Source: Phycisphaerales bacterium (GTDB lineage Bacteria; Planctomycetota; Phycisphaerae; Phycisphaerales; UBA1924). From it: 64,000 nt of DNA. The stretch is taken from NCBI GenBank assembly GCA_020849105.1, contig JADLGW010000015.1, positions 1-64,000 on the forward strand. The letters are read 5' to 3'. Of this stretch, positions 1-64,000 are shown one piece after another. How positions within the stretch are numbered: position 1 is the first letter of the stretch; every line of letters starts with the position of its first letter. Under the pieces are notes generated by a model. That model saw only the letters and a program-made list of their open reading frames with translations. It searched no databases and was not told the DNA's origin. Position numbers and translations under genes: made by a program.

Positions 1-1
1 C

Positions 2-430
2 TCCGACCGCATCTGGCCGCTCTTCACGCTGTGGAAGGACTCAACCCACTACATCGAGTTCCTGGCCGACTGCGAGAACTCTCGCTGCCTTGTACGCATC
101 AGGAACGGGTCAGGTGCCGTCTCGCAGGTCCCGTTCGCGCCCGGCAACTTCTGGCTGCCCGATGCCCCGCTGTTCGTCGCCTTCTCCTACAACAGCACGA
201 GCCACGCTCTGACTCTCGCGGCAAGTCTTGGCTGTGGGCAGGTGCAGACGTACACGGTCGCGGCCTTTGTCCCCGGATCGGCGTATGACGCCCTGAAGTT
301 CCGCGGCGCGATAGGAGGATACAGCAACGACGGCGAGGTCTGTGAACTCCGTGTGTTCGGGGGCCAGATCGATACTGCGAGCGGAGTCGATGTCTCGGCG
401 GCCTTCGCCGACCTGGCATTTCTGTTATAA
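2..430 (+). CDS. C-terminal part of signal-less lectin-like array protein (copy 0)
   Basis: The reading frame is open from base 2 and ends in TAA, so the start lies outside the window. The translated piece aligns along its whole length with the last two thirds of the proteins at 1697-2353 and 3600-4253, sharing SDRIWPLFTLW near its start, a NFWLPDAP motif and the end DLAFLL. The family is not one I recognise. Its beta-rich pattern could fit a LamG/concanavalin-type jelly roll, which is inference only. A 46-bp stretch (258-303) is identical to 4084-4129 but differs from the middle copy, suggesting exchange between copies. The next gene starts 12 bp downstream behind an AGAGGAAA-type ribosome binding site, so the two are probably co-transcribed. 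Confidence 0.85.
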   Translation, partial: SDRIWPLFTLWKDSTHYIEFLADCENSRCLVRIRNGSGAVSQVPFAPGNFWLPDAPLFVAFSYNSTSHALTLAASLGCGQVQTYTVAAFVPGSAYDALKFRGAIGGYSNDGEVCELRVFGGQIDTASGVDVSAAFADLAFLL

Positions 431-442
431 AGAGGAAATGAG

Positions 443-1675
443 ATGAGAAGGAGTCTTGTTCTCGCGTCAGTCGTGACGGCGCCGGTTTTTGCTCAGCCCT
501 TTCCAATCCTTCGGATTGCAGATACTTCCACAATAATCCCCGGTACCACCACGCCTTTCGCACTCTTCAACTACCCCAGCGCCGGCAGCGGCGTCGTCGG
601 CTTCTCCGGCACATCCTCCGTGATCCTGAATCCGGGGATCCCTGCGGGAGTGTACCGGGGTTCCGGCGGCGGATTGTCGATCATCGCTGACATCACCACC
701 CCGATACCCGGCGGCATCGGCAACTTCACTCAGTTTGCTCTGATCGAGCGCTGGGGTCCCGCGCTTAGCGGCGTGAATACCGCCTTTGTCGGCGACGGAA
801 TCGGCACGAGTTTCATTCAGCGAGGCATTTACTTGCGCGGCGGTGGGGGACTCTTGCGAGTCGTTGATCGGGCCACCCCGATTCCCAATGGATCCGGGGC
901 TACGTTTGGAGCGATCTGGCCTCCCGCGGTCGATCAGGCACGAGTTGCCTTTGTGGGTGGCCAAGCGTTCGTCGGCGTTCCGACCGGATTGTTTTTCTGG
1001 CACGGCGCATCGCTCACTGCTGTTGCAGATACATCTACGCCAATCCCCGGACAGCAGGTTCACTTTACAGGCTTTGGTGACTGTGATTGGGATGGTGCGC
1101 GTCTTGCGTTTTCCGCTTTCGGCCAAGCGGGCTATCGCGGCGTGTTCCGCGCGGATTCAAGCGGCACGATCACTCGCCTCTACGACACGAATACCTTCGT
1201 TCCCGGTGGCAACGGCGGCGCGTTTGTGGGAATCGGCGAGATCAGCATGGATGATGGCCATGTCTCGTTCTACGGCACAGGCGGGGGCCAGAACGGCATC
1301 TACACCGACCTTCCGGGCTCTCTCACCTTCGCCGCCCACATCGGTACACCGATTCCCGGCCGCCCCGGTCTACATTTCACGACGTTCGGCCGTTCCGATC
1401 TCAGCGGGAATATCGTGACGTTTATCGCGGATCAAGGGGCCTATTTCTGGAAGGACGGTACGCTTCAGGCCGCGCTCAATCCCGGCGACCTGCTTGACGG
1501 CCGAACGGTGAGTCTCGTGAACATGAGCAAGGACGGATTTGAGGGCTTCACTCTTGCGCTGTATGTCGAGTTCACCAACGGCTCACAGGGCATCTATATG
1601 GCCACGATCCCGGGGCCGGGGGTCGTCGTCAGTCTCGCGGCCGCGGGCCTGTTCTTTGCACGCCGGCGGCGCTGA
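443..1675 (+). CDS. Secreted seven-repeat (propeller-like) protein with PEP-CTERM-like tail, copy A
   Basis: This 410-residue protein has a signal peptide ending near VFAQ (residue 18). Seven degenerate repeats of about 47-59 residues follow, marked by ADTSTIIPG-like motifs starting near residues 26, 82, 141, 195, 248, 299 and 346. The last (LNPGDLLDG) is the most diverged. Seven repeats of this size suggest a seven-bladed beta-propeller, which is inference. The end is PGPG, a hydrophobic stretch of about 14 residues, then RRRR, a PEP-CTERM-like signal that exosortase-type systems use for envelope sorting. No enzyme motif is visible. It lies between two signal-less partner genes with short gaps, in an apparent operon of alternating genes. 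A role as a surface or matrix protein is a guess. Confidence 0.85.
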   Translation: MRRSLVLASVVTAPVFAQPFPILRIADTSTIIPGTTTPFALFNYPSAGSGVVGFSGTSSVILNPGIPAGVYRGSGGGLSIIADITTPIPGGIGNFTQFALIERWGPALSGVNTAFVGDGIGTSFIQRGIYLRGGGGLLRVVDRATPIPNGSGATFGAIWPPAVDQARVAFVGGQAFVGVPTGLFFWHGASLTAVADTSTPIPGQQVHFTGFGDCDWDGARLAFSAFGQAGYRGVFRADSSGTITRLYDTNTFVPGGNGGAFVGIGEISMDDGHVSFYGTGGGQNGIYTDLPGSLTFAAHIGTPIPGRPGLHFTTFGRSDLSGNIVTFIADQGAYFWKDGTLQAALNPGDLLDGRTVSLVNMSKDGFEGFTLALYVEFTNGSQGIYMATIPGPGVVVSLAAAGLFFARRRR

Positions 1676-1696
1676 GCCGAAAAGGGAGCAGCCATC

Positions 1697-2353
1697 ATGA
1701 TGATGCTTGACTTGGCGCTCGACGGCAACGGCGCGATCCCGTACCCGCTCAGGCCGCTGGACCCGAACAATCCCGGGCAGAACGTCGGGCCGGATGAACA
1801 CCTTGCGCTCAGCGGCTTCAGCCTTGGCTCAAATCACGACTGGCACATCAAACTCGCGCTGATGATGCCGACCGGCAACTGGGATTTCACGTGCGCTCGC
1901 GGCCAAGTGAGCGGCGGACTATTCCTGAGCGACCGCATCTGGCCGCTCTTCACGCTGTGGACAGATTCAACGCACTACATCGAGTTCCTCGCCGACTGTG
2001 AACACTCGCGATACCTTCTACGCATCAAGAACGGGTCCGGCCCCATCGCACAAGTGCCGTTTGGTAGCGGGAACTTCTGGCTTCCGGACGCGCCACTGCT
2101 GGTGTCGCTGGCGTACAACGGCTCTACCCATTCATTGACGGTGGGCGCCAGTCTCGGTGGTGATCAGGTCCAGGCGTATACGCTTGTGGGCTTTGTCCCG
2201 GCGTCCGTCTATGAGACACTGAAGTTCCGGGGTGCCGTCGGGGGATACAGCGGGGATGGCGAGGTCTGTGAACTTCGGATCTTTGGCGGCCTCATCGACT
2301 CGGCGAGTAACTTCGGCGCTGGTAGTTTCTCGGACTTGGCATTCCTCCTTTGA
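1697..2353 (+). CDS. Signal-less lectin-like array protein (copy 1)
   Basis: This 218-residue protein starts MMMLDLALDGNG at the first of three consecutive ATG codons, behind an AAAGGGAG ribosome binding site. It has no signal peptide or membrane segment, although both neighbours are secreted. Conserved points shared with its paralogues are SGFSLGSNHDWH, a DRIWPLFTLW block, NFWLPDAP and a CELRIFGG block near the end. The predicted strands suggest a beta-sandwich, possibly LamG-like, but no residue proves sugar binding. The downstream gene begins 9 bp after the stop, and GAGGAG overlapping the stop codon serves as its ribosome binding site. Function unknown. Confidence 0.85.
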   Translation: MMMLDLALDGNGAIPYPLRPLDPNNPGQNVGPDEHLALSGFSLGSNHDWHIKLALMMPTGNWDFTCARGQVSGGLFLSDRIWPLFTLWTDSTHYIEFLADCEHSRYLLRIKNGSGPIAQVPFGSGNFWLPDAPLLVSLAYNGSTHSLTVGASLGGDQVQAYTLVGFVPASVYETLKFRGAVGGYSGDGEVCELRIFGGLIDSASNFGAGSFSDLAFLL

Positions 2354-2362
2354 GGAGAACAG

Positions 2363-3577
2363 ATGCGATGCATAACTCTGATGGCGGTTGGCTTGGCGCC
2401 CACCGTCGTCGTAGCCCAGCCGTTTCCAATCATGCGGATCGCCGACACCTCGACGACGATCCCCGGCACTCCCGCGCACTTTGCGCTATTCAATGCTCCG
2501 AGCGCCGGCAATGGAGTAGTTGGGTTCTCCGGAACCTCGTCCGTCATACTAAATCCTGGCGCGCCAGCAGGCGTTTATCGCGGCAGCGGCGGTGCCCTAT
2601 CGATCATTGCGGACACGTTCACGCCCATCCCTGGTGGCATCGGCAACTTTAAGAACTTTGCGGTCCTCGAACGCTGGGCTCCATCGCTGAGCGGTAGCGA
2701 AACTGCGTTCGTTGGCGATGGCGCCGTCACTCGCGGACTCTATGTGCGAACGGGTGCAAATCTCCAGCGGATCGTCGATAGCGGCATGTCGCCTCCAAAC
2801 GGCGGAGGAACAACTTACTCAGCCGTTGGACCGCCGTCGCTGCGTGAAGGCCAGGTTGTGTTTCTTGGCTACACGGTCACGCAGGCAAGTCTTTACTCCT
2901 GGCGTGGAGGCACGCTCTCAGTCGTCGCAGACCGTTCTACGCCAATCCCTGGGCGACCGGGCACGTTTACCGATTTCGGCGACTGCAACCTGAATGACGG
3001 CGTCATCGCGTTTTCTGCACACGGACCAGGCGGATACTCAGGCATCTTTTCAACCGTTGCCGCTGGATCGATCACCCGACTTTACGACACAAGTACCGTG
3101 GTTCCCGGCGGCAATGGAGGGACCTTCGTCAGTCTCGGGGAGGTCAGCATGGACCTGGGTCACGTCTCGTTCTATGGCACCGGCGGCGACCAGAACGGGA
3201 TCTACACCGACCTTCCGGGCTCTCTCACCTTCGCCGCCCACATCGGCACGCCGATTCCCGGCCGCCCCGGTCTGCATTTCACAACGTTTGGTAGTTCGGA
3301 CCTCAGCGGCGATATCGTTGCGTTCAATGCGGATGACGGGGTGTACTTGTGGCGCGATGGCCTGCTCCAGAGCGTCTTGAATCCGGGCGACCTCCTTGAC
3401 GGCCGTGTCGTGTTCGGCGTGGCAATGGGCGAGCAGGGCTTTGAAGGGTCGACGCTCGCCCTCCGCGTCGAGTTCACCAACGGCTCCTCCGGTATCTACA
3501 TGGCCACGATCCCGGGGCCGGGGGTCGTCGTCAGTCTCGCGGCCGCGGGCCTGCTCTTTGCACGCCGGCGGCGCTGA
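2363..3577 (+). CDS. Secreted seven-repeat protein with PEP-CTERM-like tail, copy B
   Basis: This 404-residue paralogue of the protein at 443-1675 has a short signal peptide (MRCITLMAVGLAPTVVVA), the same series of ADTSTxIPG-type repeats and the same PGPG/hydrophobic/RRRR tail. The repeat beginning GIYTDLPGSLTF is almost identical in all three copies, while the earlier repeats have diverged. The gene starts right after the stop of the partner gene, so translation is probably coupled. The shared 3' block runs past the stop into the start of the next partner gene and is nearly identical in DNA to that at 1600-1790. No catalytic residues are apparent. Confidence 0.85.
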   Translation: MRCITLMAVGLAPTVVVAQPFPIMRIADTSTTIPGTPAHFALFNAPSAGNGVVGFSGTSSVILNPGAPAGVYRGSGGALSIIADTFTPIPGGIGNFKNFAVLERWAPSLSGSETAFVGDGAVTRGLYVRTGANLQRIVDSGMSPPNGGGTTYSAVGPPSLREGQVVFLGYTVTQASLYSWRGGTLSVVADRSTPIPGRPGTFTDFGDCNLNDGVIAFSAHGPGGYSGIFSTVAAGSITRLYDTSTVVPGGNGGTFVSLGEVSMDLGHVSFYGTGGDQNGIYTDLPGSLTFAAHIGTPIPGRPGLHFTTFGSSDLSGDIVAFNADDGVYLWRDGLLQSVLNPGDLLDGRVVFGVAMGEQGFEGSTLALRVEFTNGSSGIYMATIPGPGVVVSLAAAGLLFARRRR

Positions 3578-3599
3578 GCCGAAAAGGGGGGCAGCCAGC

Positions 3600-4253
3600 A
3601 TGATGATGCTTGACTTGGCGCTCGACGGCAACGGCGCGATCCCGTACCCGCTCAGGCCGCTGGACCCGAGCCATCCCGGGCAGAACGTCGGACCGGATGA
3701 ACACCTTGCGCTCAGCGGCTTCAGTCTTGGCTCGAACCATGACTGGCACGTCAAACTTGCGCTCAAGATGCCTACGGGGAACTGGGACTTCACCTGCGCG
3801 CGGGAGAGTTCGCCGGGCTCCGGCATCTCCGACCGCATCTGGCCGCTCTTCACGCTGTGGAAGGACTCGACCCACTACGTCGAGTTCCTGGCTGACTGCG
3901 AGAACTCGCGTTACCTCGTCCGCATCAAGAATGGCACCGGTCCTACCTCCCAGGTGCCGTTTGGCGGCGGGCACTTCTGGCTTCCCGATGCACCGCTCCT
4001 TGTATCGCTTTCGCACAGCGGTTCCACCCATGCATTGACCGCCAGCGCCAGCCTCGGGGGCGATCAGGTGCAGCCCTACACCCTCGCGGCCTTTGTCCCC
4101 GGATCGGCGTATGACGCCCTGAAGTTCCGAGGCGCCACTGGCGGCTTTAGCAACGACGGCGAAGTCTGCGAACTCCGGATCTTCGGCGGCCTCATCGATA
4201 CGGCGAGCAACGCCGGTGCAGGCGATTTCTCCAGCCTGGCATTTCTCGTCTGA
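3600..4253 (+). CDS. Signal-less lectin-like array protein (copy 2)
   Basis: This 217-residue paralogue of 1697-2353 also begins with three ATG codons (MMMLDLALDGNG). A longer in-frame extension upstream exists, but it lies inside the previous gene and lacks homology, so 3600 is the start. The residues around DRIWPLFTLW, FWLPDAP and CELRIFGG are kept. Its N-terminal DNA matches copy 1 very closely, while bases 4084-4129 match copy 0 instead, so the gene is a mosaic. Its stop is followed by GAGGAGAG and the next secreted protein begins 10 bp later. Function unknown. Confidence 0.85.
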   Translation: MMMLDLALDGNGAIPYPLRPLDPSHPGQNVGPDEHLALSGFSLGSNHDWHVKLALKMPTGNWDFTCARESSPGSGISDRIWPLFTLWKDSTHYVEFLADCENSRYLVRIKNGTGPTSQVPFGGGHFWLPDAPLLVSLSHSGSTHALTASASLGGDQVQPYTLAAFVPGSAYDALKFRGATGGFSNDGEVCELRIFGGLIDTASNAGAGDFSSLAFLV

Positions 4254-4263
4254 GGAGAGGACA

Positions 4264-5493
4264 ATGAGGTTTGTCATTGCCAGTCTGAGCCTGCCAGCCG
4301 TCGCGCTGGCACAGCCCTTTCCTATCGTCCGTATCGCCGACACCTCAACGCTAGTCCCAGGAACTTCGACACATTTCAAGTTGTTCAACTATCCAAGTGC
4401 CGGTCAAGGAGTAGTTGGCTTCTCCGGCACGTCCTCCACCATACTGAACCCTGGGATTCCGGCGGGTACCTACCGCGGTTCTGGCGGCGCGCTGTCGATA
4501 ATCGCGGACACCACAACGCCCATTCCTAGTGGTACGGGCAACTTCACCCAGTTCGCCCCCGGTGAGCGGTTCGGCCCCTCACTTTCCGGCCCGGACACCG
4601 CATTTGTTGGAGACGGAGCCGGCACGAGTTTCATTCAGCGCGGGATTTATGTTCACTCCGGCGCGACGCTGACAAGAATAGTCGATCGCGCGACGCCGGT
4701 GCCGCACGGCGCGGGGGGTGCGTTTTTCAATATTCTACCGCCCACCCTGGAAGCAAGCCATCTCGCCTTTGTCGGGTGGGAGTCCAACAACGGACAGCGG
4801 GGGGTGTACCAATGGTCAGCCGGCTCGCTGTCGTCTGTGGCCGACAAATCGACCCCGATTCCCGGCCAGTCGGGCACTGTGTTTACGGACTTCGGGGATT
4901 GCGCCCTCAGCGATGGCGTCATTGCGTTCTCCGGATTTGGGCCGGGAGGGTATTCGGGCATTTTTCGCACGGGTCCAGGTGGATCGCTCACTCGCTTGTA
5001 CGATACCAATATGGTTGTCCCCGGCGGCAACGGCGGGTCATTCGCGGCGCTGGGCCGAGTAACGCACGATCACGGACGTGTGGCGTTCTTTGGCACCGGC
5101 GGCGACCAGAACGGCATCTACACCGATCTTCCGGGCTCTCTCACCTTTGCCGCCCACCTCGGCACGCCCATCCCGGGCCGGCCGGGGCTCACCTTCAGTT
5201 CGTTCGGTCGCGTCGACCTGAGCGGCGACATCGTCGCCTTTATCGCCGATGACGGCGCGTATTTCTGGCAGGACGGCGCCCTTCACCCGGTGCTCAATCC
5301 GGGCGATCCGCTTGACGGCCGCATCGTGGACCTTGTCAACATGAGCAAGGACGGCTTTGAGGGCTCCACCCTCGCTCTCCACGTCGAGTTCACCAACGGC
5401 TCCTCCGGCATCTACATGGCCACGATCCCGGGGCCGGGGGTCGTCGTCAGTCTCGCGGCCGCGGGCCTGTTCTTTGCACGCCGGCGGCGCTGA
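4264..5493 (+). CDS. Secreted seven-repeat protein with PEP-CTERM-like tail, copy C
   Basis: This 409-residue third copy starts at MRFVIASLSLPAVALA, a clean signal peptide ending before QPFP. The repeat motifs (ADTSTLVPG, ADTTTPIPS, VDRATPVPH, ADKSTPIPG, YDTNMVVPG, AHLGTPIPG, LNPGDPLDG) are all present. The tail is the same PGPG, hydrophobic stretch and RRRR. An upstream in-frame ATG at 4216 lies within the preceding gene and would add a stretch with no signal character, so it is rejected. The gene is followed by only a fossil of a fourth partner gene, which marks the right edge of the array. Confidence 0.85.
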   Translation: MRFVIASLSLPAVALAQPFPIVRIADTSTLVPGTSTHFKLFNYPSAGQGVVGFSGTSSTILNPGIPAGTYRGSGGALSIIADTTTPIPSGTGNFTQFAPGERFGPSLSGPDTAFVGDGAGTSFIQRGIYVHSGATLTRIVDRATPVPHGAGGAFFNILPPTLEASHLAFVGWESNNGQRGVYQWSAGSLSSVADKSTPIPGQSGTVFTDFGDCALSDGVIAFSGFGPGGYSGIFRTGPGGSLTRLYDTNMVVPGGNGGSFAALGRVTHDHGRVAFFGTGGDQNGIYTDLPGSLTFAAHLGTPIPGRPGLTFSSFGRVDLSGDIVAFIADDGAYFWQDGALHPVLNPGDPLDGRIVDLVNMSKDGFEGSTLALHVEFTNGSSGIYMATIPGPGVVVSLAAAGLFFARRRR

Positions 5494-5511
5494 GCGGGAA
5501 AGGAGGCACGA

Positions 5512-5600
5512 GCATCACAAACTCCCTGCTTGATACGACGCGCGACGGTCATGCACCGGACAACTTCTGGCTGCCCGATGCCCCCCCGGCTCGTGGTCGG
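5512..5600 (+). pseudogene. Deletion fossil of a fourth signal-less array protein
   Basis: Just after the third secreted protein the DNA reads, in one frame, LLDTTRDG and then directly DNFWLPDAP. The first motif resembles the start of the intact partners (MLDLALDG) and the second is their conserved mid-protein motif. The intervening hundred or so codons and the start codons are missing. The simplest reading is a copy that lost its middle by internal deletion. It has no usable start, and what follows is unrelated. Confidence 0.6.
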
Positions 5601-5730
5601 CGGCCCTGTCGCCGCGACGAGCGATCCACGGAATCCTGACCCTCCAAGCGGCTTCTGCCCGCTTGATGACGGTGACGCGCCGACGCGGGCCGCGCCGCGA
5701 GCGTTCTCAAACCCCGTGCAGGAGACTCCC

Positions 5731-6756
5731 ATGCGATTCCGTGACGACCGCCGCCGTTCCCAGAGCCTGGCATCCGCGATCACTGCCGCGGCACTGGGGT
5801 TTGGGATGCTCGCGGACACGCTGCTTGCGATTCCGCAGCCTGAACGGGCGCTCGGGGAGGGCTGGTGCAGTACGGACGATGCCGGGGATGGCAACACCGT
5901 GCCCAGCAGATGGCCCGGCGGGATTGTGCCCTACCGCTTCAACACCAATGTGACGGCGCTCAACCAGCAGCGCTCGGTGGAGGCCATGGCGGAGATTGAG
6001 GCGGTGTGCAACGTGGACTTCATTCCTTGGACCGGACAGGCCGCCTACATCTTCATCAACGCCAGCAACGTCAACAGCTCGTGTGTCGGCTACGGCGGCG
6101 GGTTCTGCACGGTGAACATCGCCGAGTGGTACCTCAAGGGCACCATCATCCACGAGTTCGGTCACTCACTGGGGCTCCATCACGAGCAGAAGCGGACCGA
6201 CCGCGACCAGTACGTGCAGGTCAACATGGCCAACACATGCAACGCCGGAAACAACTACACGATCGCCGGCACGGCGTTCGGCCCGTACGACTTCGAGTCG
6301 ATCATGCACTACTCCCGGTACGGTTGGACGCGCGATGGGGGCCCGGTGATGACCGTGCTTCCGGCGTACGCCGAGTGGAAGTACTACTGCGGGGACGGCG
6401 ACTCGCTGAGCAACGGGGACATCTGGGTGCTGAGCGAGATGTACGGCGGCTCGAGCTGGCCGCGGCCCCCGCGGACGTTCGCCCTGACAGCGCCCGCGCA
6501 CCGAGCGCGCGTGGGGACGGGATGGACTCCATCCTTCCAGTGGCAGAGCGGCGCGGGCGCCGACTCCTACCACCTGCAGGTCGATGACGATCCGTACTTC
6601 ACCAGCCCCGAGATCGACGTGTCGGTGGTCGGTACCAGCCATGTATCCGGCACGCCGCTGCCGGACGGGCGCGTCTTCTTCTGGCGCGTGACGGGCGTCA
6701 ACGGGACAGGGGAGACGGAGGCGCGCCCCCGCCCGGTGCGGCGCCCCCGGACCTGA
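5731..6756 (+). CDS. Secreted astacin-family (M12A) zinc metalloprotease
   Basis: This 341-residue protein begins at the ATG after GCAGGAGA. A signal peptide spans about residues 1-33. The peptidase domain covers about 45-245 and carries HEFGHSLGLHHE at 141-152, the HExxHxxGxxHE astacin zinc motif. The Met-turn SIMHY is at 190-194. A fibronectin-III-like module follows at about 255-335. Astacins cut proteins outside the cell, often after removal of a propeptide; here the pro-region can only be very short (about 34-60). An in-frame extension upstream to 5530 covers the array fossil and is not part of the gene. A secreted protease beside a cell-surface array is suggestive, but no functional link is shown. 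Confidence 0.92.
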   Translation: MRFRDDRRRSQSLASAITAAALGFGMLADTLLAIPQPERALGEGWCSTDDAGDGNTVPSRWPGGIVPYRFNTNVTALNQQRSVEAMAEIEAVCNVDFIPWTGQAAYIFINASNVNSSCVGYGGGFCTVNIAEWYLKGTIIHEFGHSLGLHHEQKRTDRDQYVQVNMANTCNAGNNYTIAGTAFGPYDFESIMHYSRYGWTRDGGPVMTVLPAYAEWKYYCGDGDSLSNGDIWVLSEMYGGSSWPRPPRTFALTAPAHRARVGTGWTPSFQWQSGAGADSYHLQVDDDPYFTSPEIDVSVVGTSHVSGTPLPDGRVFFWRVTGVNGTGETEARPRPVRRPRT

Positions 6757-6842
6757 AGGCGGCGGGCATCGAGGATCAGGACAACCGGGGGCGGTGCGCG
6801 ACTTGTCGCACCCGGGCGTACGCCGGCACACAGCGGGAAAAG

Positions 6843-6913
6843 CAGGGGATCTAGGATTTGAACCTAGACTAACTGATCCAGAGTCAGTCGTGCTACCGTT
6901 ACACCAATCCCCT
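6843..6913 (-). tRNA. tRNA-Gln (anticodon CTG)
   Basis: The complementary strand folds as a 71-nt cloverleaf. It has acceptor AGGGGAT/ATCCCCT, a D arm closed by GTG/CAC, anticodon stem ACTGA/TCAGT around loop CTCTGGA (anticodon CTG), T arm CTAGG/CCTAG with loop TTCAAAT, and discriminator G. CCA is not encoded. It lies in the gap between the astacin gene and the DUF885 gene. Confidence 0.93.
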
Positions 6914-6982
6914 GTGGGAAGGCAATCGTAGACGGGCTGCGCGTGCCGGCAAGCCGTCCGACACAGCGGATACGCTGCGGGC

Positions 6983-8857
6983 ATGGTCAATCCTCACGCG
7001 GTGCTCGGCCGTCTCCTCGTGGGCACGCTCTTCCTCAGCTCCGCAGCCGCCGGCGCCCAGCCGGCTTCCCCCGGGGCGCCCGCGGCGTCGCCGGAACTGA
7101 CGGCGGCGCCCGCGGGCAGGTCAGCGGTGCTGTGGGGCCTGATGAACGACCTGCTGGATGCGGAACTGCGGCGCGGCCTGGAGAGCGGGCTCCAGTTCGG
7201 CGACGAGCGGTTCCTTGATGTGCTGCCCGACGCGAGCCCCGCGGGCGTCGCGGCGTGGGACGCCGTGCTCGACGGCTTCCGCGAACGGCTCGCCGCCATC
7301 GATCGCGAGTCGCTCGGCGACGAGGATCGGGTGGACGCGGACCTGCTCGACGATTCGTTCCAGACGGAACGGGCCGGGCGGCGATTCCACGCGGAGCAGA
7401 TGCCGGTGACGGCGATCAGCGGGCCCCAGTTCTGGCTGCCGCAGGCCGCCCTCACGCTGCCCTTCCGCACGCCGTGGCACTTCGAGTCGTATGTGCGAAC
7501 GCTGGAGCGCATCCCGGCGTTGCTGGCCCAGCAGACAGAGCAGATGCGGCTCGGGATGGCGGCCGGTCGCACGCGGCCGCGGTCGATTGTCGGGAAGTCG
7601 CTCCCGGTCGCACGGGCCCTGGTGGTCAAGGACGCGGAGACGAGCCCGTTCTTCGCGCCGCTGGCGGCACTGCCGCGGGATGACCCGATGCGGGCCCGTG
7701 CGCTCGCCGCGGTGCGCGGCGGGGTGATCCCGGCGTTCGCGGCGTTCGCGGACTTTCTGGAACACCAGTACATCCCGGCCTGCCGCGAGAGCACCGCCGC
7801 CTCGGACGGGCCCGACGGGCCCGCGTGGTACGACTACCGGCTTCGGGCCGAGACGACTACGACGATGACGGCCCGGGAGGTCCACGACCTGGGCCTCTCT
7901 GAGGTCGCGCGCCTGCGTGATGAGATGATGCGCGTGATCGCGGAGACGGGCTTCCGTCCGGCCCGGATGCTGACGGGCGACGACCTGTTCGCCGCGTTTG
8001 TGGTGCACCTGCGCAACGATCCGCGGTTCTACTGCAAGACACCCGAAGAACTGCTCACGCGCTACCGGGATATCTGCAAGCGGATCGACGGGCAACTGCC
8101 GGCCCTGTTCGGGACGCTCCCGCGGAACAGTTACGGCGTGAAGGAGATCCCCGCATTCGCGGCGCCGACCTCGCCCACGGCGTACTACTACGTCGGCACG
8201 CTCAGGGGCGGGGTGGCGGGCAACTTCATGGCCAACACACACCGCCTGGATCAGCGTCCGCTGTACGAGGCGACGGCCCTGGCGATGCACGAGGCGGTGC
8301 CGGGCCACCACCTGCAGATCGCACTGGCGCAGGAGATGACGGGGCGGCATCCGCTCCGCTCGACACGCGGGTACACCGCGTTCGTTGAGGGCTGGGCGCT
8401 GTACGCCGAGGGGCTTGGGCTCGAGATGAATGCGAACGCCACGGAGCCCCCGCGGAGCGGCGGGGTACCCAGGGGCCTCTACGCCGACCCGTACGACGAC
8501 TTCGGCCGTCTGAATATGGAGATGTGGCGGGCGCTGCGGCTGGTGGTGGACACCGGCCTGCACCGTGAGGGGTGGACGCGGCAACAGGCCATCGACTACA
8601 TGGCGAAGAACTCGGCCCTGGCGCGGCTGAACATCGAGAACGAGGTGGACAGGTACATCGGCTGGCCGGGCCAGGCGTGCGCGTACAAGATCGGGCAACT
8701 CAAGATACTGGAACTGCGGCGGCGGGCGGAGTCCGCGCTGGGCCCGAAGTTTGACCTGCGCGCATTCCACGACGCGGTGCTGCTTGCGGGCCCTCTGCCG
8801 CTGCCCGTGCTGGAGCGGCGGATCGACCGCTGGATCGACGGGGAGCGGGGCCGCTAG
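6983..8857 (+). CDS. DUF885-family secreted metallopeptidase-like protein
   Basis: This 624-residue protein has a signal peptide of about 26 residues ending near SSAAAGAQ. The body matches the DUF885 family, thought to be zinc carboxypeptidase-like enzymes. The hallmark HEAVPGHHLQ lies at 436-445, and the downstream FVEGWALYAEG (from residue 467) supplies a likely third ligand. Length is usual for the family. The substrate is unknown. It converges with the next gene, and the two share the palindrome CTAG as their TAG stop codons. Confidence 0.88.
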   Translation: MVNPHAVLGRLLVGTLFLSSAAAGAQPASPGAPAASPELTAAPAGRSAVLWGLMNDLLDAELRRGLESGLQFGDERFLDVLPDASPAGVAAWDAVLDGFRERLAAIDRESLGDEDRVDADLLDDSFQTERAGRRFHAEQMPVTAISGPQFWLPQAALTLPFRTPWHFESYVRTLERIPALLAQQTEQMRLGMAAGRTRPRSIVGKSLPVARALVVKDAETSPFFAPLAALPRDDPMRARALAAVRGGVIPAFAAFADFLEHQYIPACRESTAASDGPDGPAWYDYRLRAETTTTMTAREVHDLGLSEVARLRDEMMRVIAETGFRPARMLTGDDLFAAFVVHLRNDPRFYCKTPEELLTRYRDICKRIDGQLPALFGTLPRNSYGVKEIPAFAAPTSPTAYYYVGTLRGGVAGNFMANTHRLDQRPLYEATALAMHEAVPGHHLQIALAQEMTGRHPLRSTRGYTAFVEGWALYAEGLGLEMNANATEPPRSGGVPRGLYADPYDDFGRLNMEMWRALRLVVDTGLHREGWTRQQAIDYMAKNSALARLNIENEVDRYIGWPGQACAYKIGQLKILELRRRAESALGPKFDLRAFHDAVLLAGPLPLPVLERRIDRWIDGERGR

Positions 8858-11343
8858 TTCTGCACGATGAACGCGGCGCCGGCGCCGAGCGGCACCGGAC
8901 CGATGTGCGCCAGGGGCACGCCCACGAGCAGTTCCGCGCGGTTGTTGTTGCTCGCGTCCGGCACGGCCCCGAGCGCCCAGCCGAAGCGGCCGCCGGCGTC
9001 GGTGCCGGGGGGCTCGATCCGGAGATGCATGAGCCCCGTGGCCCCGCTGAAGAGGTAGACACGGCCCGCGTCCGCCTGCCCAAGGACCGTCTCCCGCGGC
9101 GACGCGACGGCAACGTCACCCCGGGCATCACCGGTGACATCGGACAGGCCCGCGACCGCGGCGCCGAACTCCGCGCCGGCCTGCGGGTTCGGCGGGGCGA
9201 GGGTTCGGATGTAGACACCCGAGCCGGAGTACATGTAGGCGCGCCCGGCGTCATCGGGGGAGGAGCCCGGGTTGTCGCCCGGTGCACCGATCACGATGTC
9301 GCCCAGTGCATCCCCGTTCACACTCGGCACGCCGGCGACCGAGAATCCGAAGTTGCCACCCGCCTCCGGGAAGGGCGAGCCGAACACCCTGACGAGGGCG
9401 AAGGTGGCCCCGCTGTACAGGTACACCCGCCCGCAATCCGTGGGCGATGCGCCGGGATCGTCGTTGGGCGCGCCGATGAGCAGGTCGGCCTTCCCGTCAC
9501 CGGTGGCATCCGGCACGGACGCGACGGACCAGCCGAAGTGCCCGTTGACCTCGAACACGGGCGACCACAGCGTGCGCAGGAGGGCGCCGTTCGCGCCGCT
9601 GAAGAGATAGACGCGCCCCGCGCCGAAACGCCCACCGACGGCCTCCGCCGGGGCCGAGATCATGTACTCCGTGCGCCCATCGCCGTTCAGGTCCGGCACC
9701 GCACAGGCGGCCCAGCCGAAGAACCCGCCCGCCCGCTCGTTCGGGGACTTGATCGCCCGGACCATCGCGCCGGTGTCGCCGCGGAAGATATACGCCCGCC
9801 CGGCATCCACGGGTGTCGCGCCGGGGTTCTCCCTCGGGGCGCCGACCAGTACGTCTCCCAGCGCATCGCCGTTGATGTTGTCCAGGCCGGCGACGGAATA
9901 CCCGAACTGCCCGCCCGGCTGCTTGTTGGGCGGGTTGATGGTGCGGAGCAGGGACCCGTTCGCGCCGCTGAAGAGGTCCACACGCCCGCAATCCGCGAAT
10001 CCCGGCAGATCCTCCAGGGGCGAGCCGATCGCGGCGTCGCCGCGAGCGTCACCGCTGGCATCGCGCACGCCCGCAGCGCTGAGCCCGAAGCGGGCATTGC
10101 CCTGTGCCCCCGGCGGCCGCAGCGCAGTCATGGCGGGCGCCCGCTGCACGATGCGGAAGACCTGCCCGTCCAGGTCGGCGATGTAGAGTTCGCCGCGGCC
10201 ATCCTCCCCGAACGACAGCACATTGCCGATGGCGAGGCCGTCGAGAGGGGCGAGTTCGGCGGTGCGGTCGGCGGTGACGGGGTTGGGCGAGCCCCCGTAG
10301 CGCAGGCTCCAGATCGTGGAGGTGCAGAAATCGGCGAAGAAATAGGTGCCGCGGAGTTCCGGGATGTCCTGCCCCCGGTAGACATAGCCGCCGGTGATCG
10401 AGCAGCCGTCGGTGTGGCTGTAGGTGTGGATGGGGAACGTCATGGTGGCCTGCGAGACGCAGTTCGCGGTGTTGAAGGCGGCGTCCCCTTCATAGCAGCG
10501 CCAGCCGTAGTTGCTCCCGCCATCACCCGCGGCCTGGACGTTGATCTCCTCCCAGTCGCCCTGTCCGACGTCGGCGATGTAGAGTTCGCCGGTGGCCCGA
10601 TCGAAGGCGTTGCGCCAGGGGTTGCGCAGGCCGTACGCCCAGATTTCCTTGCGGGCCCACGTCGGCGAGGCGAAGAACGGGTTGGACGGCGGGACGGAGT
10701 AGGCCAGCGGCGGAGCCGGGTTGTCCACGTCGATGCGCAGCATCTTGCCGAGGAGCGTGCCCAGGAACTGGCCGTTGCCGATGGTGGGGTGGTGCCCGGT
10801 GCCGACATCGCCGCCGCCCCCGCCGTCGCCGGTGGCGATGTAGAGGAAGCCGTCAGGCCCGAAGGAGAGCCAGCCGCCGTTGTGATTGTCCTGGGGCTGC
10901 GGGATCGTGAGGATAACCCGCCCGCTCCCGGCCTCCACCGCGTTCGGGTTGGTCGTCGATGCCCGGAATCGCTTGACGACGGTGCGGCCGGACGCGTCGG
11001 TGAAGTTCACATAGAACTGCCGGTTGGCGGCGTACTGCGGGTGGAAGGCCAGGCCGAGCAGCCCCTGCTCACCCCCCGTGCTCAGGCCGCCGAGAGCCAT
11101 GAACGGCTGCGGGATCAGCACGCCGTCCGTGAGGCGGAGGATGCGGACCTCTGCACGATCCTCAACACCCCGGCTGCCGCGTTGTTCCACGATGAACAGG
11201 CGTGCCGTATCGCCGGGCGGTGCGGTCACGAAAATCGGGCGCGAGAGCCCGGACGCCACGCGCACCGTGATCAGCGGCGGCTCACCCTGACCCGGGGCTG
11301 CGGGGGCCAGGCCCAGCAGAGCCGCGATCGCCAGTCTCTTCAT
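8854..11343 (-). CDS. Secreted PQQ-type sugar (sorbosone) dehydrogenase fused to FG-GAP repeats
   Basis: The start at 11343 gives an 829-residue protein with a short signal peptide (MKRLAIAALLGLAPAAPGQG). Residues about 25-405 form a glucose/sorbosone dehydrogenase-like propeller. GEQGLLGLAFHP, QDNHNGGWLSFGPDGFLY, YGLRNPWR and NYGWRCYEGD are all typical of soluble PQQ-dependent dehydrogenases. The rest holds seven FG-GAP/integrin-alpha repeats of about 62 residues with GDGxxD-like calcium loops (for example FGYSVAGLDNINGDALGD). This suggests a second seven-bladed propeller. The longer upstream extension to 12186 has no homology and is rejected. It is divergent from the TlpA-like gene, with 96 bp between them. 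The sugar substrate is unknown. Confidence 0.88.
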   Translation of the reverse strand: MKRLAIAALLGLAPAAPGQGEPPLITVRVASGLSRPIFVTAPPGDTARLFIVEQRGSRGVEDRAEVRILRLTDGVLIPQPFMALGGLSTGGEQGLLGLAFHPQYAANRQFYVNFTDASGRTVVKRFRASTTNPNAVEAGSGRVILTIPQPQDNHNGGWLSFGPDGFLYIATGDGGGGGDVGTGHHPTIGNGQFLGTLLGKMLRIDVDNPAPPLAYSVPPSNPFFASPTWARKEIWAYGLRNPWRNAFDRATGELYIADVGQGDWEEINVQAAGDGGSNYGWRCYEGDAAFNTANCVSQATMTFPIHTYSHTDGCSITGGYVYRGQDIPELRGTYFFADFCTSTIWSLRYGGSPNPVTADRTAELAPLDGLAIGNVLSFGEDGRGELYIADLDGQVFRIVQRAPAMTALRPPGAQGNARFGLSAAGVRDASGDARGDAAIGSPLEDLPGFADCGRVDLFSGANGSLLRTINPPNKQPGGQFGYSVAGLDNINGDALGDVLVGAPRENPGATPVDAGRAYIFRGDTGAMVRAIKSPNERAGGFFGWAACAVPDLNGDGRTEYMISAPAEAVGGRFGAGRVYLFSGANGALLRTLWSPVFEVNGHFGWSVASVPDATGDGKADLLIGAPNDDPGASPTDCGRVYLYSGATFALVRVFGSPFPEAGGNFGFSVAGVPSVNGDALGDIVIGAPGDNPGSSPDDAGRAYMYSGSGVYIRTLAPPNPQAGAEFGAAVAGLSDVTGDARGDVAVASPRETVLGQADAGRVYLFSGATGLMHLRIEPPGTDAGGRFGWALGAVPDASNNNRAELLVGVPLAHIGPVPLGAGAAFIVQN

Positions 11344-11439
11344 GATGCCCTCCGGCCGGAAGGATAGGGGCGGTGCACGGTGGCTACGAGGCCGCCCATT
11401 CGGGTATGCTGCACACCGCGGGATACCAGGGAGGCACAC

Positions 11440-12549
11440 ATGCTTATCGCGCTCATCGCGGCCGCGGCCATCGCCCAGCCCGGCGACCTGCGAGCGGACG
11501 GGCTCTACGGATTCCCGCAGGCGCGGGCGGTTGTGCTGTGCGACACGCCGGACCTGCGCTTCTCCGCGTACAACGACGACCAATACCTCTACCTGCAGGC
11601 TGTTCTGTGGAACGACGGCGAGGCGGGCGAGGCCGACACCGACGATGGGCGCAAGATCGGCGATTGGTGCGCGGTCCAGATCGACGCCGACGCCGACGGG
11701 AAGGCGACGGGCCAGGTCGACCGCGACTACTCGCTCAACCCCTGGCCGCAGTTGCCCGGGCTGCACTACTCGACCGTGATCGATGAGAACTCCAGCAGCG
11801 GCCTGGTGGGTGACAGCAAGGGGCATGGGCGCACCATGTACCCGGAGGCCGGCGGGAAAACGGTGCGCGTCGACAGCCTCCTGATCCCGCTGGATGAAAT
11901 CGGGCGCCACGCCGGTGACACGGTGAAGTTCTGCTACTGGGGCAGGTCCGCGGTGCCGGCCGCGACGGTCAACTCCGTGGGATTCACGCGCGACAAGCCG
12001 TACTACTCGTTCCACCTGCCGCGGGAGAAATGGCACGCATTCACCCTTGCCAAGGGGAACCCGACCATCGACATCCAGGCCGTGCCCGAGGGCCGCGGCA
12101 CGATCGCCGTGAAGGCGGCGGTCCAGATGCCGAAGGTTGGAACCGCACCCCCGGAGGTCTCCGCGGCGGACTGGATCAACTGGCACGGCGACGCGCCGCC
12201 GAGCCTGGCATCACTCCGGGGCAAGGTCGTGGTCGTGGAGTTCTGGGCGACGTGGTGCGCCCCGTGCGTGGAAGGGATCCCGCACCTGAACACGACCCAT
12301 GAGGCGATGAGGGACAAGGGTGTCGTCATACTCTCGCTCACCGATCAGGCGGGGCCCTACGTCGCCGAGTTCATGAAGAAGACGCCGATGCACTACACCG
12401 TCGGCGTGGGGAGCCAGACGGGCGGGGCCTACGGCGTCACGGGCATCCCGCACGCGTTCATCATCGGGCGCAGCGGCCTCATCGCGTGGGAGGGCCACCC
12501 CGCGCTTCCCGCATTCGACGAGGCGCTGGCAGCAGAAGCGGCGAAATAG
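11440..12549 (+). CDS. Exported TlpA-like thioredoxin with N-terminal CBM9/DOMON-like domain
   Basis: This 369-residue protein starts at MLIALIAAAAIAQ, behind GGGAGG. It has a minimal signal peptide. Residues about 20-220 resemble the CBM9-like/DOMON beta-sandwich found in exported redox or sugar-binding proteins (SAYNDDQYLYLQ, WCAVQIDADADG). Residues about 240-369 are a TlpA/ResA thioredoxin fold with the redox motif WCAPC at 272-276 and a cis-proline loop GIPHAF. Thioredoxin-fold proteins of this type reduce or shuffle disulfides outside the cytoplasm. The N-terminal assignment is inferred from pattern only. The gene ends 15 bp before the stop of the convergent gene. Confidence 0.82.
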   Translation: MLIALIAAAAIAQPGDLRADGLYGFPQARAVVLCDTPDLRFSAYNDDQYLYLQAVLWNDGEAGEADTDDGRKIGDWCAVQIDADADGKATGQVDRDYSLNPWPQLPGLHYSTVIDENSSSGLVGDSKGHGRTMYPEAGGKTVRVDSLLIPLDEIGRHAGDTVKFCYWGRSAVPAATVNSVGFTRDKPYYSFHLPREKWHAFTLAKGNPTIDIQAVPEGRGTIAVKAAVQMPKVGTAPPEVSAADWINWHGDAPPSLASLRGKVVVVEFWATWCAPCVEGIPHLNTTHEAMRDKGVVILSLTDQAGPYVAEFMKKTPMHYTVGVGSQTGGAYGVTGIPHAFIIGRSGLIAWEGHPALPAFDEALAAEAAK

Positions 12550-12564
12550 GCTGGGGGTGGTCCG

Positions 12565-13173
12565 TCAGGGGCCGCGCAGGGCCAGCGGCGGGCCCAGCAC
12601 TTCCCGCATCACAATGAGCCGTCGCCACTCGTCGCGTGTGGTCGGCACCAACGGCGTCCCCCGCGCCGCGGTCGGGACGGCCTCCGTGCTCTCGGGCGCG
12701 GCCACGAGCCGTGCCGTTGACGCCTGTCCCGCGGGCTCAAGGCGCGGGGCCGCGGGCGCCTGCGACGGGCGCGGTTTGCGTTTCCCCTCGCGGCGAGCGG
12801 GCGGCTTCGGGCGCTGGTCCGCGGGGCGCGGCGTGGGCTGCGGGGCCGGGCGTGCAATGACAACCGGGCCCACGCCGGGAACCTGGATGACCACGGATTC
12901 GCCCGTTGAACCCGGCCGAGACCCCCGCCGCAGGCGCTCGATCTGCTCCCGACGCCGGCGCACCAGGTCGGGCTCGGGAGCGGCGGGTGGGGGCGGCGGG
13001 GCCGCCTCAGGGGCCGGGCGCCCGGTCCGGAGGCGTTCCAGTTCGGCGCGTGTCGCGGCGTCCTGCGCCCGCTTCTTCGCCGCCTGCTCGCGCAGTTTCT
13101 TTGCGAGGGCGCCGATGGCTCCGGACGCCAGCGCGAGCGTGATGACAAGAATCTCGAACCAGTTGCGGGGCAC
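12565..13173 (-). CDS. Membrane-anchored basic, proline-rich protein of unknown function
   Basis: This 202-residue protein has one N-terminal membrane segment (about residues 7-24). A charged helix KKLREQAAKKRAQ follows, with AELERLRTG/EQIERLRRG heptads and low-complexity Pro/Ala/Arg stretches. No domain is recognised. It is the last gene of a leftward operon, 9 bp after the ABC ATPase. An envelope scaffold role is a guess. Low-complexity coding at this GC could be partly spurious, but the anchor and spacing support a real gene. Confidence 0.65.
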   Translation of the reverse strand: MPRNWFEILVITLALASGAIGALAKKLREQAAKKRAQDAATRAELERLRTGRPAPEAAPPPPPAAPEPDLVRRRREQIERLRRGSRPGSTGESVVIQVPGVGPVVIARPAPQPTPRPADQRPKPPARREGKRKPRPSQAPAAPRLEPAGQASTARLVAAPESTEAVPTAARGTPLVPTTRDEWRRLIVMREVLGPPLALRGP

Positions 13174-13182
13174 GGGTGGATT

Positions 13183-13941
13183 CTACAGCGGCCGGGCGGG
13201 CAGCAGCCAGGAACCTTCCGGGCCCGCAAGGCGCTCGAAGGCCACCCCGAACACGGGCCCCAGCACGGCGGGCGCCAGCACCGACTGCGCCGGCCCCGTG
13301 CCGGCGAGCGTCCCGTCGCCGCGCAGCAGCACGGCGCAGTCCGCGAAGCGTGCGGCCAGCGACAGGTCGTGCAGCACGACAACCACCGTCGCGCCGGCAT
13401 GGGCCACCGAACGCAGCGATGCCAGCGTTTCCATGGCGTGGCGCGGGTCCATCGCGGACACGGGCTCGTCGGCGAGCAGGACGGGCGCCGGCACACCGTC
13501 GATCTGCGCCAGCGCGCGGCCGAGCGATGCCCGCTGCTGCTGCCCCGCGCTCAGGACGCCGAAGGCGTCGCCCGCGCGGTCCGCGAGGCCGACCGAGGCG
13601 AGTACCCGATCCACCCGCGGGCCGGCGGACTCGGTGAACCGACCCATCCCCACGACCTGGCGGACGGTGAAGGGGAACGCAAGAGTCGGGCGCTGGGCGA
13701 TGTACGCGATGCGGCGGGCCCGCGCCCGGGCGGGCAGGCGGTGCACGTCCATTCCGTCCACGGTGATGCGCCCCGCGCCGGGGCGGAGCAACCCGAGCAG
13801 CAGCCGCAGGAGCGTGGACTTGCCGCAGCCGTTGGGACCGGCGAGCACGGTCAGCGAACCCGGAGCGGCCTCGGCGCTCACGGCGCGGAGCACACGCCGA
13901 TCTCCGTACGCGAAGTCCACCGCTTCGGCGCGCAGCGTCAC
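13183..13941 (-). CDS. ABC transporter ATP-binding protein, FecE/HmuV/BtuD type
   Basis: This 252-residue ATPase has Walker A GPNGCGKS at 35-42, signature LSAGQQ at 130-135, Walker B VLLADE at 154-159 and switch His191. The closest style is the ATPase of iron-siderophore, heme and B12 importers (FTVRQVVGMGR, VVLHDLSLAARFAD). Such ATPases normally sit beside a FecCD permease and a binding protein. Neither is present here, so the transport partner is unknown. It overlaps folP by ATGA (13938-13941), so translation is probably coupled. Confidence 0.88.
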   Translation of the reverse strand: MTLRAEAVDFAYGDRRVLRAVSAEAAPGSLTVLAGPNGCGKSTLLRLLLGLLRPGAGRITVDGMDVHRLPARARARRIAYIAQRPTLAFPFTVRQVVGMGRFTESAGPRVDRVLASVGLADRAGDAFGVLSAGQQQRASLGRALAQIDGVPAPVLLADEPVSAMDPRHAMETLASLRSVAHAGATVVVVLHDLSLAARFADCAVLLRGDGTLAGTGPAQSVLAPAVLGPVFGVAFERLAGPEGSWLLPARPL

Positions 13942-14834
13942 GGGGCCGTCCCGTCCGCGTCGATCGCGAGGGCGTGCACATGCTCCGCCACGTCGTGCAC
14001 GCGGAAGATCGAGGCCCCGGCGCGGAGGTGTGCGATGCTCAGGGCCAGTGTCCCGCCCAGGCGCTCCCCCGGCACCGACCCGGCAAGCCCGGCAGCGACC
14101 CCCGTGAAACTCTTCCGGCTCAGGCCGCTCAGGACGGGGTAGCCCAGGGCCGCGATCTCACCCGTGCGCCGGATGAGTTCCAGGTTCTGCCCGACGGTCT
14201 TGCCGAAGCCCAGGCCGGGGTCCAGGACGATCGCACCGGGGTCCACTCCGGCCGCGGCGGCGCTCGCCGCGCGCCGCGCCAGGTGGTCGCGCACCTCGGC
14301 CACGACGTCGCCGTAGCGCGGCGGGTCCGCGTACCTGTCGGAGTAGGAATCGTCGCGCGGCCGGCGCGGCCGGTGCATGAGAATCAGGCCGGCGCCGCGC
14401 TCGGCCGCGAGCGGGAACATCGCGTCGTCGTCGAGCCCGGCCGAGGTGTCGTTGACCGCATCGGCGCCCGCGTCCAGGGCCGCCCGCGCAACGCCCGAGC
14501 GTGTCGTGTCCACGCTGATCGGCGTGCGGAGACCGGCCTCCCGTATGGCGCGGATGGCCGGGACGACGCGCGCCATCTGCTCGGCCGTTGATACCGGCGC
14601 GGCGCCGGGCCGGGTCGATTCACCGCCGATGTCGAGCACGGCCGCGCCATCCGCGACGGCGCGGGTCGCCGCGCGGAGGGCCGCGTCCGGACCCGCGAGG
14701 ACGCCCCCGTCATGGAAACTGTCCGGCGTCAGGTTCAGGATCGCCATGACGCACGGGCGGTCCACGCGGAGCGCGCGCCCCCGGCCGACGAGCCAGGAGG
14801 CGGTCGGGAGGGTCGGGCCCCGGGCGGCCGTCAC
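13938..14834 (-). CDS. folP: Dihydropteroate synthase
   Basis: This 298-residue protein condenses hydroxymethyl-dihydropterin diphosphate with p-aminobenzoate in folate synthesis; it is the sulfonamide target. Motifs seen are NLTPDSFHDGG (34-44), IGGESTRPGA (69-78), SVDTTRSGVARAALDAGA, NDTSAG, LDPGLGFGKT, a SRKSFTG segment and a C-terminal RVHDV. It overlaps both neighbours by ATGA in a four-gene leftward operon. A PTPS-family gene (18018) and folE (48251) also lie in this window and could supply its pterin substrate. Confidence 0.95.
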   Translation of the reverse strand: MTAARGPTLPTASWLVGRGRALRVDRPCVMAILNLTPDSFHDGGVLAGPDAALRAATRAVADGAAVLDIGGESTRPGAAPVSTAEQMARVVPAIRAIREAGLRTPISVDTTRSGVARAALDAGADAVNDTSAGLDDDAMFPLAAERGAGLILMHRPRRPRDDSYSDRYADPPRYGDVVAEVRDHLARRAASAAAAGVDPGAIVLDPGLGFGKTVGQNLELIRRTGEIAALGYPVLSGLSRKSFTGVAAGLAGSVPGERLGGTLALSIAHLRAGASIFRVHDVAEHVHALAIDADGTAP

Positions 14835-16216
14835 GCGCCGGCCCGCGCGACCTGCTTCCTCGGGTCGGTCTTGGCGATGATGTCGCTCACACCGCGCTGG
14901 TTGAAGCCCTTGTACCCGTCGTTGCGTTCCAGGTTCTCAAGGTGCGAGCCGATGGCACCCTCGGCCCTGAACTTCGCGCCCTGGGCTTCGGTGATGAGCC
15001 CCGCGCGCACGAGCCGGTCCGCGCGGGCCGCGTCCACCGGCCAGCGCTCACCCTCGGTGAACGCCTGGCGCAGGAACGGGAAGTTGGTGAACGGGTCCAT
15101 CGTGCGGATCGACTCGCGGCCCAACTGCTCCACCAGCGCGTGGTGGTCGAACTGGCATTCCAGGTGGTGCATCCCGGCCCGCAGCATCGAGTCCCCGTGC
15201 AGCCCGCACCACAGGCCCACCGTGCCCAGTTCCTTCCGCTCCGGCAGGGGCGAGTGCGCGAAATCGCCGGCGACCTCCTCCGGCGAGAGGTCCACGTCCG
15301 CGAAGATCACGATGCCGGCGGTCGGCTGCTCCAGCACCTGCGCCCCCCAGCCCGCCTCCGCCCCGGCGTAGAAACGCTCGCGGCAGTGGAAGCCGAGTTT
15401 CTCCAGCAGCGCGATCGTCGGGGCGAAGCAGCGCCGCGACGTGCGGTAGGTGTGGTGGTCATGGTTCGCCCAGCCCAGTCCCAGGCGATCCTGCCGGGCC
15501 TTCTGCACCTGCGCCGCCCGGTTGCGGCGCTGCCAGAACTCCCGCTCCGCCATGAAGAACAGGTCGCACGCCGCGTGCACGCCCAGGTCGGTGCTGGCCG
15601 CGTCCACCAGCCTGCCTGTCCGCGCGAACCCGGCCGGCTCATCGTCCCACTCGCGCCGCCGACGCCGGAATCCGTCCAGGTGCCGCAGTGTTCGGAGCAC
15701 GCGGTCCCCGCCCGCGTCGGCGCGCTCAAACCCACGGTACCCGTGACGCTCGACGGCCCACAGTTCATCGTGGCCCGCGGCGAACGCCCGCGCCCGGCGC
15801 ATCGGGGACCACGGGCCGCCCTCGACCGCCTCCCCGGAGACCGCGGGGTCGTCGGTGATGTTCCAGGCCGTCAGGAAGTCGGTGACGAACTCGACCTTGA
15901 TCGCCACCCGTGTCCGGGGCCCCTCCCCGAGCAGGAACCGGGGGAACATGCCGCGCTCGCACTCGTAGCACTCCGCCGCACCCGGCTGCGGCCGGTGCTC
16001 GAAGCCGACCTCCAGCAGTCGGGCCCGGAACCCCGCGTCGGCCGGGACCTCGATGCTCTCCACCCAGTCCTTGAACCGTGTGCCGGTGTCAACCCTGAGC
16101 CGGCGTGCGAACTCCGCCGCCGCGGGGAACCTCTCCAGGTACGCGCCGAGCACCTCGTCCACGAGCGTCTGCGCCGCGGGCTGCGGCTCCCAGTGGTATG
16201 TGTTGTTGTTGGCCAT
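14831..16216 (-). CDS. Conserved protein of unknown function with a metal-site-like NHDHHTYR motif
   Basis: This 461-residue cytoplasmic protein has no signal peptide or membrane span. It contains a CYECERG motif near residue 82 and, mid-protein, NHDHHTYRTSR followed by a block around ERFYAGAEAGWGAQ and IFADVDL. That pattern looks like a glyoxalase/DUF1338-type metal site, with clustered His, then an acidic strand. A further Cys/His-rich stretch (GLWCGLHGDS, MHHLECQFDHH) may also bind metal. I do not recognise a named family. It is the first gene of the operon leading into folP, so a link to pterin or one-carbon metabolism is possible but unproven. Confidence 0.75.
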   Translation of the reverse strand: MANNNTYHWEPQPAAQTLVDEVLGAYLERFPAAAEFARRLRVDTGTRFKDWVESIEVPADAGFRARLLEVGFEHRPQPGAAECYECERGMFPRFLLGEGPRTRVAIKVEFVTDFLTAWNITDDPAVSGEAVEGGPWSPMRRARAFAAGHDELWAVERHGYRGFERADAGGDRVLRTLRHLDGFRRRRREWDDEPAGFARTGRLVDAASTDLGVHAACDLFFMAEREFWQRRNRAAQVQKARQDRLGLGWANHDHHTYRTSRRCFAPTIALLEKLGFHCRERFYAGAEAGWGAQVLEQPTAGIVIFADVDLSPEEVAGDFAHSPLPERKELGTVGLWCGLHGDSMLRAGMHHLECQFDHHALVEQLGRESIRTMDPFTNFPFLRQAFTEGERWPVDAARADRLVRAGLITEAQGAKFRAEGAIGSHLENLERNDGYKGFNQRGVSDIIAKTDPRKQVARAGA

Positions 16217-16310
16217 GACGGAATAGTAGAGAGGGCCGCCGGAGCGCGAAATCCCGCCTGGATCGCCCCGAATAGGTCACCAGGGTCCGGCTCTCCGGTA
16301 TCGTGTCCCC

Positions 16311-17042
16311 GTGGCGATGTCGCACGTTTGTCTCGGCTGCGGATGGGAACTCGCCCGGGTGCGGGCGCTGCCGGAGGCCCGGTACGGCCTGTGCCTGGTC
16401 ACCTGCCCGCGTTGCGACGCTTCGGCCGTCCGCCGGCCCGACGCGCTGGTGGCTGCGTACCGGCGTTGGCGGGGCGTGCGTCGATCGGTCCTTGCGTTGG
16501 CCCGGCAGGGCGGGCTGATGGTGCTGTTCGTGCTCGGGCTCGCGGGGGCGATCGCGGGGAACGTGAACGAACTCCTGGACCTCCGCGCAACGCCGCTCGA
16601 CGCGGTGCGCGCCGTGCTGAGCGCTGATCTGAACTCCCGGCTGCGGGATTGGATCCTCAACGAGGGCCTGTTCGGCTTCGTGCTGTGGGGCGCGCTCGCT
16701 GTGGCCGCGGGGGTGTGGCTGACGGCGGGCCTGCGGCACCTCTCGCGGAGCGTGTGGCTGGTATGGGCCGCGGCCCTCCTCATCGTGTCGAACTTCGAAT
16801 GGGTGGCGTACCCCATGGCCCGCGCGTTCGGGCGAGCCATCGGCGACCCGTTCACGGAGCCCATGCCGGTCGATGCCGTCGTCGAGTCGCGCCTGGTGAT
16901 CTGGGCGTGCACCATCGCGCTCGCCGGCCTGGGCATCCCACTGGGCAGGCAATGGAACGCCCTGTACGCCCGCCACCAGCGCCACCGCGCGGGCAGGTAC
17001 AGGGCGCGCCGGCGGCGAGCCCATCAGGGGCAGATGAAATGA
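16311..17042 (+). CDS. Zinc-ribbon membrane protein of unknown function
   Basis: This protein of about 243 residues starts at GTG 16311 (ATG at 16317 is equally possible). It opens with a zinc ribbon, CLGC about 25 residues before CPRC, followed by four probable membrane helices. Small proteins with this layout are common in planctomycetes but have no known function. The stop overlaps the next gene's start (ATGA at 17039-17042), and that gene has the same architecture, so the two are probably a coupled pair. Confidence 0.72.
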   Translation: MAMSHVCLGCGWELARVRALPEARYGLCLVTCPRCDASAVRRPDALVAAYRRWRGVRRSVLALARQGGLMVLFVLGLAGAIAGNVNELLDLRATPLDAVRAVLSADLNSRLRDWILNEGLFGFVLWGALAVAAGVWLTAGLRHLSRSVWLVWAAALLIVSNFEWVAYPMARAFGRAIGDPFTEPMPVDAVVESRLVIWACTIALAGLGIPLGRQWNALYARHQRHRAGRYRARRRRAHQGQMK

Positions 17043-17989
17043 ACGAGCAGACGGCCGCGCCGGCACACGGCACCCTTTCAGCCCCGGTGGAGCGCCGCGT
17101 GTCCACGGTCGCGGGGCACCGGTTGTGCTCGTCCTGCGGTTTCACGCTCCTGGGCCAGCCCATCCTGCGGGAGCCGCACTACGCGATGCTCATCATCCGC
17201 TGCCCGGAGTGCGGCGCGATCGCGGCTGTGCAGGAATACCCCGCCCTGGGCAGGTGGGCGGCGCGGTGGGCCGCCCTCTTGGCGGCCATCTGGCTGGTCA
17301 CGCTCGTCGGGGCGACGCTCGCCTCTGCCGGCATCCTCTTCGGGATGTCCGAGGGGATGCTGGATGCGGCGACCACCCTCTACGCGGAGGAAATCGCCCG
17401 CGCCCACGATCTGTGGTACAAGGCCCTGCCCGACCCGAAGGCCTCACCCGTCGCGGCCTACATGCCCGCGGGCGCGATCGTCGCTCCCGGCGCGTTCTCC
17501 TGGATCGACGCGGCGTGGTGGAAGTCCGTGGACAAACCGGCATTCCTCCGGGCGCACGGGGGGTGGTTCGGCGCGATGGACCCCGCCGCCTACTGGTTCG
17601 CCTGGTGGGTCGTGCTGGCCGGTCTGGTGATCGGCATCTTCTGGTCCGTGGCGCTCCTGGCGGCGCGGCGGACGCGGGCGATGCTGATCGCCGCCGCCAT
17701 CGTGCCCCTGGCGGCGTCGTTCTGCTGGCTGGCCCACCAGGGGGAAGCGATGCCCTGGGTCAGCGGGATCAACCTCGCGGCGAACGCTGCGGAGGCTCAG
17801 TTTGTCCCCTGCACGGCTTCGCTCGCCCTCGCCATCGGGGCGCTATCCATCGCGGCGGGCATCTGGATCGGAAGGCCGCTCGTTCGCCTGGCTGTCAGGA
17901 CGCTCCTGCCGCCGCCGATGCGCCTTCCGCTGGCAGGGCTCTGGATCACCGACGGGCTTGCGCCACCCCCGATCCGGCACCGGTCCTGA
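17039..17989 (+). CDS. Zinc-ribbon membrane protein, second of a pair
   Basis: This 316-residue protein starts at the ATG overlapping the previous stop. A zinc ribbon (CSSC ... CPEC) lies at about residues 31-61. It is followed by about five membrane helices separated by a larger loop (about 100-175). A longer in-frame extension to 16649 runs through the upstream gene and is rejected. The order, ribbon then helices, mirrors the preceding gene, suggesting an old duplication or a two-subunit complex. Function unknown. Confidence 0.75.
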   Translation: MNEQTAAPAHGTLSAPVERRVSTVAGHRLCSSCGFTLLGQPILREPHYAMLIIRCPECGAIAAVQEYPALGRWAARWAALLAAIWLVTLVGATLASAGILFGMSEGMLDAATTLYAEEIARAHDLWYKALPDPKASPVAAYMPAGAIVAPGAFSWIDAAWWKSVDKPAFLRAHGGWFGAMDPAAYWFAWWVVLAGLVIGIFWSVALLAARRTRAMLIAAAIVPLAASFCWLAHQGEAMPWVSGINLAANAAEAQFVPCTASLALAIGALSIAAGIWIGRPLVRLAVRTLLPPPMRLPLAGLWITDGLAPPPIRHRS

Positions 17990-18017
17990 GCAACGGGTCC
18001 GTCGGATACGCTTGCCC

Positions 18018-18422
18018 ATGTTCGAACTCACGATCCGGGCGGAGTTCTGCGCGGCCCACGCCCTGACGCTGGGGAGCACGGTGGAGCCCCTGCACGGCCA
18101 CAACTGGCGAGTGAAGGCCGTGGTCGAGGGCCGCCGGCTCGATGCCAGCGGCCTGTTGTGCGACTTTCATGTGGTCGAGAAGGCGCTGGCCGGGGTCATC
18201 AAGCCCTGGAACAACGCCAACCTCAACGAAACCCCTCCCTTTACCACCCGTGCGCGGGCCGTCCACAATCCATCGGCGGAGAATGTCGCGGCCCATATCG
18301 CCGATGAACTCTCCCGCGCCCTCTCGCATACCCTGCCTGCGGGGGTCCGGGTCGCTTCCGTCACCGTGACGGAGGCCCCGGGTTGTGCGGCGACGTACCG
18401 GCTGCCCGCCCCGCCGGAGTGA
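18018..18422 (+). CDS. 6-pyruvoyl-tetrahydropterin synthase family, ExxHGH (PTPS-III-like) type
   Basis: This 134-residue protein is the usual length for the QueD/PTPS fold. Zinc ligands are His14, His26 and His28, with a catalytic-site Glu119 (VTEAPG) and the family motif NPSAENVA. The usual catalytic Cys upstream of HGH is absent; Glu23 sits in EPLHGH, giving ExxHGH. That motif marks the PTPS-III group, reported to replace dihydroneopterin aldolase (FolB) in folate synthesis. Cys11 lies next to the first zinc ligand and is not at the normal position. Upstream in-frame starts lie inside the previous gene. It sits 3 bp before ppk1. A queuosine role is less likely without the Cys. Confidence 0.85.
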   Translation: MFELTIRAEFCAAHALTLGSTVEPLHGHNWRVKAVVEGRRLDASGLLCDFHVVEKALAGVIKPWNNANLNETPPFTTRARAVHNPSAENVAAHIADELSRALSHTLPAGVRVASVTVTEAPGCAATYRLPAPPE

Positions 18423-18425
18423 ACC

Positions 18426-20663
18426 GTGAGCACGCTGCGCCGCTTCGACCCCGAGCCGGACCCGCCCCCTCCGTCATTGAGGCTCTCGCGCGGCAAGCCC
18501 AGGGCCGCCCCGGTGCCGGTCCCGCCGCCGCCGCAGTTGCCGATCGCCCCGGATCAGCGCCTGCTCAACCGCGACCTGTCGTGGCTGGAGTTCAACCGGC
18601 GGGTGCTGGCGCAGGCGACCGACCCGCGGACTCCCCTGCTGACCCGAACCAAGTTCCTGTCGATCTTCTCCAGCAACCTGGACGAGTTCTTCATGAAGCG
18701 CGTCGGGTACCTGAAGCGGCAGGTGGAGGCCGGCGTGACGGCGGCGACGCCCGACGGGCTGACGCCGCGTCAACTCCTGTACGCGATCCGCACGGTCGTC
18801 CAGGGGCTTCGGGCCGAGCAGGCGCGGTGCTGGAACCAGGACATCGGGCCTTCGCTGCGCGCGCACGGCGTGCACATCCTGAAGTACGCCGACCTGCCGG
18901 AGGGCGAGCGCAAGGCTGTGGACCGCTGGTACATGGCCAATGTCTTCCCGATCCTCACGCCGCTGGCGGTGGACCCGGGACACCGGTTTCCGTTCATCTC
19001 CAACCTGTCGGAGAGCCTGGGCGTGACGGTGAGCCTGCCCGGCGAGGCGGAGCGGCACTTTGCGCGCGTGAAGATCCCGGACGTGCTGCCGCGGCTGCTG
19101 CCCCTGGGCGGGACGGAGACCGAGCCCGTGCTCCCGGCCCCGCCGTCGGTGCCGCCGACACCGGACCAGCCGCTGCGGTTCCTGCCCCTGGACGAACTGA
19201 TCCGCAACAACCTGGACGACCTGTTCCCGGGGATGCAGATCCACGAGGTGGTGCCGTTCCGCGTGGTGCGCAACGCGGCGATCGAGGTCGGCGACGACGA
19301 CACGGGCGACATGCTCGTGACGGTCGAGAACGAACTCAGGCTGCGGCGTTTCGCGCGGGCGGTGTGCCTGGAGGTCGCGGGGGGGTGCGCCCCGCAGGTC
19401 GTGGAGTTCATCACGAAGGCCCTGCGCCTCGATGCCGACGACGTCTACGAACTGACGGGCCCGATCGAGTACGCGGACCTGCTCCCGGTCAGCGAACTCC
19501 CGCTGCCGGACCTGCGCATCCCGCGCTGGACCGGGGTCGTCCCGCCGAGGCTCGCCGACGCGCAGGCGGACATCTTCGCCGTCGTGCGCGAACGCGACAT
19601 CCTGCTGCACCACCCGTACGAGTCGTTCCACGACAGCGTGGAGCGCTTCATCGCCGCCGCCGCCCGGGACCCGGACGTGCTGGCGATCAAGCAGACCATC
19701 TACCGCACGAGCCGCGACTCGCCCTTCGTCGCGTCGCTGATCCGTGCGGCCGAGGAGGGCAAGCAGGTCGCGGTGCTGGTGGAACTGCGGGCCCGGTTCG
19801 ACGAGCAGAAGAACGTGCGGTTCGCGCGGGCGCTGGAGAAGGCGGGGGTCCACGTCGCGTACGGCGTCGTCGGGTACAAGACGCACTGCAAGGTCTCGCT
19901 GGTCGTGCGGCGAGAGGAGGGAGGCCTGCGCTCCTACGCCCATGTGGGCACCGGCAACTACAACCCGGTGTCGGCCCAGTTGTACACGGACCTGGGGCTC
20001 CTGACCTGCGACCGCGGGATCACCGACGACGTGGTCGGGCTGTTCAACTTCCTCACCGGGCGATCGCTCAAGAAGGAATACAGCCGCCTGATCGTCGCCC
20101 CGTTCCAGATGCGAGAGGCCTTCATGGACCGCATCGACCGGGAGATCGCCCACGCCCGCGCGGGGCGCCCGGCGCGCATCGTCGCGAAGATGAACGCGAT
20201 GGAGGACCTGAAACTCACGGACAAGTTGTACGAGGCGTCCCGGGCGGGCGTGCAGGTCGTCCTGATCGTCCGCGGGTTCTGCTGCCTGCGCCCCGGCGTG
20301 CCCGGGCTGTCGGAGAACATCCGCGTCATGTCCGTCGTCGGGCGCTTCCTCGAGCACTCACGGGTCTACCACTTCTCCGGCGGGTCGGCCGACCCGATCG
20401 CCGGTGAGTGGTACATCAGCAGCGGCGACTGGATGTACCGCAACCTCTCCTCGCGCGTCGAGGCCGCCTGCCCCGTGACCGACCCTGACGCCCGGCGGCG
20501 CCTGGCCCGCCTCGTGGAGATCATGCGGGGCGACCAGCGGTGCGCCTGGGACCTGACGCCCGAGGGACATTACAACCGCCGGACCCCGCCGCCCGGCGCC
20601 GACCCGGAGTCCCCGGCCGTGCTGGGCACGTTCCGCACGCTGATGAACGAGGCGGGGAAGTAG
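18426..20663 (+). CDS. ppk1: Polyphosphate kinase 1
   Basis: This 745-residue enzyme makes polyphosphate from ATP at the membrane. It has the N-terminal block NRDLSWLEFNRRVL and FSSNLDEFFMKRVG. The two phospholipase-D-like histidines of PPK1 are present: His487 (YKTHCKV, the autophosphorylated site) and His644 (RFLEHSRVY). HHPYESF is at 395-401 and GTGNYNP follows the first His. A proline-rich stretch of about 35 residues precedes the conserved start. The gene begins 3 bp after the PTPS-like stop, so the two probably share a transcript, although no functional link is known. Confidence 0.96.
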   Translation: MSTLRRFDPEPDPPPPSLRLSRGKPRAAPVPVPPPPQLPIAPDQRLLNRDLSWLEFNRRVLAQATDPRTPLLTRTKFLSIFSSNLDEFFMKRVGYLKRQVEAGVTAATPDGLTPRQLLYAIRTVVQGLRAEQARCWNQDIGPSLRAHGVHILKYADLPEGERKAVDRWYMANVFPILTPLAVDPGHRFPFISNLSESLGVTVSLPGEAERHFARVKIPDVLPRLLPLGGTETEPVLPAPPSVPPTPDQPLRFLPLDELIRNNLDDLFPGMQIHEVVPFRVVRNAAIEVGDDDTGDMLVTVENELRLRRFARAVCLEVAGGCAPQVVEFITKALRLDADDVYELTGPIEYADLLPVSELPLPDLRIPRWTGVVPPRLADAQADIFAVVRERDILLHHPYESFHDSVERFIAAAARDPDVLAIKQTIYRTSRDSPFVASLIRAAEEGKQVAVLVELRARFDEQKNVRFARALEKAGVHVAYGVVGYKTHCKVSLVVRREEGGLRSYAHVGTGNYNPVSAQLYTDLGLLTCDRGITDDVVGLFNFLTGRSLKKEYSRLIVAPFQMREAFMDRIDREIAHARAGRPARIVAKMNAMEDLKLTDKLYEASRAGVQVVLIVRGFCCLRPGVPGLSENIRVMSVVGRFLEHSRVYHFSGGSADPIAGEWYISSGDWMYRNLSSRVEAACPVTDPDARRRLARLVEIMRGDQRCAWDLTPEGHYNRRTPPPGADPESPAVLGTFRTLMNEAGK

Positions 20664-20721
20664 CCGCCGGGAACGGGCCCGAAGCCGCTCGGCGACCCGG
20701 CCCCGCCCCGGGCTCGCGGTG

Positions 20722-20738
20722 CCGCTCGTGGCGAGCGG
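20722..20738. terminator. Stem-loop in convergent gap between ppk1 and tadA
   Basis: A perfect 7-bp stem CCGCTCG/CGAGCGG with loop TGG lies between two converging stop codons. There is no clear T-run on either side. It may be a bidirectional terminator or an RNA-stabilising hairpin. Position supports it more than sequence does. Confidence 0.4.
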
Positions 20739-20742
20739 TCGT

Positions 20743-21216
20743 TCAGCGCCCCCCGCGCAATCCTCTGAAGAAGTCCCGGAGGAGCGCCGCGGACTCCTCC
20801 GCCATCACGCCGGGAACGAGTTCGGCGCGGTGATTCAGGCGCGGGTCGGTGACGAGTGAGAACAGGCTGCGGCACGCGCCCGCCCTGGGGTCGTCGGCCC
20901 CGTACACCACCCGCCCCAGCCGGGCGTTCACGATCAGCCCCGCGCACATCGGGCAGGGCTCAAGCGTCACCGCGATGGTGCAGTGATTGAGCCGCCAGTC
21001 GCCGGTCGCGGCGCACGCGGCACGGACCGCGAGCCACTCCGCGTGCGCGGCGGGGTCGCTGTCGATCTCCCGCCGGTTGAAGCCTTCGCCGCGGACGGCG
21101 CCGCTCGCGGTCTCGTACACGACGGCGCCGATGGGCACCTCTCCCAGGGCGCCCGCCTCGCGCGCCAGTTCCAGCGCCCGCGTCATCATCGCGCGGTCCC
21201 GGTCGGTGGCGCTCAC
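20743..21216 (-). CDS. tadA: tRNA adenosine(34) deaminase
   Basis: This 157-residue enzyme converts A34 of tRNA-Arg(ACG) to inosine. Zinc site His58-Ala-Glu60 and PCPMC at 87-91 match the TadA spacing. NARLGRVVYGADDPRAGAC and DPRLNHRAE are typical of TadA rather than of cytidine deaminase. It overlaps tatC by ATGA (21213-21216), so it is translated from the tatC message. Residues fit closely and no anomaly is seen. Confidence 0.93.
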   Translation of the reverse strand: MSATDRDRAMMTRALELAREAGALGEVPIGAVVYETASGAVRGEGFNRREIDSDPAAHAEWLAVRAACAATGDWRLNHCTIAVTLEPCPMCAGLIVNARLGRVVYGADDPRAGACRSLFSLVTDPRLNHRAELVPGVMAEESAALLRDFFRGLRGGR

Positions 21217-22235
21217 GGGTCACCCGCGCTGCCAGGCTCGGCCACGCCGTAGGTCCTGCCGCCCCACGTGAACCCGCGCGCCACCCGGCCCGGCGGCAGG
21301 AACTTCAGCATGATCAGCCCGAGTTCAAAGAGCAGGTACAGCGGCACCGCGAGCACAGTCATGGAGATCGGGTCGGGCGTGGGCGTGAGCAACGCGGCCG
21401 CCACCGCCGCGATGAACACCGCGTACTTGCGGTTCCTCGTCAGGAACCTGCGCTCGACGATACCGAGCCAGCCGAGCAGCAGCACGACGATCGGCGTCTG
21501 GAACCCCAGCGCGAACGCGACCGCCAGGAAGAACACCAGCCCCGTGTACTCGCCGATGCGGTACTGCTGGGCGATCCCCGCGGTCACGCCCATCGGTGCC
21601 CCGACAACCTCCACCGCGCCGGCCGAGTCGGGCCGGGCAAACCGCAGTTCCCCGAGCGTGCGGTTATACCACTGCGAGCCCGGCGGCGGGCTCACCGGGT
21701 CGGCGTCCAGCGTCGGGACGGTCGGCAGCACGATCCCGGGCGGGAGCGGCCCGGGGATGATGGTCGGCCTGCCCAGCCCGGCGCCGAAGGTCACGAGGAA
21801 GAACAGCATCGCCGGCAGCATGACGAAGTACAGGAACGCCAGGCCGCCGAGTGACAGCACCGCGCTCATCGGCAGCAGCAGCTGGGCGAAGCGGCGCTCG
21901 TGCGCGTGCAGGCCCGGCGCGACGAACAGCCACAACTGGTAGATGATCCACGGAAGGCCGAGCACCAGCGTGACCGCGAGCGTGATCTTGACGTACGCCC
22001 CGATCGTCTCCAGGGGGCCCGTGCTCTGGAGGGCCTGCGGCAGGCCGGCGCGGTGCAGGGCGGCCTGGACCGGGGCCATCAGCACCTCGATCAACCAGTC
22101 GCCGAAGACCAGCGCCAGTGTGAAGATCGGGATGATGCCGACCAGCCCCCACAGCACCCGCCGCCGCAGTTCCTCAAGGTGATCGCCGAAGGACATGACA
22201 GCGGCCTGCATCTTGGAATCGGGCGCTCGGGTCAT
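21213..22235 (-). CDS. tatC: Sec-independent (Tat) translocase subunit TatC with long periplasmic insert
   Basis: This 340-residue membrane protein binds twin-arginine signal peptides with TatA/B. The start SFGDHLEELRRR, the TM4 region ALGFQTPIVVLLLGWLGIV and the end ALLTPTPDPISM are diagnostic. Most TatC proteins have about 250 residues. The extra length comes mainly from a Pro-rich insert of about 75 residues (about 151-225) between helices 3 and 4, on the outer face. No tatA/tatB is nearby. The divergent sigma-factor gene starts 164 bp away. Confidence 0.95.
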   Translation of the reverse strand: MTRAPDSKMQAAVMSFGDHLEELRRRVLWGLVGIIPIFTLALVFGDWLIEVLMAPVQAALHRAGLPQALQSTGPLETIGAYVKITLAVTLVLGLPWIIYQLWLFVAPGLHAHERRFAQLLLPMSAVLSLGGLAFLYFVMLPAMLFFLVTFGAGLGRPTIIPGPLPPGIVLPTVPTLDADPVSPPPGSQWYNRTLGELRFARPDSAGAVEVVGAPMGVTAGIAQQYRIGEYTGLVFFLAVAFALGFQTPIVVLLLGWLGIVERRFLTRNRKYAVFIAAVAAALLTPTPDPISMTVLAVPLYLLFELGLIMLKFLPPGRVARGFTWGGRTYGVAEPGSAGDP

Positions 22236-22399
22236 GGTCGGGTCCGGGGTGCCCGATCACAATAGTGGCGTTGCGGAACGGGTGTGCCGCGCAGCCCCGG
22301 GACGGGCGAGCGGGACGCCGGCCCGGAGAGCCCCAAGAATGTGACGGGGGACCGCCCGTGGAACATCTCAATAGACAGAAAGGCCTCGCGAGGGACTGC

Positions 22400-23005
22400 A
22401 TGACCGACGCGGCCGGTGACCACAGCCTTGTAGCGGCCGCCATCCGCGGCGATGTGGACGCGGTGCGCCGGGTGTGGCAGGACCACAGGCGATGGGTCGC
22501 CGCGGTGCTGCTGGCCCACAAGCCCGCGGGCGCCGAGGTGGACGACCTTCTCCAGGATGTTGCGATGGCGTACGTCAGGACGATCGGCAAACTGCGGGAC
22601 GAGTCGGCGCTGAAGCCGTGGCTGCGCACCGTCGCCATCAACGCGGCCCGCGCGGCCGGACGCCAGGTCAGGCTCCGCCAGAAGCAGCAGGTCGTGCTCG
22701 CGGCACAGGGCGCGATGGAGCGCGACCAGCCGCCCCCTTCGGACGCCGAAGCGACGGACCGCGACGAGTCCGGCCACATCCTGAGGCTGATCCAGGAGAT
22801 CCCGGAGGGGTACCGGGAACCGCTGATCCTGCGGTGCGTGCGGGGGATGAACTACAGGCAGATCGGAGAACTGCTGAGCCTGCCGGAAACCACGATCGAG
22901 ACGCGGATCGCGCGCGGGCGCAGAATGCTCCGCGACCTGGTCTCGCGGGCGGCGTCGCCGCTGGCCCGGATCGGCGCAGAGCCACGGGCGGGAGGGCTTC
23001 CATGA
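22400..23005 (+). CDS. ECF-type RNA polymerase sigma factor
   Basis: This 201-residue protein has sigma region 2 (about 15-80, with DDLLQDVAMAYVRTIGKL) and region 4 (about 125-175, with YREPLILRCVRGMNYRQIGE and the recognition helix PETTIETRIARGRR). Alternative starts reach 22265, but the segment before 22400 has no sigma homology. The stop overlaps the next gene by ATGA, and that gene looks like its anti-sigma factor. The target promoter is unknown; the downstream PDZ gene may be in the regulon. Confidence 0.88.
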   Translation: MTDAAGDHSLVAAAIRGDVDAVRRVWQDHRRWVAAVLLAHKPAGAEVDDLLQDVAMAYVRTIGKLRDESALKPWLRTVAINAARAAGRQVRLRQKQQVVLAAQGAMERDQPPPSDAEATDRDESGHILRLIQEIPEGYREPLILRCVRGMNYRQIGELLSLPETTIETRIARGRRMLRDLVSRAASPLARIGAEPRAGGLP

Positions 23006-23628
23006 GCGACAACGAACGGGACACCCTGCTCAGCAGGGTCGCCGATGGAGAGGCCGGTGAGGCGGATTGGGCCACGTTCCGCACGCTGGCCGAGGGCGAC
23101 CCGGTGCTGTGGCGCGACCTGGCGGAACTGCAGCGGGACAACACGGAGCTCTCGGCCGCGGTGGGGCGTGTCATCGTGCTCGCCGACGGCGTGGAGGCGC
23201 CGGCGGACACCCAGATCGTCGCCCGACTGGGGGAACGGCTGCGGCTCGTGGCGACCTGGGGCGGGTGGGCGGCCGCGGCGATGGTTGCGGTGGCGTGGGT
23301 GACCGGACAGACCGGCCTTCCGCGCGGCACGCCGAGCCAGGGGAACGAGGCCGGCCTCGCGTCGTTCTCACCAAGCGAGGCGTACCAGGCCTACCTGAAC
23401 CGCGGCATGGCGGCCGGGACGGTCGTGCGGGAGATGCCCGACAAGTATGTGCTGGACACGCGCCCGCTGCCCGGCGATTCGGGTCGCATCGAGGTTTTTT
23501 ACGTCCGGCAGATCCTGGAGCGGGCGGTCGTGGACGGCATGTACCGCGAGACCCGGGATGAACTGGGCCGGGCGCACCCGCTCCGCATCGAGATCAGGCC
23601 GAGTCAACCGGGCGCCCCGCCGTCGTAA
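23002..23628 (+). CDS. Probable membrane anti-sigma factor
   Basis: This 208-residue protein starts at the ATG overlapping the sigma stop. The N-terminal 80 residues form a cytoplasmic acidic helical region (SRVADGEAGEADWATF) like a zinc-less anti-sigma domain. One membrane helix follows (about 88-103) and then an extracytoplasmic domain of about 100 residues. No HxxxCxxC motif is present. Identity rests mainly on the coupling to the sigma gene and the single-span topology. It probably holds the sigma factor until an envelope signal arrives. Confidence 0.7.
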   Translation: MSDNERDTLLSRVADGEAGEADWATFRTLAEGDPVLWRDLAELQRDNTELSAAVGRVIVLADGVEAPADTQIVARLGERLRLVATWGGWAAAAMVAVAWVTGQTGLPRGTPSQGNEAGLASFSPSEAYQAYLNRGMAAGTVVREMPDKYVLDTRPLPGDSGRIEVFYVRQILERAVVDGMYRETRDELGRAHPLRIEIRPSQPGAPPS

Positions 23629-23673
23629 CGCGGCGCCCGCACGAGGGGCTTGCAAGCACATGAAGGAGTTTCG

Positions 23674-24741
23674 ATGAACAGCATCAGCAGCAATCGTGCC
23701 CGCCTCGCGGGCGCCGTGTCCGTTCTTGCCATCCTGGCCGGGTCCGCCCTGGCCCAGTCGGGGGTCGAGGGTTCGCTCGACCAGCCGGTGAAGTCGAGGG
23801 GCTCCGAGGGTCAGGGCCGCAGCCAGACCACAATAATGAAGGCGATCGAGGGTGACAACACCTACGAAGTCTCCATCGTCAACGGCGCGACAACCGCCAA
23901 GATCAACGGCAAGAAGGTGCCTGAGGACCGCATCCGCCGCTCCCCCGGGAAGATCGAACTGCTCGACAAGGGCGGGGATGTCGTCCACACGTTCAGCGTG
24001 GGCGGCAACGTGCGTGCGTTCGGTTTCGGCGAGCAGGGCGGACAGCCGTTCCGCGTCGAGGTCGCCCCGGAGGGTGGGCAGTGGCGCCAGGGCCCCGGCG
24101 AGGGTGGGGCCTTCCAGGCGGCCGAGCCGCCGCCGGTCATGCTCGGCGTGACCATGAGCGACCCGTCCGATGAGGACCGCGAGCAGAACGACCTGGCCGA
24201 GGGCAAGGGCATCCGGATCGACCGGGTGATCGACGGCCTGCCGGCGGACAAGGCCGGCCTCAAGGCCGGCGACATCGTGCTGTCGGTCAACGGGAAGCCG
24301 GCCGGCCCGGACGACCTGCGGAGCGTCCTGAAGGAGAAGGAGGCGGGCGACACCATCACGCTCCGGGTCGTCCGCGATGGCGACAAGGAGACCATCAAGG
24401 TCGAACTGGCCAAGTACGACCCGGAGAAACTCGGCAACACGGTCATGGGCGTGCCGGCCATGCCGGGCGGCCAGGGGGCCGACGCCCAGCAGTGGCAGCA
24501 GATGCAGGAGCAGATGCAGAAGATGTTCGGTCAGGGCGGCCCCGGCGGCGGCAAGGGGCAGTTCCACGGTCGCGTGCTGGGCGTCCAGCCGGGGCAGGAC
24601 ATGCAGTGGTTCACCTTCCCGGGCGACCAGGGTAAGCGCCTCGATGAACTGAGCGAGCGGCTGGAGAAACTGGACGCCCGCATGGACGACCTGAGCCGCA
24701 AACTGGAGAAACTCTCCGACAGTCTCCGCGACAAGAAGTGA
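23674..24741 (+). CDS. Secreted PDZ-domain protein with C-terminal coiled coil
   Basis: This 355-residue protein starts behind GAAGGAG and has a signal peptide (cut near GSALA-QS). A PDZ domain spans about 145-245, with GIRIDRVIDGLPADKAGLKAGD and DTITLRVVRDG. No protease domain (Ser/His/Asp triad) is present, so it is not DegP itself. The end (about 320-355) is a coiled coil, KRLDELSERLEKLDARMD. It follows the sigma/anti-sigma pair and is closed by a strong terminator. A periplasmic chaperone or sensor role in envelope stress is plausible. Confidence 0.8.
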   Translation: MNSISSNRARLAGAVSVLAILAGSALAQSGVEGSLDQPVKSRGSEGQGRSQTTIMKAIEGDNTYEVSIVNGATTAKINGKKVPEDRIRRSPGKIELLDKGGDVVHTFSVGGNVRAFGFGEQGGQPFRVEVAPEGGQWRQGPGEGGAFQAAEPPPVMLGVTMSDPSDEDREQNDLAEGKGIRIDRVIDGLPADKAGLKAGDIVLSVNGKPAGPDDLRSVLKEKEAGDTITLRVVRDGDKETIKVELAKYDPEKLGNTVMGVPAMPGGQGADAQQWQQMQEQMQKMFGQGGPGGGKGQFHGRVLGVQPGQDMQWFTFPGDQGKRLDELSERLEKLDARMDDLSRKLEKLSDSLRDKK

Positions 24742-24780
24742 AACTTTCCCGCCACCGGCGGGTACAACTACGCAGTCTCC

Positions 24781-24827
24781 GCGACCGGCCGCGTTCGGAA
24801 ACGTTCCGACGCGGTCGGCTTCTTTTT
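24781..24827 (+). terminator. Rho-independent terminator after the PDZ gene
   Basis: The inverted repeat (GACCG..CGCG..CGGAA with TTCCGACGCGGTC) has short bulges and is followed by CTTCTTTTT. It lies 40 bp after the stop codon and ends the sigma/anti-sigma/PDZ transcript ahead of the MoxR gene. Confidence 0.8.
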
Positions 24828-24924
24828 GCGCATCCGCGCGGCCGTGGCCCCGGCGTGGTCCGTGCGCGGCCACACCGTGGCCGCCGGCGCACTCGGGCGC
24901 CGTGGACTCCCCGTACACTCCGTC

Positions 24925-25998
<1,074 letters not shown>

Positions 25999-26091
25999 CC
26001 AGGCTTCGGAGGTTCAGTGGCGACGAGGACTGTGCTTCTCGTTGGCGCCTTAGGCGCGATCACCCGACGGCCCGATCCTGGGTACCCCGCC

Positions 26092-26434
26092 TGGGTACCC
26101 CGCCACTCCGTGGCGGTCGGGACTTCTTGAGCACCCCTCCCGGGTACCCCGCCGCTCCGCGGCGGCTGAGACTTCTTGCGCACCCCTCCTGGGTACCCCG
26201 CCGCTCCGCGGCGGTCGGGACTTCTTGAGCACCCCTCCCGGGTAACCCGCCGCTCCGCGGCGGCTGAGACTTCTTGCGCACCCCTCCTGGGTACCCCGCC
26301 ACTCCGTGGCGGCCGAGACTTCTTGCGCGCCCCTCCTGGGTACCCCGCCGTTCCGCGGCGACCGAGGCTTCTTGAGTACCCCTCCTGGGTACCACGCCAC
26401 TCCGCGGCGGTCAAGATTCCTGTGCGCCCCGTGG
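26092..26434. repeat. 49-bp tandem repeat array, seven copies
   Basis: Units begin at 26092, 26141, 26190, 26239, 26288, 26337 and 26386, each exactly 49 bp; the last is degenerate after about 30 bp. Each carries GGGTACCCCGCC and a palindromic core CCGCCGCTCCGCGGCGG, then a spacer with ACTTCTTG. Units are contiguous with no spacers, so this is not CRISPR. A short extra GGGTACCCCGC sits at 26081. As 49 is not a multiple of three, a read-through frame would change each unit, arguing against coding. The unit resembles intergenic hairpin repeats. The rest of the gap (25999-26080, 26515-26653) shows nothing I can name. Confidence 0.9.
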
Positions 26435-26489
26435 CGGTCAAGCGCGGGTTCTCGGCTTGATCCGAGGCACCCCCGGAACAGGGGAGGCG

Positions 26490-26514
26490 CCGCCGCGGAG
26501 CGGCGGGGCACCCA
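26490..26514. repeat. Inverted single copy of the 49-bp repeat core
   Basis: The reverse complement of this segment matches the first 25 bases of the array unit (TGGGTACCCCGCCG... to CGGCGG) with one T/C change. It points opposite to the seven tandem copies, so the array and this copy could pair into a long cruciform or hairpin. Confidence 0.75.
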
Positions 26515-26670
26515 AGGATTCCGGCGCGTTCGTGCTTGACGGTCGCCGCGGCGTGTGCGATACTGGGCGCATCCTCCGGGCCGGGGCGTTCGCTCCGTGT
26601 GTACAAGCCCGGTATGGATGCACGCGGTGTCCGCACAAGAAGCGGAGGCGGCGATGAAGATTCAATTCAG

Positions 26671-26712
26671 GCGGTCAGCGGTCAGGCGGTCAGCGGTCAG
26701 CGGTCAGCGGTC
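26671..26712 (+). repeat. CGGTCAG heptamer repeat at a disrupted signal peptide
   Basis: Five consecutive units of CGGTCAG (two carry an extra G, giving 8 bp) and a partial sixth follow ATG 26654, which has a GGAGG-like site upstream. The frame from that ATG reads MKIQFRRSAV... and stops at 26720. The next gene's frame, read through the same DNA, gives a hydrophobic signal-peptide core. A change of minus one heptamer (or plus two) would join the two. This is the arrangement expected of slipped-strand phase variation or of a recent slippage mutation. Confidence 0.65.
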
Positions 26713-26753
26713 TAGGGCGTAGGGCGCTCTCGGCGCTGGCGGGGGTCGCGGCC

Positions 26754-28262
26754 ATGACAGCGGCGTGTTCGGGGCAGGGGCTCGTGGAACGGTGGAACGC
26801 GAAGGCGGACTCCTTGCTGGGCCACGCCGTGGCCGTCGGGTACCTGCCGATCGCGGAGGATGACGGCTATGTCTACACGTTCGGCGAGCAGAGCAACGGG
26901 CTCGACACGTCGGGCTATGTGCTCCGCCGCAACGACCTTCAGGACGGGGGCAACGCGATTGAGGATACCTGGCCGGTCTCGGACGACGCCGAACTGCGCA
27001 AGCCCGTCGGCATGGTCGTGATGCCGCGCTCGATCATTCCCGGGACGGAGGCGGAGCGCGAGCCGCTCATCATCGTGACCGGCACCGACCCGAACCAGGG
27101 CAGGGACGATATCGTCATCATCGCGTACAGCAAGGACCTGGCCATCCGCTGGATGAAGACGTACTCCAACGACACCGACGACAACCCGGTGGACGATGCG
27201 CCGGTGGCGATCATCGCGGATGACGGGAGCGACAGCCTGTACGTCGTCGGCTGGTCCGATTCCAACGGCGTGACCAGCACCAGCGGACGCGACACTGTGG
27301 TGCTGCATCTGCAGGCCGATGACGGCGACATGACCGTGATGGACCGGTACTCGTCGAGCGGAGCGCTCTCGGACGCCCCGGCCGGCGCGACGCTCGCGGG
27401 CGGACTGCTCTACACGGTCGGGACGACGGCGGGAGGCACCAACAGCACGCTCTTCTTCCTGAAGCACGACCCGCTGCAGAGCCCCGCCCGTGTCTGGGCG
27501 ACGACCCACGAGGACCCGGGCTACAACGTCGTCGGCGTAGGGATCGACGCGCTGGAGGTCGTGGGCGGTTACCACATCTACGCCACGGGGTACAAGGGGC
27601 CGACCGCGCTCGCGTACGCCAACGACTGGATCACGATGGCGGTCAACACGGACACCGGCGTCCTCCGGTGGATCACCAGCAACCTCGGGTTCAACATCCA
27701 GGTCTCCGGTGACGACCGCCCCGCGGACCTCGCGGGTGTCCATTACAAGACCGACCTGCCAAACGGATATGTCGTGGACGGCGTCGCGGTGACCGGGTAC
27801 ACCTACGACACAGGCAAGGGGAACCGGATGACCACGGTCCACTACAAGGACAACTGGGACTCGGCTGAACTCCGGTGGGCGATCGCCGAGGATGGCGCCG
27901 TATCGGGCGGTGATGACCGCGGGCTTCAGGTCGCGGCGCGACGTGCCGGCGGTTTCGGAAACCAGGGCTTCATCTACATCACGGGCAAGATCGAGGCTGC
28001 CACGGGTAACCATGACATCCTGACCGTCAAGTATGGTGCGTACAACCCGACGCTCTATCGCTGGCCCAAAGAGTATCCTCAGAGTGGCTCGGGTGATGGC
28101 GACGACATCCCGCTTGCGATCCGCCTCGACGAGGACGTCTACGACTCGGCCACGGGCTTCTACCTCCCCAGCCTGATCGTCGGCGGGATGGCGTTCGATG
28201 CCGTGGGCAGCGCCTCCGCCGAGGACCTGATCACCATCCGCTATGTGGACGTCGGACCATGA
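26754..28262 (+). CDS. Exported repeat (propeller-like) protein of unknown function; start disrupted
   Basis: The stated start (ATG 26754) gives 502 residues, beginning MTAACSGQG inside what should be a signal peptide; upstream in frame the DNA encodes RRALSALAGVAA. The likely native start is ATG 26654, one heptamer out of frame. The body has regularly spaced YVVG/YTVG/YVTG-type strands (LYVVGWSDSNG, LYTVGTTAGG, IYATGYKG, VAVTGYTYD, IYITGKIE), as in propeller proteins of exported bacterial surface layers. TAAC could act as a weak lipobox. The stop overlaps the next gene (ATGA). No enzymatic motif is seen. Confidence 0.8.
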   Translation: MTAACSGQGLVERWNAKADSLLGHAVAVGYLPIAEDDGYVYTFGEQSNGLDTSGYVLRRNDLQDGGNAIEDTWPVSDDAELRKPVGMVVMPRSIIPGTEAEREPLIIVTGTDPNQGRDDIVIIAYSKDLAIRWMKTYSNDTDDNPVDDAPVAIIADDGSDSLYVVGWSDSNGVTSTSGRDTVVLHLQADDGDMTVMDRYSSSGALSDAPAGATLAGGLLYTVGTTAGGTNSTLFFLKHDPLQSPARVWATTHEDPGYNVVGVGIDALEVVGGYHIYATGYKGPTALAYANDWITMAVNTDTGVLRWITSNLGFNIQVSGDDRPADLAGVHYKTDLPNGYVVDGVAVTGYTYDTGKGNRMTTVHYKDNWDSAELRWAIAEDGAVSGGDDRGLQVAARRAGGFGNQGFIYITGKIEAATGNHDILTVKYGAYNPTLYRWPKEYPQSGSGDGDDIPLAIRLDEDVYDSATGFYLPSLIVGGMAFDAVGSASAEDLITIRYVDVGP

Positions 28263-29689
28263 AGCGTGCGGCCTTCGTGCGATGCGCGACGGCGTGGGCG
28301 TGCGGACTTATGGCCCATGCCGTGGCGGCGCAGCCCTGCACGCCCTACTGGTCGCGCGTGGGCGGCGCGGGCGGCGACCCCCCGAATACGGCGGTGACAT
28401 TCTCGCTTGCGGCCTTTGATGACGGGAGTGGCCCCGCGCTCTACAAGACCGGGCCGCTCTGGTCTGTCCCGGGGGTTCCCAACGAGGGATGGCCGGTCTG
28501 CAAGTGGAACGGCGTGAACTGGGAGGCGATCGGGGCGGGTCTCCCGCCCGACGTTGACGCGGCGTCGTACCTCCAGTTGGCGAGACTCGACGACGGAGCC
28601 GGGGAACGTCTGTACCTGCTCGGGTTTCGTAACCCCCCCGGGCCTTCCTATCTGTACCACTTCGCCGCACGCTGGGACGCCGGCGCCTGGACCATGATGC
28701 CGCGTCAGTTCTGCTACAGCGGGGACAGCCCGCAGGGCCCGCCCCCCGGCTACGCCATCCCCGGGGGCAGTTGGGACGACGGTTCCGGGAGCGCGATCTA
28801 CGGCGTGCGGGCTCACGCACTGACCAATGAGGTCCACGTCGCCCGCTGGGACGGCGCGGGATGGACGGACATCGGGCCGCGGCTCGCAACGGTCACGCCC
28901 GAAGAAGCCCGCATCTTCTGCTGGGCGCACTACGACGACGGCTCGGGCGATGCGCTCTACATGCTCGGTCGCTTCCGGATGTTCCCCTTCCCCTCCGCCC
29001 CGTTCAACCTCGCCCGCTGGGACGGGGTGTCGTGGTCCAGCGTCGGCGGCGCGATCCCCAACAACCCGACCGCGATGGCCGTGTTCGACGATGGTTCCGG
29101 GGACGCGCTGTACGTCTCAGACTTCATCGTCGGCCACAGCACCCCGGGCCACGTCAGGAACATCGGCAGGTGGGACGGGCACACCTGGACCAGCATCGGC
29201 GCGTTCGGCGAGAAGACCTACGGCACCGGGACCGTCTACAGCCTGACCCCCTTCGACGACGGATCGGGGCCGTCGCTCTTCGTGACGGGCATCTTCCGCA
29301 CCGCCGCCGGGATGCCCAGCCGCGACATCGCGCGGTGGGACGGATCGTGGCACGCCGTGCCCCCGGGGCTTTCGTACTTCAACAACGCGACCGCGGTGTT
29401 CGACGACGGGCGGGGTCCATCCCTCTTCATCGGGGGTGACTTCCACACCGCCGGCGGCGGCGTGGCCCGCGGCCTTGTCCAGTACGTCGGCTGCCCGAAC
29501 TGCTACGCCGATTGCAACCGGGACGGCGCCCTCACCCTCGCCGATTTCGGCTGTTTTCAGACGAAGTACGCGATCGGCGACCCGTACGCCAACTGCAACC
29601 TGGACTTCAACCCGGGCTCCATTACCAACGGGCTGAGCGTCGCCGACTACATGTGCTTCCAGGCCAGGTTCGCGATGGGGTGCCCGTAG
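28259..29689 (+). CDS. Secreted seven-repeat DDGSG protein with dockerin-like C-terminus
   Basis: This 476-residue protein has a signal peptide ending near AVAAQ (25). Seven repeats carry the motif DDGSG followed by a strand such as ALYVSD: FDDGSGPALY, LDDGAGERLY, WDDGSGSAIY, YDDGSGDALY, FDDGSGDALY, FDDGSGPSLF and FDDGRGPSLF. This fits a seven-bladed propeller. The last 65 residues have two calcium-loop motifs, DCNRDGALTLADFGCFQ and a second with LSVADYMCFQ, as in planctomycete dockerin-like tails. It is coupled by ATGA to the upstream secreted protein. It is probably surface or matrix associated; its ligand is unknown. Confidence 0.87.
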   Translation: MKRAAFVRCATAWACGLMAHAVAAQPCTPYWSRVGGAGGDPPNTAVTFSLAAFDDGSGPALYKTGPLWSVPGVPNEGWPVCKWNGVNWEAIGAGLPPDVDAASYLQLARLDDGAGERLYLLGFRNPPGPSYLYHFAARWDAGAWTMMPRQFCYSGDSPQGPPPGYAIPGGSWDDGSGSAIYGVRAHALTNEVHVARWDGAGWTDIGPRLATVTPEEARIFCWAHYDDGSGDALYMLGRFRMFPFPSAPFNLARWDGVSWSSVGGAIPNNPTAMAVFDDGSGDALYVSDFIVGHSTPGHVRNIGRWDGHTWTSIGAFGEKTYGTGTVYSLTPFDDGSGPSLFVTGIFRTAAGMPSRDIARWDGSWHAVPPGLSYFNNATAVFDDGRGPSLFIGGDFHTAGGGVARGLVQYVGCPNCYADCNRDGALTLADFGCFQTKYAIGDPYANCNLDFNPGSITNGLSVADYMCFQARFAMGCP

Positions 29690-29728
29690 GCGCGGGGACG
29701 GGCGCTCCCGACCGGCGTTCAATGGGGC

Positions 29729-30598
29729 GTGCAGACCCTGACCCGGATCAAGGAGTTGCTCGCCGCGCGGGGCCTGGCGCCGCGCCACGCGCTGGGCCAG
29801 AACTTCCTGATCGACCAGAACCTGGTGAGGAAACTGGTGGATGCCGGTCTTGCCCCGGTGCGGAGCGGGGGGCTGGATGCACACGGGCCGGGCCCGTCGC
29901 GCGCGCCTCGTGTGGTCCTTGAGGTCGGTCCCGGCACGGGCACGCTGACCGAGGAACTGCTGGCCCGCGGCTGCGAGGTCGTCGCCTGCGAACTGGACCC
30001 CGGCCTGGCGTCGCTGCTCCGCGAGGCGCTCGAGGCCGAGCACGGCCGCCGGTTGCACCTGATCGAGGGCGACTGCCTGGATTCCAAACGAGAGGTCTCC
30101 AGCACGGTCCTTGCCGCTCTGGGCGGACGGCCGTTCACGCTCATCGCAAACCTGCCGTACGCGGCCGCGACGCCCCTGATGCTTGCCCTGCTCACGGGCC
30201 ACCCGGAGTGCCACGGGCTCTATGTGACAGTGCAGCGGGAGGTGGCGGACCGGATGCTCGCCCGGCCGGGGACGAAGGACTTTGGAACTCTCGGCATCGT
30301 GGCGCAGGCAGTAGCCGAGCCGGTCCTGCTCGCCAGCCTGCCGCCGGAGTGCTTCTGGCCCCGTCCGGAGGTCACCAGCGCCATGGTTGCCGTGCCGCGG
30401 CGGGCCGAACCGCTGACCGATGACCCCGCGCGGCTCGCCGATTTCTGCCAGGCTGTTTTCTCCAGGCGTCGCAAGCAACTGGGCTCGGTCCTGGGGCGTC
30501 AGGGGCCGTGGCCGCCGGGGGTGAGCCCGACCGACAGGGCGGAATCCCTGTCCATTCCCGCGTTGATCGCCTTGAGCCGGACCCGCGCGCCCGTGTAG
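29729..30598 (+). CDS. rsmA: 16S rRNA dimethyladenosine transferase
   Basis: This 289-residue enzyme (KsgA family) dimethylates two adjacent adenosines near the 3' end of 16S rRNA. The start is GTG 29729. HALGQNFLID lies at 20-29, the SAM-binding EVGPGTGTLT at 65-74, and the catalytic NLPY at 141-144, with FWPRPEVTSAMV towards the end. A loop of about 15 residues (about 45-60) is inserted before the SAM motif. It opens a rightward run of genes. Confidence 0.95.
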   Translation: MQTLTRIKELLAARGLAPRHALGQNFLIDQNLVRKLVDAGLAPVRSGGLDAHGPGPSRAPRVVLEVGPGTGTLTEELLARGCEVVACELDPGLASLLREALEAEHGRRLHLIEGDCLDSKREVSSTVLAALGGRPFTLIANLPYAAATPLMLALLTGHPECHGLYVTVQREVADRMLARPGTKDFGTLGIVAQAVAEPVLLASLPPECFWPRPEVTSAMVAVPRRAEPLTDDPARLADFCQAVFSRRRKQLGSVLGRQGPWPPGVSPTDRAESLSIPALIALSRTRAPV

Positions 30599-30609
30599 GG
30601 TTCCGCACG

Positions 30610-31635
30610 ATGACCCAGCCGCCGCACCCGCCGTCCTCCGACTCCCTGGGGGCGGCGCTGGCCCCCGCCCTGATCGCGGAGTGCGGGGGCCGGCTTTCAG
30701 ACCTGGCGTGGTTCCGGTCCACGTGGCAGCGGGGCGGGGCATCCACCGGATTCGCGACGTGGCGTTGTACCCAGGGGGTTGATATCCCCGTGGTGGTGAA
30801 GTTCCCGGTTGGTCCGGCGGAACACCGCTGGGCGGTGCGTCTGGGGTTGGTCGAGCGGTGGGAGGCTGACTGCCTCTTGGCGACGCCCCGGGTGCTGGCA
30901 TCGGGCACGTCGTTGGGGGGCCACGACCTGGCCTGGCTGGTCTTTGAGAGGCTGGAGGGCCACACGCTGGCCGCCGCATGGAGCAGGAACGCGCTCGAAG
31001 ACCTGCTGCGTGCCGTTGCCCTGATGCAGGCCGCGGCCTGTGCGGCCGAGCCGGTTCGGGGTGCATCGACGGCCGACTTTGACTGGCCGGCATTGATCTC
31101 CCGCAGCCGCGAGGCGGCCCGGAGTGGGGAGATGCCGGAGGGTCAGCGGTGGAACGAAGTCCTTCACCGGGTGCAGCGGGGCCTGCCCGGTCTGGTCGCG
31201 CGATGGAATGGACGCGGGCTGAACTGCTGGTGCCACGGCGACGTGCACCCGGGCAACGCGATGCGGCGGGGTCCATGCGGGCCGGAAGGACGGGGAGGCA
31301 CACGCGGGACGGGTGAGCCACAAGCCGGACCCTGCGTCCTCATCGACCTCGCCCTCGTCCACGCCGGGCACTGGTGCGAGGACGCGGTGTACCTGGAGAG
31401 GCAGTTCTGGTCGCACCCGGAGAAACTGTTCGGTGAGCACCCGGTTTCGCTGCTGGCCCGGTACCGGCGCGATCTTGGACAACCCACCGAGGGCGATTAC
31501 GGAATGGTCGCGAACACCCGCAGGGTGCTGATGGCCGCGTGCGTACCGGCGCAACTGAGCCACGACGGCTCCCCCCGGTATGTACACGCGGCCCTGGAAA
31601 TGCTGGAAAGGCTCCTGCCGCAGGTCGTCAAATGA
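30610..31635 (+). CDS. APH-family phosphotransferase (aminoglycoside/choline kinase-like)
   Basis: This 341-residue kinase fold starts 11 bp after rsmA. The Brenner motif CHGDVHPGN has His209, Asp211 and Asn216, and the metal-binding Asp246 is in LIDLALV. The N-lobe has VVVKFPV with a candidate ATP Lys and FERLEGHTLAAAW as hinge. APH-like kinases act on antibiotics, sugars, choline or proteins, and nothing here tells which. Between the two motifs is a Gly/Arg-rich insert of about 25 residues. The position after rsmA gives no strong clue. Confidence 0.82.
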   Translation: MTQPPHPPSSDSLGAALAPALIAECGGRLSDLAWFRSTWQRGGASTGFATWRCTQGVDIPVVVKFPVGPAEHRWAVRLGLVERWEADCLLATPRVLASGTSLGGHDLAWLVFERLEGHTLAAAWSRNALEDLLRAVALMQAAACAAEPVRGASTADFDWPALISRSREAARSGEMPEGQRWNEVLHRVQRGLPGLVARWNGRGLNCWCHGDVHPGNAMRRGPCGPEGRGGTRGTGEPQAGPCVLIDLALVHAGHWCEDAVYLERQFWSHPEKLFGEHPVSLLARYRRDLGQPTEGDYGMVANTRRVLMAACVPAQLSHDGSPRYVHAALEMLERLLPQVVK

Positions 31636-31734
31636 TCGGGTAGGGGACACCCCTCACGGGCGGCGGACTAGACTTGCGTCGGATGCGGGCGGCTCGCCCG
31701 CCATGGAAGGGCTTTCGCTAACCAGGGGAAACGC

Positions 31735-31923
31735 GTGGAAGCGTACGAGCGGCTCAAGCAACTGGTCGTGTCAGCAGAAGACGACGTCAAGAAGGCCGAG
31801 GGGGGCAACAAGGCCGCGGGGACACGGGCCCGGCAACTGATGCAGGACATCAAAAACGCGGCCCAGGAGGTCCGGCAGAAGGTCCTGGATATGCGGGTCA
31901 AGGAAGGCGGCGGGACACAGTAA
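31735..31923 (+). CDS. Small Hc1-like (histone H1-like) protein
   Basis: This 62-residue, helical, lysine-rich protein starts with GTG behind AGGGGA. Its pattern AEGGNKAAGTRARQLMQDI resembles the N-terminal half of chlamydial Hc1 (AEKGNKAAAQRVR) and the short Hc1-like proteins of Bacteroidota. Those proteins bind and condense DNA. The lysine-rich C-terminal half of chlamydial Hc1 is absent. The stop overlaps the next start by one base (TAATG), giving likely coupling to the FabZ-like gene. Confidence 0.75.
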   Translation: MEAYERLKQLVVSAEDDVKKAEGGNKAAGTRARQLMQDIKNAAQEVRQKVLDMRVKEGGGTQ

Positions 31924-32459
31924 TGCCGGCCGCAGGTCAGGAGCCCGCCGCCGTGGCGCCACCGGCCGAGCCCAAGGGGGGCGGACGGCTGCTGTTTGAC
32001 CTGTCCGGTTTGGACTTGTCGGCCCGGCTGATGCCGAAACAGGGGTTCGAGAGGTACAACCCGCACCGGGATCGCATGGCCCTGATCGACTGGCTGGTGT
32101 GGCAGTCGGCCGACTTCACGATGGGTATCGGGCTGCACCAGGTGCGTGCGGATGCGTTCTGGGCGGCCGGGCACTTTCCGGGCAAGCCGATCATGCCCGG
32201 GGTGCTGATGGTGGAGGCGGGGGCCCAGATGGCCTGCTACCTCTACAACGTGCGGGCCCCGGGGCCGAAAACGGTTGCGTTCATGAAGATCGAGGAGGCG
32301 ACGTTCCGCAACATGGTCCAGCCCGGGGACGACCTGTACCTGCTGTGCAAGGAGGTCCGGTTCGGCGGACGGCGGTTCATCAGCGAGATCCAGGGCGTGG
32401 TGAACGACAGGGTCGTCTTCGACGCCCGAATCTGTGGGATATCGCTCCCACCCGGTTGA
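31923..32459 (+). CDS. FabZ-like hot-dog 3-hydroxyacyl-ACP dehydratase
   Basis: This 178-residue protein has the catalytic His84 in GHFPGKPIMPGVL and Glu98 in MVEAGAQ, exactly 14 apart as in FabZ. It would dehydrate 3-hydroxyacyl-ACP in fatty acid or related lipid synthesis. An N-terminal extension of about 30 residues (Pro/Ala-rich) precedes the fold. It may be a second, specialised FabZ, since no lpxC/lpxA-type genes are adjacent. It is coupled to the Hc1-like gene. Directly after its stop is a palindromic repeat. Confidence 0.85.
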   Translation: MPAAGQEPAAVAPPAEPKGGGRLLFDLSGLDLSARLMPKQGFERYNPHRDRMALIDWLVWQSADFTMGIGLHQVRADAFWAAGHFPGKPIMPGVLMVEAGAQMACYLYNVRAPGPKTVAFMKIEEATFRNMVQPGDDLYLLCKEVRFGGRRFISEIQGVVNDRVVFDARICGISLPPG

Positions 32460-32474
32460 AGAAGATGCACAAAC

Positions 32475-32501
32475 TGTCGGCTCGGAGAGCCGACCTACCC
32501 G
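32475..32501. repeat. Dispersed palindromic element (GTCGGCTC-GGA-GAGCCGAC)
   Basis: An 8-bp perfect inverted repeat with a 3-nt loop is followed by CTACCC. The same sequence occurs three times inside rarA (59080-59170). Here it lies between the FabZ-like stop and manA. It could form an RNA hairpin between the two genes. Confidence 0.8.
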
Positions 32502-32516
32502 GTATAACCATCACCC

Positions 32517-33470
32517 GTGCCCGACCCCTACCCACTTGTTCTGAAGCCGGTCTTCTTCGAGAAGGTCTGGGGTGGCCGGCGACTGGAGCGCCTTGGGAAG
32601 CGGCTGCCGCCCGCAAAGTTGATCGGTGAATCGTGGGAGGTCGCGGACATGCCCGTGACCGCCGCCTCCGGTGCCGGCGGCGGTGGGGTGCGCTCACGGA
32701 TCGCCGGTGGGCCCCTTGCGGGCCGGACGCTGCACGAGGCCATGGGGCTGTGGGGCGCGCGGCTCGCCCGCGGCCCTCGGTTCCCGCTGCTCGTGAAGTT
32801 CCTGGATGCGGGGCAGAACCTCTCGGTCCAGGTGCATCCCAGCCCGGAGCACGCGGCTGAGTATCCGGGGGCCCACCTGAAGACGGAGTGCTGGTACGTC
32901 GTCCATGCCGAGCCCGGGAGCGTCATCTACAAGGGTGTCCGGCCCGGGGTGACCCGGGAACGACTGGCACTCGGGGCCGCGGACGGCTCGATCGTGGGCG
33001 ACCTGGTCGCGGTACCCGCGACCACCGGGGAGTGCCACCTGCTGCCGAGCGGGACGGTGCATGCTCTGGGCGCGGGCGTGACGGTTGCGGAGGTGCAGAC
33101 CCCGAGCGACACGACGTTCCGTCTGTACGACTGGGGGCGCGAGGGTCGCGACCTGCACACGCAGGAAGCCCTCAAGTGCGCCTCGCTTGGAGCCACGCCC
33201 CCCGTGGTGCGCGGCGACGGCCCGCGCACGCGACTGGTGAGCACCGAACATTTCGGTGTGGATGAGGTCCGCGGCGGTACGGCGCGCGTCGGGGACGGGT
33301 TGTGCGCCGTGATCATCGCCGTCGCCGGACGGGGATCGCTCCTGGCCGGCGGCGGCGAGACGCCCATCACGGCCGGGACGACGGTCGTCGTCCCGGCATC
33401 ACTCTCGGCCGGCGCTTCGCTCCGTGATGGGGGCGGGCTGGTGACGCTGGTCGTGACGCCCGCGCCGTGA
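32517..33470 (+). CDS. manA: Mannose-6-phosphate isomerase, class I
   Basis: This 317-residue enzyme interconverts mannose-6-P and fructose-6-P. The start is GTG 32517. Zinc ligands are visible: Gln105 and His107 in QVHPSPEH, Glu124 in KTECWYV and His182 in SGTVHALG. The block VFFEKVWGGRRL at the N-terminus matches the short class I form found in Firmicutes. The end of the protein is a small cupin-like lobe. The spacing after a palindromic element suggests its own or a processed transcript. Confidence 0.93.
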   Translation: MPDPYPLVLKPVFFEKVWGGRRLERLGKRLPPAKLIGESWEVADMPVTAASGAGGGGVRSRIAGGPLAGRTLHEAMGLWGARLARGPRFPLLVKFLDAGQNLSVQVHPSPEHAAEYPGAHLKTECWYVVHAEPGSVIYKGVRPGVTRERLALGAADGSIVGDLVAVPATTGECHLLPSGTVHALGAGVTVAEVQTPSDTTFRLYDWGREGRDLHTQEALKCASLGATPPVVRGDGPRTRLVSTEHFGVDEVRGGTARVGDGLCAVIIAVAGRGSLLAGGGETPITAGTTVVVPASLSAGASLRDGGGLVTLVVTPAP

Positions 33471-33537
33471 GACGAGACGGCGGCGGCTTCACATCAGAAT
33501 CCCCCGGCCTGTCCCCGGTGCCCGTCAATGATGATCC

Positions 33538-34980
33538 ATGCAGACGCGAAACCTCGTCGGTGGACGGTGGATCGGCGCGGACGACGGCGCTGAGTTTGAA
33601 ATCGACAACCCGGCCACGGGGGAGGTCATCGCGCGCGTGCCTTCGTGCGGAGCCTCCGAGACCCGCCGCGCGATCGAGGCCGCCGCGGCCGCGCTGCCGG
33701 AGTGGCGGGCCCTGACCGCGTACGAGCGCGCCGCGCCGCTGAAGCGGCTGGCGGAGTTGATGCTGCGCGACAGGGACAGGCTGGCACGGCTGATGACGCT
33801 GGAACAGGGCAAGCCGCTGGCGGAGTCGGCGGGGGAGATTGCCTACGCCGCGTCGTTCATCGAATGGGCCGCGGCGGAGGCTGTACGGGTGTGCGGAGAG
33901 ACGATCCCCGCCTCCCGCGCGGACAAGCGGATCGTGGTGCTCCGGCAGCCGGTCGGCGTCACCGCGGCGATTACGCCGTGGAACTTCCCGAGCGCGATGG
34001 TCACGCGGAAACTCGGACCGGCACTGGCGTGCGGCTGCACCATGGTTGTCAAGCCCGCGGAGCAGACCCCGCTCTCGGCCCTGGCGCTCGGCGAACTCGC
34101 CGCCGAGGCGGGCGTCCGCGCGGGCGTGCTGAACATCGTGACGGGCGAGCCGGGGGTGATCGCGGGCGAGATCATGACCAATCCCGTGGTGCGGAAGGTC
34201 TCATTCACGGGCTCGACGGAGGTGGGGAAGATCCTGATGAAGCAGGCGGCCCACCATGTCGTGCGTCTGTCGCTGGAACTGGGCGGGCACGCCCCGTTCA
34301 TCGTCTTTGACGATGCGGACGTTCACGCCGCGGTCGCGGGCGCGATGGCCAGCAAGTTCCGCAACGCCGGGCAGACCTGCATCTGCCCGAACCGCGTGCT
34401 GGTGCAGCGGGGCGTCTACGGCGAGTTTGTCCGGCGTCTGGCGGCCGCGGTCGCGGCGCTGCGCGTCGGCCCGGGCGATGAGGAGGGGGTGCAGGTCGGG
34501 CCGCTCATCGACGAGCCGGGTGTGCGCAAGGTGGAGGAGCACCTGGGTGACGCGATGGCCAGGGGTGGGCGCGCGCGCGTGGAGGGCGGCCGCGTCCGCC
34601 CGCGGCCGGGGCTGACGGACCGGTTCTTCAAGCCGGCGCTGGTCGAGGGCCTGTCGGACGACATGCTGATGAACCGCCAGGAGACCTTCGGGCCCGTCCT
34701 CGGGGTGCGGGAGTTCACGGACGAGCGCGAGGCGATCGAACTGGCCAACGACTCGCGGTACGGGCTGGCGTCGTACTTTTACACCCGCGACGCCGCACGG
34801 CTCCTGCGCGTCGCGGAGGCCTTGGAGTACGGCATAGTCGGCGCCAACGACGCGACCCCATCAACCGCCCAGGCGCCGTTCGGCGGCGTGAAGGAATCCG
34901 GGTTCGGGCGGGAGGGCGGGACGTACGCGATGGAGGAGTACCTGGAAACCAAGTATGTGGCGTGGGGCGGCCTGACCTGA
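33538..34980 (+). CDS. gabD: NAD(P)-dependent succinate-semialdehyde dehydrogenase family
   Basis: This 480-residue aldehyde dehydrogenase has Glu247 in LELGGHAP and catalytic Cys281 in NAGQTCICPNR. TLEQGKPLAESAGEIAYAASF, AITPWNFPSAMVTRKLGPAL and GLASYFYTRD are typical of GabD. It would oxidise succinate semialdehyde to succinate, feeding the TCA cycle. Close relatives act on other short semialdehydes, so the substrate is inferred. No gabT is adjacent. Confidence 0.9.
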   Translation: MQTRNLVGGRWIGADDGAEFEIDNPATGEVIARVPSCGASETRRAIEAAAAALPEWRALTAYERAAPLKRLAELMLRDRDRLARLMTLEQGKPLAESAGEIAYAASFIEWAAAEAVRVCGETIPASRADKRIVVLRQPVGVTAAITPWNFPSAMVTRKLGPALACGCTMVVKPAEQTPLSALALGELAAEAGVRAGVLNIVTGEPGVIAGEIMTNPVVRKVSFTGSTEVGKILMKQAAHHVVRLSLELGGHAPFIVFDDADVHAAVAGAMASKFRNAGQTCICPNRVLVQRGVYGEFVRRLAAAVAALRVGPGDEEGVQVGPLIDEPGVRKVEEHLGDAMARGGRARVEGGRVRPRPGLTDRFFKPALVEGLSDDMLMNRQETFGPVLGVREFTDEREAIELANDSRYGLASYFYTRDAARLLRVAEALEYGIVGANDATPSTAQAPFGGVKESGFGREGGTYAMEEYLETKYVAWGGLT

Positions 34981-35040
34981 CTGGTGCCGGGGCGCGCGGG
35001 GGCCCGTTCGGAACGATCGCCCGGCTTGCGACGCGCAGCG

Positions 35041-35193
35041 CCTATGCTCCCCTCCCGCTGCTGCTGCCCGGCGCTGTGCCGGACGGGCAGAGGGGATTGG
35101 ACCATCAGCCGCCCCATCGGGGCCGGTCCGGCGGCGAATCGGGCTTTCCGCCCGAATCGGGCTCAGCCGGATCGAGAAAGGGACCGGAAGCAC
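35041..35193 (+). promoter_or_regulatory. Structured leader before rpsA
   Basis: The 213-bp gap before rpsA contains several short GC hairpins (for example GCCCC-ATC-GGGGC at 35111-35123). It also has an 11-bp direct repeat CGAATCGGGCT at 35135-35145 and 35153-35163. Ribosomal protein S1 often represses its own translation through a structured leader, so this may be such a site. No promoter boxes are certain. Confidence 0.35.
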
Positions 35194-36972
35194 ATGATCG
35201 ACGAAACGCTCCTCGCAACGCTCGGCACGGCCGACGCGGAGGCTGACGCCCTGCTGACCCAGGCCTTCGGCAAGCGCGCCGCGGACCAGGTGGACATGGA
35301 TTCGCTCTTGGGTGAGCAGATCAAGGACCTTGCCCCCGGGAAACTGATCAAGGGCAAGATCGTGGGCATCTCCGGCGACGACTTCGTCGTGGAGATCGGC
35401 CTCAAGAGCGAGGGGCTGATCCCCAAGGAGGAGTTCGACGACCCGTCCCAGGTGAAGGTCGGCGACACGATGGACGTGCTGCTGGAGTCGCTGGAGGGCG
35501 AGGGCGGGCTGGTCCAGGTGAGCAAGCGCAAGGCCGACCGCATGCTCAACTGGCAGCGCCTGATGGACACCACCAAGGAGGGCGACGTCGTCGAGGGCAC
35601 GGTGATGCGCAAGATCAAGGGCGGGCTGCTGGTGGACATCGGCGTGCCGGTGTTCCTGCCCGCGTCGCAGGTGGACGTGCGCCGCCCGGGCGAGATCGGG
35701 GACTACATCGGCCGGAAGATCCGCGCGACGATCCTGAAGATCGACCAGGAGCGGCGCAACATCGTGATCAGCCGGCGCAAACTGATCGAGGAGGAGCGCG
35801 ACGCCGCGAAGAAGCGACTGCTCGACACGCTCAAGGAGGGCGAGGTCGTCATCGGCACCGTCAAGAACATCGCCGACTTCGGGGCGTTCGTGGACCTGGG
35901 CGGGATCGACGGGCTGCTGCACATCACCGACATGTCCTGGAGCCGCATCAACCACCCGAGCGAGGTGGTGAAGATCGACCAGAAGGTCGAGGTCAAGGTC
36001 CTGAACATCGACCGGGAGAAGGAGAAGATCGCCCTGGGGCTCAAGCAGAAGGAGGCGAGCCCCTGGGAGGAGATCGAGAAGAAGTACCCGGTCGGCTGCC
36101 GCGTCAAGGGCGCCGTGGTCAACCTCATGTCCTACGGGGCGTTCGTGCGCCTGGAGGACGGGATCGAGGGCCTGGTGCACGTCAGCGAGATGTCCTGGAC
36201 GCGGCGCATCAACCACCCGAGCGAGATCGTGCAGCCGGCGCAGGAGGTCGACGTCGTCGTGCTGGAGATCGACAAGAACAAGCAGGAGATCAGCCTCGGG
36301 ATGAAGCAGACCGAGGTAAACCCGTGGGAACTGGTCGCCGAGAAGTACCCGCCGGGCACGATCATCGAGGGTGCGGTGCGGAACCTGGCCAACTACGGCG
36401 CATTCGTGGAGATCGAGCCGGGGATCGACGGCCTGCTGCACATCAGCGACATGTCGTGGACGAAGAAGGTCACCCACCCCAACGAGATGCTCAAGAAGGG
36501 CGACGTGGTCAAGTGCGTGGTGCTGGAGGTCGACCAGGCCAAGCAGCGGGTCAGCCTCGGCGCCAAGCAACTCACCGAGGACCCGTGGATCAACGCCATC
36601 CCGGAGCACTACAAGCCCGGCATGGTCGTCCGCGGCGCCGTCACGAAGATCACCAACTTCGGCGTGTTCGTGGAACTGGAGCCGGACCTCGAGGGGCTGC
36701 TGCACATCTCCGAACTGGCGGACCACAAGGTTGAGAACCCCCAGGATGTCGTCAAGAGCGGGGACGAGGTGGACGTCAAGATCCTCCGCGTGGACACGTC
36801 CGACCGCAAGATCGGCCTCTCTCTGAAGCGTGCCCAGTGGGGCGACGCCACCGGCGGCGGGAGCGGCGGCGGCGGTGGAGGGGGCGGCGGTGGTGGGGGC
36901 GGCAACATCCCGACCCGCGGCGGCATGGACAGCCACGACGCGATGGGCACCGACAAGATCAGGATGTCCTGA
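35194..36972 (+). CDS. rpsA: 30S ribosomal protein S1
   Basis: This 592-residue protein has six S1 RNA-binding domains at about 48-113, 129-196, 214-284, 299-371, 386-458 and 474-545. The last four carry the FGAFVDL/YGAFVEI and GLLHISDMSW pattern. S1 helps mRNAs bind the 30S subunit. The first two domains are diverged, as expected for ribosome-binding ones. The tail is a run of about 16 glycines (555-570), then a short charged end. The longer frame upstream to 34984 is leader sequence. It ends at a good terminator. Confidence 0.97.
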   Translation: MIDETLLATLGTADAEADALLTQAFGKRAADQVDMDSLLGEQIKDLAPGKLIKGKIVGISGDDFVVEIGLKSEGLIPKEEFDDPSQVKVGDTMDVLLESLEGEGGLVQVSKRKADRMLNWQRLMDTTKEGDVVEGTVMRKIKGGLLVDIGVPVFLPASQVDVRRPGEIGDYIGRKIRATILKIDQERRNIVISRRKLIEEERDAAKKRLLDTLKEGEVVIGTVKNIADFGAFVDLGGIDGLLHITDMSWSRINHPSEVVKIDQKVEVKVLNIDREKEKIALGLKQKEASPWEEIEKKYPVGCRVKGAVVNLMSYGAFVRLEDGIEGLVHVSEMSWTRRINHPSEIVQPAQEVDVVVLEIDKNKQEISLGMKQTEVNPWELVAEKYPPGTIIEGAVRNLANYGAFVEIEPGIDGLLHISDMSWTKKVTHPNEMLKKGDVVKCVVLEVDQAKQRVSLGAKQLTEDPWINAIPEHYKPGMVVRGAVTKITNFGVFVELEPDLEGLLHISELADHKVENPQDVVKSGDEVDVKILRVDTSDRKIGLSLKRAQWGDATGGGSGGGGGGGGGGGGGNIPTRGGMDSHDAMGTDKIRMS

Positions 36973-37040
36973 GGATTGTCAGAGCCCCGAGCGCGGGGTT
37001 CCGGCGGCGACCCGTCGCCCGTGCTCCTGCTCCGGAACAC

Positions 37041-37073
37041 AAAAAACCCCGGCTCCACCCGGCCGGGGTTTTT
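37041..37073. terminator. Rho-independent terminator after rpsA
   Basis: A run of A precedes a 9-bp stem AACCCCGGC/GCCGGGGTT with an 8-nt loop, then TTTTT. It can work in both directions and lies about 70 bp after the rpsA stop. Confidence 0.9.
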
Positions 37074-37403
37074 CATTGGCTTGGGGTGCCACCGACCGCC
37101 GGCCTTGCGGCGCGCCGGTGGAACCGCCCGCACCGCTGCGCTCGAAGACTCGCGGGTAGTGGCACCCGTTACACTCAGCAGAGGGCGATGAAACTGAGGA
37201 GCGCCAGCAGCGCGATCTTCTGGTGATTGGCCGACAGCGCGAGAACGTACTTCATGAACCTGCCCCGCTTTCTTCAGTTGTGGCCGCCGTGCGGTCTGTC
37301 GCACACTCAACAACACCCGTGCCGAGCGGCGGGTCGCCGCGGGACGCCCTTCCCGCGGGGCCGCCAAAGGGGGGTGACGGCCCATAACACACTACCAAGT
37401 ACG
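37074..37403. other. Intergenic region with inverted repeat
   Basis: Between the rpsA terminator and the next secreted protein lies a 9-bp inverted repeat, GGGTGCCAC (37084-37092) and GTGGCACCC (37159-37167), bracketing GC-rich sequence. A short leftward open frame sits at 37175-37255. Otherwise I see nothing recognisable. Confidence 0.5.
37175..37255 (-). CDS. Possible 26-residue hydrophobic peptide
   Basis: On the minus strand, ATG follows GGGGCAGG at a short distance and encodes MKYVLALSANHQKI followed by ALLALLSFIALC, then TGA. It would be a single membrane helix with a charged head. It could be a small membrane protein or chance. It runs against the flanking genes and towards the rpsA terminator, which would end its message. 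Confidence 0.3.
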   Translation of the reverse strand: MKYVLALSANHQKIALLALLSFIALC

Positions 37404-39311
37404 GTGCGGCGGTGCGGCGTGTTGCGGACTCGCCACGGTTGGTGTTTCCTCCTTGCAACAGTGATCCTGGGGTGCCACGGGTTGACCGCACGGGGCCAAC
37501 AGGTGCCGGGGGACGGGCCGGACGCCGCCAAGCCTCCGGTTGATGGCACCCAGTCACCCCGGCCCGCCGGTGCCCCCCCAACGCCGGCGGAGGCTATGGC
37601 CGCGTTCGAACTGGTGGAACGCTGGGCCCGGGACTGGAGGATTGGGGAGCGCGACGGCCTGGACACCCCCGGCCACCCCGGCGGCGTATCCGTGGTGCTC
37701 CGCCTGGACGGAAAGATCGTTGGACGCGGGACCGACGTGTCCGGATCCGCCGACACGCTGCGGATCGCGGCCGGGTCGGCACTGGCGGAGGCCGCGGCCA
37801 GGGTACCTGTCGAGCACGACGCGCTGATGGAGCAGAGCCGCAGGTCCATCGCCGAGCGGATCACAATCAGCCTGGAACTGGCGGGACCGATGATCCCGTT
37901 CAGCCCGGCCGAGTACGCCGACGCCGCCAAGGACATTGCCCCGGGGATCGACGGGGTGGCGTGCCGGTTCGGCGGCGGCGTGGCGGCGATGTTCCCGATG
38001 CAGATGCTGATATCAGGTATGGACGGGGCCCGCGGGCTCTCGGCCGCTGTGGCGAAGGCGGCGGGGGAGCCGGCCAAGGGGCTCGTGAAGCCGGCTGACC
38101 TGGCCAGGGACGACCACGCGGTGTTCTACCGGTTCAAGACTGTCCACCTGGCGCAACTGGCCCCTCGCGGGACGCCGACCTTCCTGGACCGTGGCGGGCG
38201 AGTGATCGCACCCGGGGAGGTCACGACGGCGGAACTGCGCCGGTGGGCGGACGGGCTGGCGGGCAACCTGGCTCGCCGCATGTACCCCGGGCCGGAGAAG
38301 TACGGGATTCAAGGAACGTACGACCCTTTGACCGGTGAGTATCAGGCTCCGTTTGCCTCACCCGAGGAACAGGTCGCGGCGTGGCTGGCCCTGAGTTCCT
38401 ATGCGGACATCGCCAAAGATCAGGCCCTGGCCGCGGCCGCCGGAGACGCCATGGCGGGGGTCCAGGCGGCTCTGCTGACCGCGGAGCCCGGCGAAGCCCC
38501 ACCGTGGCACGACGCGGCGGTTGCGCCGGCCGCGTGGGCGTTCGAGCAGATGCGCGTGAAGACCGGGTCGCCCGCAGCGCTGAGCGACGAGATGTCCTTG
38601 AAGGCCCGGACGGCAACCGCGGACGTCGTGAGCGACGACGGGCAGTTCGCGGCCGCCATCCCGCCGGGTGAGCGGCCATTTGCCCTCTACATGCTCGTGC
38701 TCGCCTCGGAAGCGATGCCGCCGGACGGCGCGGATGCCCGCGCTCTGGAGAAGGACCTGTCGGCCGGGCTGGACCGGCTGTACCGCGATACACCCCCCGG
38801 CGGCCTGGTTGGGCAGATGCCCTGGATGGGGTACGCGGAAGTGGTGCGTTCGCGTGAGGGGCCGATCGCGGCCGCTGTCGCGTTGCGCGACATGCGTGAC
38901 CTGGTGTGGAAGAACCAGTTGCAGGCGGACGCCCTGCCGTACTCCGAGCGTGACCTGGCGGGCGGGATCGTGTTTACGGCATCCAGGTCCCCCAACCCCA
39001 GTTGGCAGGCGGCCCGGCCATTGGCGTTCATCGCGATGATGCTGGGCGACCCCCGCCTGACGGAGCCGCGGGAAATGATGCCGGAACTGACGCGGCTCAC
39101 GGTGTCGCTGCGGTTCCTGCGGCAACTGACGGCCGGCCCGGCCGAGTGCCACATGTACGCCGACCCGGGGCGGGCGATGTGGGGGGTCCGGGCGAGCCTG
39201 TGGGACCAGTCCATGCCGGTCGATGCGACGGCGGTGACGCTCATGGCCGTGTGCGACACGCTGCGGAGTCTGGATGCTCTGCGGCACCGAGAGACGGTGC
39301 CGGTGAAGTAG
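37404..39311 (+). CDS. Exported protein of unknown function (possible lipoprotein)
   Basis: The frame is open from 37227, but a signal peptide appears only with a start at GTG 37404: MRRCGVLRTRHGW then FLLATVILGC, where ILGC could be a lipobox. That gives 635 residues. The mature part has alternating helical segments (LALSSYADIAKDQALAAAAGDA) that suggest an alpha/alpha barrel, but no family or catalytic motif is recognised. Its last 71 bp overlap the convergent fkbM-type gene. Function unknown. Confidence 0.7.
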   Translation: MRRCGVLRTRHGWCFLLATVILGCHGLTARGQQVPGDGPDAAKPPVDGTQSPRPAGAPPTPAEAMAAFELVERWARDWRIGERDGLDTPGHPGGVSVVLRLDGKIVGRGTDVSGSADTLRIAAGSALAEAAARVPVEHDALMEQSRRSIAERITISLELAGPMIPFSPAEYADAAKDIAPGIDGVACRFGGGVAAMFPMQMLISGMDGARGLSAAVAKAAGEPAKGLVKPADLARDDHAVFYRFKTVHLAQLAPRGTPTFLDRGGRVIAPGEVTTAELRRWADGLAGNLARRMYPGPEKYGIQGTYDPLTGEYQAPFASPEEQVAAWLALSSYADIAKDQALAAAAGDAMAGVQAALLTAEPGEAPPWHDAAVAPAAWAFEQMRVKTGSPAALSDEMSLKARTATADVVSDDGQFAAAIPPGERPFALYMLVLASEAMPPDGADARALEKDLSAGLDRLYRDTPPGGLVGQMPWMGYAEVVRSREGPIAAAVALRDMRDLVWKNQLQADALPYSERDLAGGIVFTASRSPNPSWQAARPLAFIAMMLGDPRLTEPREMMPELTRLTVSLRFLRQLTAGPAECHMYADPGRAMWGVRASLWDQSMPVDATAVTLMAVCDTLRSLDALRHRETVPVK

Positions 39312-40056
39312 CCGTCGGCGACCGACGCGGGTCGCGCCCGAAATACCGCTTGAACCGCGCCGCGCTGACCCAGATCGTGTCAAAGAAGTCCATCATCAGA
39401 TCGTCGCGCCACTGCACCGAGTACAGCCCGAAAAGGGTGTACCCGGCGTCGTCCATGAAGCGCGACAGGCTGCCCAGGGTCGCGGCGCCGGAGCAGATCG
39501 GCTCCGTCCGCGCCTCGGCCATGATGACGTCGACGGCGCCTCGTTCCAGAAGCCCTCGGGCACCCTCCAAGACTGCGAGTTCGAAACCCTCCACGTCGAT
39601 CTTCAGGCAGTCCACATGCTCGATGGACCGGTCGCGGCAGAAGGTATCCAGGCGGACCGATTGCACACCCACCGCGGCGGCTTCGCCGTCGGCGAACGGG
39701 AACGCCGAGTTGCTCATCTGGTCGTTCCGCTGACTGACGAAGAGCCTGGCCTCGCCGTCGTGCGCACCTGCCGCCGCCTGCACCAGTTCGGCCCACGGCT
39801 CCCGCCCCAGGTTCCGGCGGAGGTGTTGGAACGACGCGGGTGCGGGCTCGAAGGCGTAGACCCGAGCCTCCGGGAACACACGGTGGTACGCCCGGCTCAA
39901 CCTTCCGTGGTGCGCACCGATATCCACAATGACGCGGACGGGGCTGTCCGCCATGAGGCGCCGATGCACTTCGGCCCAGTCCTGGGCGTCACGGCGGAGT
40001 CGCGACTGGAGGTCAACTCGATGACGCCGGAGGAACGTGAGCGCCGTTCGGACCAT
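39241..40056 (-). CDS. FkbM-family SAM-dependent methyltransferase
   Basis: This 271-residue protein starts at ATG 40056. VIVDIGAHHGRLSRAYHRVFP is the SAM-binding motif I region, AFEPAPASFQHLRRN motif II, and DCLKIDVEGFELAVLEGA the FkbM signature. FkbM enzymes O-methylate sugars or natural products, often on surface glycans. No glycosyltransferases are adjacent, so the acceptor is unknown. A long open extension upstream to 42003 is antisense to other genes and is rejected. Its C-terminus overlaps the convergent gene by 71 bp. Confidence 0.88.
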   Translation of the reverse strand: MVRTALTFLRRHRVDLQSRLRRDAQDWAEVHRRLMADSPVRVIVDIGAHHGRLSRAYHRVFPEARVYAFEPAPASFQHLRRNLGREPWAELVQAAAGAHDGEARLFVSQRNDQMSNSAFPFADGEAAAVGVQSVRLDTFCRDRSIEHVDCLKIDVEGFELAVLEGARGLLERGAVDVIMAEARTEPICSGAATLGSLSRFMDDAGYTLFGLYSVQWRDDLMMDFFDTIWVSAARFKRYFGRDPRRSPTATSPAPSLGAAEHPDSAACRTRP

Positions 40057-40290
40057 TTTCCCCTCCGCGTGCGGCCCTACGATAGCCGTCCCGCGTCCGG
40101 GTCGAATCCGCCCAAGGAAGTTCGGCGTATAGATGGGCCCGGCCTTGACGCGGGGGGTGGTCGCGGCGACACTGACGGGCCGTGCGGGGCTCCCAGGCCC
40201 GTCGGGCGTCCTGTGCGTCACGGAAGACTTTGAGCAACCTCCGGGCCCGCGACCTCGGAAAGGGGCGGGAACCCGGTCTTTCGGATTGGA

Positions 40291-41682
40291 GTGCGTATGG
40301 CGGCTCGGACCAGTGCTGGCGTCGGTGTGGGCGTGACCATCACCCTTCTCGGGGTGATCAGCCTCACGCTCTTCGTGCTGACGATTGTCTTCCTCTCCAA
40401 GTCGCAGTCGCTGCAGGGGGAACTGAGGCAGTTGCGGACGGAGACGGACTCCTACATCACCACCCCGGAGCGGAACCAGGACGACGTGCGGCGCCTGCGG
40501 GACGCCGCGGGGCGGGCCAACCAGTCGCTGGTGGCGTACCTGACCTCGTCCATGAAGAACACCATGAGCCGGGTCACCGGCGCGGCCAGCGACGGGATGG
40601 AGCAGTTCAACTCCAAACTCGACGCGGCCCTGGGCGGCAGCGGCGGGAACCTGCTCGGCGCCCTGCGGGACCGGGATTCGCAGATCGGCACACTCCAGTC
40701 GCAGCTGACCCAGGCGGACGCGGACCGGACCACCGCGCTGGCGAACCTGGCCGCGGAGACGGAGCGGACCAAGCAACTCAATGCAAGCCACCAGGCGACG
40801 ATCGCGGCGATGAACTCCGACATCGACAAGTACAAGGCGGAGATCAAGGCGTACCGCCAGGGCACGAACCAGGCGAAACTGGAGATGAGCAAGCACGAGG
40901 GCGAACTCGCCCGGAAGTTCGAGGACGAACGGGCAGCGCTGAACGAGAACATCACCAAACTGCAGCGCGAGAGCCTGATCAAGGACGAGACGATCGCCAA
41001 ACTCCGCGGCACGGGGCGCACGCAGAGCCTGAGCGCCAAGGACGAGTTCGCCCTCGTCGACGGGCGCGTGGTCGGGGTCGAGGCCGGCAGCAACCAGGTC
41101 TATATCGGCCTGGGCGAGAAGGACCATGTGGTCCTGGGCCTGCGGTTCGCCGTCTACAACGGCGGCACCTCCATCCAGCCGGACGCGAGCGGCAACTATC
41201 CCCGCGGGAAGGCGGAACTGGAGGTCATCCGGGTCGGGACGGATTCCTCCGTCGCCCGGATCACGTCGGAGACGGCGGGCAACCCGATCGTCAAGGGCGA
41301 CGTGATCGCCAACGCCGTGTACGACCCCAACAAGGTCTACAAGTTCATGGTCTACGGCAACTTCGATTCCAACGGCGACGGCAAGAGCACCGCCCAGGAG
41401 GCCGAAGACGTCAAGGCCACGATCAAGGCCTGGGGCGGCCAGATCGCCGACGACCTTGTGGGCGACGTGGATTTCCTGGTGCTCGGCTCGCGCCCGATGA
41501 TGCCGCCCCCGCCGCCCTCCACCGCACCGATCGAGGTCGTTCGGGAGTGGCAGCGGCTGGACCAGATCGCCCGGCGCTACGACGAACTCTTGAAGGAGGC
41601 GCAGGCGACCAGCATGCCGATCCTGAACGAGAACCGCCTGTACACCCTGACGGGCAAGCGGGCGGGGCTCACGGCTCGTTGA
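40291..41682 (+). CDS. Membrane-anchored coiled-coil protein with BRCT-like C-terminal domain
   Basis: This protein of about 463 residues may start at GTG 40291 or ATG 40297. One membrane helix (about 10-35) is followed by a long coiled coil (about 38-240) and a small beta-domain (about 250-340, FALVDGRVVGVEAG ... YIGLGEKDHV). A region at about 349-402 has spacing like a BRCT fold (VYKFMVYGNF ... IKAWGGQIADD ... VDFLVLG). BRCT domains normally bind phosphoproteins or DNA ends inside cells, so its presence on an envelope protein is odd. The divergent gap to fkbM is 234 bp. Confidence 0.75.
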   Translation: MRMAARTSAGVGVGVTITLLGVISLTLFVLTIVFLSKSQSLQGELRQLRTETDSYITTPERNQDDVRRLRDAAGRANQSLVAYLTSSMKNTMSRVTGAASDGMEQFNSKLDAALGGSGGNLLGALRDRDSQIGTLQSQLTQADADRTTALANLAAETERTKQLNASHQATIAAMNSDIDKYKAEIKAYRQGTNQAKLEMSKHEGELARKFEDERAALNENITKLQRESLIKDETIAKLRGTGRTQSLSAKDEFALVDGRVVGVEAGSNQVYIGLGEKDHVVLGLRFAVYNGGTSIQPDASGNYPRGKAELEVIRVGTDSSVARITSETAGNPIVKGDVIANAVYDPNKVYKFMVYGNFDSNGDGKSTAQEAEDVKATIKAWGGQIADDLVGDVDFLVLGSRPMMPPPPPSTAPIEVVREWQRLDQIARRYDELLKEAQATSMPILNENRLYTLTGKRAGLTAR

Positions 41683-41697
41683 GGTGCGATCGGGCGC

Positions 41698-41733
41698 CAC
41701 GGCTCCGCCGGGTTCTTTGGCGGCAGAGCCGTG
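41698..41733. terminator. Strong stem-loop after the coiled-coil gene
   Basis: CACGGCTC and GAGCCGTG form an 8-bp outer stem, with CGCC/GGCG pairing inside. There is no T-run. It lies 15 bp after the stop, so it may end or stabilise the transcript. Confidence 0.5.
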
Positions 41734-41861
41734 CCGAAGACCCCCGTGTGGATCCGCCGCATGGAGCGAGCGCCCGAGGCGTTGCTCACGCTTCAGTTGC
41801 GGTCGATCGCCTTGGCACCAGAACGATTCGGCCAGGCGGGCCTGCGTAGTGTGGGGACGCC

Positions 41862-42140
41862 ATGAACTCCCACAAGCATCCGCACTGCTGCTCGCACGGG
41901 GGTGGGGGGGCGGCGCGCGCGGGCCACGCCTCCTCGCCGGGTGAGATGGACGGTCCGGGACAGGGTGCCGCGGCCGGGCCCGTGGGAGCCGCGGTCTACA
42001 CATGCCCCATGCACCCGCAGGTCCGGCAGTCCGGGCCGGGGACGTGCCCGATCTGCGGCATGTCGCTCGAACCGCTCATGCCCACGCTCGAAGAAGGCCA
42101 CGACCCCGAACTCGTCAGTTTCACGCGCCGGTTCTGGTGA
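41862..42140 (+). CDS. Heavy-metal-binding domain, separated N-terminal part of a copper ATPase
   Basis: This 92-residue product has a His/Cys-rich head ([11 protein letters not shown]). The heavy-metal-binding domain [22 protein letters not shown] follows at about 47-67. In CopA-type ATPases this domain is fused to the transporter through a segment like FTRRFW. Here the frame stops with TGA right after FTRRFW, and the ATPase continues in the -1 frame. So this is either the N-terminus of a frameshifted copA, or a free metal-binding protein translated with the ATPase. Confidence 0.8.
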
Positions 42141-44086
42141 CGCTGCCGCTGACGGTCATCGTCACCACCCTCGCGATGGCCGGCCACTACTTCCCCGCCC
42201 TCTCGCCCACGGCCCGCTCGTGGATCGAACTGGTCCTCACCATCCCGATCGTGTTCTGGGCCGGGTGGCCGTTCTTTGTGCGCTGGGCCGATTCGATTCG
42301 TCGCCTCAGCCCAAACATGTGGACGCTCATCGGCACCGGCGTCGGCGCGGCGTTCCTCTACAGCCTGGCCGCCACGCTCGTGCCCGGATGGTTTCCCGCG
42401 GGCTTCGAGGCGCACGGGCGCATCGGGGTCTACTACGAGGCCGCGGCGGTGATCGTGTCGCTGACGCTGCTCGGTCAGATCCTCGAACTGCGGGCGCGGT
42501 CGCAGACCTCGGCGGCGATCAAGTCGCTGCTCGGCCTCGCGCCCAAGACCGCCCGCCGCATCCGCGAGGACGGGAGTGAAGAGGATGTGCCGCTCACGCA
42601 CATCCACGTCGGCGACATCCTTCGAGTCCGCCCGGGCGAGAAGGTGCCCGTGGACGGCGTGGTCACAGAGGGAGGGGGGCGGTCCAGCGTGGACGAGTCC
42701 ATGCTGACCGGGGAGCCGGTGCCCGTCGAGAAGGAGCCGGGGAGCCGGCTCATCGGGGCCACCATCAACGGGGCCGGGAGCCTGGTCATGCGCGCCGAGA
42801 AGGTCGGGGCGCAGACCGTGCTCGCGCAGATCGTGCAGATGGTGGCGCAGGCGCAGCGCTCCCGCGCGCCCATGCAGCGGATGGCCGATGTCGTGTCGTA
42901 CTGGTTCGTGCTGGTCGTGCTGGCGATCGCGGTGGTCACGGTGATCGTGTGGGCCTTCTTCGGACCCGAGCCGCGCTGGACCTACGCGCTGCTCAACGCG
43001 GTGGCGGTGCTGATCATCGCCTGCCCCTGCGCGCTGGGGCTGGCGACGCCGATGTCGATCATGGTGGCCACGGGCCGTGGCGCGACCTCCGGCATCCTGT
43101 TCCGCGACGCCGAGGCCATCGAGGCACTGCGGACCATCGACACGCTGATCGTGGACAAGACGGGAACGCTCACCGTCGGCAAACCCGTGTTCCACAGCGT
43201 CGCGGCTTCGCCGGGGTACACCGAAGATGAGGTGCTGCGACTGACCGCCAGCCTCGACCAGGGAAGCGAGCACCCGCTGGCCGAGGCGTTCGTCGCCGAG
43301 GCCCGCACGCGCGGCCTGCGGCTCAGCACGCCCGAGGGGTTCGAGTCGGGCACGGGGATCGGCGTCCGCGGCCGCGTGGACGGGAAGCCCGTCGCGCTGG
43401 GGAACACCGCGCTCATGCAGGAACTGGGCGTCGATGTCGCCGCGCTCGGGGCCGCCGCCGAGGAGAGAAGGGCGCAGGGCGCGTCGGTGGTCTATGTGGC
43501 CGTCGATGGACGCGCGACGGGGCTGGTGGCCGCGGCGGACCCGGTGAAGGACTCAACGCCCGAGGCGCTCAGGCAGCTCCACGACGCGGGGATGAGGATC
43601 GTCATGGCCACCGGCGACGGGCTGACCACCGCGCAGGCGGTCGCAAAGGAGCTCGGGATCGACGAGGTCCACGGCGAAGTCCGCCCGCAGGACAAGGTGG
43701 AGCTCGTCGCGTCGCTCCAGGCCCAGGGCAAGAAGGTCGCGATGGCGGGCGACGGCATCAACGACGCCCCCGCGCTGGCCCGCGCGGACGTGGGCATAGC
43801 GATGGGCACCGGCACGGATGTGGCGATGAACAGCGGGCACGTCACGCTCGTCAAGGGCGACCTCCGCGGCATCGCCCGGGCGCGCCAGCTCTCGCAGGCG
43901 ACCGTCGCCAACATGAAGCAGAACCTGGTCTTCGCCCTGATCTACAACGCGCTGGGGGTCCCCATCGCCGCGGGTATCCTGTACCCCGCCTTCGGCGTGC
44001 TGCTCTCGCCGGTGTTCGCGGCACTGGCGATGAGTCTCAGTTCCGTGTCGGTGGTCTTCAACGCGCTGCGGCTTCGGAAGGCGTGA
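42137..44086 (+). CDS. copA: P1B-type copper-transporting ATPase (body)
   Basis: The start is set at GTG 42137, whose GTGA overlaps the upstream stop; this gives 649 residues. Metal-site CPC is at 296-298, phosphorylation site DKTGT with Asp340, TGEP in the actuator domain, and GDGINDAP at 538-545. The six to eight membrane helices are intact. It would export Cu(I). An in-frame ATG at 42002 lies in the wrong frame of the metal-binding gene. No merR/cueR or copZ is adjacent. The last 29 bp overlap the DUF488 gene on the other strand. Confidence 0.88.
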
Positions 44087-44453
44087 GCGCGGCGCGGCGG
44101 CGCGGCTTCGGGCGCTCGGCGAGGAAGGCCCTGAGCGCCACGGCGCCGTTGTGCTCCTCATCGTGGGCGGCGTAGACGAACGTGACGGTGCCCGCCCCGA
44201 TATGGCGGCGCAGCGCATCCACCGCCTCGGGGTTGGCGCGGAGTTCCGCCCGGTACCGCCGCTCAAACTGCCGCCATTTCGCCGGGTCGTGCGCGAACCA
44301 CTTGCGGAGCGCGGGGCTGGGTGCAACGTCCTTGGCCCAGAGGTCCAGTGCGGCGCGCGCCCTGGTCACTCCGCGCGGCCAGAGTCGCTCCACCAGGATC
44401 CGAACGCCGTCGGCCTTGGACGGCTTCTCATAGGCGCGTTTGACCTGGATCAT
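44058..44453 (-). CDS. DUF488 family protein
   Basis: This 131-residue protein has the family start VKRAYEKPS, then [42 protein letters not shown] and [21 protein letters not shown]. The function of DUF488 is unproven; members often lie beside stress or redox genes. It is the last gene of a long leftward cluster, 16 bp after the GAPDH gene. Its 3' end overlaps copA. Confidence 0.9.
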
Positions 44454-44469
44454 GATCGGGTCTCCGTGG

Positions 44470-45501
44470 TCAGGCCCGGGGCGGCTGGTGCGGTGTGGGC
44501 CTGTCCAGCCCGAAGATCGACATGGCCTCGCGGAGCATCTGGTTGGCGTAGCCCCACTCGTTGTCGTACCAACTCATGATCTTGACAAGGTCGCCGTCGA
44601 TGACCCGGGTAAGGTCCAGGTCGACCACGGAGGCGCGGGGATCGCCGATGATGTCCGCGGACACGAGCGGGTCGGGTGAGACGCCCAGGATGCCCGCGTA
44701 GCGCCGCGATCCGGCCTCCTCCGTGAAGACCCGGTTCACCTCCTCCACGGTTGTGGCGCGCGACGTGACGAAGGTGATGTCCGCGATCGAGCCGATGGGG
44801 AGGGGGGCGCGGATGGCCACGCCGTCGAACCTGCCCGCGTACTGGGGGAGGGCCCGTGTTGTCGCGTGGGCGGCGCCCGTCGTGCTGGGCACGAGGTTGG
44901 CTGCCGCGGCCCGGCCGCGGCGGAAGCGCTTGTTCGGCTTGTCCACGATGGACTGGGACGAGGTGTAGGCGTGGACGGTGGTCATCACGGCCTTGGTGAA
45001 GCCGATGCGGCGGCCCATGACCTCGACGACCGGGGTGATGCAGTTGGTGGTGCAACTTGCGCAGGAGATGATGGCGGGGCGTTCCCCCGGGGCGTTGGCC
45101 CCGTGGACCACGGTCTCCACGTCCTGGTCCTTCGACGGCGCCGACAGGATGACGTAGCGGGCGCCCGCGCGGACGTGCTTCTCCAGGTCCTGCCGGCGCG
45201 TGAGCGCCCCGGTGCACTCGAAGACGAGGTCCACACCGAGCTGCTTCCAGGGGAGTTCCGCGGGGTCGCGGGTGCTGAGCAGGTGGATCCTGCGTCCGGC
45301 GACCACGAGGTCCTGTCCGTCGACGGCGACGGGCTTCGGGTAACGCCCGTGCACGGTGTCGTAGCGGAGCAGGTAGGCGAGGTTCTCGGCCTCGCTCAGG
45401 TCGTTGGCGGCGACGACCTCGACGGCGGGCTCATCGATGATGAGTTTGAGGACGGCGCGGCCGATGCGCCCGAGGCCGTTGATGGCGACTCGTGTGGTCA
45501 T
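44470..45501 (-). CDS. gap: Glyceraldehyde-3-phosphate dehydrogenase
   Basis: This 343-residue enzyme has the NAD fold INGLGRIGR, catalytic Cys150 in SCASCTTNC and His177 in VHAYTSSQ. Some otherwise conserved sites are changed: RAPLPIGSIADI instead of the usual RVPTPNVSVVDL, and Asn34-Asp35 is kept. It is thus a divergent GAPDH, perhaps a second, stress-specific form. It overlaps the upstream CMD gene by ATGA. A transaldolase lies one gene away, so the cluster joins glycolysis and the pentose-phosphate pathway. Confidence 0.93.
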   Translation of the reverse strand: MTTRVAINGLGRIGRAVLKLIIDEPAVEVVAANDLSEAENLAYLLRYDTVHGRYPKPVAVDGQDLVVAGRRIHLLSTRDPAELPWKQLGVDLVFECTGALTRRQDLEKHVRAGARYVILSAPSKDQDVETVVHGANAPGERPAIISCASCTTNCITPVVEVMGRRIGFTKAVMTTVHAYTSSQSIVDKPNKRFRRGRAAAANLVPSTTGAAHATTRALPQYAGRFDGVAIRAPLPIGSIADITFVTSRATTVEEVNRVFTEEAGSRRYAGILGVSPDPLVSADIIGDPRASVVDLDLTRVIDGDLVKIMSWYDNEWGYANQMLREAMSIFGLDRPTPHQPPRA

Positions 45502-45857
45502 GGCGTGTTTCCTTGGGCTCCGGCGTGGTGCGCGATCGTGTCCAGGGCCAGGGCCGAGTGGGCGTAGGCCGCGCCGGCGCGCATCTCCGCGGCGACCCAG
45601 ACGGCCTCCATGATTTCTTCGGGCGTGGCGCCGTGGCGCAGGGCCCCGCTGGTGTGACCGCGGATGCAGTACGGGCACTGGGTGATGTGGGCGGCGGCGA
45701 CGGCGATCAGTTGCTTGGTCTTCGCGGGGAGGGCCCCGTCGGCGAAGACGCTCTGGCTGAAGGCCCTGAAGGCCTCGGCCGGACCGGGGGCCAGCCGCTT
45801 GCGGCGATCGCTGATCTCCCGGGTCGCGGCGGGGTACATCTGCTCTTGCTCGGCCAC
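45498..45857 (-). CDS. Carboxymuconolactone decarboxylase/AhpD-like protein
   Basis: This 119-residue protein has the redox pair Cys61 and Cys64 in CPYCIRGH, with His68. That is the AhpD-type site CxxCxxxH. It is probably a peroxidase or thiol-redox helper rather than a true decarboxylase. It is coupled to the GAPDH gene and begins 18 bp after the transaldolase stop. The active-site Cys of GAPDH is sensitive to peroxide, so a protective role is conceivable. Confidence 0.9.
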   Translation of the reverse strand: MAEQEQMYPAATREISDRRKRLAPGPAEAFRAFSQSVFADGALPAKTKQLIAVAAAHITQCPYCIRGHTSGALRHGATPEEIMEAVWVAAEMRAGAAYAHSALALDTIAHHAGAQGNTP

Positions 45858-45875
45858 GTTCTGGACCTCCGTTGG

Positions 45876-46955
45876 TTATCCATGTCCTGACACTGCGCGG
45901 CCCCCCTGGGTGCGATGGGTAAGCCGCTGCTGGACGATAAGGCCGAGCAGCACCTCCTGGGCGCGGATGAACTTGTCGATGCCCTCCTCCATCAGCACGC
46001 GCTCCATCGCGGCCTTGTCCACCTTGTCGTCGATGTCGCGGACGGCGTCCGGCGGCGGCAGGCGGTCGACCCGGCGGGTGTAGGGCACGGGCGAGCGCTC
46101 CACGGCCTCGTTCGTCGCGGCGGGGTTGGTCTGGATGCCGCCGCCGGCCAGGGCGGCGGCGTACTTGTCCGGAGGGTCGTCCGGGTTCTTCACGCCGGTG
46201 CTTGCGAAGACGATGTCCTGATCCAGTCGCAGGCCCTTGTCACTCCAGAACTCCCGGTTGGCGAGCCAGATGCGCTTGGCGTTCAGGATGCCGGCCATGC
46301 CCCGGGCGGCGGGGCCCAGTCCCGGGACGTGCTCCCCGGTGTACACGTCGACGCGCGAGACGAAGATGCTGTAGACGCTCTTGAACTCGTGCAGCCCGTT
46401 CCGGCGGCGCTGGGCCCCGCGCCAGATCGCGTCGCGAGCCGCGCGGTACTGGCGCTCCGTGAAGATCAGGGTCACGTTGATAGTCACGCCCGCGGCGGCG
46501 ATCGATTCGAGCGCGTCCAGGCCGGCCGCGGTGGCCGGAACCTTGATCATGCGGTTGCCGTGCCCGTCCGACCACTGCCCGGCGAGTTCGAGGTACCGCT
46601 TCACGCGCCCGGCGTGGGCCAGCCCGAAGGAGTCGTCCTCGATCATCGGGTCCAGTTCGAGGCTGACGTACCCGTCGTTGCCGGCGGTCCGCTGCCAGAC
46701 GGGCAGGAACATCCGCTGGGCGTCGCTCACCAGTTCGTCGTTGAGTTGCCAGGCGATCTGGTGGTCGTCGAGGCCCCGGGCGATCAGGTCGCTGATGAGG
46801 CCGGCCGAGCGGCCCTCGGCGATGATCTTCGAGATGATGGTCGGGTTCGATGTGGCGCCGGTGACGCCCCGGGCGAGGTTCGCGGCGAGGTCGTCGGGCT
46901 CAACCCCGTCGAGCCAGACCTTCGTGCCCGTGGCGATGAGTGATGCGAGCGACAT
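45876..46955 (-). CDS. tal: Transaldolase
   Basis: This 359-residue enzyme transfers a dihydroxyacetone unit between sugar phosphates in the pentose-phosphate pathway. The Schiff-base lysine is Lys138 in RMIKVPAT. GVTGATSNPTI (31-40) and TINVTLIFTERQY support this. The length fits transaldolases of the longer bacterial subfamily. Many such clusters in soil bacteria raise NADPH supply in stress. It is 22 bp from the FAD oxidoreductase gene. Confidence 0.93.
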   Translation of the reverse strand: MSLASLIATGTKVWLDGVEPDDLAANLARGVTGATSNPTIISKIIAEGRSAGLISDLIARGLDDHQIAWQLNDELVSDAQRMFLPVWQRTAGNDGYVSLELDPMIEDDSFGLAHAGRVKRYLELAGQWSDGHGNRMIKVPATAAGLDALESIAAAGVTINVTLIFTERQYRAARDAIWRGAQRRRNGLHEFKSVYSIFVSRVDVYTGEHVPGLGPAARGMAGILNAKRIWLANREFWSDKGLRLDQDIVFASTGVKNPDDPPDKYAAALAGGGIQTNPAATNEAVERSPVPYTRRVDRLPPPDAVRDIDDKVDKAAMERVLMEEGIDKFIRAQEVLLGLIVQQRLTHRTQGGRAVSGHG

Positions 46956-46977
46956 GGCGCCTCCTTCCTTCGTGTCC

Positions 46978-48180
46978 CTAGCGGATCGCGCCGCGCAACT
47001 CGCGGGCGGCGATGGTTCCTTCTCGCCTGATCAGTTCCCGGGCGGCGTCCACCTTGCCGAACAGGTTGCACATCATCGCGCCGCGGACGCGGCCGGCGCT
47101 GAGGTAGTAGACGACGCCGGTCGTGTTCTCCTCCTGCCAGTCGGCGAGCGTCTCGTGACGGCTGTCCGTGTCGCCCACGGCCTCGTAGCCGAACTCGAAG
47201 AGGTCGGAGAAGAAGAAGGGGATGGAGGTGAACGGTTCCGCGGCGCCGGCCATGTTGCGGCCCGCGTGCTTCCCCTGGCTGACGGCGTTGTCCCAGTGCT
47301 CGATGCGCCGCGGGCCGAGGACGGCCTCCGGGAAGCGGGCGATGTCGCCGGCGGCGTAGATGTCGGGATCGGACGTCCGGAGGAACGGGCTCACGATGAC
47401 GCCGTTGCCGGTCTCCAGGCCCCCGACCCGGGCGAGGTCGATGTTCGGCGTGATGCCGATTCCCACCACGATCAGGTCCGAGTGGATGACGCTCCCGGAC
47501 TGGGTGCGCGTCCGGTAGCGCTCGCCGTCGCGCTCGATCGAGAGCGGCGTGTCGCCGGTCAGAACCTCGACACCCTTGTCGCGGTACCGGTCCGTCAGGG
47601 CGCGCCCCAATGCTTCCGGAAACACGCGCGACACCAGCCACTGACCGGGGAAGATCATCGTCACCGCCAGCCCGGCCGTGCGGAGGGCGGCCGCGATTTC
47701 GGACCCGATGAACCCGCCGCCGATGATGAGGGCCGACCTGCCCGCGGTCGCGGCGCTCCGCAGCCGGCGGTAGTCATCCACGGTGCGGAAGTAGCAGAGC
47801 CCGCCGAGGTCCCCTCCGGGAATCGTGAGGCGGCGCGGCGTGCCGCCGGTGGCGAGCAGGAGTTTCTGGTAGCGGTACGTCTCCCCGCCCGCGTCGCGGA
47901 GCGTGCGGGCGGCCGGGTCCAGGGCCACGACCCGGGTGCCGAGGCGCAGTTCGACACCGTGGCGGTCGTAGAACGCGCGGTCATGGAGATAGATGTCGTC
48001 GGCTTTCTTCGCTCCGGACCAGAGTTGTTTGGAGAGCGGGGGACGGTCATAGGGCGGATCGTCCTCCGCACCGATGAGGAGGATGGAGCCGGTCGCGTCG
48101 CGCTCGCGGATCCCCTCGACCGCGGCCGATGCCGCGGGCCCGGCCCCGACGGCGACGTACGCGTACGGGTGGTCGGTCAT
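46978..48180 (-). CDS. FAD-dependent pyridine-nucleotide oxidoreductase (ferredoxin/rubredoxin reductase type)
   Basis: This 400-residue protein has an N-terminal FAD motif VGAGPAASAAVEG, then YDRPPLSK (common to ferredoxin reductase and AIF-like enzymes). The NAD-binding IIGGGFIGSEIAAAL and the FAD-contacting DIYAAGDIARFP follow. It would move electrons from NAD(P)H to a small redox protein or quinone. No ferredoxin gene is adjacent. It lies between transaldolase and folE in the same strand cluster. Confidence 0.9.
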   Translation of the reverse strand: MTDHPYAYVAVGAGPAASAAVEGIRERDATGSILLIGAEDDPPYDRPPLSKQLWSGAKKADDIYLHDRAFYDRHGVELRLGTRVVALDPAARTLRDAGGETYRYQKLLLATGGTPRRLTIPGGDLGGLCYFRTVDDYRRLRSAATAGRSALIIGGGFIGSEIAAALRTAGLAVTMIFPGQWLVSRVFPEALGRALTDRYRDKGVEVLTGDTPLSIERDGERYRTRTQSGSVIHSDLIVVGIGITPNIDLARVGGLETGNGVIVSPFLRTSDPDIYAAGDIARFPEAVLGPRRIEHWDNAVSQGKHAGRNMAGAAEPFTSIPFFFSDLFEFGYEAVGDTDSRHETLADWQEENTTGVVYYLSAGRVRGAMMCNLFGKVDAARELIRREGTIAARELRGAIR

Positions 48181-48250
48181 GGTCGTGCTCCGGCGTCGGT
48201 GTCCCGGGGCAGCCGGATCCTGTGTCCGCGCTGGGGCATGATCCCGGTTC

Positions 48251-48892
48251 TCATGTGGACCTCGACGTTCCGTAGAGGAGGGCCAGGACCTCGGCGCGGC
48301 TGGCGGGGTCGGTCTTGAAGACGCCCCGTATGGCGTTGGTCACCATGGTGCTGCCCTGCTTCTTGATACCCCGGATGGTCATGCAGTTGTGGGTGGCCTC
48401 CACGACGCAGACGGCGCCGAGGGGATGAAGCCCTTCCATGAGGGCGTCGGCGATCTGGTCGGTCAGGCGCTCCTGGAGTTGGGGGCGCAGGGAGTAGGCG
48501 TCCACAAGACGGGCGATCTTGCTCAGGCCCAGCACCTTCCCATCGGGCAGATAGGCCACATGCGCGAGCCCGGTAAAGGGCAGCAGGTGGTGCTCGCACA
48601 TCGAGTGGAACGGGATGTTGCGGAGCAGCACGACCTGGTCGTACTTGTCATTGAACACGGTCCGCAGGTAGGTGCGGGGATCGATCCGGAGGCCCGCCAT
48701 CAGTTCGGCGTACGATCGCGCGACCCGGTTCGGGGTCCTGCGGAGGCCGTCCCTGTCCGGGTTCTCGCCGATGGCGATCAGGATTTCCCGCACGGCCCGC
48801 TCGATGCGGGGGATGTCCACGCCGGCGTCCTTCGGCGGCTGCGCGGCCTGGGGCCGCGGGGTATCAATGGAGTTGGAAAGAAGCGAACTCAC
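48251..48892 (-). CDS. folE: GTP cyclohydrolase I
   Basis: This 213-residue enzyme converts GTP to dihydroneopterin triphosphate, the first step of folate and pterin synthesis. Zinc ligands Cys99, His102 (SMCEHH) and Cys170 (THNCM) match the FolE spacing. An N-terminal extension of about 25 residues is not conserved. It overlaps the DUF2934 gene by ATGA. As folP and a PTPS-like gene lie about 30 kb away, folate genes are scattered in this genome. This copy may instead serve the stress cluster. Confidence 0.96.
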
Positions 48893-49107
48893 CGCACCGC
48901 TCCGGGCGTGGCGCGAGGGGCGCCGCTGAGTTCGCGCTCCGCCTGGAGCCAGTCGGACAGGTGGTCGCCGGGTCCGCCGCGGCGGGCCTCGAAGATCGCG
49001 TAGGCACGGCGGCGGACGAGGTCGGGGGTGGTCTCAACGGTCGCGGACGGCGCCGCCGGGCGTGTGTGGGCGCCGCTCTTCCTGCTCGCGGCGGTGATCG
49101 TGCTCAT
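48889..49107 (-). CDS. DUF2934 small protein
   Basis: This 72-residue protein has the DUF2934 hallmark [29 protein letters not shown] split over about 29-58, preceded by a flexible, Thr/Ala-rich head. Function unknown; the family often clusters with stress genes. It is coupled by ATGA to both neighbours (CBS gene upstream, folE downstream). A longer frame upstream is antisense noise. Confidence 0.88.
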
Positions 49108-49622
49108 GAGGTGCTCCCTTCGTGGTTCATGCCCGCGATCCGCGCGGGCGGGGCCGGGGGTTGCGGGACGGCCGCGCCCCGCAGGTCCAGGGTGGTGATG
49201 ATGACGGTGGGCAGCGGTTCCGCCTCGAACACGGCGATGCGGCGGATGCTCCGATCCAGCATGAGGCTCACGATGGTGGCGACCGGTGTGTCCGTCGTCA
49301 CCCGCGGAGGGGTGCGCCTGAAGTCGGCCGCAGCCCCGGCCAGCGGTCGGTCCGCGGCATCGGGCTCCCGGCGGGCATCTTCGTCCTCCTGGTTCACCTG
49401 GAGCAGGTATTCGGGTGAGCCGCCGGTAACCCCTGAACTGCGGCGGAGCAGGTCGCTCCTCGTGATGGTGCCGAGCGCCACACCCCGCTCGTTGACAACC
49501 GACGCACCGGAGACACATCCCGCCGCCAGCAGGTGCGCGAGTTCGCGGACGGTGGTCGATGCCTCGATACGGAGCGGCGCCGGGGCCGTCACGTCGCGCG
49601 ATGCCGGGTCCGCGGGGGTCAT
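49104..49622 (-). CDS. Two-CBS-domain protein
   Basis: This 172-residue protein starts at ATG 49622, coupled to the HMA-like gene. Two CBS motifs can be seen: one with VRELAHLLAAGCVSGASVVNERGVALGTITRSDLL, the other with VATIVSLMLDRSIRRIAVFE. Such pairs bind adenine nucleotides and sense energy state. The loop between them is long and acidic. It has no fused catalytic domain, so it probably controls a partner in the cluster. Confidence 0.85.
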   Translation of the reverse strand: MTPADPASRDVTAPAPLRIEASTTVRELAHLLAAGCVSGASVVNERGVALGTITRSDLLRRSSGVTGGSPEYLLQVNQEDEDARREPDAADRPLAGAAADFRRTPPRVTTDTPVATIVSLMLDRSIRRIAVFEAEPLPTVIITTLDLRGAAVPQPPAPPARIAGMNHEGSTS

Positions 49623-49906
49623 GCGTCGGCTCCGCGGCCACCGGCCCCGTTCGTCGCGTGCTTCCGGCCGGGCATGTCCGGGTCGGGTGAGGCGCCGTAC
49701 CCGACCCTCAGAACTGCGCGGATCAGGTCGGCCGATCCGCACCGCGTGTCATGCACGACGGTGGCCCGTGCGCGGTAGAAGTTGACATCCACTGCCCCTA
49801 CCCCCGCGACCGACTCGAGCGCCGCCGCGATCCTTTCCCGGCACTGGCTCCCGTGCATCCCCGCGATGAGGAGCACGGTTGTTGTGGTTCCAGGTCTTGC
49901 CACCAT
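49619..49906 (-). CDS. Degenerate heavy-metal-associated (HMA) domain protein
   Basis: This 95-residue protein has an HMA fold pattern (TVLLIAGMHGSQC..., VAGVGAVDVNFYRARATVVHD, LIRAVLRVGYGA). The metal-binding motif should be GMxCxxC. Here it is GMHGSQC, so the first Cys is Gly19 and only Cys22 remains. It may bind metal weakly or not at all, or serve as a fold adapter. It lies in the stress cluster, opposite a CopA-like gene 5 kb away. Its end overlaps the CBS gene by ATGA. Confidence 0.72.
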   Translation of the reverse strand: MVARPGTTTTVLLIAGMHGSQCRERIAAALESVAGVGAVDVNFYRARATVVHDTRCGSADLIRAVLRVGYGASPDPDMPGRKHATNGAGGRGADA

Positions 49907-49956
49907 CACGCTGCTCGCCCCTTGCCGTGCGCCGGCGCGGCGCATCCGATGCCGAT

Positions 49957-50310
49957 TCACCACAGGCGCGCCGCCGCGCGCCGGGCGGACGTCCGCTTCG
50001 GCCCGGTCCGCCGCGACGGGCGACCGGCCTCCTCCGGGCGGCCGGGGTGCGCACCGTCGCCGCGGACCGGCCAACCTCCCGCCGTCTGCGCGTCTGGCCC
50101 GATTCGCCCACCGCCGTTCACTCTGGGTTCGCGTGCCTGCGCCCGGGCCTGCCCGACGATCCGCCGGAGGTGGGCCTCCGCCTCGATCCAGTTCAACTCA
50201 TCGTTCCCGCCGCAGGCCTCCCAGATTTCGGCGGCGATCGCCGCCACCAGGCGGTGGGTCACGTCGATTTCCCGCTGCGGATCCTGATCCGGCCTGATGA
50301 CGAGTCTCAT
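49957..50310 (-). CDS. Small DUF2934-like protein, first gene of the cluster
   Basis: This protein of about 117 residues starts MRLVIRPDQDPQREIDVTH. Its block EIWEACGGNDELNWIEAEAHL resembles a diverged DUF2934 motif (Ala/Glu-W-...-WL-AE). The C-terminal half is basic and of low complexity and may be less constrained. The gap to the HMA-like gene is 50 bp. It is transcribed away from the histidine-kinase gene, with 143 bp between starts, where both promoters probably lie. Confidence 0.6.
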   Translation of the reverse strand: MRLVIRPDQDPQREIDVTHRLVAAIAAEIWEACGGNDELNWIEAEAHLRRIVGQARAQAREPRVNGGGRIGPDAQTAGGWPVRGDGAHPGRPEEAGRPSRRTGPKRTSARRAAARLW

Positions 50311-50453
50311 GTCGCGTGCTCCGGGTTGTTTGCCGATCGTCACCCTGATGCCGGGATCATCGCTCCCGGCAGGGCCGTCTCCACGCGATGATTTCCCCAA
50401 TCACGCCGGGCGCGTGAGGCCCTGCACGATCCCTGTCCGCGTAGACTCCCGGC

Positions 50454-52052
50454 GTGCCCCCCGATCGTGCCCAGCGGAAGCGGCGGCCCCGGGCCCCGGA
50501 ATCGTCCGCGCCCGGCCGCGTGCCCTACAAAGCCGTCCTTGCGGCCGCTCTCGACCCGATCATCACCATCGACAGCGCGGGGATCATCCAGTCCGCCAGC
50601 GACTCCGTGGAGCGCGTGTTCGGCTGGTCACCGGCCGATCTGATGGGGAGGAACGTCAGCATCCTCATGCCCGAGCCCCACCGCTCGGCCCACGACGGGC
50701 ACCTTGCCGCTCACCACGAAACCGGGCGGACCGAGCACCTGAACCGTGTCCGGCAGTTCGACGGCGTGCGGAAGGACGGGAGCCTGTTCCCGCTGGAGGT
50801 TTCCGTCTCGCGTGTCGATGTCCCCGGGGAGGCGGCGCCCCTGTTCGTCGGCATCATCCGGGACCTGAGCCGGCACGGCGACGGGGAAAGCCGGGCCGGG
50901 TCATCCCGGGCCGCGGAACCGGCGGACAACACCCGGCTGCACGAACTCCTTGCGGAGCAGACCTCCGCCTTGCAGTCGGCGCACCTGCGCCTGCGCATGG
51001 CGGACCGCATGGCGTCGATCGGCGCCCTTGCGGCGGGCCTGGGCCACGACATGAACAACGTGCTGCTGCCGGTGCGGGCGCACCTCGAGGCCGCCCGCAC
51101 GATGGCCATGATCCCGGGGATTCGCGACCACCTTGACGCCGTCCACAAGAGTGTGACGTACCTCCAGCAACTGGCCGACGGCCTCCACTTTCTTGCGCTG
51201 GACACGGACGGGGAGGATTCCGAGCAGTCGGCGACCGACCTGGGCACATGGTGGTCGCAGGCCGGGGCGCTGCTGATGAAGGCCGTGCCCAGGCATGTGA
51301 AGGTCAGTGTGTCCCTGCCGCGCGGCCTGCCGCGGGTCGGTGTTTCGGCCCACGGGCTCACGCAGGCGGTGCTGAACCTGGTCGTGAACGCAGGGGAGGC
51401 GATCCCCGCCGAGCCCGCGGCAACCGGGCGGAGTTCCCGGCGCGGGCGCGTGCGCGTCTGGGCGGAGCCAACTCGGGCCGGGACGCATGTGCGGCTCGGC
51501 GTCACCGACAACGGCCAGGGCATGTCGGCGGAGACCCAGCGCAATGCATTCGAGATGTTCTACACGACCAAGATGCGCGGGATGGGCACGGGGCTCGGAC
51601 TTCCGCTGGTTGCCCGGGTTGTCCGGCGCGCCGGCGGGTCCATCCAGATTGAATCTAAGCCCGGCAAGGGCACGACGGTGGCGATCCTGATCCCGGTTGC
51701 GGGAAGCCGTGTGCCCGGCGCCCCCGGGGGCCGCCGCAACGCCGTGATCACGCTGGCGGATGGACGCGCGGCCGCCCTCATCCGGCACCTGCTCGAGGCG
51801 GCCGGCGTCCGAATTGCTGTGGACAGCGACCCCACCGACGCGGACATCTGGATCCTTGAACCGACGAAGGCGGGGCTGGCCGGGGCACGGGTCTGGCGGG
51901 CCCGCCACGCTCATGGGGCGCTGGTGCTGTTCGGCACGGTCGCGGGTGAATCGGCGCGGGGGTGGGCTGCGCTGCACGCCGTTACAATCGAGGACCCCGA
52001 CGACCTGGACGCGATCGGCGCAGCGCTGCACCGCGCGATCGTCGGATCGTGA
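50454..52052 (+). CDS. PAS-domain sensor histidine kinase
   Basis: This 532-residue protein starts with GTG 50454. A PAS domain (about 25-140, with FGWSPADLMGRNVSILMPEPH) resembles those of FixL-like kinases. The phosphoacceptor is His198 in GLGHDMNNVLLP, the N-box VLNLVVNAGEAIP, G1 DNGQGM and G2 GTGLGLPL. The last 130 residues look like a receiver domain that lacks clear acidic phosphorylation residues. No membrane span is present, so the signal is cytoplasmic. It overlaps or nearly abuts the regulator gene, and diverges from the stress cluster. Confidence 0.92.
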   Translation: MPPDRAQRKRRPRAPESSAPGRVPYKAVLAAALDPIITIDSAGIIQSASDSVERVFGWSPADLMGRNVSILMPEPHRSAHDGHLAAHHETGRTEHLNRVRQFDGVRKDGSLFPLEVSVSRVDVPGEAAPLFVGIIRDLSRHGDGESRAGSSRAAEPADNTRLHELLAEQTSALQSAHLRLRMADRMASIGALAAGLGHDMNNVLLPVRAHLEAARTMAMIPGIRDHLDAVHKSVTYLQQLADGLHFLALDTDGEDSEQSATDLGTWWSQAGALLMKAVPRHVKVSVSLPRGLPRVGVSAHGLTQAVLNLVVNAGEAIPAEPAATGRSSRRGRVRVWAEPTRAGTHVRLGVTDNGQGMSAETQRNAFEMFYTTKMRGMGTGLGLPLVARVVRRAGGSIQIESKPGKGTTVAILIPVAGSRVPGAPGGRRNAVITLADGRAAALIRHLLEAAGVRIAVDSDPTDADIWILEPTKAGLAGARVWRARHAHGALVLFGTVAGESARGWAALHAVTIEDPDDLDAIGAALHRAIVGS

Positions 52053-52066
52053 GGAGCCCGCTCGCC

Positions 52067-52879
52067 GTGTCCAAGCGCACCGCCCGCATCCACCCCGCAC
52101 CCCGCACGGCCAAGCCCGGGCGCGCGGGCGCGGCCAAGCCCACCGGCGCGGGCGTCAAACAGCCGGTGGAGCGGGCTTCGCCCGCACCGCTCCGCCCCCG
52201 CGCGCCCCACGGTGAGGGCGCCGGTATCCGGGTGCTGTGCGTGGACGACCACGCCGTGCTGGTGGAGGGCCTGAGGGCAAAGTTCGCCGTGGAGGGCCGG
52301 ATCCACATCGTGGGGAGCCTGGCGAGCGCGGACCGGCTGCTGGAGGAGACGGCCCGGCTGCGCCCCGACGTTGTCCTGCTGGACATCGAGATGCCCGGTC
52401 CGGACGTCTTCGAGACGGCCGACCGCCTCCGCCGCGCACACCCGGGGCTGCGCTTCGTCTTCCTGAGCGCCCACATCCGCGACGGCTACCTGGCCGCGGC
52501 GTACAAGTGCGGGGCATGGGGGTACTTCGCCAAGGGTGATGAACTGGACGACATTGTCGCGGGGCTGGGCGAGGTGGCCCGCAGCGCCGCCGGGACGTTC
52601 GTGATGGGGCCGAAGGTGCGGGCCCGGTGCCGGCCGGCGGCGATGCGCCCCCGCCGCGAGGGGCCGCCGGCGACGCCGCTGTCCTCGCTCTCATCGCGGG
52701 AGATTGAGGTTCTGCGCCTCATCGGCAAGGGCCTGTCGCGGGTGCAGATCGCGGGCGAACTCAGCCGCAGCGCCAAGACGATCGACCGGCACCAGGACCG
52801 GATGCTGCACAAACTGGGCGTCTCGAGCCGGGCCGACCTGATTCGCCTGGCGATCCGCGAGGGGCTCGCGGAGGCCTGA
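52067..52879 (+). CDS. NarL/FixJ-family response regulator
   Basis: This protein of about 270 residues starts at GTG 52067, 10 bp after GAGGAG. GTG 52049, overlapping the kinase stop, is possible. A basic Pro/Ala-rich lead (about 50 residues) precedes the receiver. The receiver has DDH and phosphoacceptor Asp106 (VVLLDIEMPG). A LuxR-type HTH (about 205-265) has SSREIEVLRLIGKGLSRVQIAGELSRSAKTI. With the kinase it forms a two-component pair and is the likely controller of the adjacent stress genes. Confidence 0.92.
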   Translation: MSKRTARIHPAPRTAKPGRAGAAKPTGAGVKQPVERASPAPLRPRAPHGEGAGIRVLCVDDHAVLVEGLRAKFAVEGRIHIVGSLASADRLLEETARLRPDVVLLDIEMPGPDVFETADRLRRAHPGLRFVFLSAHIRDGYLAAAYKCGAWGYFAKGDELDDIVAGLGEVARSAAGTFVMGPKVRARCRPAAMRPRREGPPATPLSSLSSREIEVLRLIGKGLSRVQIAGELSRSAKTIDRHQDRMLHKLGVSSRADLIRLAIREGLAEA

Positions 52880-53022
52880 GCCCGCGTTGACCTGGGGCCG
52901 CCGCGCCGGGATTGGGGAAGTTCACGCATGGAGCACGCGGCCGGCCGCGCCCATGCTTCCGGCGCTGCCCCGATCAAGGGCCCGAAGGCCCCGGTCGCGG
53001 CGGCCTGCACGAGGAGTTTGAC

Positions 53023-53277
53023 ATGACCAGCACGACGGCCGAACGGCAGTACGCCCACGTCGGGAAGACTAGCGGCATCCAGGACCACGACCACGACCTG
53101 ATCCACTTCCTGAGCGCGCGGCTGGACACTCTGTGGCGCTGCGACCAGTGCATCGCCAACGCGGACGGGGACGCCGCGTTGCAGGGCTTCTGGCGCGACA
53201 TCAAGAAGCAGGAGGTCGCGAACGTCAACCGTGCGCGTGAACTCGTGAAGGAGCATGTAAAGAAGAACTGCTTCTGA
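53023..53277 (+). CDS. Small helical protein of unknown function
   Basis: This 84-residue protein starts at an ATG 7 bp after GAGGAG. It is helix-rich and contains DHDHDLIHFLSARLDTLWRC, CDQC and a Lys-rich end KEHVKKNCF. The His/Asp cluster and two-helix pattern recall ferritin-like small proteins, but no match can be claimed. It lies between the two-component pair and the glycine-rich stress protein, suggesting it belongs to the same response. Confidence 0.75.
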   Translation: MTSTTAERQYAHVGKTSGIQDHDHDLIHFLSARLDTLWRCDQCIANADGDAALQGFWRDIKKQEVANVNRARELVKEHVKKNCF

Positions 53278-53417
53278 TCGGACGAACGAGGGGCCGGGCG
53301 CGAGGGGCAACCCCGTGCCCCGGCATTCGGCGAGCGCGGCGTCCCCGCTGGGCGGGGCCGGCGCGAGCATGGGACGCGGGCGGGAACTCTCATCAACACG
53401 AACGGGGAGCACAGTTC

Positions 53418-53957
53418 ATGTCAAAGACAAACTCGGCCGTCGCGGTCTTCAGCCGGCGGGAGCAGGCAGAGCAGGCGATCAGGAAACTGGAGGGCGCGGG
53501 CATCGACATCAGGCGGATGTCGCTCATCGGGCGGGACGTTCACAGCGAGCAGCACGTCGTGGGGTATTACACGACGGGGGACCGCATGATGGCATGGGGC
53601 GCCAACGGGGCGTTCTGGGGCGGGATCTGGGGGCTGCTGTTCGGTTCCGCCTTCTTCTGGATCCCGGGGCTGGGGCCGCTCATGATCGCGGGGCCGGTGG
53701 TCGCCTGGATCGTCGGGGCGCTGGAGGGGGCGGTCGTGGTCGGCGGGTTGAGCGCCCTGGGCGCGGCGCTGTACAGCATCGGGATCCCCAGGGACAGCAT
53801 CCTTCAGTACGAGACGGCGATCAAGGCCGACAAGATTGTGCTCGTGGTTGACGGCACGCCGGAGGACGTGAAGCGCGCCGAACAGGTCCTGGCCGGCACC
53901 CCGGCGATCCGCACACAGACGCACCTGGCCGGGGCCGCGATGCCGGCGCACGCGTGA
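53418..53957 (+). CDS. Glycine-zipper membrane stress protein (DUF1269-like)
   Basis: This 179-residue protein has an N-terminal domain of general-stress type (AVAVFSRREQAEQAIRKLE, DIRRMSLIGRDVH). Two glycine-rich hydrophobic segments follow (about 62-115), then a C-terminal strand-helix (LVVDGTPEDVKRAEQVL). It resembles general stress proteins with a glycine-zipper core. The membrane part may insert and change permeability or may associate with membranes. It precedes dps by 43 bp. Confidence 0.78.
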   Translation: MSKTNSAVAVFSRREQAEQAIRKLEGAGIDIRRMSLIGRDVHSEQHVVGYYTTGDRMMAWGANGAFWGGIWGLLFGSAFFWIPGLGPLMIAGPVVAWIVGALEGAVVVGGLSALGAALYSIGIPRDSILQYETAIKADKIVLVVDGTPEDVKRAEQVLAGTPAIRTQTHLAGAAMPAHA

Positions 53958-54000
53958 AGGCGCCAGGGCACACCCAAAGCAAGGACAAGGAGGCGCCACC

Positions 54001-54570
54001 ATGGCACGTTCGACGATCACCCGCGACGACGCGACCCAACTGAAGGAACCTGTGCGCCCGTCCGGAACCGGGGTGGTCCAGGGGTTCGAGCATGTGCAGC
54101 GGACCACGCTGGCGCTGGACGCCGCGGCGGCGCTCGCGAGCGTGGAGAGCCTGAACCAACTCCTGGCCGACACGATGACGCTGCGCGACCTGTACAAGAA
54201 GCACCACTGGCAGGCGGCCGGGCCGACGTTCTACATGATGCACCTGCTGTTCGACAAGCACGCCCAGGAGCAGTCGGACCTGATCGACCTGCTGGCGGAG
54301 CGCATCCAGGCGCTGGGGGGCGTCGCGATCGCCATGGCGGCCGACGTCGCCGAGGCCACACTCATCCCCCGGGCACCCAAGGGGCGTGAGGACACCGCGG
54401 CACAGATCGCCCGGCTGCTCCATGCCCACGAGGTTGTGCTGCTGGAGGCCCGGGCGATGGCGCGGGACACGGTGACGACGGGGGATGACGGCACGAACGA
54501 CATCATCGTGTCGGATGCCATCCGCACGAACGAGCGGCAGGTGTGGTTCCTGGCCCAGCACATGCGGTGA
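54001..54570 (+). CDS. dps: Dps-family DNA protection / mini-ferritin protein
   Basis: This 189-residue protein has the full Dps ferroxidase set: His69, His81, Asp85, Asp96 and Glu100, at the canonical 12/4/11/4 spacing. It would form a 12-mer that stores iron and uses peroxide, protecting DNA. A Thr/Arg-rich N-terminal tail (about 1-35) could bind DNA. A GGAGG ribosome site lies before the start. It stands at the end of the stress block, and its location suggests control by the two-component pair. Confidence 0.93.
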   Translation: MARSTITRDDATQLKEPVRPSGTGVVQGFEHVQRTTLALDAAAALASVESLNQLLADTMTLRDLYKKHHWQAAGPTFYMMHLLFDKHAQEQSDLIDLLAERIQALGGVAIAMAADVAEATLIPRAPKGREDTAAQIARLLHAHEVVLLEARAMARDTVTTGDDGTNDIIVSDAIRTNERQVWFLAQHMR

Positions 54571-54659
54571 GACGCGCCGGGCCCGCGCCGATCCTTCGCC
54601 GTCTGGATGCCCGTGCCGTGCGTCGGGCTCTGCACGCCCGCGCGATGCGGCGAACGAAG

Positions 54660-54733
54660 TGGGCGATACTGGACTCGAACCAGTGACCTCTTCCTTGTCA
54701 TGGAAGCGCGCTAGCCAACTGCGCCAATCGCCC
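54660..54733 (-). tRNA. tRNA-Val (anticodon GAC)
   Basis: The minus strand folds as a 74-nt cloverleaf: acceptor GGGCGAT/ATCGCCC, anticodon stem CTTCC/GGAAG around ATGACAA (anticodon GAC), T arm ACTGG/CCAGT with TTCGAGT, and discriminator A. CCA is not encoded. It sits between dps and hppD. Confidence 0.95.
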
Positions 54734-54884
54734 GGCGGCCCGAGTATAGGGTCGGAGTCGCCCCGCGGGGCGCGCGTGCGCGGGGGTATCCACGCCCCGG
54801 GGCGGCGGGCAAAGGTCGTCCCCCCGTGCGCTGAACTCCGGACTCAGCCTGTTTCCCGGGCTCCGCCCGCTTCTACCATTCCCC

Positions 54885-56087
54885 ATGACCACAGCACAGA
54901 CCCGCCCCGCCGCCGCCACCGGAACCACCACCGACCCCCTCACCCTCATCGACGTCGACCACGTCCACTTCTACGTCGGCAACGCCAAGCAGGCCGCGTA
55001 CTTCTACGCCTCCACCTTCGGGTTCCAGATCGACCAGGTGCGCGACCTGACCACCGGCTCGCGCGACGAGGCCTCCTACCTCCTCACGCAGGGCAATATC
55101 CGCCTCCTGCTTACCAGCGGCCTCTCCAAGAACCACCCGGCCTGCAAGGAAGCGCTGCTCTACGGAGACGGGGTGAAGGACATCGCCCTGACCGTCTTCG
55201 ACGCCGAGAAGGCCTGGAGGCAGGCCGTTGCCAACGGGGGCACGTCCGCCTACGAGCCCGTGACCACCAGCGACGCGAGCGGCTCCGTCACCCGCGCCGG
55301 CATCCAGACCTACGGCCGGGCCGTCCACTCGCTGGTCAGCCGCACCGGAGCCTACGAACTCACGAAACTCAAGCAGGGCGGGGCGTTCGCCCCCGGCTTC
55401 CGCAAGGTCGAGAGCCTCACCATCAACGACTTCAACCGCAGGAACCCCTGCGGCCTGAAGTTCGTCGACCACTGCGTCGGCAACGTCGAACTCGGCAAGA
55501 TGAACGACTGGGTCAAGTGGTACGAGGACGTGCTCGGCTTCAAGATGTTCAAGCACTTCGACGACGCGGACATCTCCACCGAGTTCTCCGCCCTCATGTC
55601 CAAAGTCATGGCCAGCGGCAACCACCTCATCAAGATGCCGATCAACGAGCCCGCCCCCGGCAAGAAGAAGTCCCAGATCCAGGAATACCTGGAGTGGCAC
55701 GACATGACGCCCGGCGTGCAGCACCTTGCCCTGCGCACCGACGATGAACTCGCCAGCGTCGCCGCCCTCCGCGCCCGCGGCGTCGACTTCCTCAGCCTGC
55801 CCGACGCCTACTACGAGCGCGTCTGGGACCGCGTGAACACGACGCTGACGAAGCACGGGCACAAGCCGGTGAAGGAGGACCACCAGCGCATCCGCGACCT
55901 CGGCGTGCTCGTGGACGCCGACGACGAGGGCTACCTCCTCCAACTCTTCACCAAGCCCCTGCAGGACCGCCCCACGCTCTTCTTCGAGATCATCTGCCGC
56001 CGCGGCTCCCAGTCCTTCGGCAAGGGCAACTTCAAGGCCCTCTTCGAGGCCCTCGAGATCGAGCAGGAGAAACGCGGGAACCTGTGA
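54885..56087 (+). CDS. hppD: 4-hydroxyphenylpyruvate dioxygenase
   Basis: This 400-residue enzyme turns 4-hydroxyphenylpyruvate into homogentisate. The iron ligands are His196 (VDHCVG), His280 (VQHLAL) and Glu368 (FFEIICR). The N-terminal VOC domain DHVHFYVGNAKQAAYFYASTFGF and the C-terminal GNFKALFEALE are typical. No hmgA or other tyrosine-degradation genes are adjacent. Codon use is the high-GC norm of the window, unlike the region that follows. Confidence 0.96.
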   Translation: MTTAQTRPAAATGTTTDPLTLIDVDHVHFYVGNAKQAAYFYASTFGFQIDQVRDLTTGSRDEASYLLTQGNIRLLLTSGLSKNHPACKEALLYGDGVKDIALTVFDAEKAWRQAVANGGTSAYEPVTTSDASGSVTRAGIQTYGRAVHSLVSRTGAYELTKLKQGGAFAPGFRKVESLTINDFNRRNPCGLKFVDHCVGNVELGKMNDWVKWYEDVLGFKMFKHFDDADISTEFSALMSKVMASGNHLIKMPINEPAPGKKKSQIQEYLEWHDMTPGVQHLALRTDDELASVAALRARGVDFLSLPDAYYERVWDRVNTTLTKHGHKPVKEDHQRIRDLGVLVDADDEGYLLQLFTKPLQDRPTLFFEIICRRGSQSFGKGNFKALFEALEIEQEKRGNL

Positions 56088-56503
56088 CATATGGAACATC
56101 TGATCTTTGGTCCCGCGACATGGATCCGGCGGGGTTGAGCGCCGGTTTCTGGGTGGCGCGAGCGCTCGTCGCCGGGCGTTCATTGCCCCCCGCATCTCAC
56201 GCCGCCCGCATCTCACGCCGCCCTGATGTCGCGTGGACAATGCTACGGATAGTGCCGCCCGAGGAGAATATCGATATTGACGGGCTTGTCGCGGGCCTAG
56301 ATATAATTATGATTGCTATTATTTTCGATAGCATAGACCGTGCATTTGGCAGACTGCGTCGACAACACCGCGCCCGCCGCGGCCTGTGCGTGTCCTGTTC
56401 CTATCCCATGGGCGTGATGCAGCTCTGTCCGGAGTGCGGTCAGGCGCGGCAGGCATTGAGTAAGTCACCGGATCCGATCATCCGCAGTGGGCCGAGGACC
56501 TAA
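56084..56503 (+). pseudogene. Fragmentary zinc-ribbon protein
   Basis: A GTG overlapping the hppD stop opens a 139-residue frame, but the first half looks like noise. A hydrophobic segment DGLVAGLDIIMIAIIFDSI (about 66-85) and a zinc ribbon CVSCSYPMG...CPECG near the end resemble the planctomycete small zinc-ribbon proteins. The DNA at 56270-56345 is markedly AT-rich. It is probably a decayed or truncated gene; an internal start at ATG 56237 is possible. Confidence 0.45.
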
Positions 56504-57494
56504 CCGCAACAGGAACGACGGCGTATTCACTTCACGGGCGGGAGTGTCGACAGCCCGAGGGGAGCAGGCGTGGGTGCTCGACCAGGTGGGCAGCTGGAAG
56601 TCGGACGACCTGGACCTGGGCGGCGGGACCGAGTGGGTCGATGCGAGCGAGTACCAGGGCGACAACACTTTTAGCCTTGCCAACGAGCTGACCAAGCGCG
56701 AGCAGGACACCAACAACACGGCCGGGTACGAGAACACCTACAACCTGACCTACGACGCGGCGGGGAACACGACCGACGACGGCCTGGCGTGCGAGTACGT
56801 CTGGGACGCCTGGAACCGCCTGGTGACCGTGAAGAACCAGTCCCACACCACGGTGGCCGAGTACACCTACTACCCGGGGCCGATGATGGCGACCGCCCAC
56901 TGGGACCTGACCACCAGCGGGGGCGGATCCCCGGACGGCTCGGTGAACTCCGACGACCCCTACTACTGCTACCAGTACGACGAGGCGACCAGGCTGCTGG
57001 CCGAGTACCGCTGGATCGGGGGGGGCGGTGACAACACCGACCAGGCCAAGTACATCCACGTGGTCGACAACGCGGGCCTTGGCGGATTCGGCGGGTCGAG
57101 CTATATTAACGACGTGATCCTCACCGAGCGGGACGACACCACGGGTGAGAAGTCCGCCTCCGACGGCGTCTACGATGTCCGGCTCTATCCCTTGGTGAAC
57201 TGGCGCCACGACGTGGTGGGCCTGGCGACCGCGGCCGGTCTCATGAAGGAGTGGGTCAAGTACTCCGCCTACGGCGAGGCCTTTGGCCTCCCGATCGGCG
57301 ATGCCACCGACGACGGGGCCGCTAATGCGTACCCGGCCTTTGAGTTCATCATGCACTACCTCGATCACAATGAACTCGTCTACACCTACATGCCTCCGAC
57401 AATGTTCCCAACGACATCACAGTTTCTGACTACAGTTTCGTTCAATCGCTTCTTCTCGATCGAGAATCTCCCAACTCCAGTTGAGTGTCACTGA
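56487..57494 (+). pseudogene. RHS-repeat core fragment with unique C-terminus
   Basis: The 335-residue frame has the RHS/YD features YNLTYDAAGNTTDDG, YVWDAWNRLVTVKN, YEYTYYPG-like YTYYP, and LYPLVNWRHDVVGLA...KYSAYGEAFG. The N-terminus of a real RHS protein (1,000 or more residues) is missing, and the start here is arbitrary. After the core, about 60 residues (DGAANAYPAFEFIMHYL ... VECH) are unrelated and from less GC-rich DNA. This looks like an orphan RHS 3' end, left by deletion or transfer. It overlaps the previous frame. Confidence 0.65.
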
Positions 57495-57517
57495 TGATAG
57501 GCCCAGGAGGCAATGGC

Positions 57518-57769
57518 ATGCGTTTCTATCTAGGGGTTCTGATTGTGGGATCCGTAGTATGCTATTGGACTCTTGCATTTGTTACAGGATGGATACTCGG
57601 CCTCGACGTTCTTGCTGGGATGTGCTCGACGTTTGCCCTTGTTGTCCTTGTTGTTGGTACTTTCCGTGGCCGAGGTGCACCTTCCGAATCAGTGATGACC
57701 ATGGCTGTTGCTGCCACGTGCGCAATGTGCGCTTTGTGTGCTCCACGCCTTCTCGGAGCGCTGCTGTGA
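57518..57769 (+). CDS. Small two-helix membrane protein downstream of the RHS fragment
   Basis: This 83-residue protein starts at the ATG 7 bp after a perfect AGGAGG. Two hydrophobic segments cover about residues 2-22 and 28-46, with a third near the end (MTMAVAATCAMCALC). Its DNA is less GC-rich than the genome average. Its place right after an RHS C-terminus fits an immunity gene, but no match or toxin is identified. It could equally be a cargo gene. Confidence 0.55.
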   Translation: MRFYLGVLIVGSVVCYWTLAFVTGWILGLDVLAGMCSTFALVVLVVGTFRGRGAPSESVMTMAVAATCAMCALCAPRLLGALL

Positions 57770-58422
57770 ATGTTTCCCGGTACCGACGGTGCACGGCGAC
57801 TACGCCACCTTCGCGCCCGATTCATCCTCGCAGATGTCGCTGGTAGTGTCGCAGTTTGAATCTACTCCCGCTTCCGGAGCCTTCGCCGACTCGGCGATCA
57901 TCGCGTCCGCCGCGTGGTACGCCTTTGAGCGCCACGTTCTTCATCGTGCGGCCGTCCCGGGGGTCAAAGTCCGGGTGGGCCGCGAGGAGGGGTTGCATCG
58001 CCATGAGTGCCGCGAAGTCGCGCTGATTCAGGCCCGGATATTTGCGGTCGGGAACCTGGCTTGGTCGGCTTGATTGCCATTTGGACGCTCCGTGCGTGTA
58101 TCCTCAGAGTACGCCCAAGCGGTCAAGCAAGGGCGAGGACGCGAACCAGATAGCCCACCGGGCGCTAGCAGGCCGCTAAGGAACGCCCGTGTCCGTGCGG
58201 ATCGAGTATAAGGCGTCCACGGGGCACACGGGTAAACCCGGGATTCCGCCCGAGCGGCTGATCAAGGCCCTGCTGGGATGCCGGATGCTTGGACGACCCT
58301 TGATGATATTGCGTCTTTTCACGTCATTCCCTGTCCGGGTGTTGCGCTGCCTCTTGTAGCGTTGCTGGTGGTCGGGCGACGCAGGCACTCGGAGTGCACG
58401 GTTGCTTGGGTGTACGGCAGAG
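57770..58422. other. Remnant-rich intergenic region
   Basis: Two scraps are visible. On the minus strand about 57822-58060 is open and reads RKYPGLNQRDFAALMAMQP, then PDFDPRDGRTMKNVALKG, with no start at its head. I do not recognise its family. On the plus strand a transposase scrap lies at 58195-58284. The rest shows no gene. Confidence 0.5.
58195..58284 (+). mobile_element. Transposase remnant (IS5/IS1182-like)
   Basis: One frame reads GHTGKPGIPPERLIKALLG, which matches the conserved N-terminal block GRPSIPPERLLRALLLQ of IS5/IS1182-type transposases. Neither the DDE domain nor terminal inverted repeats are present, so it is a dead fragment. It supports past mobile-element activity in this AT-richer patch. 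Confidence 0.6.
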
Positions 58423-59847
58423 TTACCGTCCCGCCCGGCGCAGCCGCTTGATCTCTTCCAGCCGCTCCGCCAGCATCTTCTCCACCCCCGCCTGTAGCGG
58501 CCGGTAGTAGGACTTCGGCACGCCCAGGTAATCCTGCCCGGTGACGGCCCCGGGCACGTCGTGGCTGTACTCGTACCGCTCGCCCTGGCGGTCGCGCATC
58601 CCTACGCCCTTGCCGTTGTCGCCGGGGATCGGCGAGGAGTTCTTATCCCGCAGGTACACGGGCACGGGCAGCGTGCGGCCCTCCTTCACGTCCGCCGTCG
58701 CCTCCTCGATCGCCAGGTACGCCGCGTTGCTCTTGGGCGCCAGGGCCAGGTACGTCACCGCCTGGGCGAGCGTGATCCGGGCCTCGGGCATGCCGATGCG
58801 CTCGACCAGTTCCCACGCGGCGGCGGCGACCATGATCCCGCGGGGGTCGGCGTTGCCGATGTCCTCGCTCGCCAGGATCGCCATGCGGCGGGCGATGTAC
58901 CGCGGGTCCTCGCCCGCGTCCAGCATCCGGGCCATCCAGTAGACCGCCGCGTCCGGGTCGGAGCCGCGGACGGACTTGATGAACGCGGAGATGGTGTCGA
59001 AGTGCTCATCGCCGGTGGCGTCGTAGACGGCGGCCTTCTGCTGGATGCTGTCCTCGGCGGTCTGGCGGTCGATGTGTAGGTCGGCTCTCCGAGCCGACTC
59101 TTGATCGCCCGCATCGGCTCGGAGAGCCGACGGCGCACCTCCCGTGTCGGCTCGGAGAGCCGACCTACCCGATGACAGCACCGCGACTTCGAGCGCCGTC
59201 AATGCCCGCCGGGCGTCGCCGTCGCACTTGACGGCCCAGACGTGCAGGGCCTCGTCGGTGACGTTCAGGTTGAGTTTGCCGTAGCCGCGGTCGGGGTCCG
59301 CGATCGCGCGGCGGAGGACGCGGGTGATCTGCTCCTCGGTCAGCAGTTCCAGGCGCATGAGCGTGCTGCGGCTGACGAGGGCGGAGTTGCACGCGAACAG
59401 AGGGTTCTCCGTGGTCGCGCCGATGAGCGTGATGACGCCGCGCTCGACGTCGCCCAGCAGCACGTCCTGCTGCGCCCGCGTGAAGCGGTGGATCTCGTCG
59501 AGGAACAGGATCGTCCGAGGTCCCCCCGCCGACAGCCGCCGCACCGCGTCGTCAATGATCTCGCGGATGCGTTTGACGCCGACCGACGCGGCGTTCTCGC
59601 GCTCGAAGTGCCGGTGGGTGTGCGAGGCGATGAGTTCGGCGAGGGTCGTCTTGCCGGTGCCCGGCGGCCCGTGGAGGATGAGCGAAGTGATCGCGTCGGC
59701 GGTGAGCATCCGGCGGAGGAGTTTGCCCTCGCCGAGCAGGTGGTCCTGCCCCTCGAACTCGTCGAGGGTGCGCGGGCGCATCCGCCCGGCGAGCGGTTCG
59801 ACCGCCGCCACCGCCGCGTCACGGGAGCGTTGCCACAGGTCCGCCAC
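58423..59847 (-). CDS. rarA: Replication-associated recombination protein A (MgsA/RarA AAA+ ATPase)
   Basis: This 474-residue protein has Walker A GPPGTGKT (60-67), FLDEIHRFTRAQQD (115-128), sensor GATTENP and the C-terminal RarA helical domains (YWMARMLDAGEDPRYIARRM, LGVPKSYY). It acts at stalled forks. Between ALEVAV (about residue 222) and IDRQTAEDSI lies an extra stretch of about 33 residues, encoded by palindromic repeats. Normal RarA proteins have a short linker there. The frame is kept, so the protein is probably functional. Confidence 0.95.
   Translation of the reverse strand: MADLWQRSRDAAVAAVEPLAGRMRPRTLDEFEGQDHLLGEGKLLRRMLTADAITSLILHGPPGTGKTTLAELIASHTHRHFERENAASVGVKRIREIIDDAVRRLSAGGPRTILFLDEIHRFTRAQQDVLLGDVERGVITLIGATTENPLFACNSALVSRSTLMRLELLTEEQITRVLRRAIADPDRGYGKLNLNVTDEALHVWAVKCDGDARRALTALEVAVLSSGRSALRADTGGAPSALRADAGDQESARRADLHIDRQTAEDSIQQKAAVYDATGDEHFDTISAFIKSVRGSDPDAAVYWMARMLDAGEDPRYIARRMAILASEDIGNADPRGIMVAAAAWELVERIGMPEARITLAQAVTYLALAPKSNAAYLAIEEATADVKEGRTLPVPVYLRDKNSSPIPGDNGKGVGMRDRQGERYEYSHDVPGAVTGQDYLGVPKSYYRPLQAGVEKMLAERLEEIKRLRRAGR
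59076..59170. repeat. Three palindromic elements inserted in frame in rarA
   Basis: Three copies of the palindrome core TCGGCTC-3 nt-GAGCCGA lie at about 59080-59098, 59114-59131 and 59146-59164. The outer two are in opposite orientation and are bounded by GTAGG / CTACC. They encode SALRAD, ALRADAG and ARRADL in RarA. The same element occurs at 32475-32501 between genes. Confidence 0.85.
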
Positions 59848-59907
59848 CGGGCCAATGGTAGGGGGCGGGGGCCGGCCCGCCGCTCGTGTTGATCGGCCCG
59901 CGCGGGG

Positions 59908-61917
59908 TCAGTCCGGGCAGCCGAGCGCGAAGGCGGTGCGGAAGGCGCCGAAGTCCGCGAGGGTCAGCCGGCCGTCGCCGTCGAAGTCCGCGCGGGGCGA
60001 AGCCAGGGCGAACGCCGTCTGGAAGGCACCGAAGTCGGCCAGGGTGAGTTTGCAGTCTCGGTCGAAATCCGGCGGGCAGTCCGGGCCGTCGGAGGGGTCC
60101 CTTTGCCCCGGGGTGAGCGCGGCGATCCAGCCCTCGACCTCGGGCGACAGGGCCCCGGTGCCGGCGAGCGCGACGGCCTTCTGGATCCATCCGTCGTGGG
60201 TCATGGGCAGCGGCTTGACGCCCTGCCCGCCCGTGCCGTCGGTGACGCCCGCGCCGGGGCTGGTGTTGGCGAGGACGATGCGGCCGACGACGGCGGCGTC
60301 CGTGGCGCTGCCGTCGCCGTTGGGGTCCGGGTCGATCACGATCAGGGCGTTGGAGTGCTGGGCGGTGACGTAGGCGTAGTACCCGCCGCCGAGTTTGGCG
60401 CCCCAGTTGACGCCGTGCGCGCCGGCGGGGGTGGGGAGGAACCTGACGACCTGGTCGGTGGCGGTGTCGATGATCGCGACGTGGTCCGCCGCGCCGGTCG
60501 ACGCGCGGTCCACGGTCGTGATGGAGAACACGGCGGTGGCGACCCACCTCTCGTCCGGGCTGACGGGCGTCTGGATCGGCACCTGGAGCGTGTGGAGCAG
60601 GGCGAATCCCGTCTGGTCGTCCGGGGTGAGCGTCACCGGGATGTTGCCGGTGATCTGCATCGCGTCCACGTCGATGACGGTCACGAAGCCCGAGGCGCCG
60701 TTGGCGACGTAGGCCTTGTGAACGCCGTTCACGTGGCACTCGCCCGCGGCGATCGGCATCTGGAGCGCGGAGCGGACCGGGTCCTGCGGGTCGAACTCGA
60801 ACTCCCGAAGGACCTCGCCGCTGACGGTGTCGAGGATGCTGATCGACCCCCCGACGCCGAGGCCCTTGAAGACATTGGGGACGATGGTGCGGGCGCCCTG
60901 CCCGCAGGTGAGCCAGTGCCCGTGCGGGTGGTTGCGGCCCTCGCCGGTCGGTTCATGGCCGATGATGTAGAAGCCGGTGGCGTCGTCCACCACCTTGACG
61001 ATGTCGTTCCCGGCGCTGAGCGGGATGCTCAGGACCCCCTGCTGCGGCGAGCAGCGCCCGGGGTCGTTGATCACGTGGGTCGGGGCCTGCCCGACCGTGA
61101 TGGTGCCGGTGATCTGCCCCGACGCGCGGTCGATGCGGTTGAGCCACTGCCCGAACCAGTTCGTGTTGTAGACCGTGTCCAGGTCGAAACTGGCCCACAT
61201 GTTGTGCGGGTTGTTCCATCGCCCGTCCGCGGCCAGCCCGTTGATCTCGCGCTCGACGGTGAAGGTCTCGGCGTCGAGGACGACGATGGTCCCAGGCTTG
61301 GCGACTCCCTGCGAGTCCGCCTGCCCCGGGACACGCTCGAACTGCGCGTCGATCCAGACCTCCCCGACGCCGGGGACCACGGGGCGGATGGTGGCGGTCG
61401 GCGGGAAGATGTCCCACTTGGCCGCCTTGTCCGCGTCGGAGGCGGCCACCGTCGTCACGACGCCGAGCACCGCCTCGGGCGGGAGCGACGGGGCGCCCAG
61501 GTGCCCGATGAACGGGAGCGACGCGGCGGACACCGGGGGGATGAAGCCGGCCGCATCGCGCACGCCGACCACCGCGGTCATGTACGGGTGGATCTTGCAC
61601 ACGAAGACGTACACGCCGGGCACGTCGAACTCGACGGAGATGTTCCCGTTCTGCGACTGGTCCTGGTCGGCCGAGGCCGCGGAGCCCTCGGGCTTCACGA
61701 GGAGCGTGACGGTGTGCCGGGTATTGGTGCAGCACCCGTTGATGACGAAGTCGATCTCTCCGCCGACATCCACGGCGGTGAACGGGGTGCCCGTCGCGTC
61801 GGACCGGAACCAGTTGCCCGGCGCGTCGCTGAGGCGGATCGTGTCGTCGCCGGCGAAGGCGGACGCCGAGAGCGCGAGCCCCGCCGCGGCGGCCAGACGG
61901 AAATGGTCATAACGCAT
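59908..61917 (-). CDS. Secreted cupredoxin / YVTN-propeller / dockerin-like fusion protein
   Basis: This 669-residue protein starts at ATG 61917 behind GGAGG and has a signal peptide (MRYDHFRLAAAAGLALSASAFA, cut near 22). Residues about 25-118 are a cupredoxin with type-1 copper ligands His68, Cys107, His110 and Met113 (CKIHPYM). A propeller-like region (about 180-600) has YVTN-type repeats (VTVIDVDAMQITGNIPV, VAIIDTATDQVVRFLP). The end carries two EF-hand-like dockerin motifs DFDRDCKLTLADFGAFQ and DFDGDGRLTLADFGAF. Possible roles are electron transfer or metal binding on the surface. The fusion is unusual, and the partner is unknown. Confidence 0.88.
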   Translation of the reverse strand: MRYDHFRLAAAAGLALSASAFAGDDTIRLSDAPGNWFRSDATGTPFTAVDVGGEIDFVINGCCTNTRHTVTLLVKPEGSAASADQDQSQNGNISVEFDVPGVYVFVCKIHPYMTAVVGVRDAAGFIPPVSAASLPFIGHLGAPSLPPEAVLGVVTTVAASDADKAAKWDIFPPTATIRPVVPGVGEVWIDAQFERVPGQADSQGVAKPGTIVVLDAETFTVEREINGLAADGRWNNPHNMWASFDLDTVYNTNWFGQWLNRIDRASGQITGTITVGQAPTHVINDPGRCSPQQGVLSIPLSAGNDIVKVVDDATGFYIIGHEPTGEGRNHPHGHWLTCGQGARTIVPNVFKGLGVGGSISILDTVSGEVLREFEFDPQDPVRSALQMPIAAGECHVNGVHKAYVANGASGFVTVIDVDAMQITGNIPVTLTPDDQTGFALLHTLQVPIQTPVSPDERWVATAVFSITTVDRASTGAADHVAIIDTATDQVVRFLPTPAGAHGVNWGAKLGGGYYAYVTAQHSNALIVIDPDPNGDGSATDAAVVGRIVLANTSPGAGVTDGTGGQGVKPLPMTHDGWIQKAVALAGTGALSPEVEGWIAALTPGQRDPSDGPDCPPDFDRDCKLTLADFGAFQTAFALASPRADFDGDGRLTLADFGAFRTAFALGCPD

Positions 61918-62138
61918 GTGGACCTCCTTTGTTTCCCCGTCGCGCGGACGCGGCCGAACCCTGCTCGTCCGTGCCGCGGCGGACAGGCGCCCACTGACCA
62001 TGTCGCCGGGCACGCGGGGTCATGCGACAGCGCGCGTCAGGCCCGTGCGAGTTCCGGGGTGCGACCCCTGGCAGCAGGTGGAACACCCAGCGGCACGCGG
62101 TTGCCGCGCGCTGGAAAGATGATTTGTGATTGCTAACA

Positions 62139-62930
62139 ATGACCGGAATGCCCGCCGCCGCATGGATCGCGATCTCGCTCGCCTTGATTGCCGGGTTCGG
62201 TGAGGTGTGCCGGCGGTTGCTGCGGAACCCCCGCGGCGACGTGGAAACAGGGGTTTTCTGGCACTTGTCGCGGGCGTACGCGGTGCTGGTGCACCACCTG
62301 CGGGTGGCGGGTCGGGAACACGTCCCCCCCGGACGGCTCGTGGGGCCGCTGATCGTGGTTGCCAACCACGCCTCGGGTGTGGACCCGGTCCTGGTGCAGG
62401 CCGCGTGCGAGTTTGAGATTCGGTGGCTGATGTCGCAGGACATGCGCCTGCCCGCGGCGGAGGCGTTTTGGCAATGGAGCGGGGTGATCTTCGTCGGCGA
62501 AGGGACGGCCGGGTCGGCCGGAACTCGGGAGGCGTTGCGGCACCTGAAGCGGGGCGGGGTGCTGGGGATCTTTCCGGAGGGCGGGATCGAGCGGCCGGCG
62601 CGGATGATCAAGCCCTTTCTGCCCGGGGTGGGATACATCGTGAAGCGATCCGGAGCGCCGGTGCTCCCGTTTGTCCTGACGGGCGTTCCGGAGGTCGAAC
62701 CGGCGTGGAACGCGCTGCGGACGCCGAGCCACTCGCGGGTGGCCGTGCAGCCGCGGATCGACTACGCGCGAACCGGGCTGGACGCGGAAGGGATCGTGGC
62801 GGACCTTCGGCGGCGGTTCATGGAGTGGACGGGCTGGCCGGCCAACGACGAAGGCGCGCCGGCTGAGGAACCGCCCAAGCCGATGCCGTTCCCCCGCGCG
62901 GAGACGCGGCTCCGTCGCGCCGGTGCGTGA
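62139..62930 (+). CDS. PlsC-type 1-acyl-glycerol-3-phosphate acyltransferase family
   Basis: This protein of about 263 residues has the acyltransferase motifs NHASGVD (block I, NHxxxxD) and GIFPEGGIERP (block III), with one N-terminal membrane helix (AAAWIAISLALIAGFGEV). It probably adds an acyl chain in phospholipid synthesis. ATG 62139 is chosen; TTG 62130 and ATG 62148 are alternatives. It converges with recA across a 33-bp gap. Confidence 0.88.
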   Translation: MTGMPAAAWIAISLALIAGFGEVCRRLLRNPRGDVETGVFWHLSRAYAVLVHHLRVAGREHVPPGRLVGPLIVVANHASGVDPVLVQAACEFEIRWLMSQDMRLPAAEAFWQWSGVIFVGEGTAGSAGTREALRHLKRGGVLGIFPEGGIERPARMIKPFLPGVGYIVKRSGAPVLPFVLTGVPEVEPAWNALRTPSHSRVAVQPRIDYARTGLDAEGIVADLRRRFMEWTGWPANDEGAPAEEPPKPMPFPRAETRLRRAGA

Positions 62931-62963
62931 TCCGGAGCGGGACGCCCCCGGCTCCGGGTTGAC

Positions 62964-64000
62964 CTAATCCACCTCGGCTGTGGGCTCCATTGTTTTCGCC
63001 GGCTTCGGGGCCTTGGCCGCGAGGACGGCGCGGCGGACCTCCTCGAACAGGTCCGGGTTCTCCTTCAGGAACTTCTTGGCGTTCTCGCGCCCTTGCCCCA
63101 GGCGGATCTCGCCGAAGGAGTACCACGCGCCGCTCTTCTCGACGATATTTGCCTCCGACCCCAGGTCGATCAGGTCGCCTGTGGCGGAGATGCCCTCGTC
63201 GAACATGATGTCGAACTCCGCCTCGCGGAAGGGCGGGGCGACCTTGTTCTTCACGACGCGCCCGCGGGTCCGGGCGCCCACGGTGATGTCGCCTTCCTTC
63301 AGGGCGCCGGTGCGGCGGACGTCGATGCGGACCGACGAGTAGAACTTCAGGGCCCGGCCGCCCGGCGTGGTCTCCGGCGAGCCGTACATGACGCCGATCT
63401 TCTCGCGGATCTGGTTGATGAAGATGACGGTGCAACTGCTGCGGGCGATGACGCCGGTGAGTTTGCGCATCGCCTGGCTCATCAGGCGGGCCTGAAGGCC
63501 CACCACCGCGTCGCCCATCTCACCCTCGATCTCCGCCTTGGGGATGAGGGCCGCGACCGAGTCCACGACGATCAGGTCCACCGCGCTCGACCGAACCAGC
63601 AGTTCACAGATCTCCAGGGCCTGCTCGCCGCTGTCGGGCTGGCTCACCAGCAGGTCGTCGATGTTCACGCCGATCCGCCGGGCCCAGGAAGGGTCCAGCG
63701 CGTGCTCCGCGTCGATGAACGCGGCGACGCCGCCCGCCTTCTGGGCGTTGGCCGCCACCGTCAGGGCGAGTGTCGTCTTGCCGCTGGACTCCGGGCCGAA
63801 AACTTCCACGATGCGGCCGCGGGGGATGCCCTTGCCGCCGAGGGCCAGGTCCAGCGACAGGCAGCCGGTGCTGATCCCGGGGATCGCCAGGTACGCATCC
63901 TCGTCGAGTTTCATGATCGAGCCCTTGCCGAAGGTCTTCTCGATCTGCACGACGGTGCGCTGCAGGCTGGCCTGTTTTTCCTTGTCGGGCTGGTTGGCGG
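62964..64000 (-). CDS. recA: RecA recombinase (start outside the window)
   Basis: The reading frame continues through the right edge ([21 protein letters not shown]), so the first residues are missing. Walker A GPESSGKT, the [14 protein letters not shown] block, [18 protein letters not shown], loop [19 protein letters not shown]-type L2 region and [12 protein letters not shown] are all canonical. RecA forms filaments on single-stranded DNA for recombination and SOS induction. The apparent start at GTG 63950 is internal. The C-terminus ([16 protein letters not shown]) is short and acidic at the end. Confidence 0.98.

Follow-up and report, generated by a model that had tools for sequence, protein, structure and literature searches.

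A contig of a Phycisphaerales genome opens with an array in which genes for exported beta-propellers of the DUF7453 family (hereinafter B) alternate with genes for a partner domain that has no export signal (hereinafter A′). By homology, A′ is the C-terminal domain of a large uncharacterized protein, A, and not an independent small family, and in this and other genomes A is encoded directly upstream of a DUF7453 gene. With moderate confidence, we propose that the array stems from partial tandem duplication of an ancestral A–B operon, with B being exported and anchored and A and A′ being cytoplasmic after the loss of a signal peptide.

The window, i.e., the whole stretch of 64,000 nucleotides that was analyzed, is the start of contig C15 in a 3.29 Mb assembly of 61 contigs that is 94% complete. 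The array lies at 2–5600 on the forward strand and reads, from the contig edge, A′ tail, B1, A′, B2, A′, B3 and A′ fossil. All the elements of the initial annotation, namely three secreted proteins alternating with three partners (one cut by the edge) plus a fossil, were located:

2–430, forward strand: A′1, the C-terminal 142 aa of the partner (A) gene, truncated by the contig start
443–1675, forward strand: B1, secreted DUF7453 seven-repeat beta-propeller with a PEP-CTERM-like tail
1681–1699, forward strand: ribosome-binding site AAAAGGGAG and start codon of A′2, within a junction that is 97–100% common to other units
1697–2353, forward strand: A′2, standalone ConA/lectin-fold domain (predicted), 218 aa, without signal peptide
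2363–3577, forward strand: B2, secreted DUF7453 propeller with a PEP-CTERM-like tail, a near-copy of B5 on contig C53 (dS 0.26)
3600–4253, forward strand: A′3, standalone ConA/lectin-fold domain (predicted), 217 aa, without signal peptide
4264–5493, forward strand: B3, secreted DUF7453 propeller with a PEP-CTERM-like tail (AlphaFold2 pLDDT 82.7)
5494–5610, forward strand: A′ fossil, a junction remnant and a short A′-matching stretch

The A′-matching stretch of the fossil, at about 5553–5600, comprises 32–44 nt that resemble nucleotides 136–178 of A′1 and A′4 at 84–91% identity. The partner copies in the window share 70–82% protein identity (dS 0.9–1.5, dN/dS 0.12–0.18), a likeness far above chance. 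Each A′ is separated from the next B by 9–12 nt with overlapping ribosome-binding sites, and this tight spacing implies co-translation. Because the end of contig C53 carries the same sequence as the first ~127 bases of the window, we attribute the contig break at the window edge to the repeat itself. Directly after the array follow an astacin (M12A) metallopeptidase gene (5719–6756), a tRNA-Gln (CTG) gene on the reverse strand (6842–6913) and a gene for a DUF885 protein (6983–8857). With these neighbors and no transposase noticed, the idea of a mobile cassette was rejected.

The exported propeller and the signal-less partner domain

B1–B3 each display seven repeats, a short Sec-type signal peptide, a hydrophobic tail and a terminal RRRR. 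They are members of DUF7453 (PF24251), whose profile scores them at 62.3, 69.0 and 69.4 bits, respectively, all above its curated cut-off of 26.2 bits. For the related model of NxxGxxAF-repeat 'choice-of-anchor' proteins, TIGR05002 (cut-off 50 bits), B1 and B3 score 19.9 and 41.9 bits and B2 is unlisted. In contrast to the known DUF7453/TIGR05002 proteins, the B genes here are interleaved with those of a lectin-fold partner. The AlphaFold2 model of B3 shows a beta-propeller followed by a C-terminal helix (397–407), and comparison with the PDB bears out the propeller at the level of the fold. A PDB sequence match of B to threonine synthase (1kl7, E 0.00037) is weak and regarded as unproven, and a literature search found no paper naming DUF7453.

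The C-terminal tail of B1–B3 reads IPGPGVVVSLAAAGLFFARRRR, with the variant GLLFARRRR in B2. With the substrates of the PEP-CTERM/exosortase sorting system (Haft 2006, PMC1569441), B has in common the signal peptide, the C-terminal hydrophobic helix, the basic cluster and the presence of exosortases, for which this genome has two PF09721 matches; exosortases also occur in the three other genomes with the A–B pair. However, the motif region reads MATIPGPGVVVSLAAAGLFFARRRR, with IPGPG in place of the Pro-Glu-Pro that is near-invariant in PEP-CTERM domains (PMC1569441), and B is absent from the six PF07589 (PEP-CTERM) matches of the genome. As the motif and the profile match are missing and exosortases are present, the tail is classed as PEP-CTERM-like only. 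The signal-less partner, moreover, has no slot in the published sorting scheme.

A′ is 217–218 aa long and, in agreement with the initial annotation, lacks a signal peptide. That one was missed through a wrong start call is rejected, since an in-frame stop lies only 7 codons before A′2 (start at 1697) and the full-length A proteins in C44 (a further contig of this genome) and G004 start within a few residues of their conserved N-terminus, leaving no room for a signal; the in-frame upstream extension of A′3 (start at 3600) is likewise without one. Tat hitch-hiking was also rejected, the B signal peptides being short, of Sec type and devoid of a twin-arginine motif. B1 and A′2 share a frame, but read-through of the stop codon yielding a B–A′ fusion was rejected because A′3 is out of frame with B2.

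No Pfam or NCBIfam entry matched A′; for DUF7145 (PF23638), the scores are 18.0 and 17.7 bits over ~38 residues (cut-off 28.2). A PDB sequence match to the PilC minor pilin (7oa8, E 0.0048) is weak and regarded as unproven. An AlphaFold2 prediction from six sequences yields a beta-sandwich at moderate confidence (pLDDT 67.8, pTM 0.69). Foldseek relates this model to 225 chains with E < 1e-3 (best E 9e-6), and VIA-align gives Z 12–13 against legume lectins, galectins and the CBM40 domain of NanB. Judging by the model, A′ adopts the concanavalin A-like lectin/glucanase fold, a jelly-roll beta-sandwich. With identities of ~8% this assignment is a statement about the fold only, and a common fold is no proof of glycan binding. 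Among the CBM40 sialidases, A′ matches the N-terminal lectin domain of NanB (4xyx; VIA Z 13.0 over 160 residues, rmsd 3.1); in contrast to NanB, the lectin-type domain is C-terminal in A, and the two are 8% identical.

The full-length partner and its pairing with the propeller

The initial annotation treated the partner as a family in its own right, but it is the C-terminal domain of A, a protein of ~780–1000 aa. At C44, A′ corresponds to the last 225 residues of a 735-aa open frame (46% identity). A ribosome-binding site precedes the start of this A gene (MAVYTFKSDE), and close to the N-terminus its frame is shifted once, either in reality or through an assembly error. The DUF7453 gene begins 10 nt after it and encodes a B relative that exceeds the TIGR05002 cut-off (56.7 bits) and bears a dockerin_GC in place of the array tail. 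As with A′, no Pfam or NCBIfam model matched A. Its N-terminal part shows no PDB sequence match and a weak BNR match (E 0.1) in a single relative (P0010), and inspection suggests that this region is possibly sialidase- or propeller-like.

When 400 genomes of the order were searched with a profile of A, 48 proved to hold relatives, and 40 stretches from its matches were searched for A and B. At five loci, which represent four genera (C44 in this genome, G004 [JAEUIW010000006], G339 and two in G229 [JACMLW]), the gene that immediately follows A encodes a DUF7453 protein, with a spacing of 2–24 nt where the locus is intact. The search for the pair in other genomes that had been suggested at the outset thus returned four loci outside this genome. 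A tree was built from 43 A proteins; in it, those adjacent to B group in a single clade of five (SH-aLRT 100), and they lack a signal peptide wherever the start is visible (the N-terminus of L089 lies beyond a contig end). Relatives outside the clade mostly have a signal peptide, many have a dockerin, and they stand without a B neighbor; five further A genes elsewhere have neither a signal peptide nor a DUF7453 neighbor. The distribution of signal peptides on the tree requires 3 changes as against 9.1 in shuffles, of which 0 of 500 were as low. Since the B-adjacent clade is signal-less and the outside relatives usually carry signals, both the pairing and the missing signal are old, and the pairing predates the array. 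Signal peptides also occur in other sampled families of the order, which makes loss of the signal the simpler reading. The outcome named at the outset as a refutation, a partner that occurs alone in most genomes, is therefore half borne out, most A relatives being without B and having a signal peptide.

Standalone A′ was found only in the arrays of this genome: among 163 genomes of the family, the other 15 with a match have the domain as part of a longer frame, within a frame broken by a shift or where a contig ends, and neither these nor a class-wide sample of 397 genomes yielded a further standalone A′ or a second genome with such an array.

Several A genes are disrupted: the one at C44 carries a single frameshift, the second one of G229 carries two, and the copy at G004 C233 is broken. 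Decay of some A genes may underlie these breaks, as may errors in the assemblies. Frameshifted signal-less A genes were noted at L021 (C44), L091 (G229 C30), L037 (G004 C233) and L114 (G210 C106); the shift in L114 falls on nine consecutive C close to the start. Such shifts could reflect gene decay, phase variation or errors of assembly. The two A genes of G229 are also constrained (dN/dS 0.14–0.19). Separately, dockerin-tailed relatives of A at L039 (G008 C294) and L038 (G038 C66) adjoin other secreted-looking genes, named by eye as an S8-protease-like gene and a PhoD-like phosphatase with a dockerin, hinting that the neighbors of the A family are varied. No paper combining Planctomycetes, dockerin and sialidase was found.

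These relationships bear on an alternative in which A and A′ leave the cell by an unrecognized route and bind the anchored B outside, forming a two-component surface glycan-binding complex. In its favor stand the export of close relatives of A, which carry signal peptides and dockerins, the lectin-type fold of A′ and its tight coupling to an exported protein. In addition, a composition classifier, itself weak (AUC 0.75), scores the full-length signal-less A proteins as exported-like (0.73–0.89). However, no export signal, anchor or secretion-system gene was seen for the partner, and A′ is not clearly exported-like in composition (0.35). We hence hold this alternative to be unlikely, if still credible. 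Rather unlikely, too, is its extension, by which the Phycisphaerales would have a conserved surface system of two genes: the signal-less lectin-fold protein would exit by an undescribed route and dock on the co-translated anchored propeller, the docking domain having been freed in this genome and the pair amplified into recombining arrays.

Duplication, recombination and selection

A second, partly decayed array (locus L020) lies at 28897–32445 of contig C53 and reaches the contig edge. Its elements are, in order:

partner tail
B4
partner remnant
B5
~160-aa fusion frame (B6)

The partner remnant consists of the last 111 nt (~37 codons) of the gene, flanked by two open B genes, and the B6 frame leads from the ribosome-binding site and start codon of A′ straight into the end part of B. 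As A′ has decayed here beside open B genes, one-to-one pairing is not obligatory for every copy, and the persistence of B beside an A′ of ~37 codons indicates that at least one unit can do without A′. The initial claim that the pairing is kept through duplications consequently stands at the level of the five A–B loci, four genera and one clade, but not for each copy of the second array.

Across the units, the end of B, the spacer and the start of A′, ~200 nt in all, are ~95–100% identical between most units, silent sites included (B4 less so), as against 45–65% identity in the middle of B, i.e., the blades. Elsewhere in the genome, this junction has only a 27-nt match, in A itself. The relations between the two arrays are mosaic: B2 and B5 (dS 0.26) and A′1 and A′4 (0.30) are close, but B1 and B4 are distant (1.13). 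Such a mixture of near and distant copies is as expected from unequal crossing-over and gene conversion, and the B-end/A′-start junction is homogenized by recombination.

The A′ copies are under purifying selection (dN/dS 0.10–0.13). A′2 and A′3 differ with dS 0.92 and dN 0.12 (ratio 0.13); silent changes affect 1 of 28 sites in their first 40 codons and 82 of 129 in the remainder, where the ratio is 0.10. Given the homogenized junction, part of the constraint on this pair may predate the truncation of the domain. For A′1 and A′4, dS is 0.30 and dN 0.07 (ratio 0.22), with 20 replacement changes against ~79 expected if unconstrained. The B pairs show dN/dS of 0.16–0.21.

This pattern weighs on the view that A′ is a by-product, in that the 3′ part of A was dragged along by the duplication of B and is now decaying without a function of its own. 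Fossil A′ copies are present in both arrays, the B6 frame, with its A′ ribosome-binding site fused to a part of B, bespeaks careless recombination, and several A genes are frameshifted. Yet two A′ frames are complete, with good ribosome-binding sites and no stops, and the low dN/dS at dS ~1 together with the deficit of replacement changes argues for constraint, leaving this view an unlikely one. That the array serves as a store from which recombination varies a surface propeller, in the manner of phase or antigenic variation, with A′ mainly supplying homology, would fit the conserved junction beside strongly diverged blades and the mosaic relations of the two arrays, but is highly improbable given that the B pairs are under purifying and not diversifying selection and that no B gene of the window looks like a silent store, all three being complete with their own starts.

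A further locus with a comparable layout was noted on the reverse strand of a contig in another genome (L100, G303 C33). Here a signal-less A-like frame directly precedes a secreted HAF-like repeat protein with a PEP-CTERM-like tail, IPAPAS...RRRR, and beyond this tail the frame continues into what looks like a leftover of the A terminus (YAGRIHEAEARTASQQGDALRNLNMF... vs. YAGRIHETQARSEAQIADALQTLDML..., compared by eye; the profile search did not register the remnant). If this comparison is right, the layout of A, exported anchored repeat protein and A-tail remnant possibly arose twice.

A proposed history of the array and its meaning

The account that we favor, partial tandem duplication, would begin with an operon in which a large signal-less A with a C-terminal ConA/lectin-fold domain was followed by B, a seven-bladed DUF7453 propeller that is exported through Sec and kept at the envelope by either a dockerin or a PEP-CTERM-like tail. 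A would have shed its signal peptide once it was tied to B. The unit duplicated in this genome would be the C-terminal domain of A plus B, with the freed A′ gaining a ribosome-binding site and a start codon of its own behind the B stop and being retained as a standalone protein whose translation is tightly coupled to that of the next B. Through the near-identical junction, unequal crossing-over and gene conversion may then grow, shrink and shuffle the units as the blades diverge.

Functionally, A′ and B probably work together, with A′ seemingly staying inside the cell. We infer this localization and interaction from the gene arrangement and the missing signal, and the working place and ligand of A′ are the most doubtful step of the account. 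Most likely, A and A′ would be cytoplasmic, co-produced partners of glycan-binding type for an exported surface propeller, and the array would provide a small set of surface propellers, each with its matching lectin-like domain inside the cell; A/A′ and the anchored B might then act in one glycan-related process.

The system thus combines known parts, DUF7453 and a PEP-CTERM-like tail, in an operon for which we found no published description, and the array is unique among the genomes searched. It defines an uncharacterized protein family for which Pfam and NCBIfam hold no model. If the products of A/A′ and B do interact, an export route or a partnership between the inside and the outside of the cell is still to be found. 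Either way, a conserved operon joins an exported and anchored propeller with a protein that lacks an export signal, and in this genome a domain freed from a large protein has been held under selection as a separate gene.

Follow-up and report, generated by a model that had tools for sequence, protein, structure and literature searches.

A putative translational contingency locus in a Phycisphaerales bacterium: heptamer repeats within the signal-peptide code of a predicted secreted-protein gene

The window analysed here, a 64,000-nucleotide stretch of a Phycisphaerales bacterium (GC 69%; contig JADLGW010000015.1, positions 1 to 64,000 of the forward strand), probably holds a translational contingency locus with Opa-like slipped-strand phase variation, present in the assembly in its OFF state. 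Repeats made of unrelated units recur at paralogues and homologues, as would be predicted for a contingency locus. Observations counted against a simple switch include too few in-frame copies, one-sided frame offsets, homologues that carry no repeat and repeats that mostly lie elsewhere.

The initial annotation had described a start codon running into heptamer repeats and then into a stop, and this layout was confirmed. ATG 26654 opens a 22-codon frame (26654..26722, + strand; MKIQFRRSAVRRSAVSGQRSRA) terminated by TAG 26720-26722. Inside it, a GCGGTCA tandem array, the proposed slippage tract, occupies 26671-26712 on the + strand (TRF, 5.9 copies, score 75) and consists of five exact copies followed by one variant copy, with an extra G ahead of two of the copies (GGCGGTCA). 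The array is short, with ~ 6 units that are not all identical over 42 bp. A perfect 7-mer repeated three times occurs at a single site of the window, and none of 100 first-order Markov simulations of the window contained one. This array was also the sole match in an SSR scan of the window; the same scan applied to another 400 kb of the genome returned five SSRs and no heptamers.

The remainder of the signal peptide and the protein lie in another frame, as had also been proposed. Beyond the array this frame reads GRRALSALAGVAAMTAACSGQGLVER and continues through the ORF listed from ATG 26754; it was also read as GRRALSALAGVAAMTAACSGQ, running through the whole protein. Starting at 26658, the predicted secreted-protein frame stays open over 534 codons (26658..28262, + strand; P0001, 502 aa from ATG 26754), and the rest of the signal peptide, GRRALSALAGVAAMTAAC (26715..26768, + strand), comprises a basic n-region, a hydrophobic core and, judged by eye, a weak lipobox-like end. 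Neither a cognate nor a near-cognate start codon was found between ATG 26654 and the GRRAL codons, and the secreted-protein frame has no start codon ahead of the hydrophobic core. ATG 26654 and ATG 26754 are 100 nt apart (1 mod 3), so that removal of one unit, as originally suggested, or addition of two would join the frames. A repeat whose unit is not divisible by three thus lies in the 5′ coding region, and the ORF behind it is intact and would be restored by a change in unit number, two features by which SSR phase variation is recognised.

Searches of P0001 against Pfam, NCBIfam and PDB gave no match at curated or default thresholds, and a single-sequence structure model was discarded (pLDDT 33). 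The next gene (28259..29689, + strand) is also predicted to encode a secreted protein and weakly matches GC-type dockerins, which, like the GC content, is in keeping with planctomycetes. The stop codon of P0001 and the ATG of this gene overlap, so a switch may reach both genes by coupling. A CxPYW/dockerin-like secreted neighbour of the same kind also follows in G000 C41 and C27, and in G000 C17 the leader runs almost directly into a CxPYW/dockerin-like gene.

Positions 26520-26743 of the window represent one copy of a module that is repeated in the genome and consists of a promoter, a ~ 90-nt leader, a start codon, the array and a basic stretch. With 26520-28262 as query, 17 matches were obtained in the own genome; of the 16 apart from the window itself, 15 correspond to the part of the query that precedes the protein. 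A covariance model of the leader located 16 copies in this genome, against none in the 119 other family genomes; a search at the DNA level gave matches in 2 of 61 genomes, one of them the own genome and the other matching through 28 bases of array only, and viral contigs gave no match to a leader fragment. The array and the GRRAL codons are present in part of the module copies only, GRRAL being kept in one frame in five of them. All 39 exact pattern matches in the own genome lie behind the leader and make up nine arrays, each of them behind leader and start codon and ahead of a signal peptide or its remnant.

The sigma-70-type promoter-like site TTGACG-17-GATACT (26536..26564, + strand) is the only one within 26000-28400, and its TTGAC is invariant in 15 aligned copies. 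The predicted structured 5′ leader (26568..26653, + strand) would begin with a GCATCC/GGATGC stem and end in a hairpin bearing the Shine-Dalgarno sequence GGAGG (26644-26648). Its fold energy corresponds to a z-score of -3.4, with 2 of 200 shuffles equally stable. Covariation was limited to two pairs with two-sided change, a level reached by 85 of 500 shuffles (not significant), and the suggestion of an RNA structure therefore comes from the folding energy. The reading of the leader as a known riboswitch was rejected for lack of an Rfam match. Upstream of the module, a 49-bp tandem repeat with hairpin core GGGTACCCCGCCGCTCCGCGGCGG spans 26084-26412 (6.7 copies), and pieces of it also precede other leader copies. 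Elsewhere in the window, a 16-bp repeat (GCCGCCCGCATCTCAC) lies at 56185-56223, with a similar motif at the start of contig C22 (L065 start).

The proteins behind the arrays differ: the window protein (C15), a family shared by C13 and C16a, and a family shared by C34 and C61, in which BNR repeats and, at the end, a dockerin-like region were matched below the curated cut-offs. Between the -35 box and the ATG, C15 and C13 are 97% identical while their proteins are unrelated; over the same interval C34 and C61 are likewise 97% identical, with 52% of residues in common over 543 aligned codons and no frame break. The 5′ module is thus more similar between copies than the genes that follow, and it seems to have been exchanged by recombination between unrelated secreted-protein genes.

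Four of these copies are followed by long ORFs (C15 534, C13 at least 460, C34 578 and C61 570 codons) that are open yet out of frame with the leader ATG, by 1 in C15, C13 and C34 and by 2 in C61, and none of the four has a cognate or near-cognate start between that ATG and GRRAL. C16a reads in frame into a full signal peptide, its ORF being cut at 169 codons. In the diverged copy C15:133643 (C15b), leader and ATG are retained, the repeats are degenerate with eight letters each, and the frame of the ATG continues for 678 codons, in support of the leader ATG as the true start and of the repeat-coded peptide as n-region. Among the remaining copies, C41 has an array in frame and fused to the 3′ third of a gene, with the signal peptide lost, C3 and C29 are out of frame and reach contig ends, the 15-unit array of C8 is directly followed by a contig end, and C23, C16b and C17 are leader remnants. 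C3 and C29 have near-identical flanks and were compared to see whether units had been gained or lost; the comparison was set aside, as their arrays differ by substitutions plus 1 nt rather than by a clean unit. At L013 (C41), L015 (C16b) and L014 (C23), leader or array directly adjoins the 3′ part of a paralogue, an arrangement that deletion of the signal peptide and most of the gene would leave behind.

The 5′ ends of homologues were drawn from mature-protein searches, which are neutral as to repeat presence. Homologues in three other genera carry repeats at the same place, either poly-G or one of three octamers. In the window-protein family, the own-genome C16 gene has G17 directly behind the signal peptide, three G020 genes have G14, G10 and G11, one G029 gene has G9 and the contig of another begins inside poly-G; signal peptides are plain and repeat-free in G008, G101 and G561, and two G474 matches are ambiguous at the 5′ end. 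Among relatives of the C15:133643 gene, one G003 signal peptide contains G9, and three G003 paralogues carry the octamers GCCCCCTC, GAGCGGAG and GGCGCAGN between start and hydrophobic core, G003 C2 being blocked by a TGA within a variant unit and not by frame. G066 of this family has a plain signal peptide and no repeat. Repeat-free homologues with plain signal peptides thus number four in other genomes, to which C58 of the own genome is added. Two long genes on G029 C13 have the same layout, the one with G9 (near 6.2 kb) in frame and the one with G11 out of frame; both fail the family profiles, so that the layout is common to them while homology is not established. At L242, L244, L247 and L241, the genes encode repeat proteins that are possible adhesins, with a weak SBBP match in one and, by eye, a region like the von Willebrand A motif (LVLDNSxS).

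The position of these repeats bears on where translation starts. If the array belonged to a short upstream ORF or a 5′ UTR, the protein would begin downstream, in the window at 26754, where an ATG is indeed present; in the three G003 octamer genes, too, an ATG stands directly before the hydrophobic core and could be their start. Such a start would deprive C15, C13, C34 and C61 of the basic n-region and of part or most of the core, and it is also opposed by the single frame in which five copies keep GRRAL and by the read-through from the leader ATG in C15b and C16a. We consider a downstream start improbable, and retain the leader ATG as the probable start of a split signal peptide.

A hand tally of intact SSR-bearing genes with a visible start comprised 15 loci, which are not independent: one is in frame, 13 are out of frame and one is stopped inside the array. 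For random array lengths one third would be expected in frame (binomial P(≤ 1) ~ 0.02, calculated by hand, with the loci not independent). The count includes C15, C13, C34, C61 and C16 G17 of the own genome, G020 C17, C24 and C34, G003 C11, C33, C36 and C2, and G029 C41, C13 near 34.6 kb and C13 near 6.2 kb (the in-frame gene); for the window locus itself the out-of-frame form alone was seen. For G020 C34, offset 0 belongs to the longest frame, which follows a TAA, and the frame adjoining the tract was scored +1 by eye. Excluded were C16a, C41, C3, C29, C23, C8 and C15b of the own genome, G029 C14 and C13 19957 (contig edge at the tract) and two matches judged spurious. Twelve of the 13 frame offsets correspond to one unit too many, at unit lengths of 1, 7 or 8, and C61 falls into the other class. 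This excess is not readily explained: OFF may be the common state, with slippage favouring unit gain, or a process other than DNA slippage may be at work. As regards the switch postulated in the initial annotation, the recurrence of the design at paralogues and homologues with unrelated units strengthens it, whereas the shortage of in-frame copies (1 of 15) weighs against it.

The same tally is relevant to programmed recoding, in which ribosome or polymerase slippage would join the frames and the DNA would be out of frame on purpose. The strong excess of one offset class, the near absence of in-frame copies and poly-G, a known slippery sequence, all agree with such a scheme. Heptamer and octamer arrays, however, have no evident slippery site, C61 carries the other offset, G029 C13 6244, C16a and C15b are in frame, and the frame reached on poly-G by ribosomal slippage of -1 would be the wrong one; we therefore attach little probability to recoding.

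Out-of-frame copies in the majority could also indicate decay, with a selfish or neutral heptamer spreading together with the leader module and leaving genes frozen out of frame as young pseudogenes. Visible damage in C16a, C41 (the 3′-third fusion) and the C23, C16b and C17 remnants is consistent with this, as is a heptamer that is widespread and mostly outside genes. On the other hand, the 13 frame-shifted genes, from four genera, remain open for 296 (to the contig end) to 908 codons, although a possible second frame break further down in G020 C34, seen by eye, weakens this point. Differing repeat units recur at one position, and C34 and C61 have kept their frame through strong divergence, even if their dN/dS of 0.6 indicates mild constraint only. 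On balance decay appears unlikely, and phase variation remains the preferred reading.

The distribution of the repeats is much wider than the module. GCGGTCA arrays were found in over 100 stretches from many phyla, including cyanobacteria, Streptomyces and Pseudoalteromonas (L094-L208), some of them reaching 18 units, and three exact tandem copies occurred in 5 of 298 genomes of the class, the own one included. Inspection of flanks at six class-genome loci and at 80 of 115 wider contig loci (L094-L173 of L094-L208) covered 95 arrays in 86 loci, behind which there were mostly short open frames. Poly-G tracts of at least 11 were present in 56 of 61 family genomes (G001-G084), some 30-50 nt long and some at contig ends, where they may be a sequencing artefact. 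The idea that poly-G generally marks signal peptides was rejected, with one clear case, the own-genome C16 gene, among 30 first tracts (one per genome). For tracts of at least 9 in the stretches sampled, a signal-peptide-like start upstream in the G sense was seen in 0 of 8 in G020, 6 of 29 in G029 (775 kb covered), 1 of 4 in G003 and 0 of 2 in the own genome, and in none of the four in the C sense; judged by eye, two of the seven G-sense matches looked spurious, and another two had already been known. The six in G029 include the two long C13 genes described above.

Poly-G at contig ends in other genomes, the draft state of the own genome (61 contigs) and the contig end directly behind the C8 array would be compatible with assembly or sequencing error in the repeats. 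A 42-bp array is, however, shorter than usual sequencing reads, and the same layout is found in nine own-genome arrays and in four genera, which leaves error a negligible probability.

Under the phase-variation reading, transcription would begin behind the promoter at 26536-26564, and ribosomes would initiate at ATG 26654 and translate across the heptamer array. The array is open in all frames, and hence its length alone sets the frame entered behind it. At the assembled length translation would terminate at TAG 26720 (OFF), while slippage altering the unit number would bring n-region and core into frame and allow a 500-aa protein to be exported (ON). The change would presumably be reversible and the product presumably located at the surface. 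More tentatively, promoter, leader, ATG, array and n-region may form a portable switch cassette that recombines between loci and places each under independent stochastic control, giving an Opa-like phasome that related genera might achieve via poly-G and octamers.

Should the arrays indeed switch, phase variation at multiple loci might extend in this lineage beyond the usual pathogens, with several repeat types converging on the signal peptide, and the switch could spread as a 5′ module, given the near-identity of this region in C15 and C13 ahead of unrelated genes. A literature search with most subscription journals outside its range found no paper pairing Phycisphaer- with phase variation, and nothing on the topic for Planctomycetota and phase-variable.

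In Neisseria opa, according to PMC3960869, CTCTT pentamers in the leader-peptide code of several dispersed loci produce translational ON/OFF switching. The arrays described here resemble opa in lying within the signal-peptide code, out of frame, at multiple dispersed loci. They differ in their 7-nt unit and lineage, in coming with a shared promoter and leader ahead of unrelated proteins, and in that switching here is putative; the likeness is one of design. In neuO of E. coli K1, too, heptanucleotide repeats occupy the 5′ coding region, although this is a single phage-borne acetyltransferase gene whose repeats fall within the enzyme and do not precede a signal peptide. Its AAGACTC heptamers give the ON state at a number that suits the frame, and the gene was OFF in 42 of 64 genomes (PMC13001214). 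Heptanucleotide tandem repeats are further recorded in PMC4692102 and PMC4679880 for cyanobacteria, Xanthomonas and Beggiatoaceae, where they are mostly intergenic, whereas the arrays of the present genome stand behind a leader and start codon.
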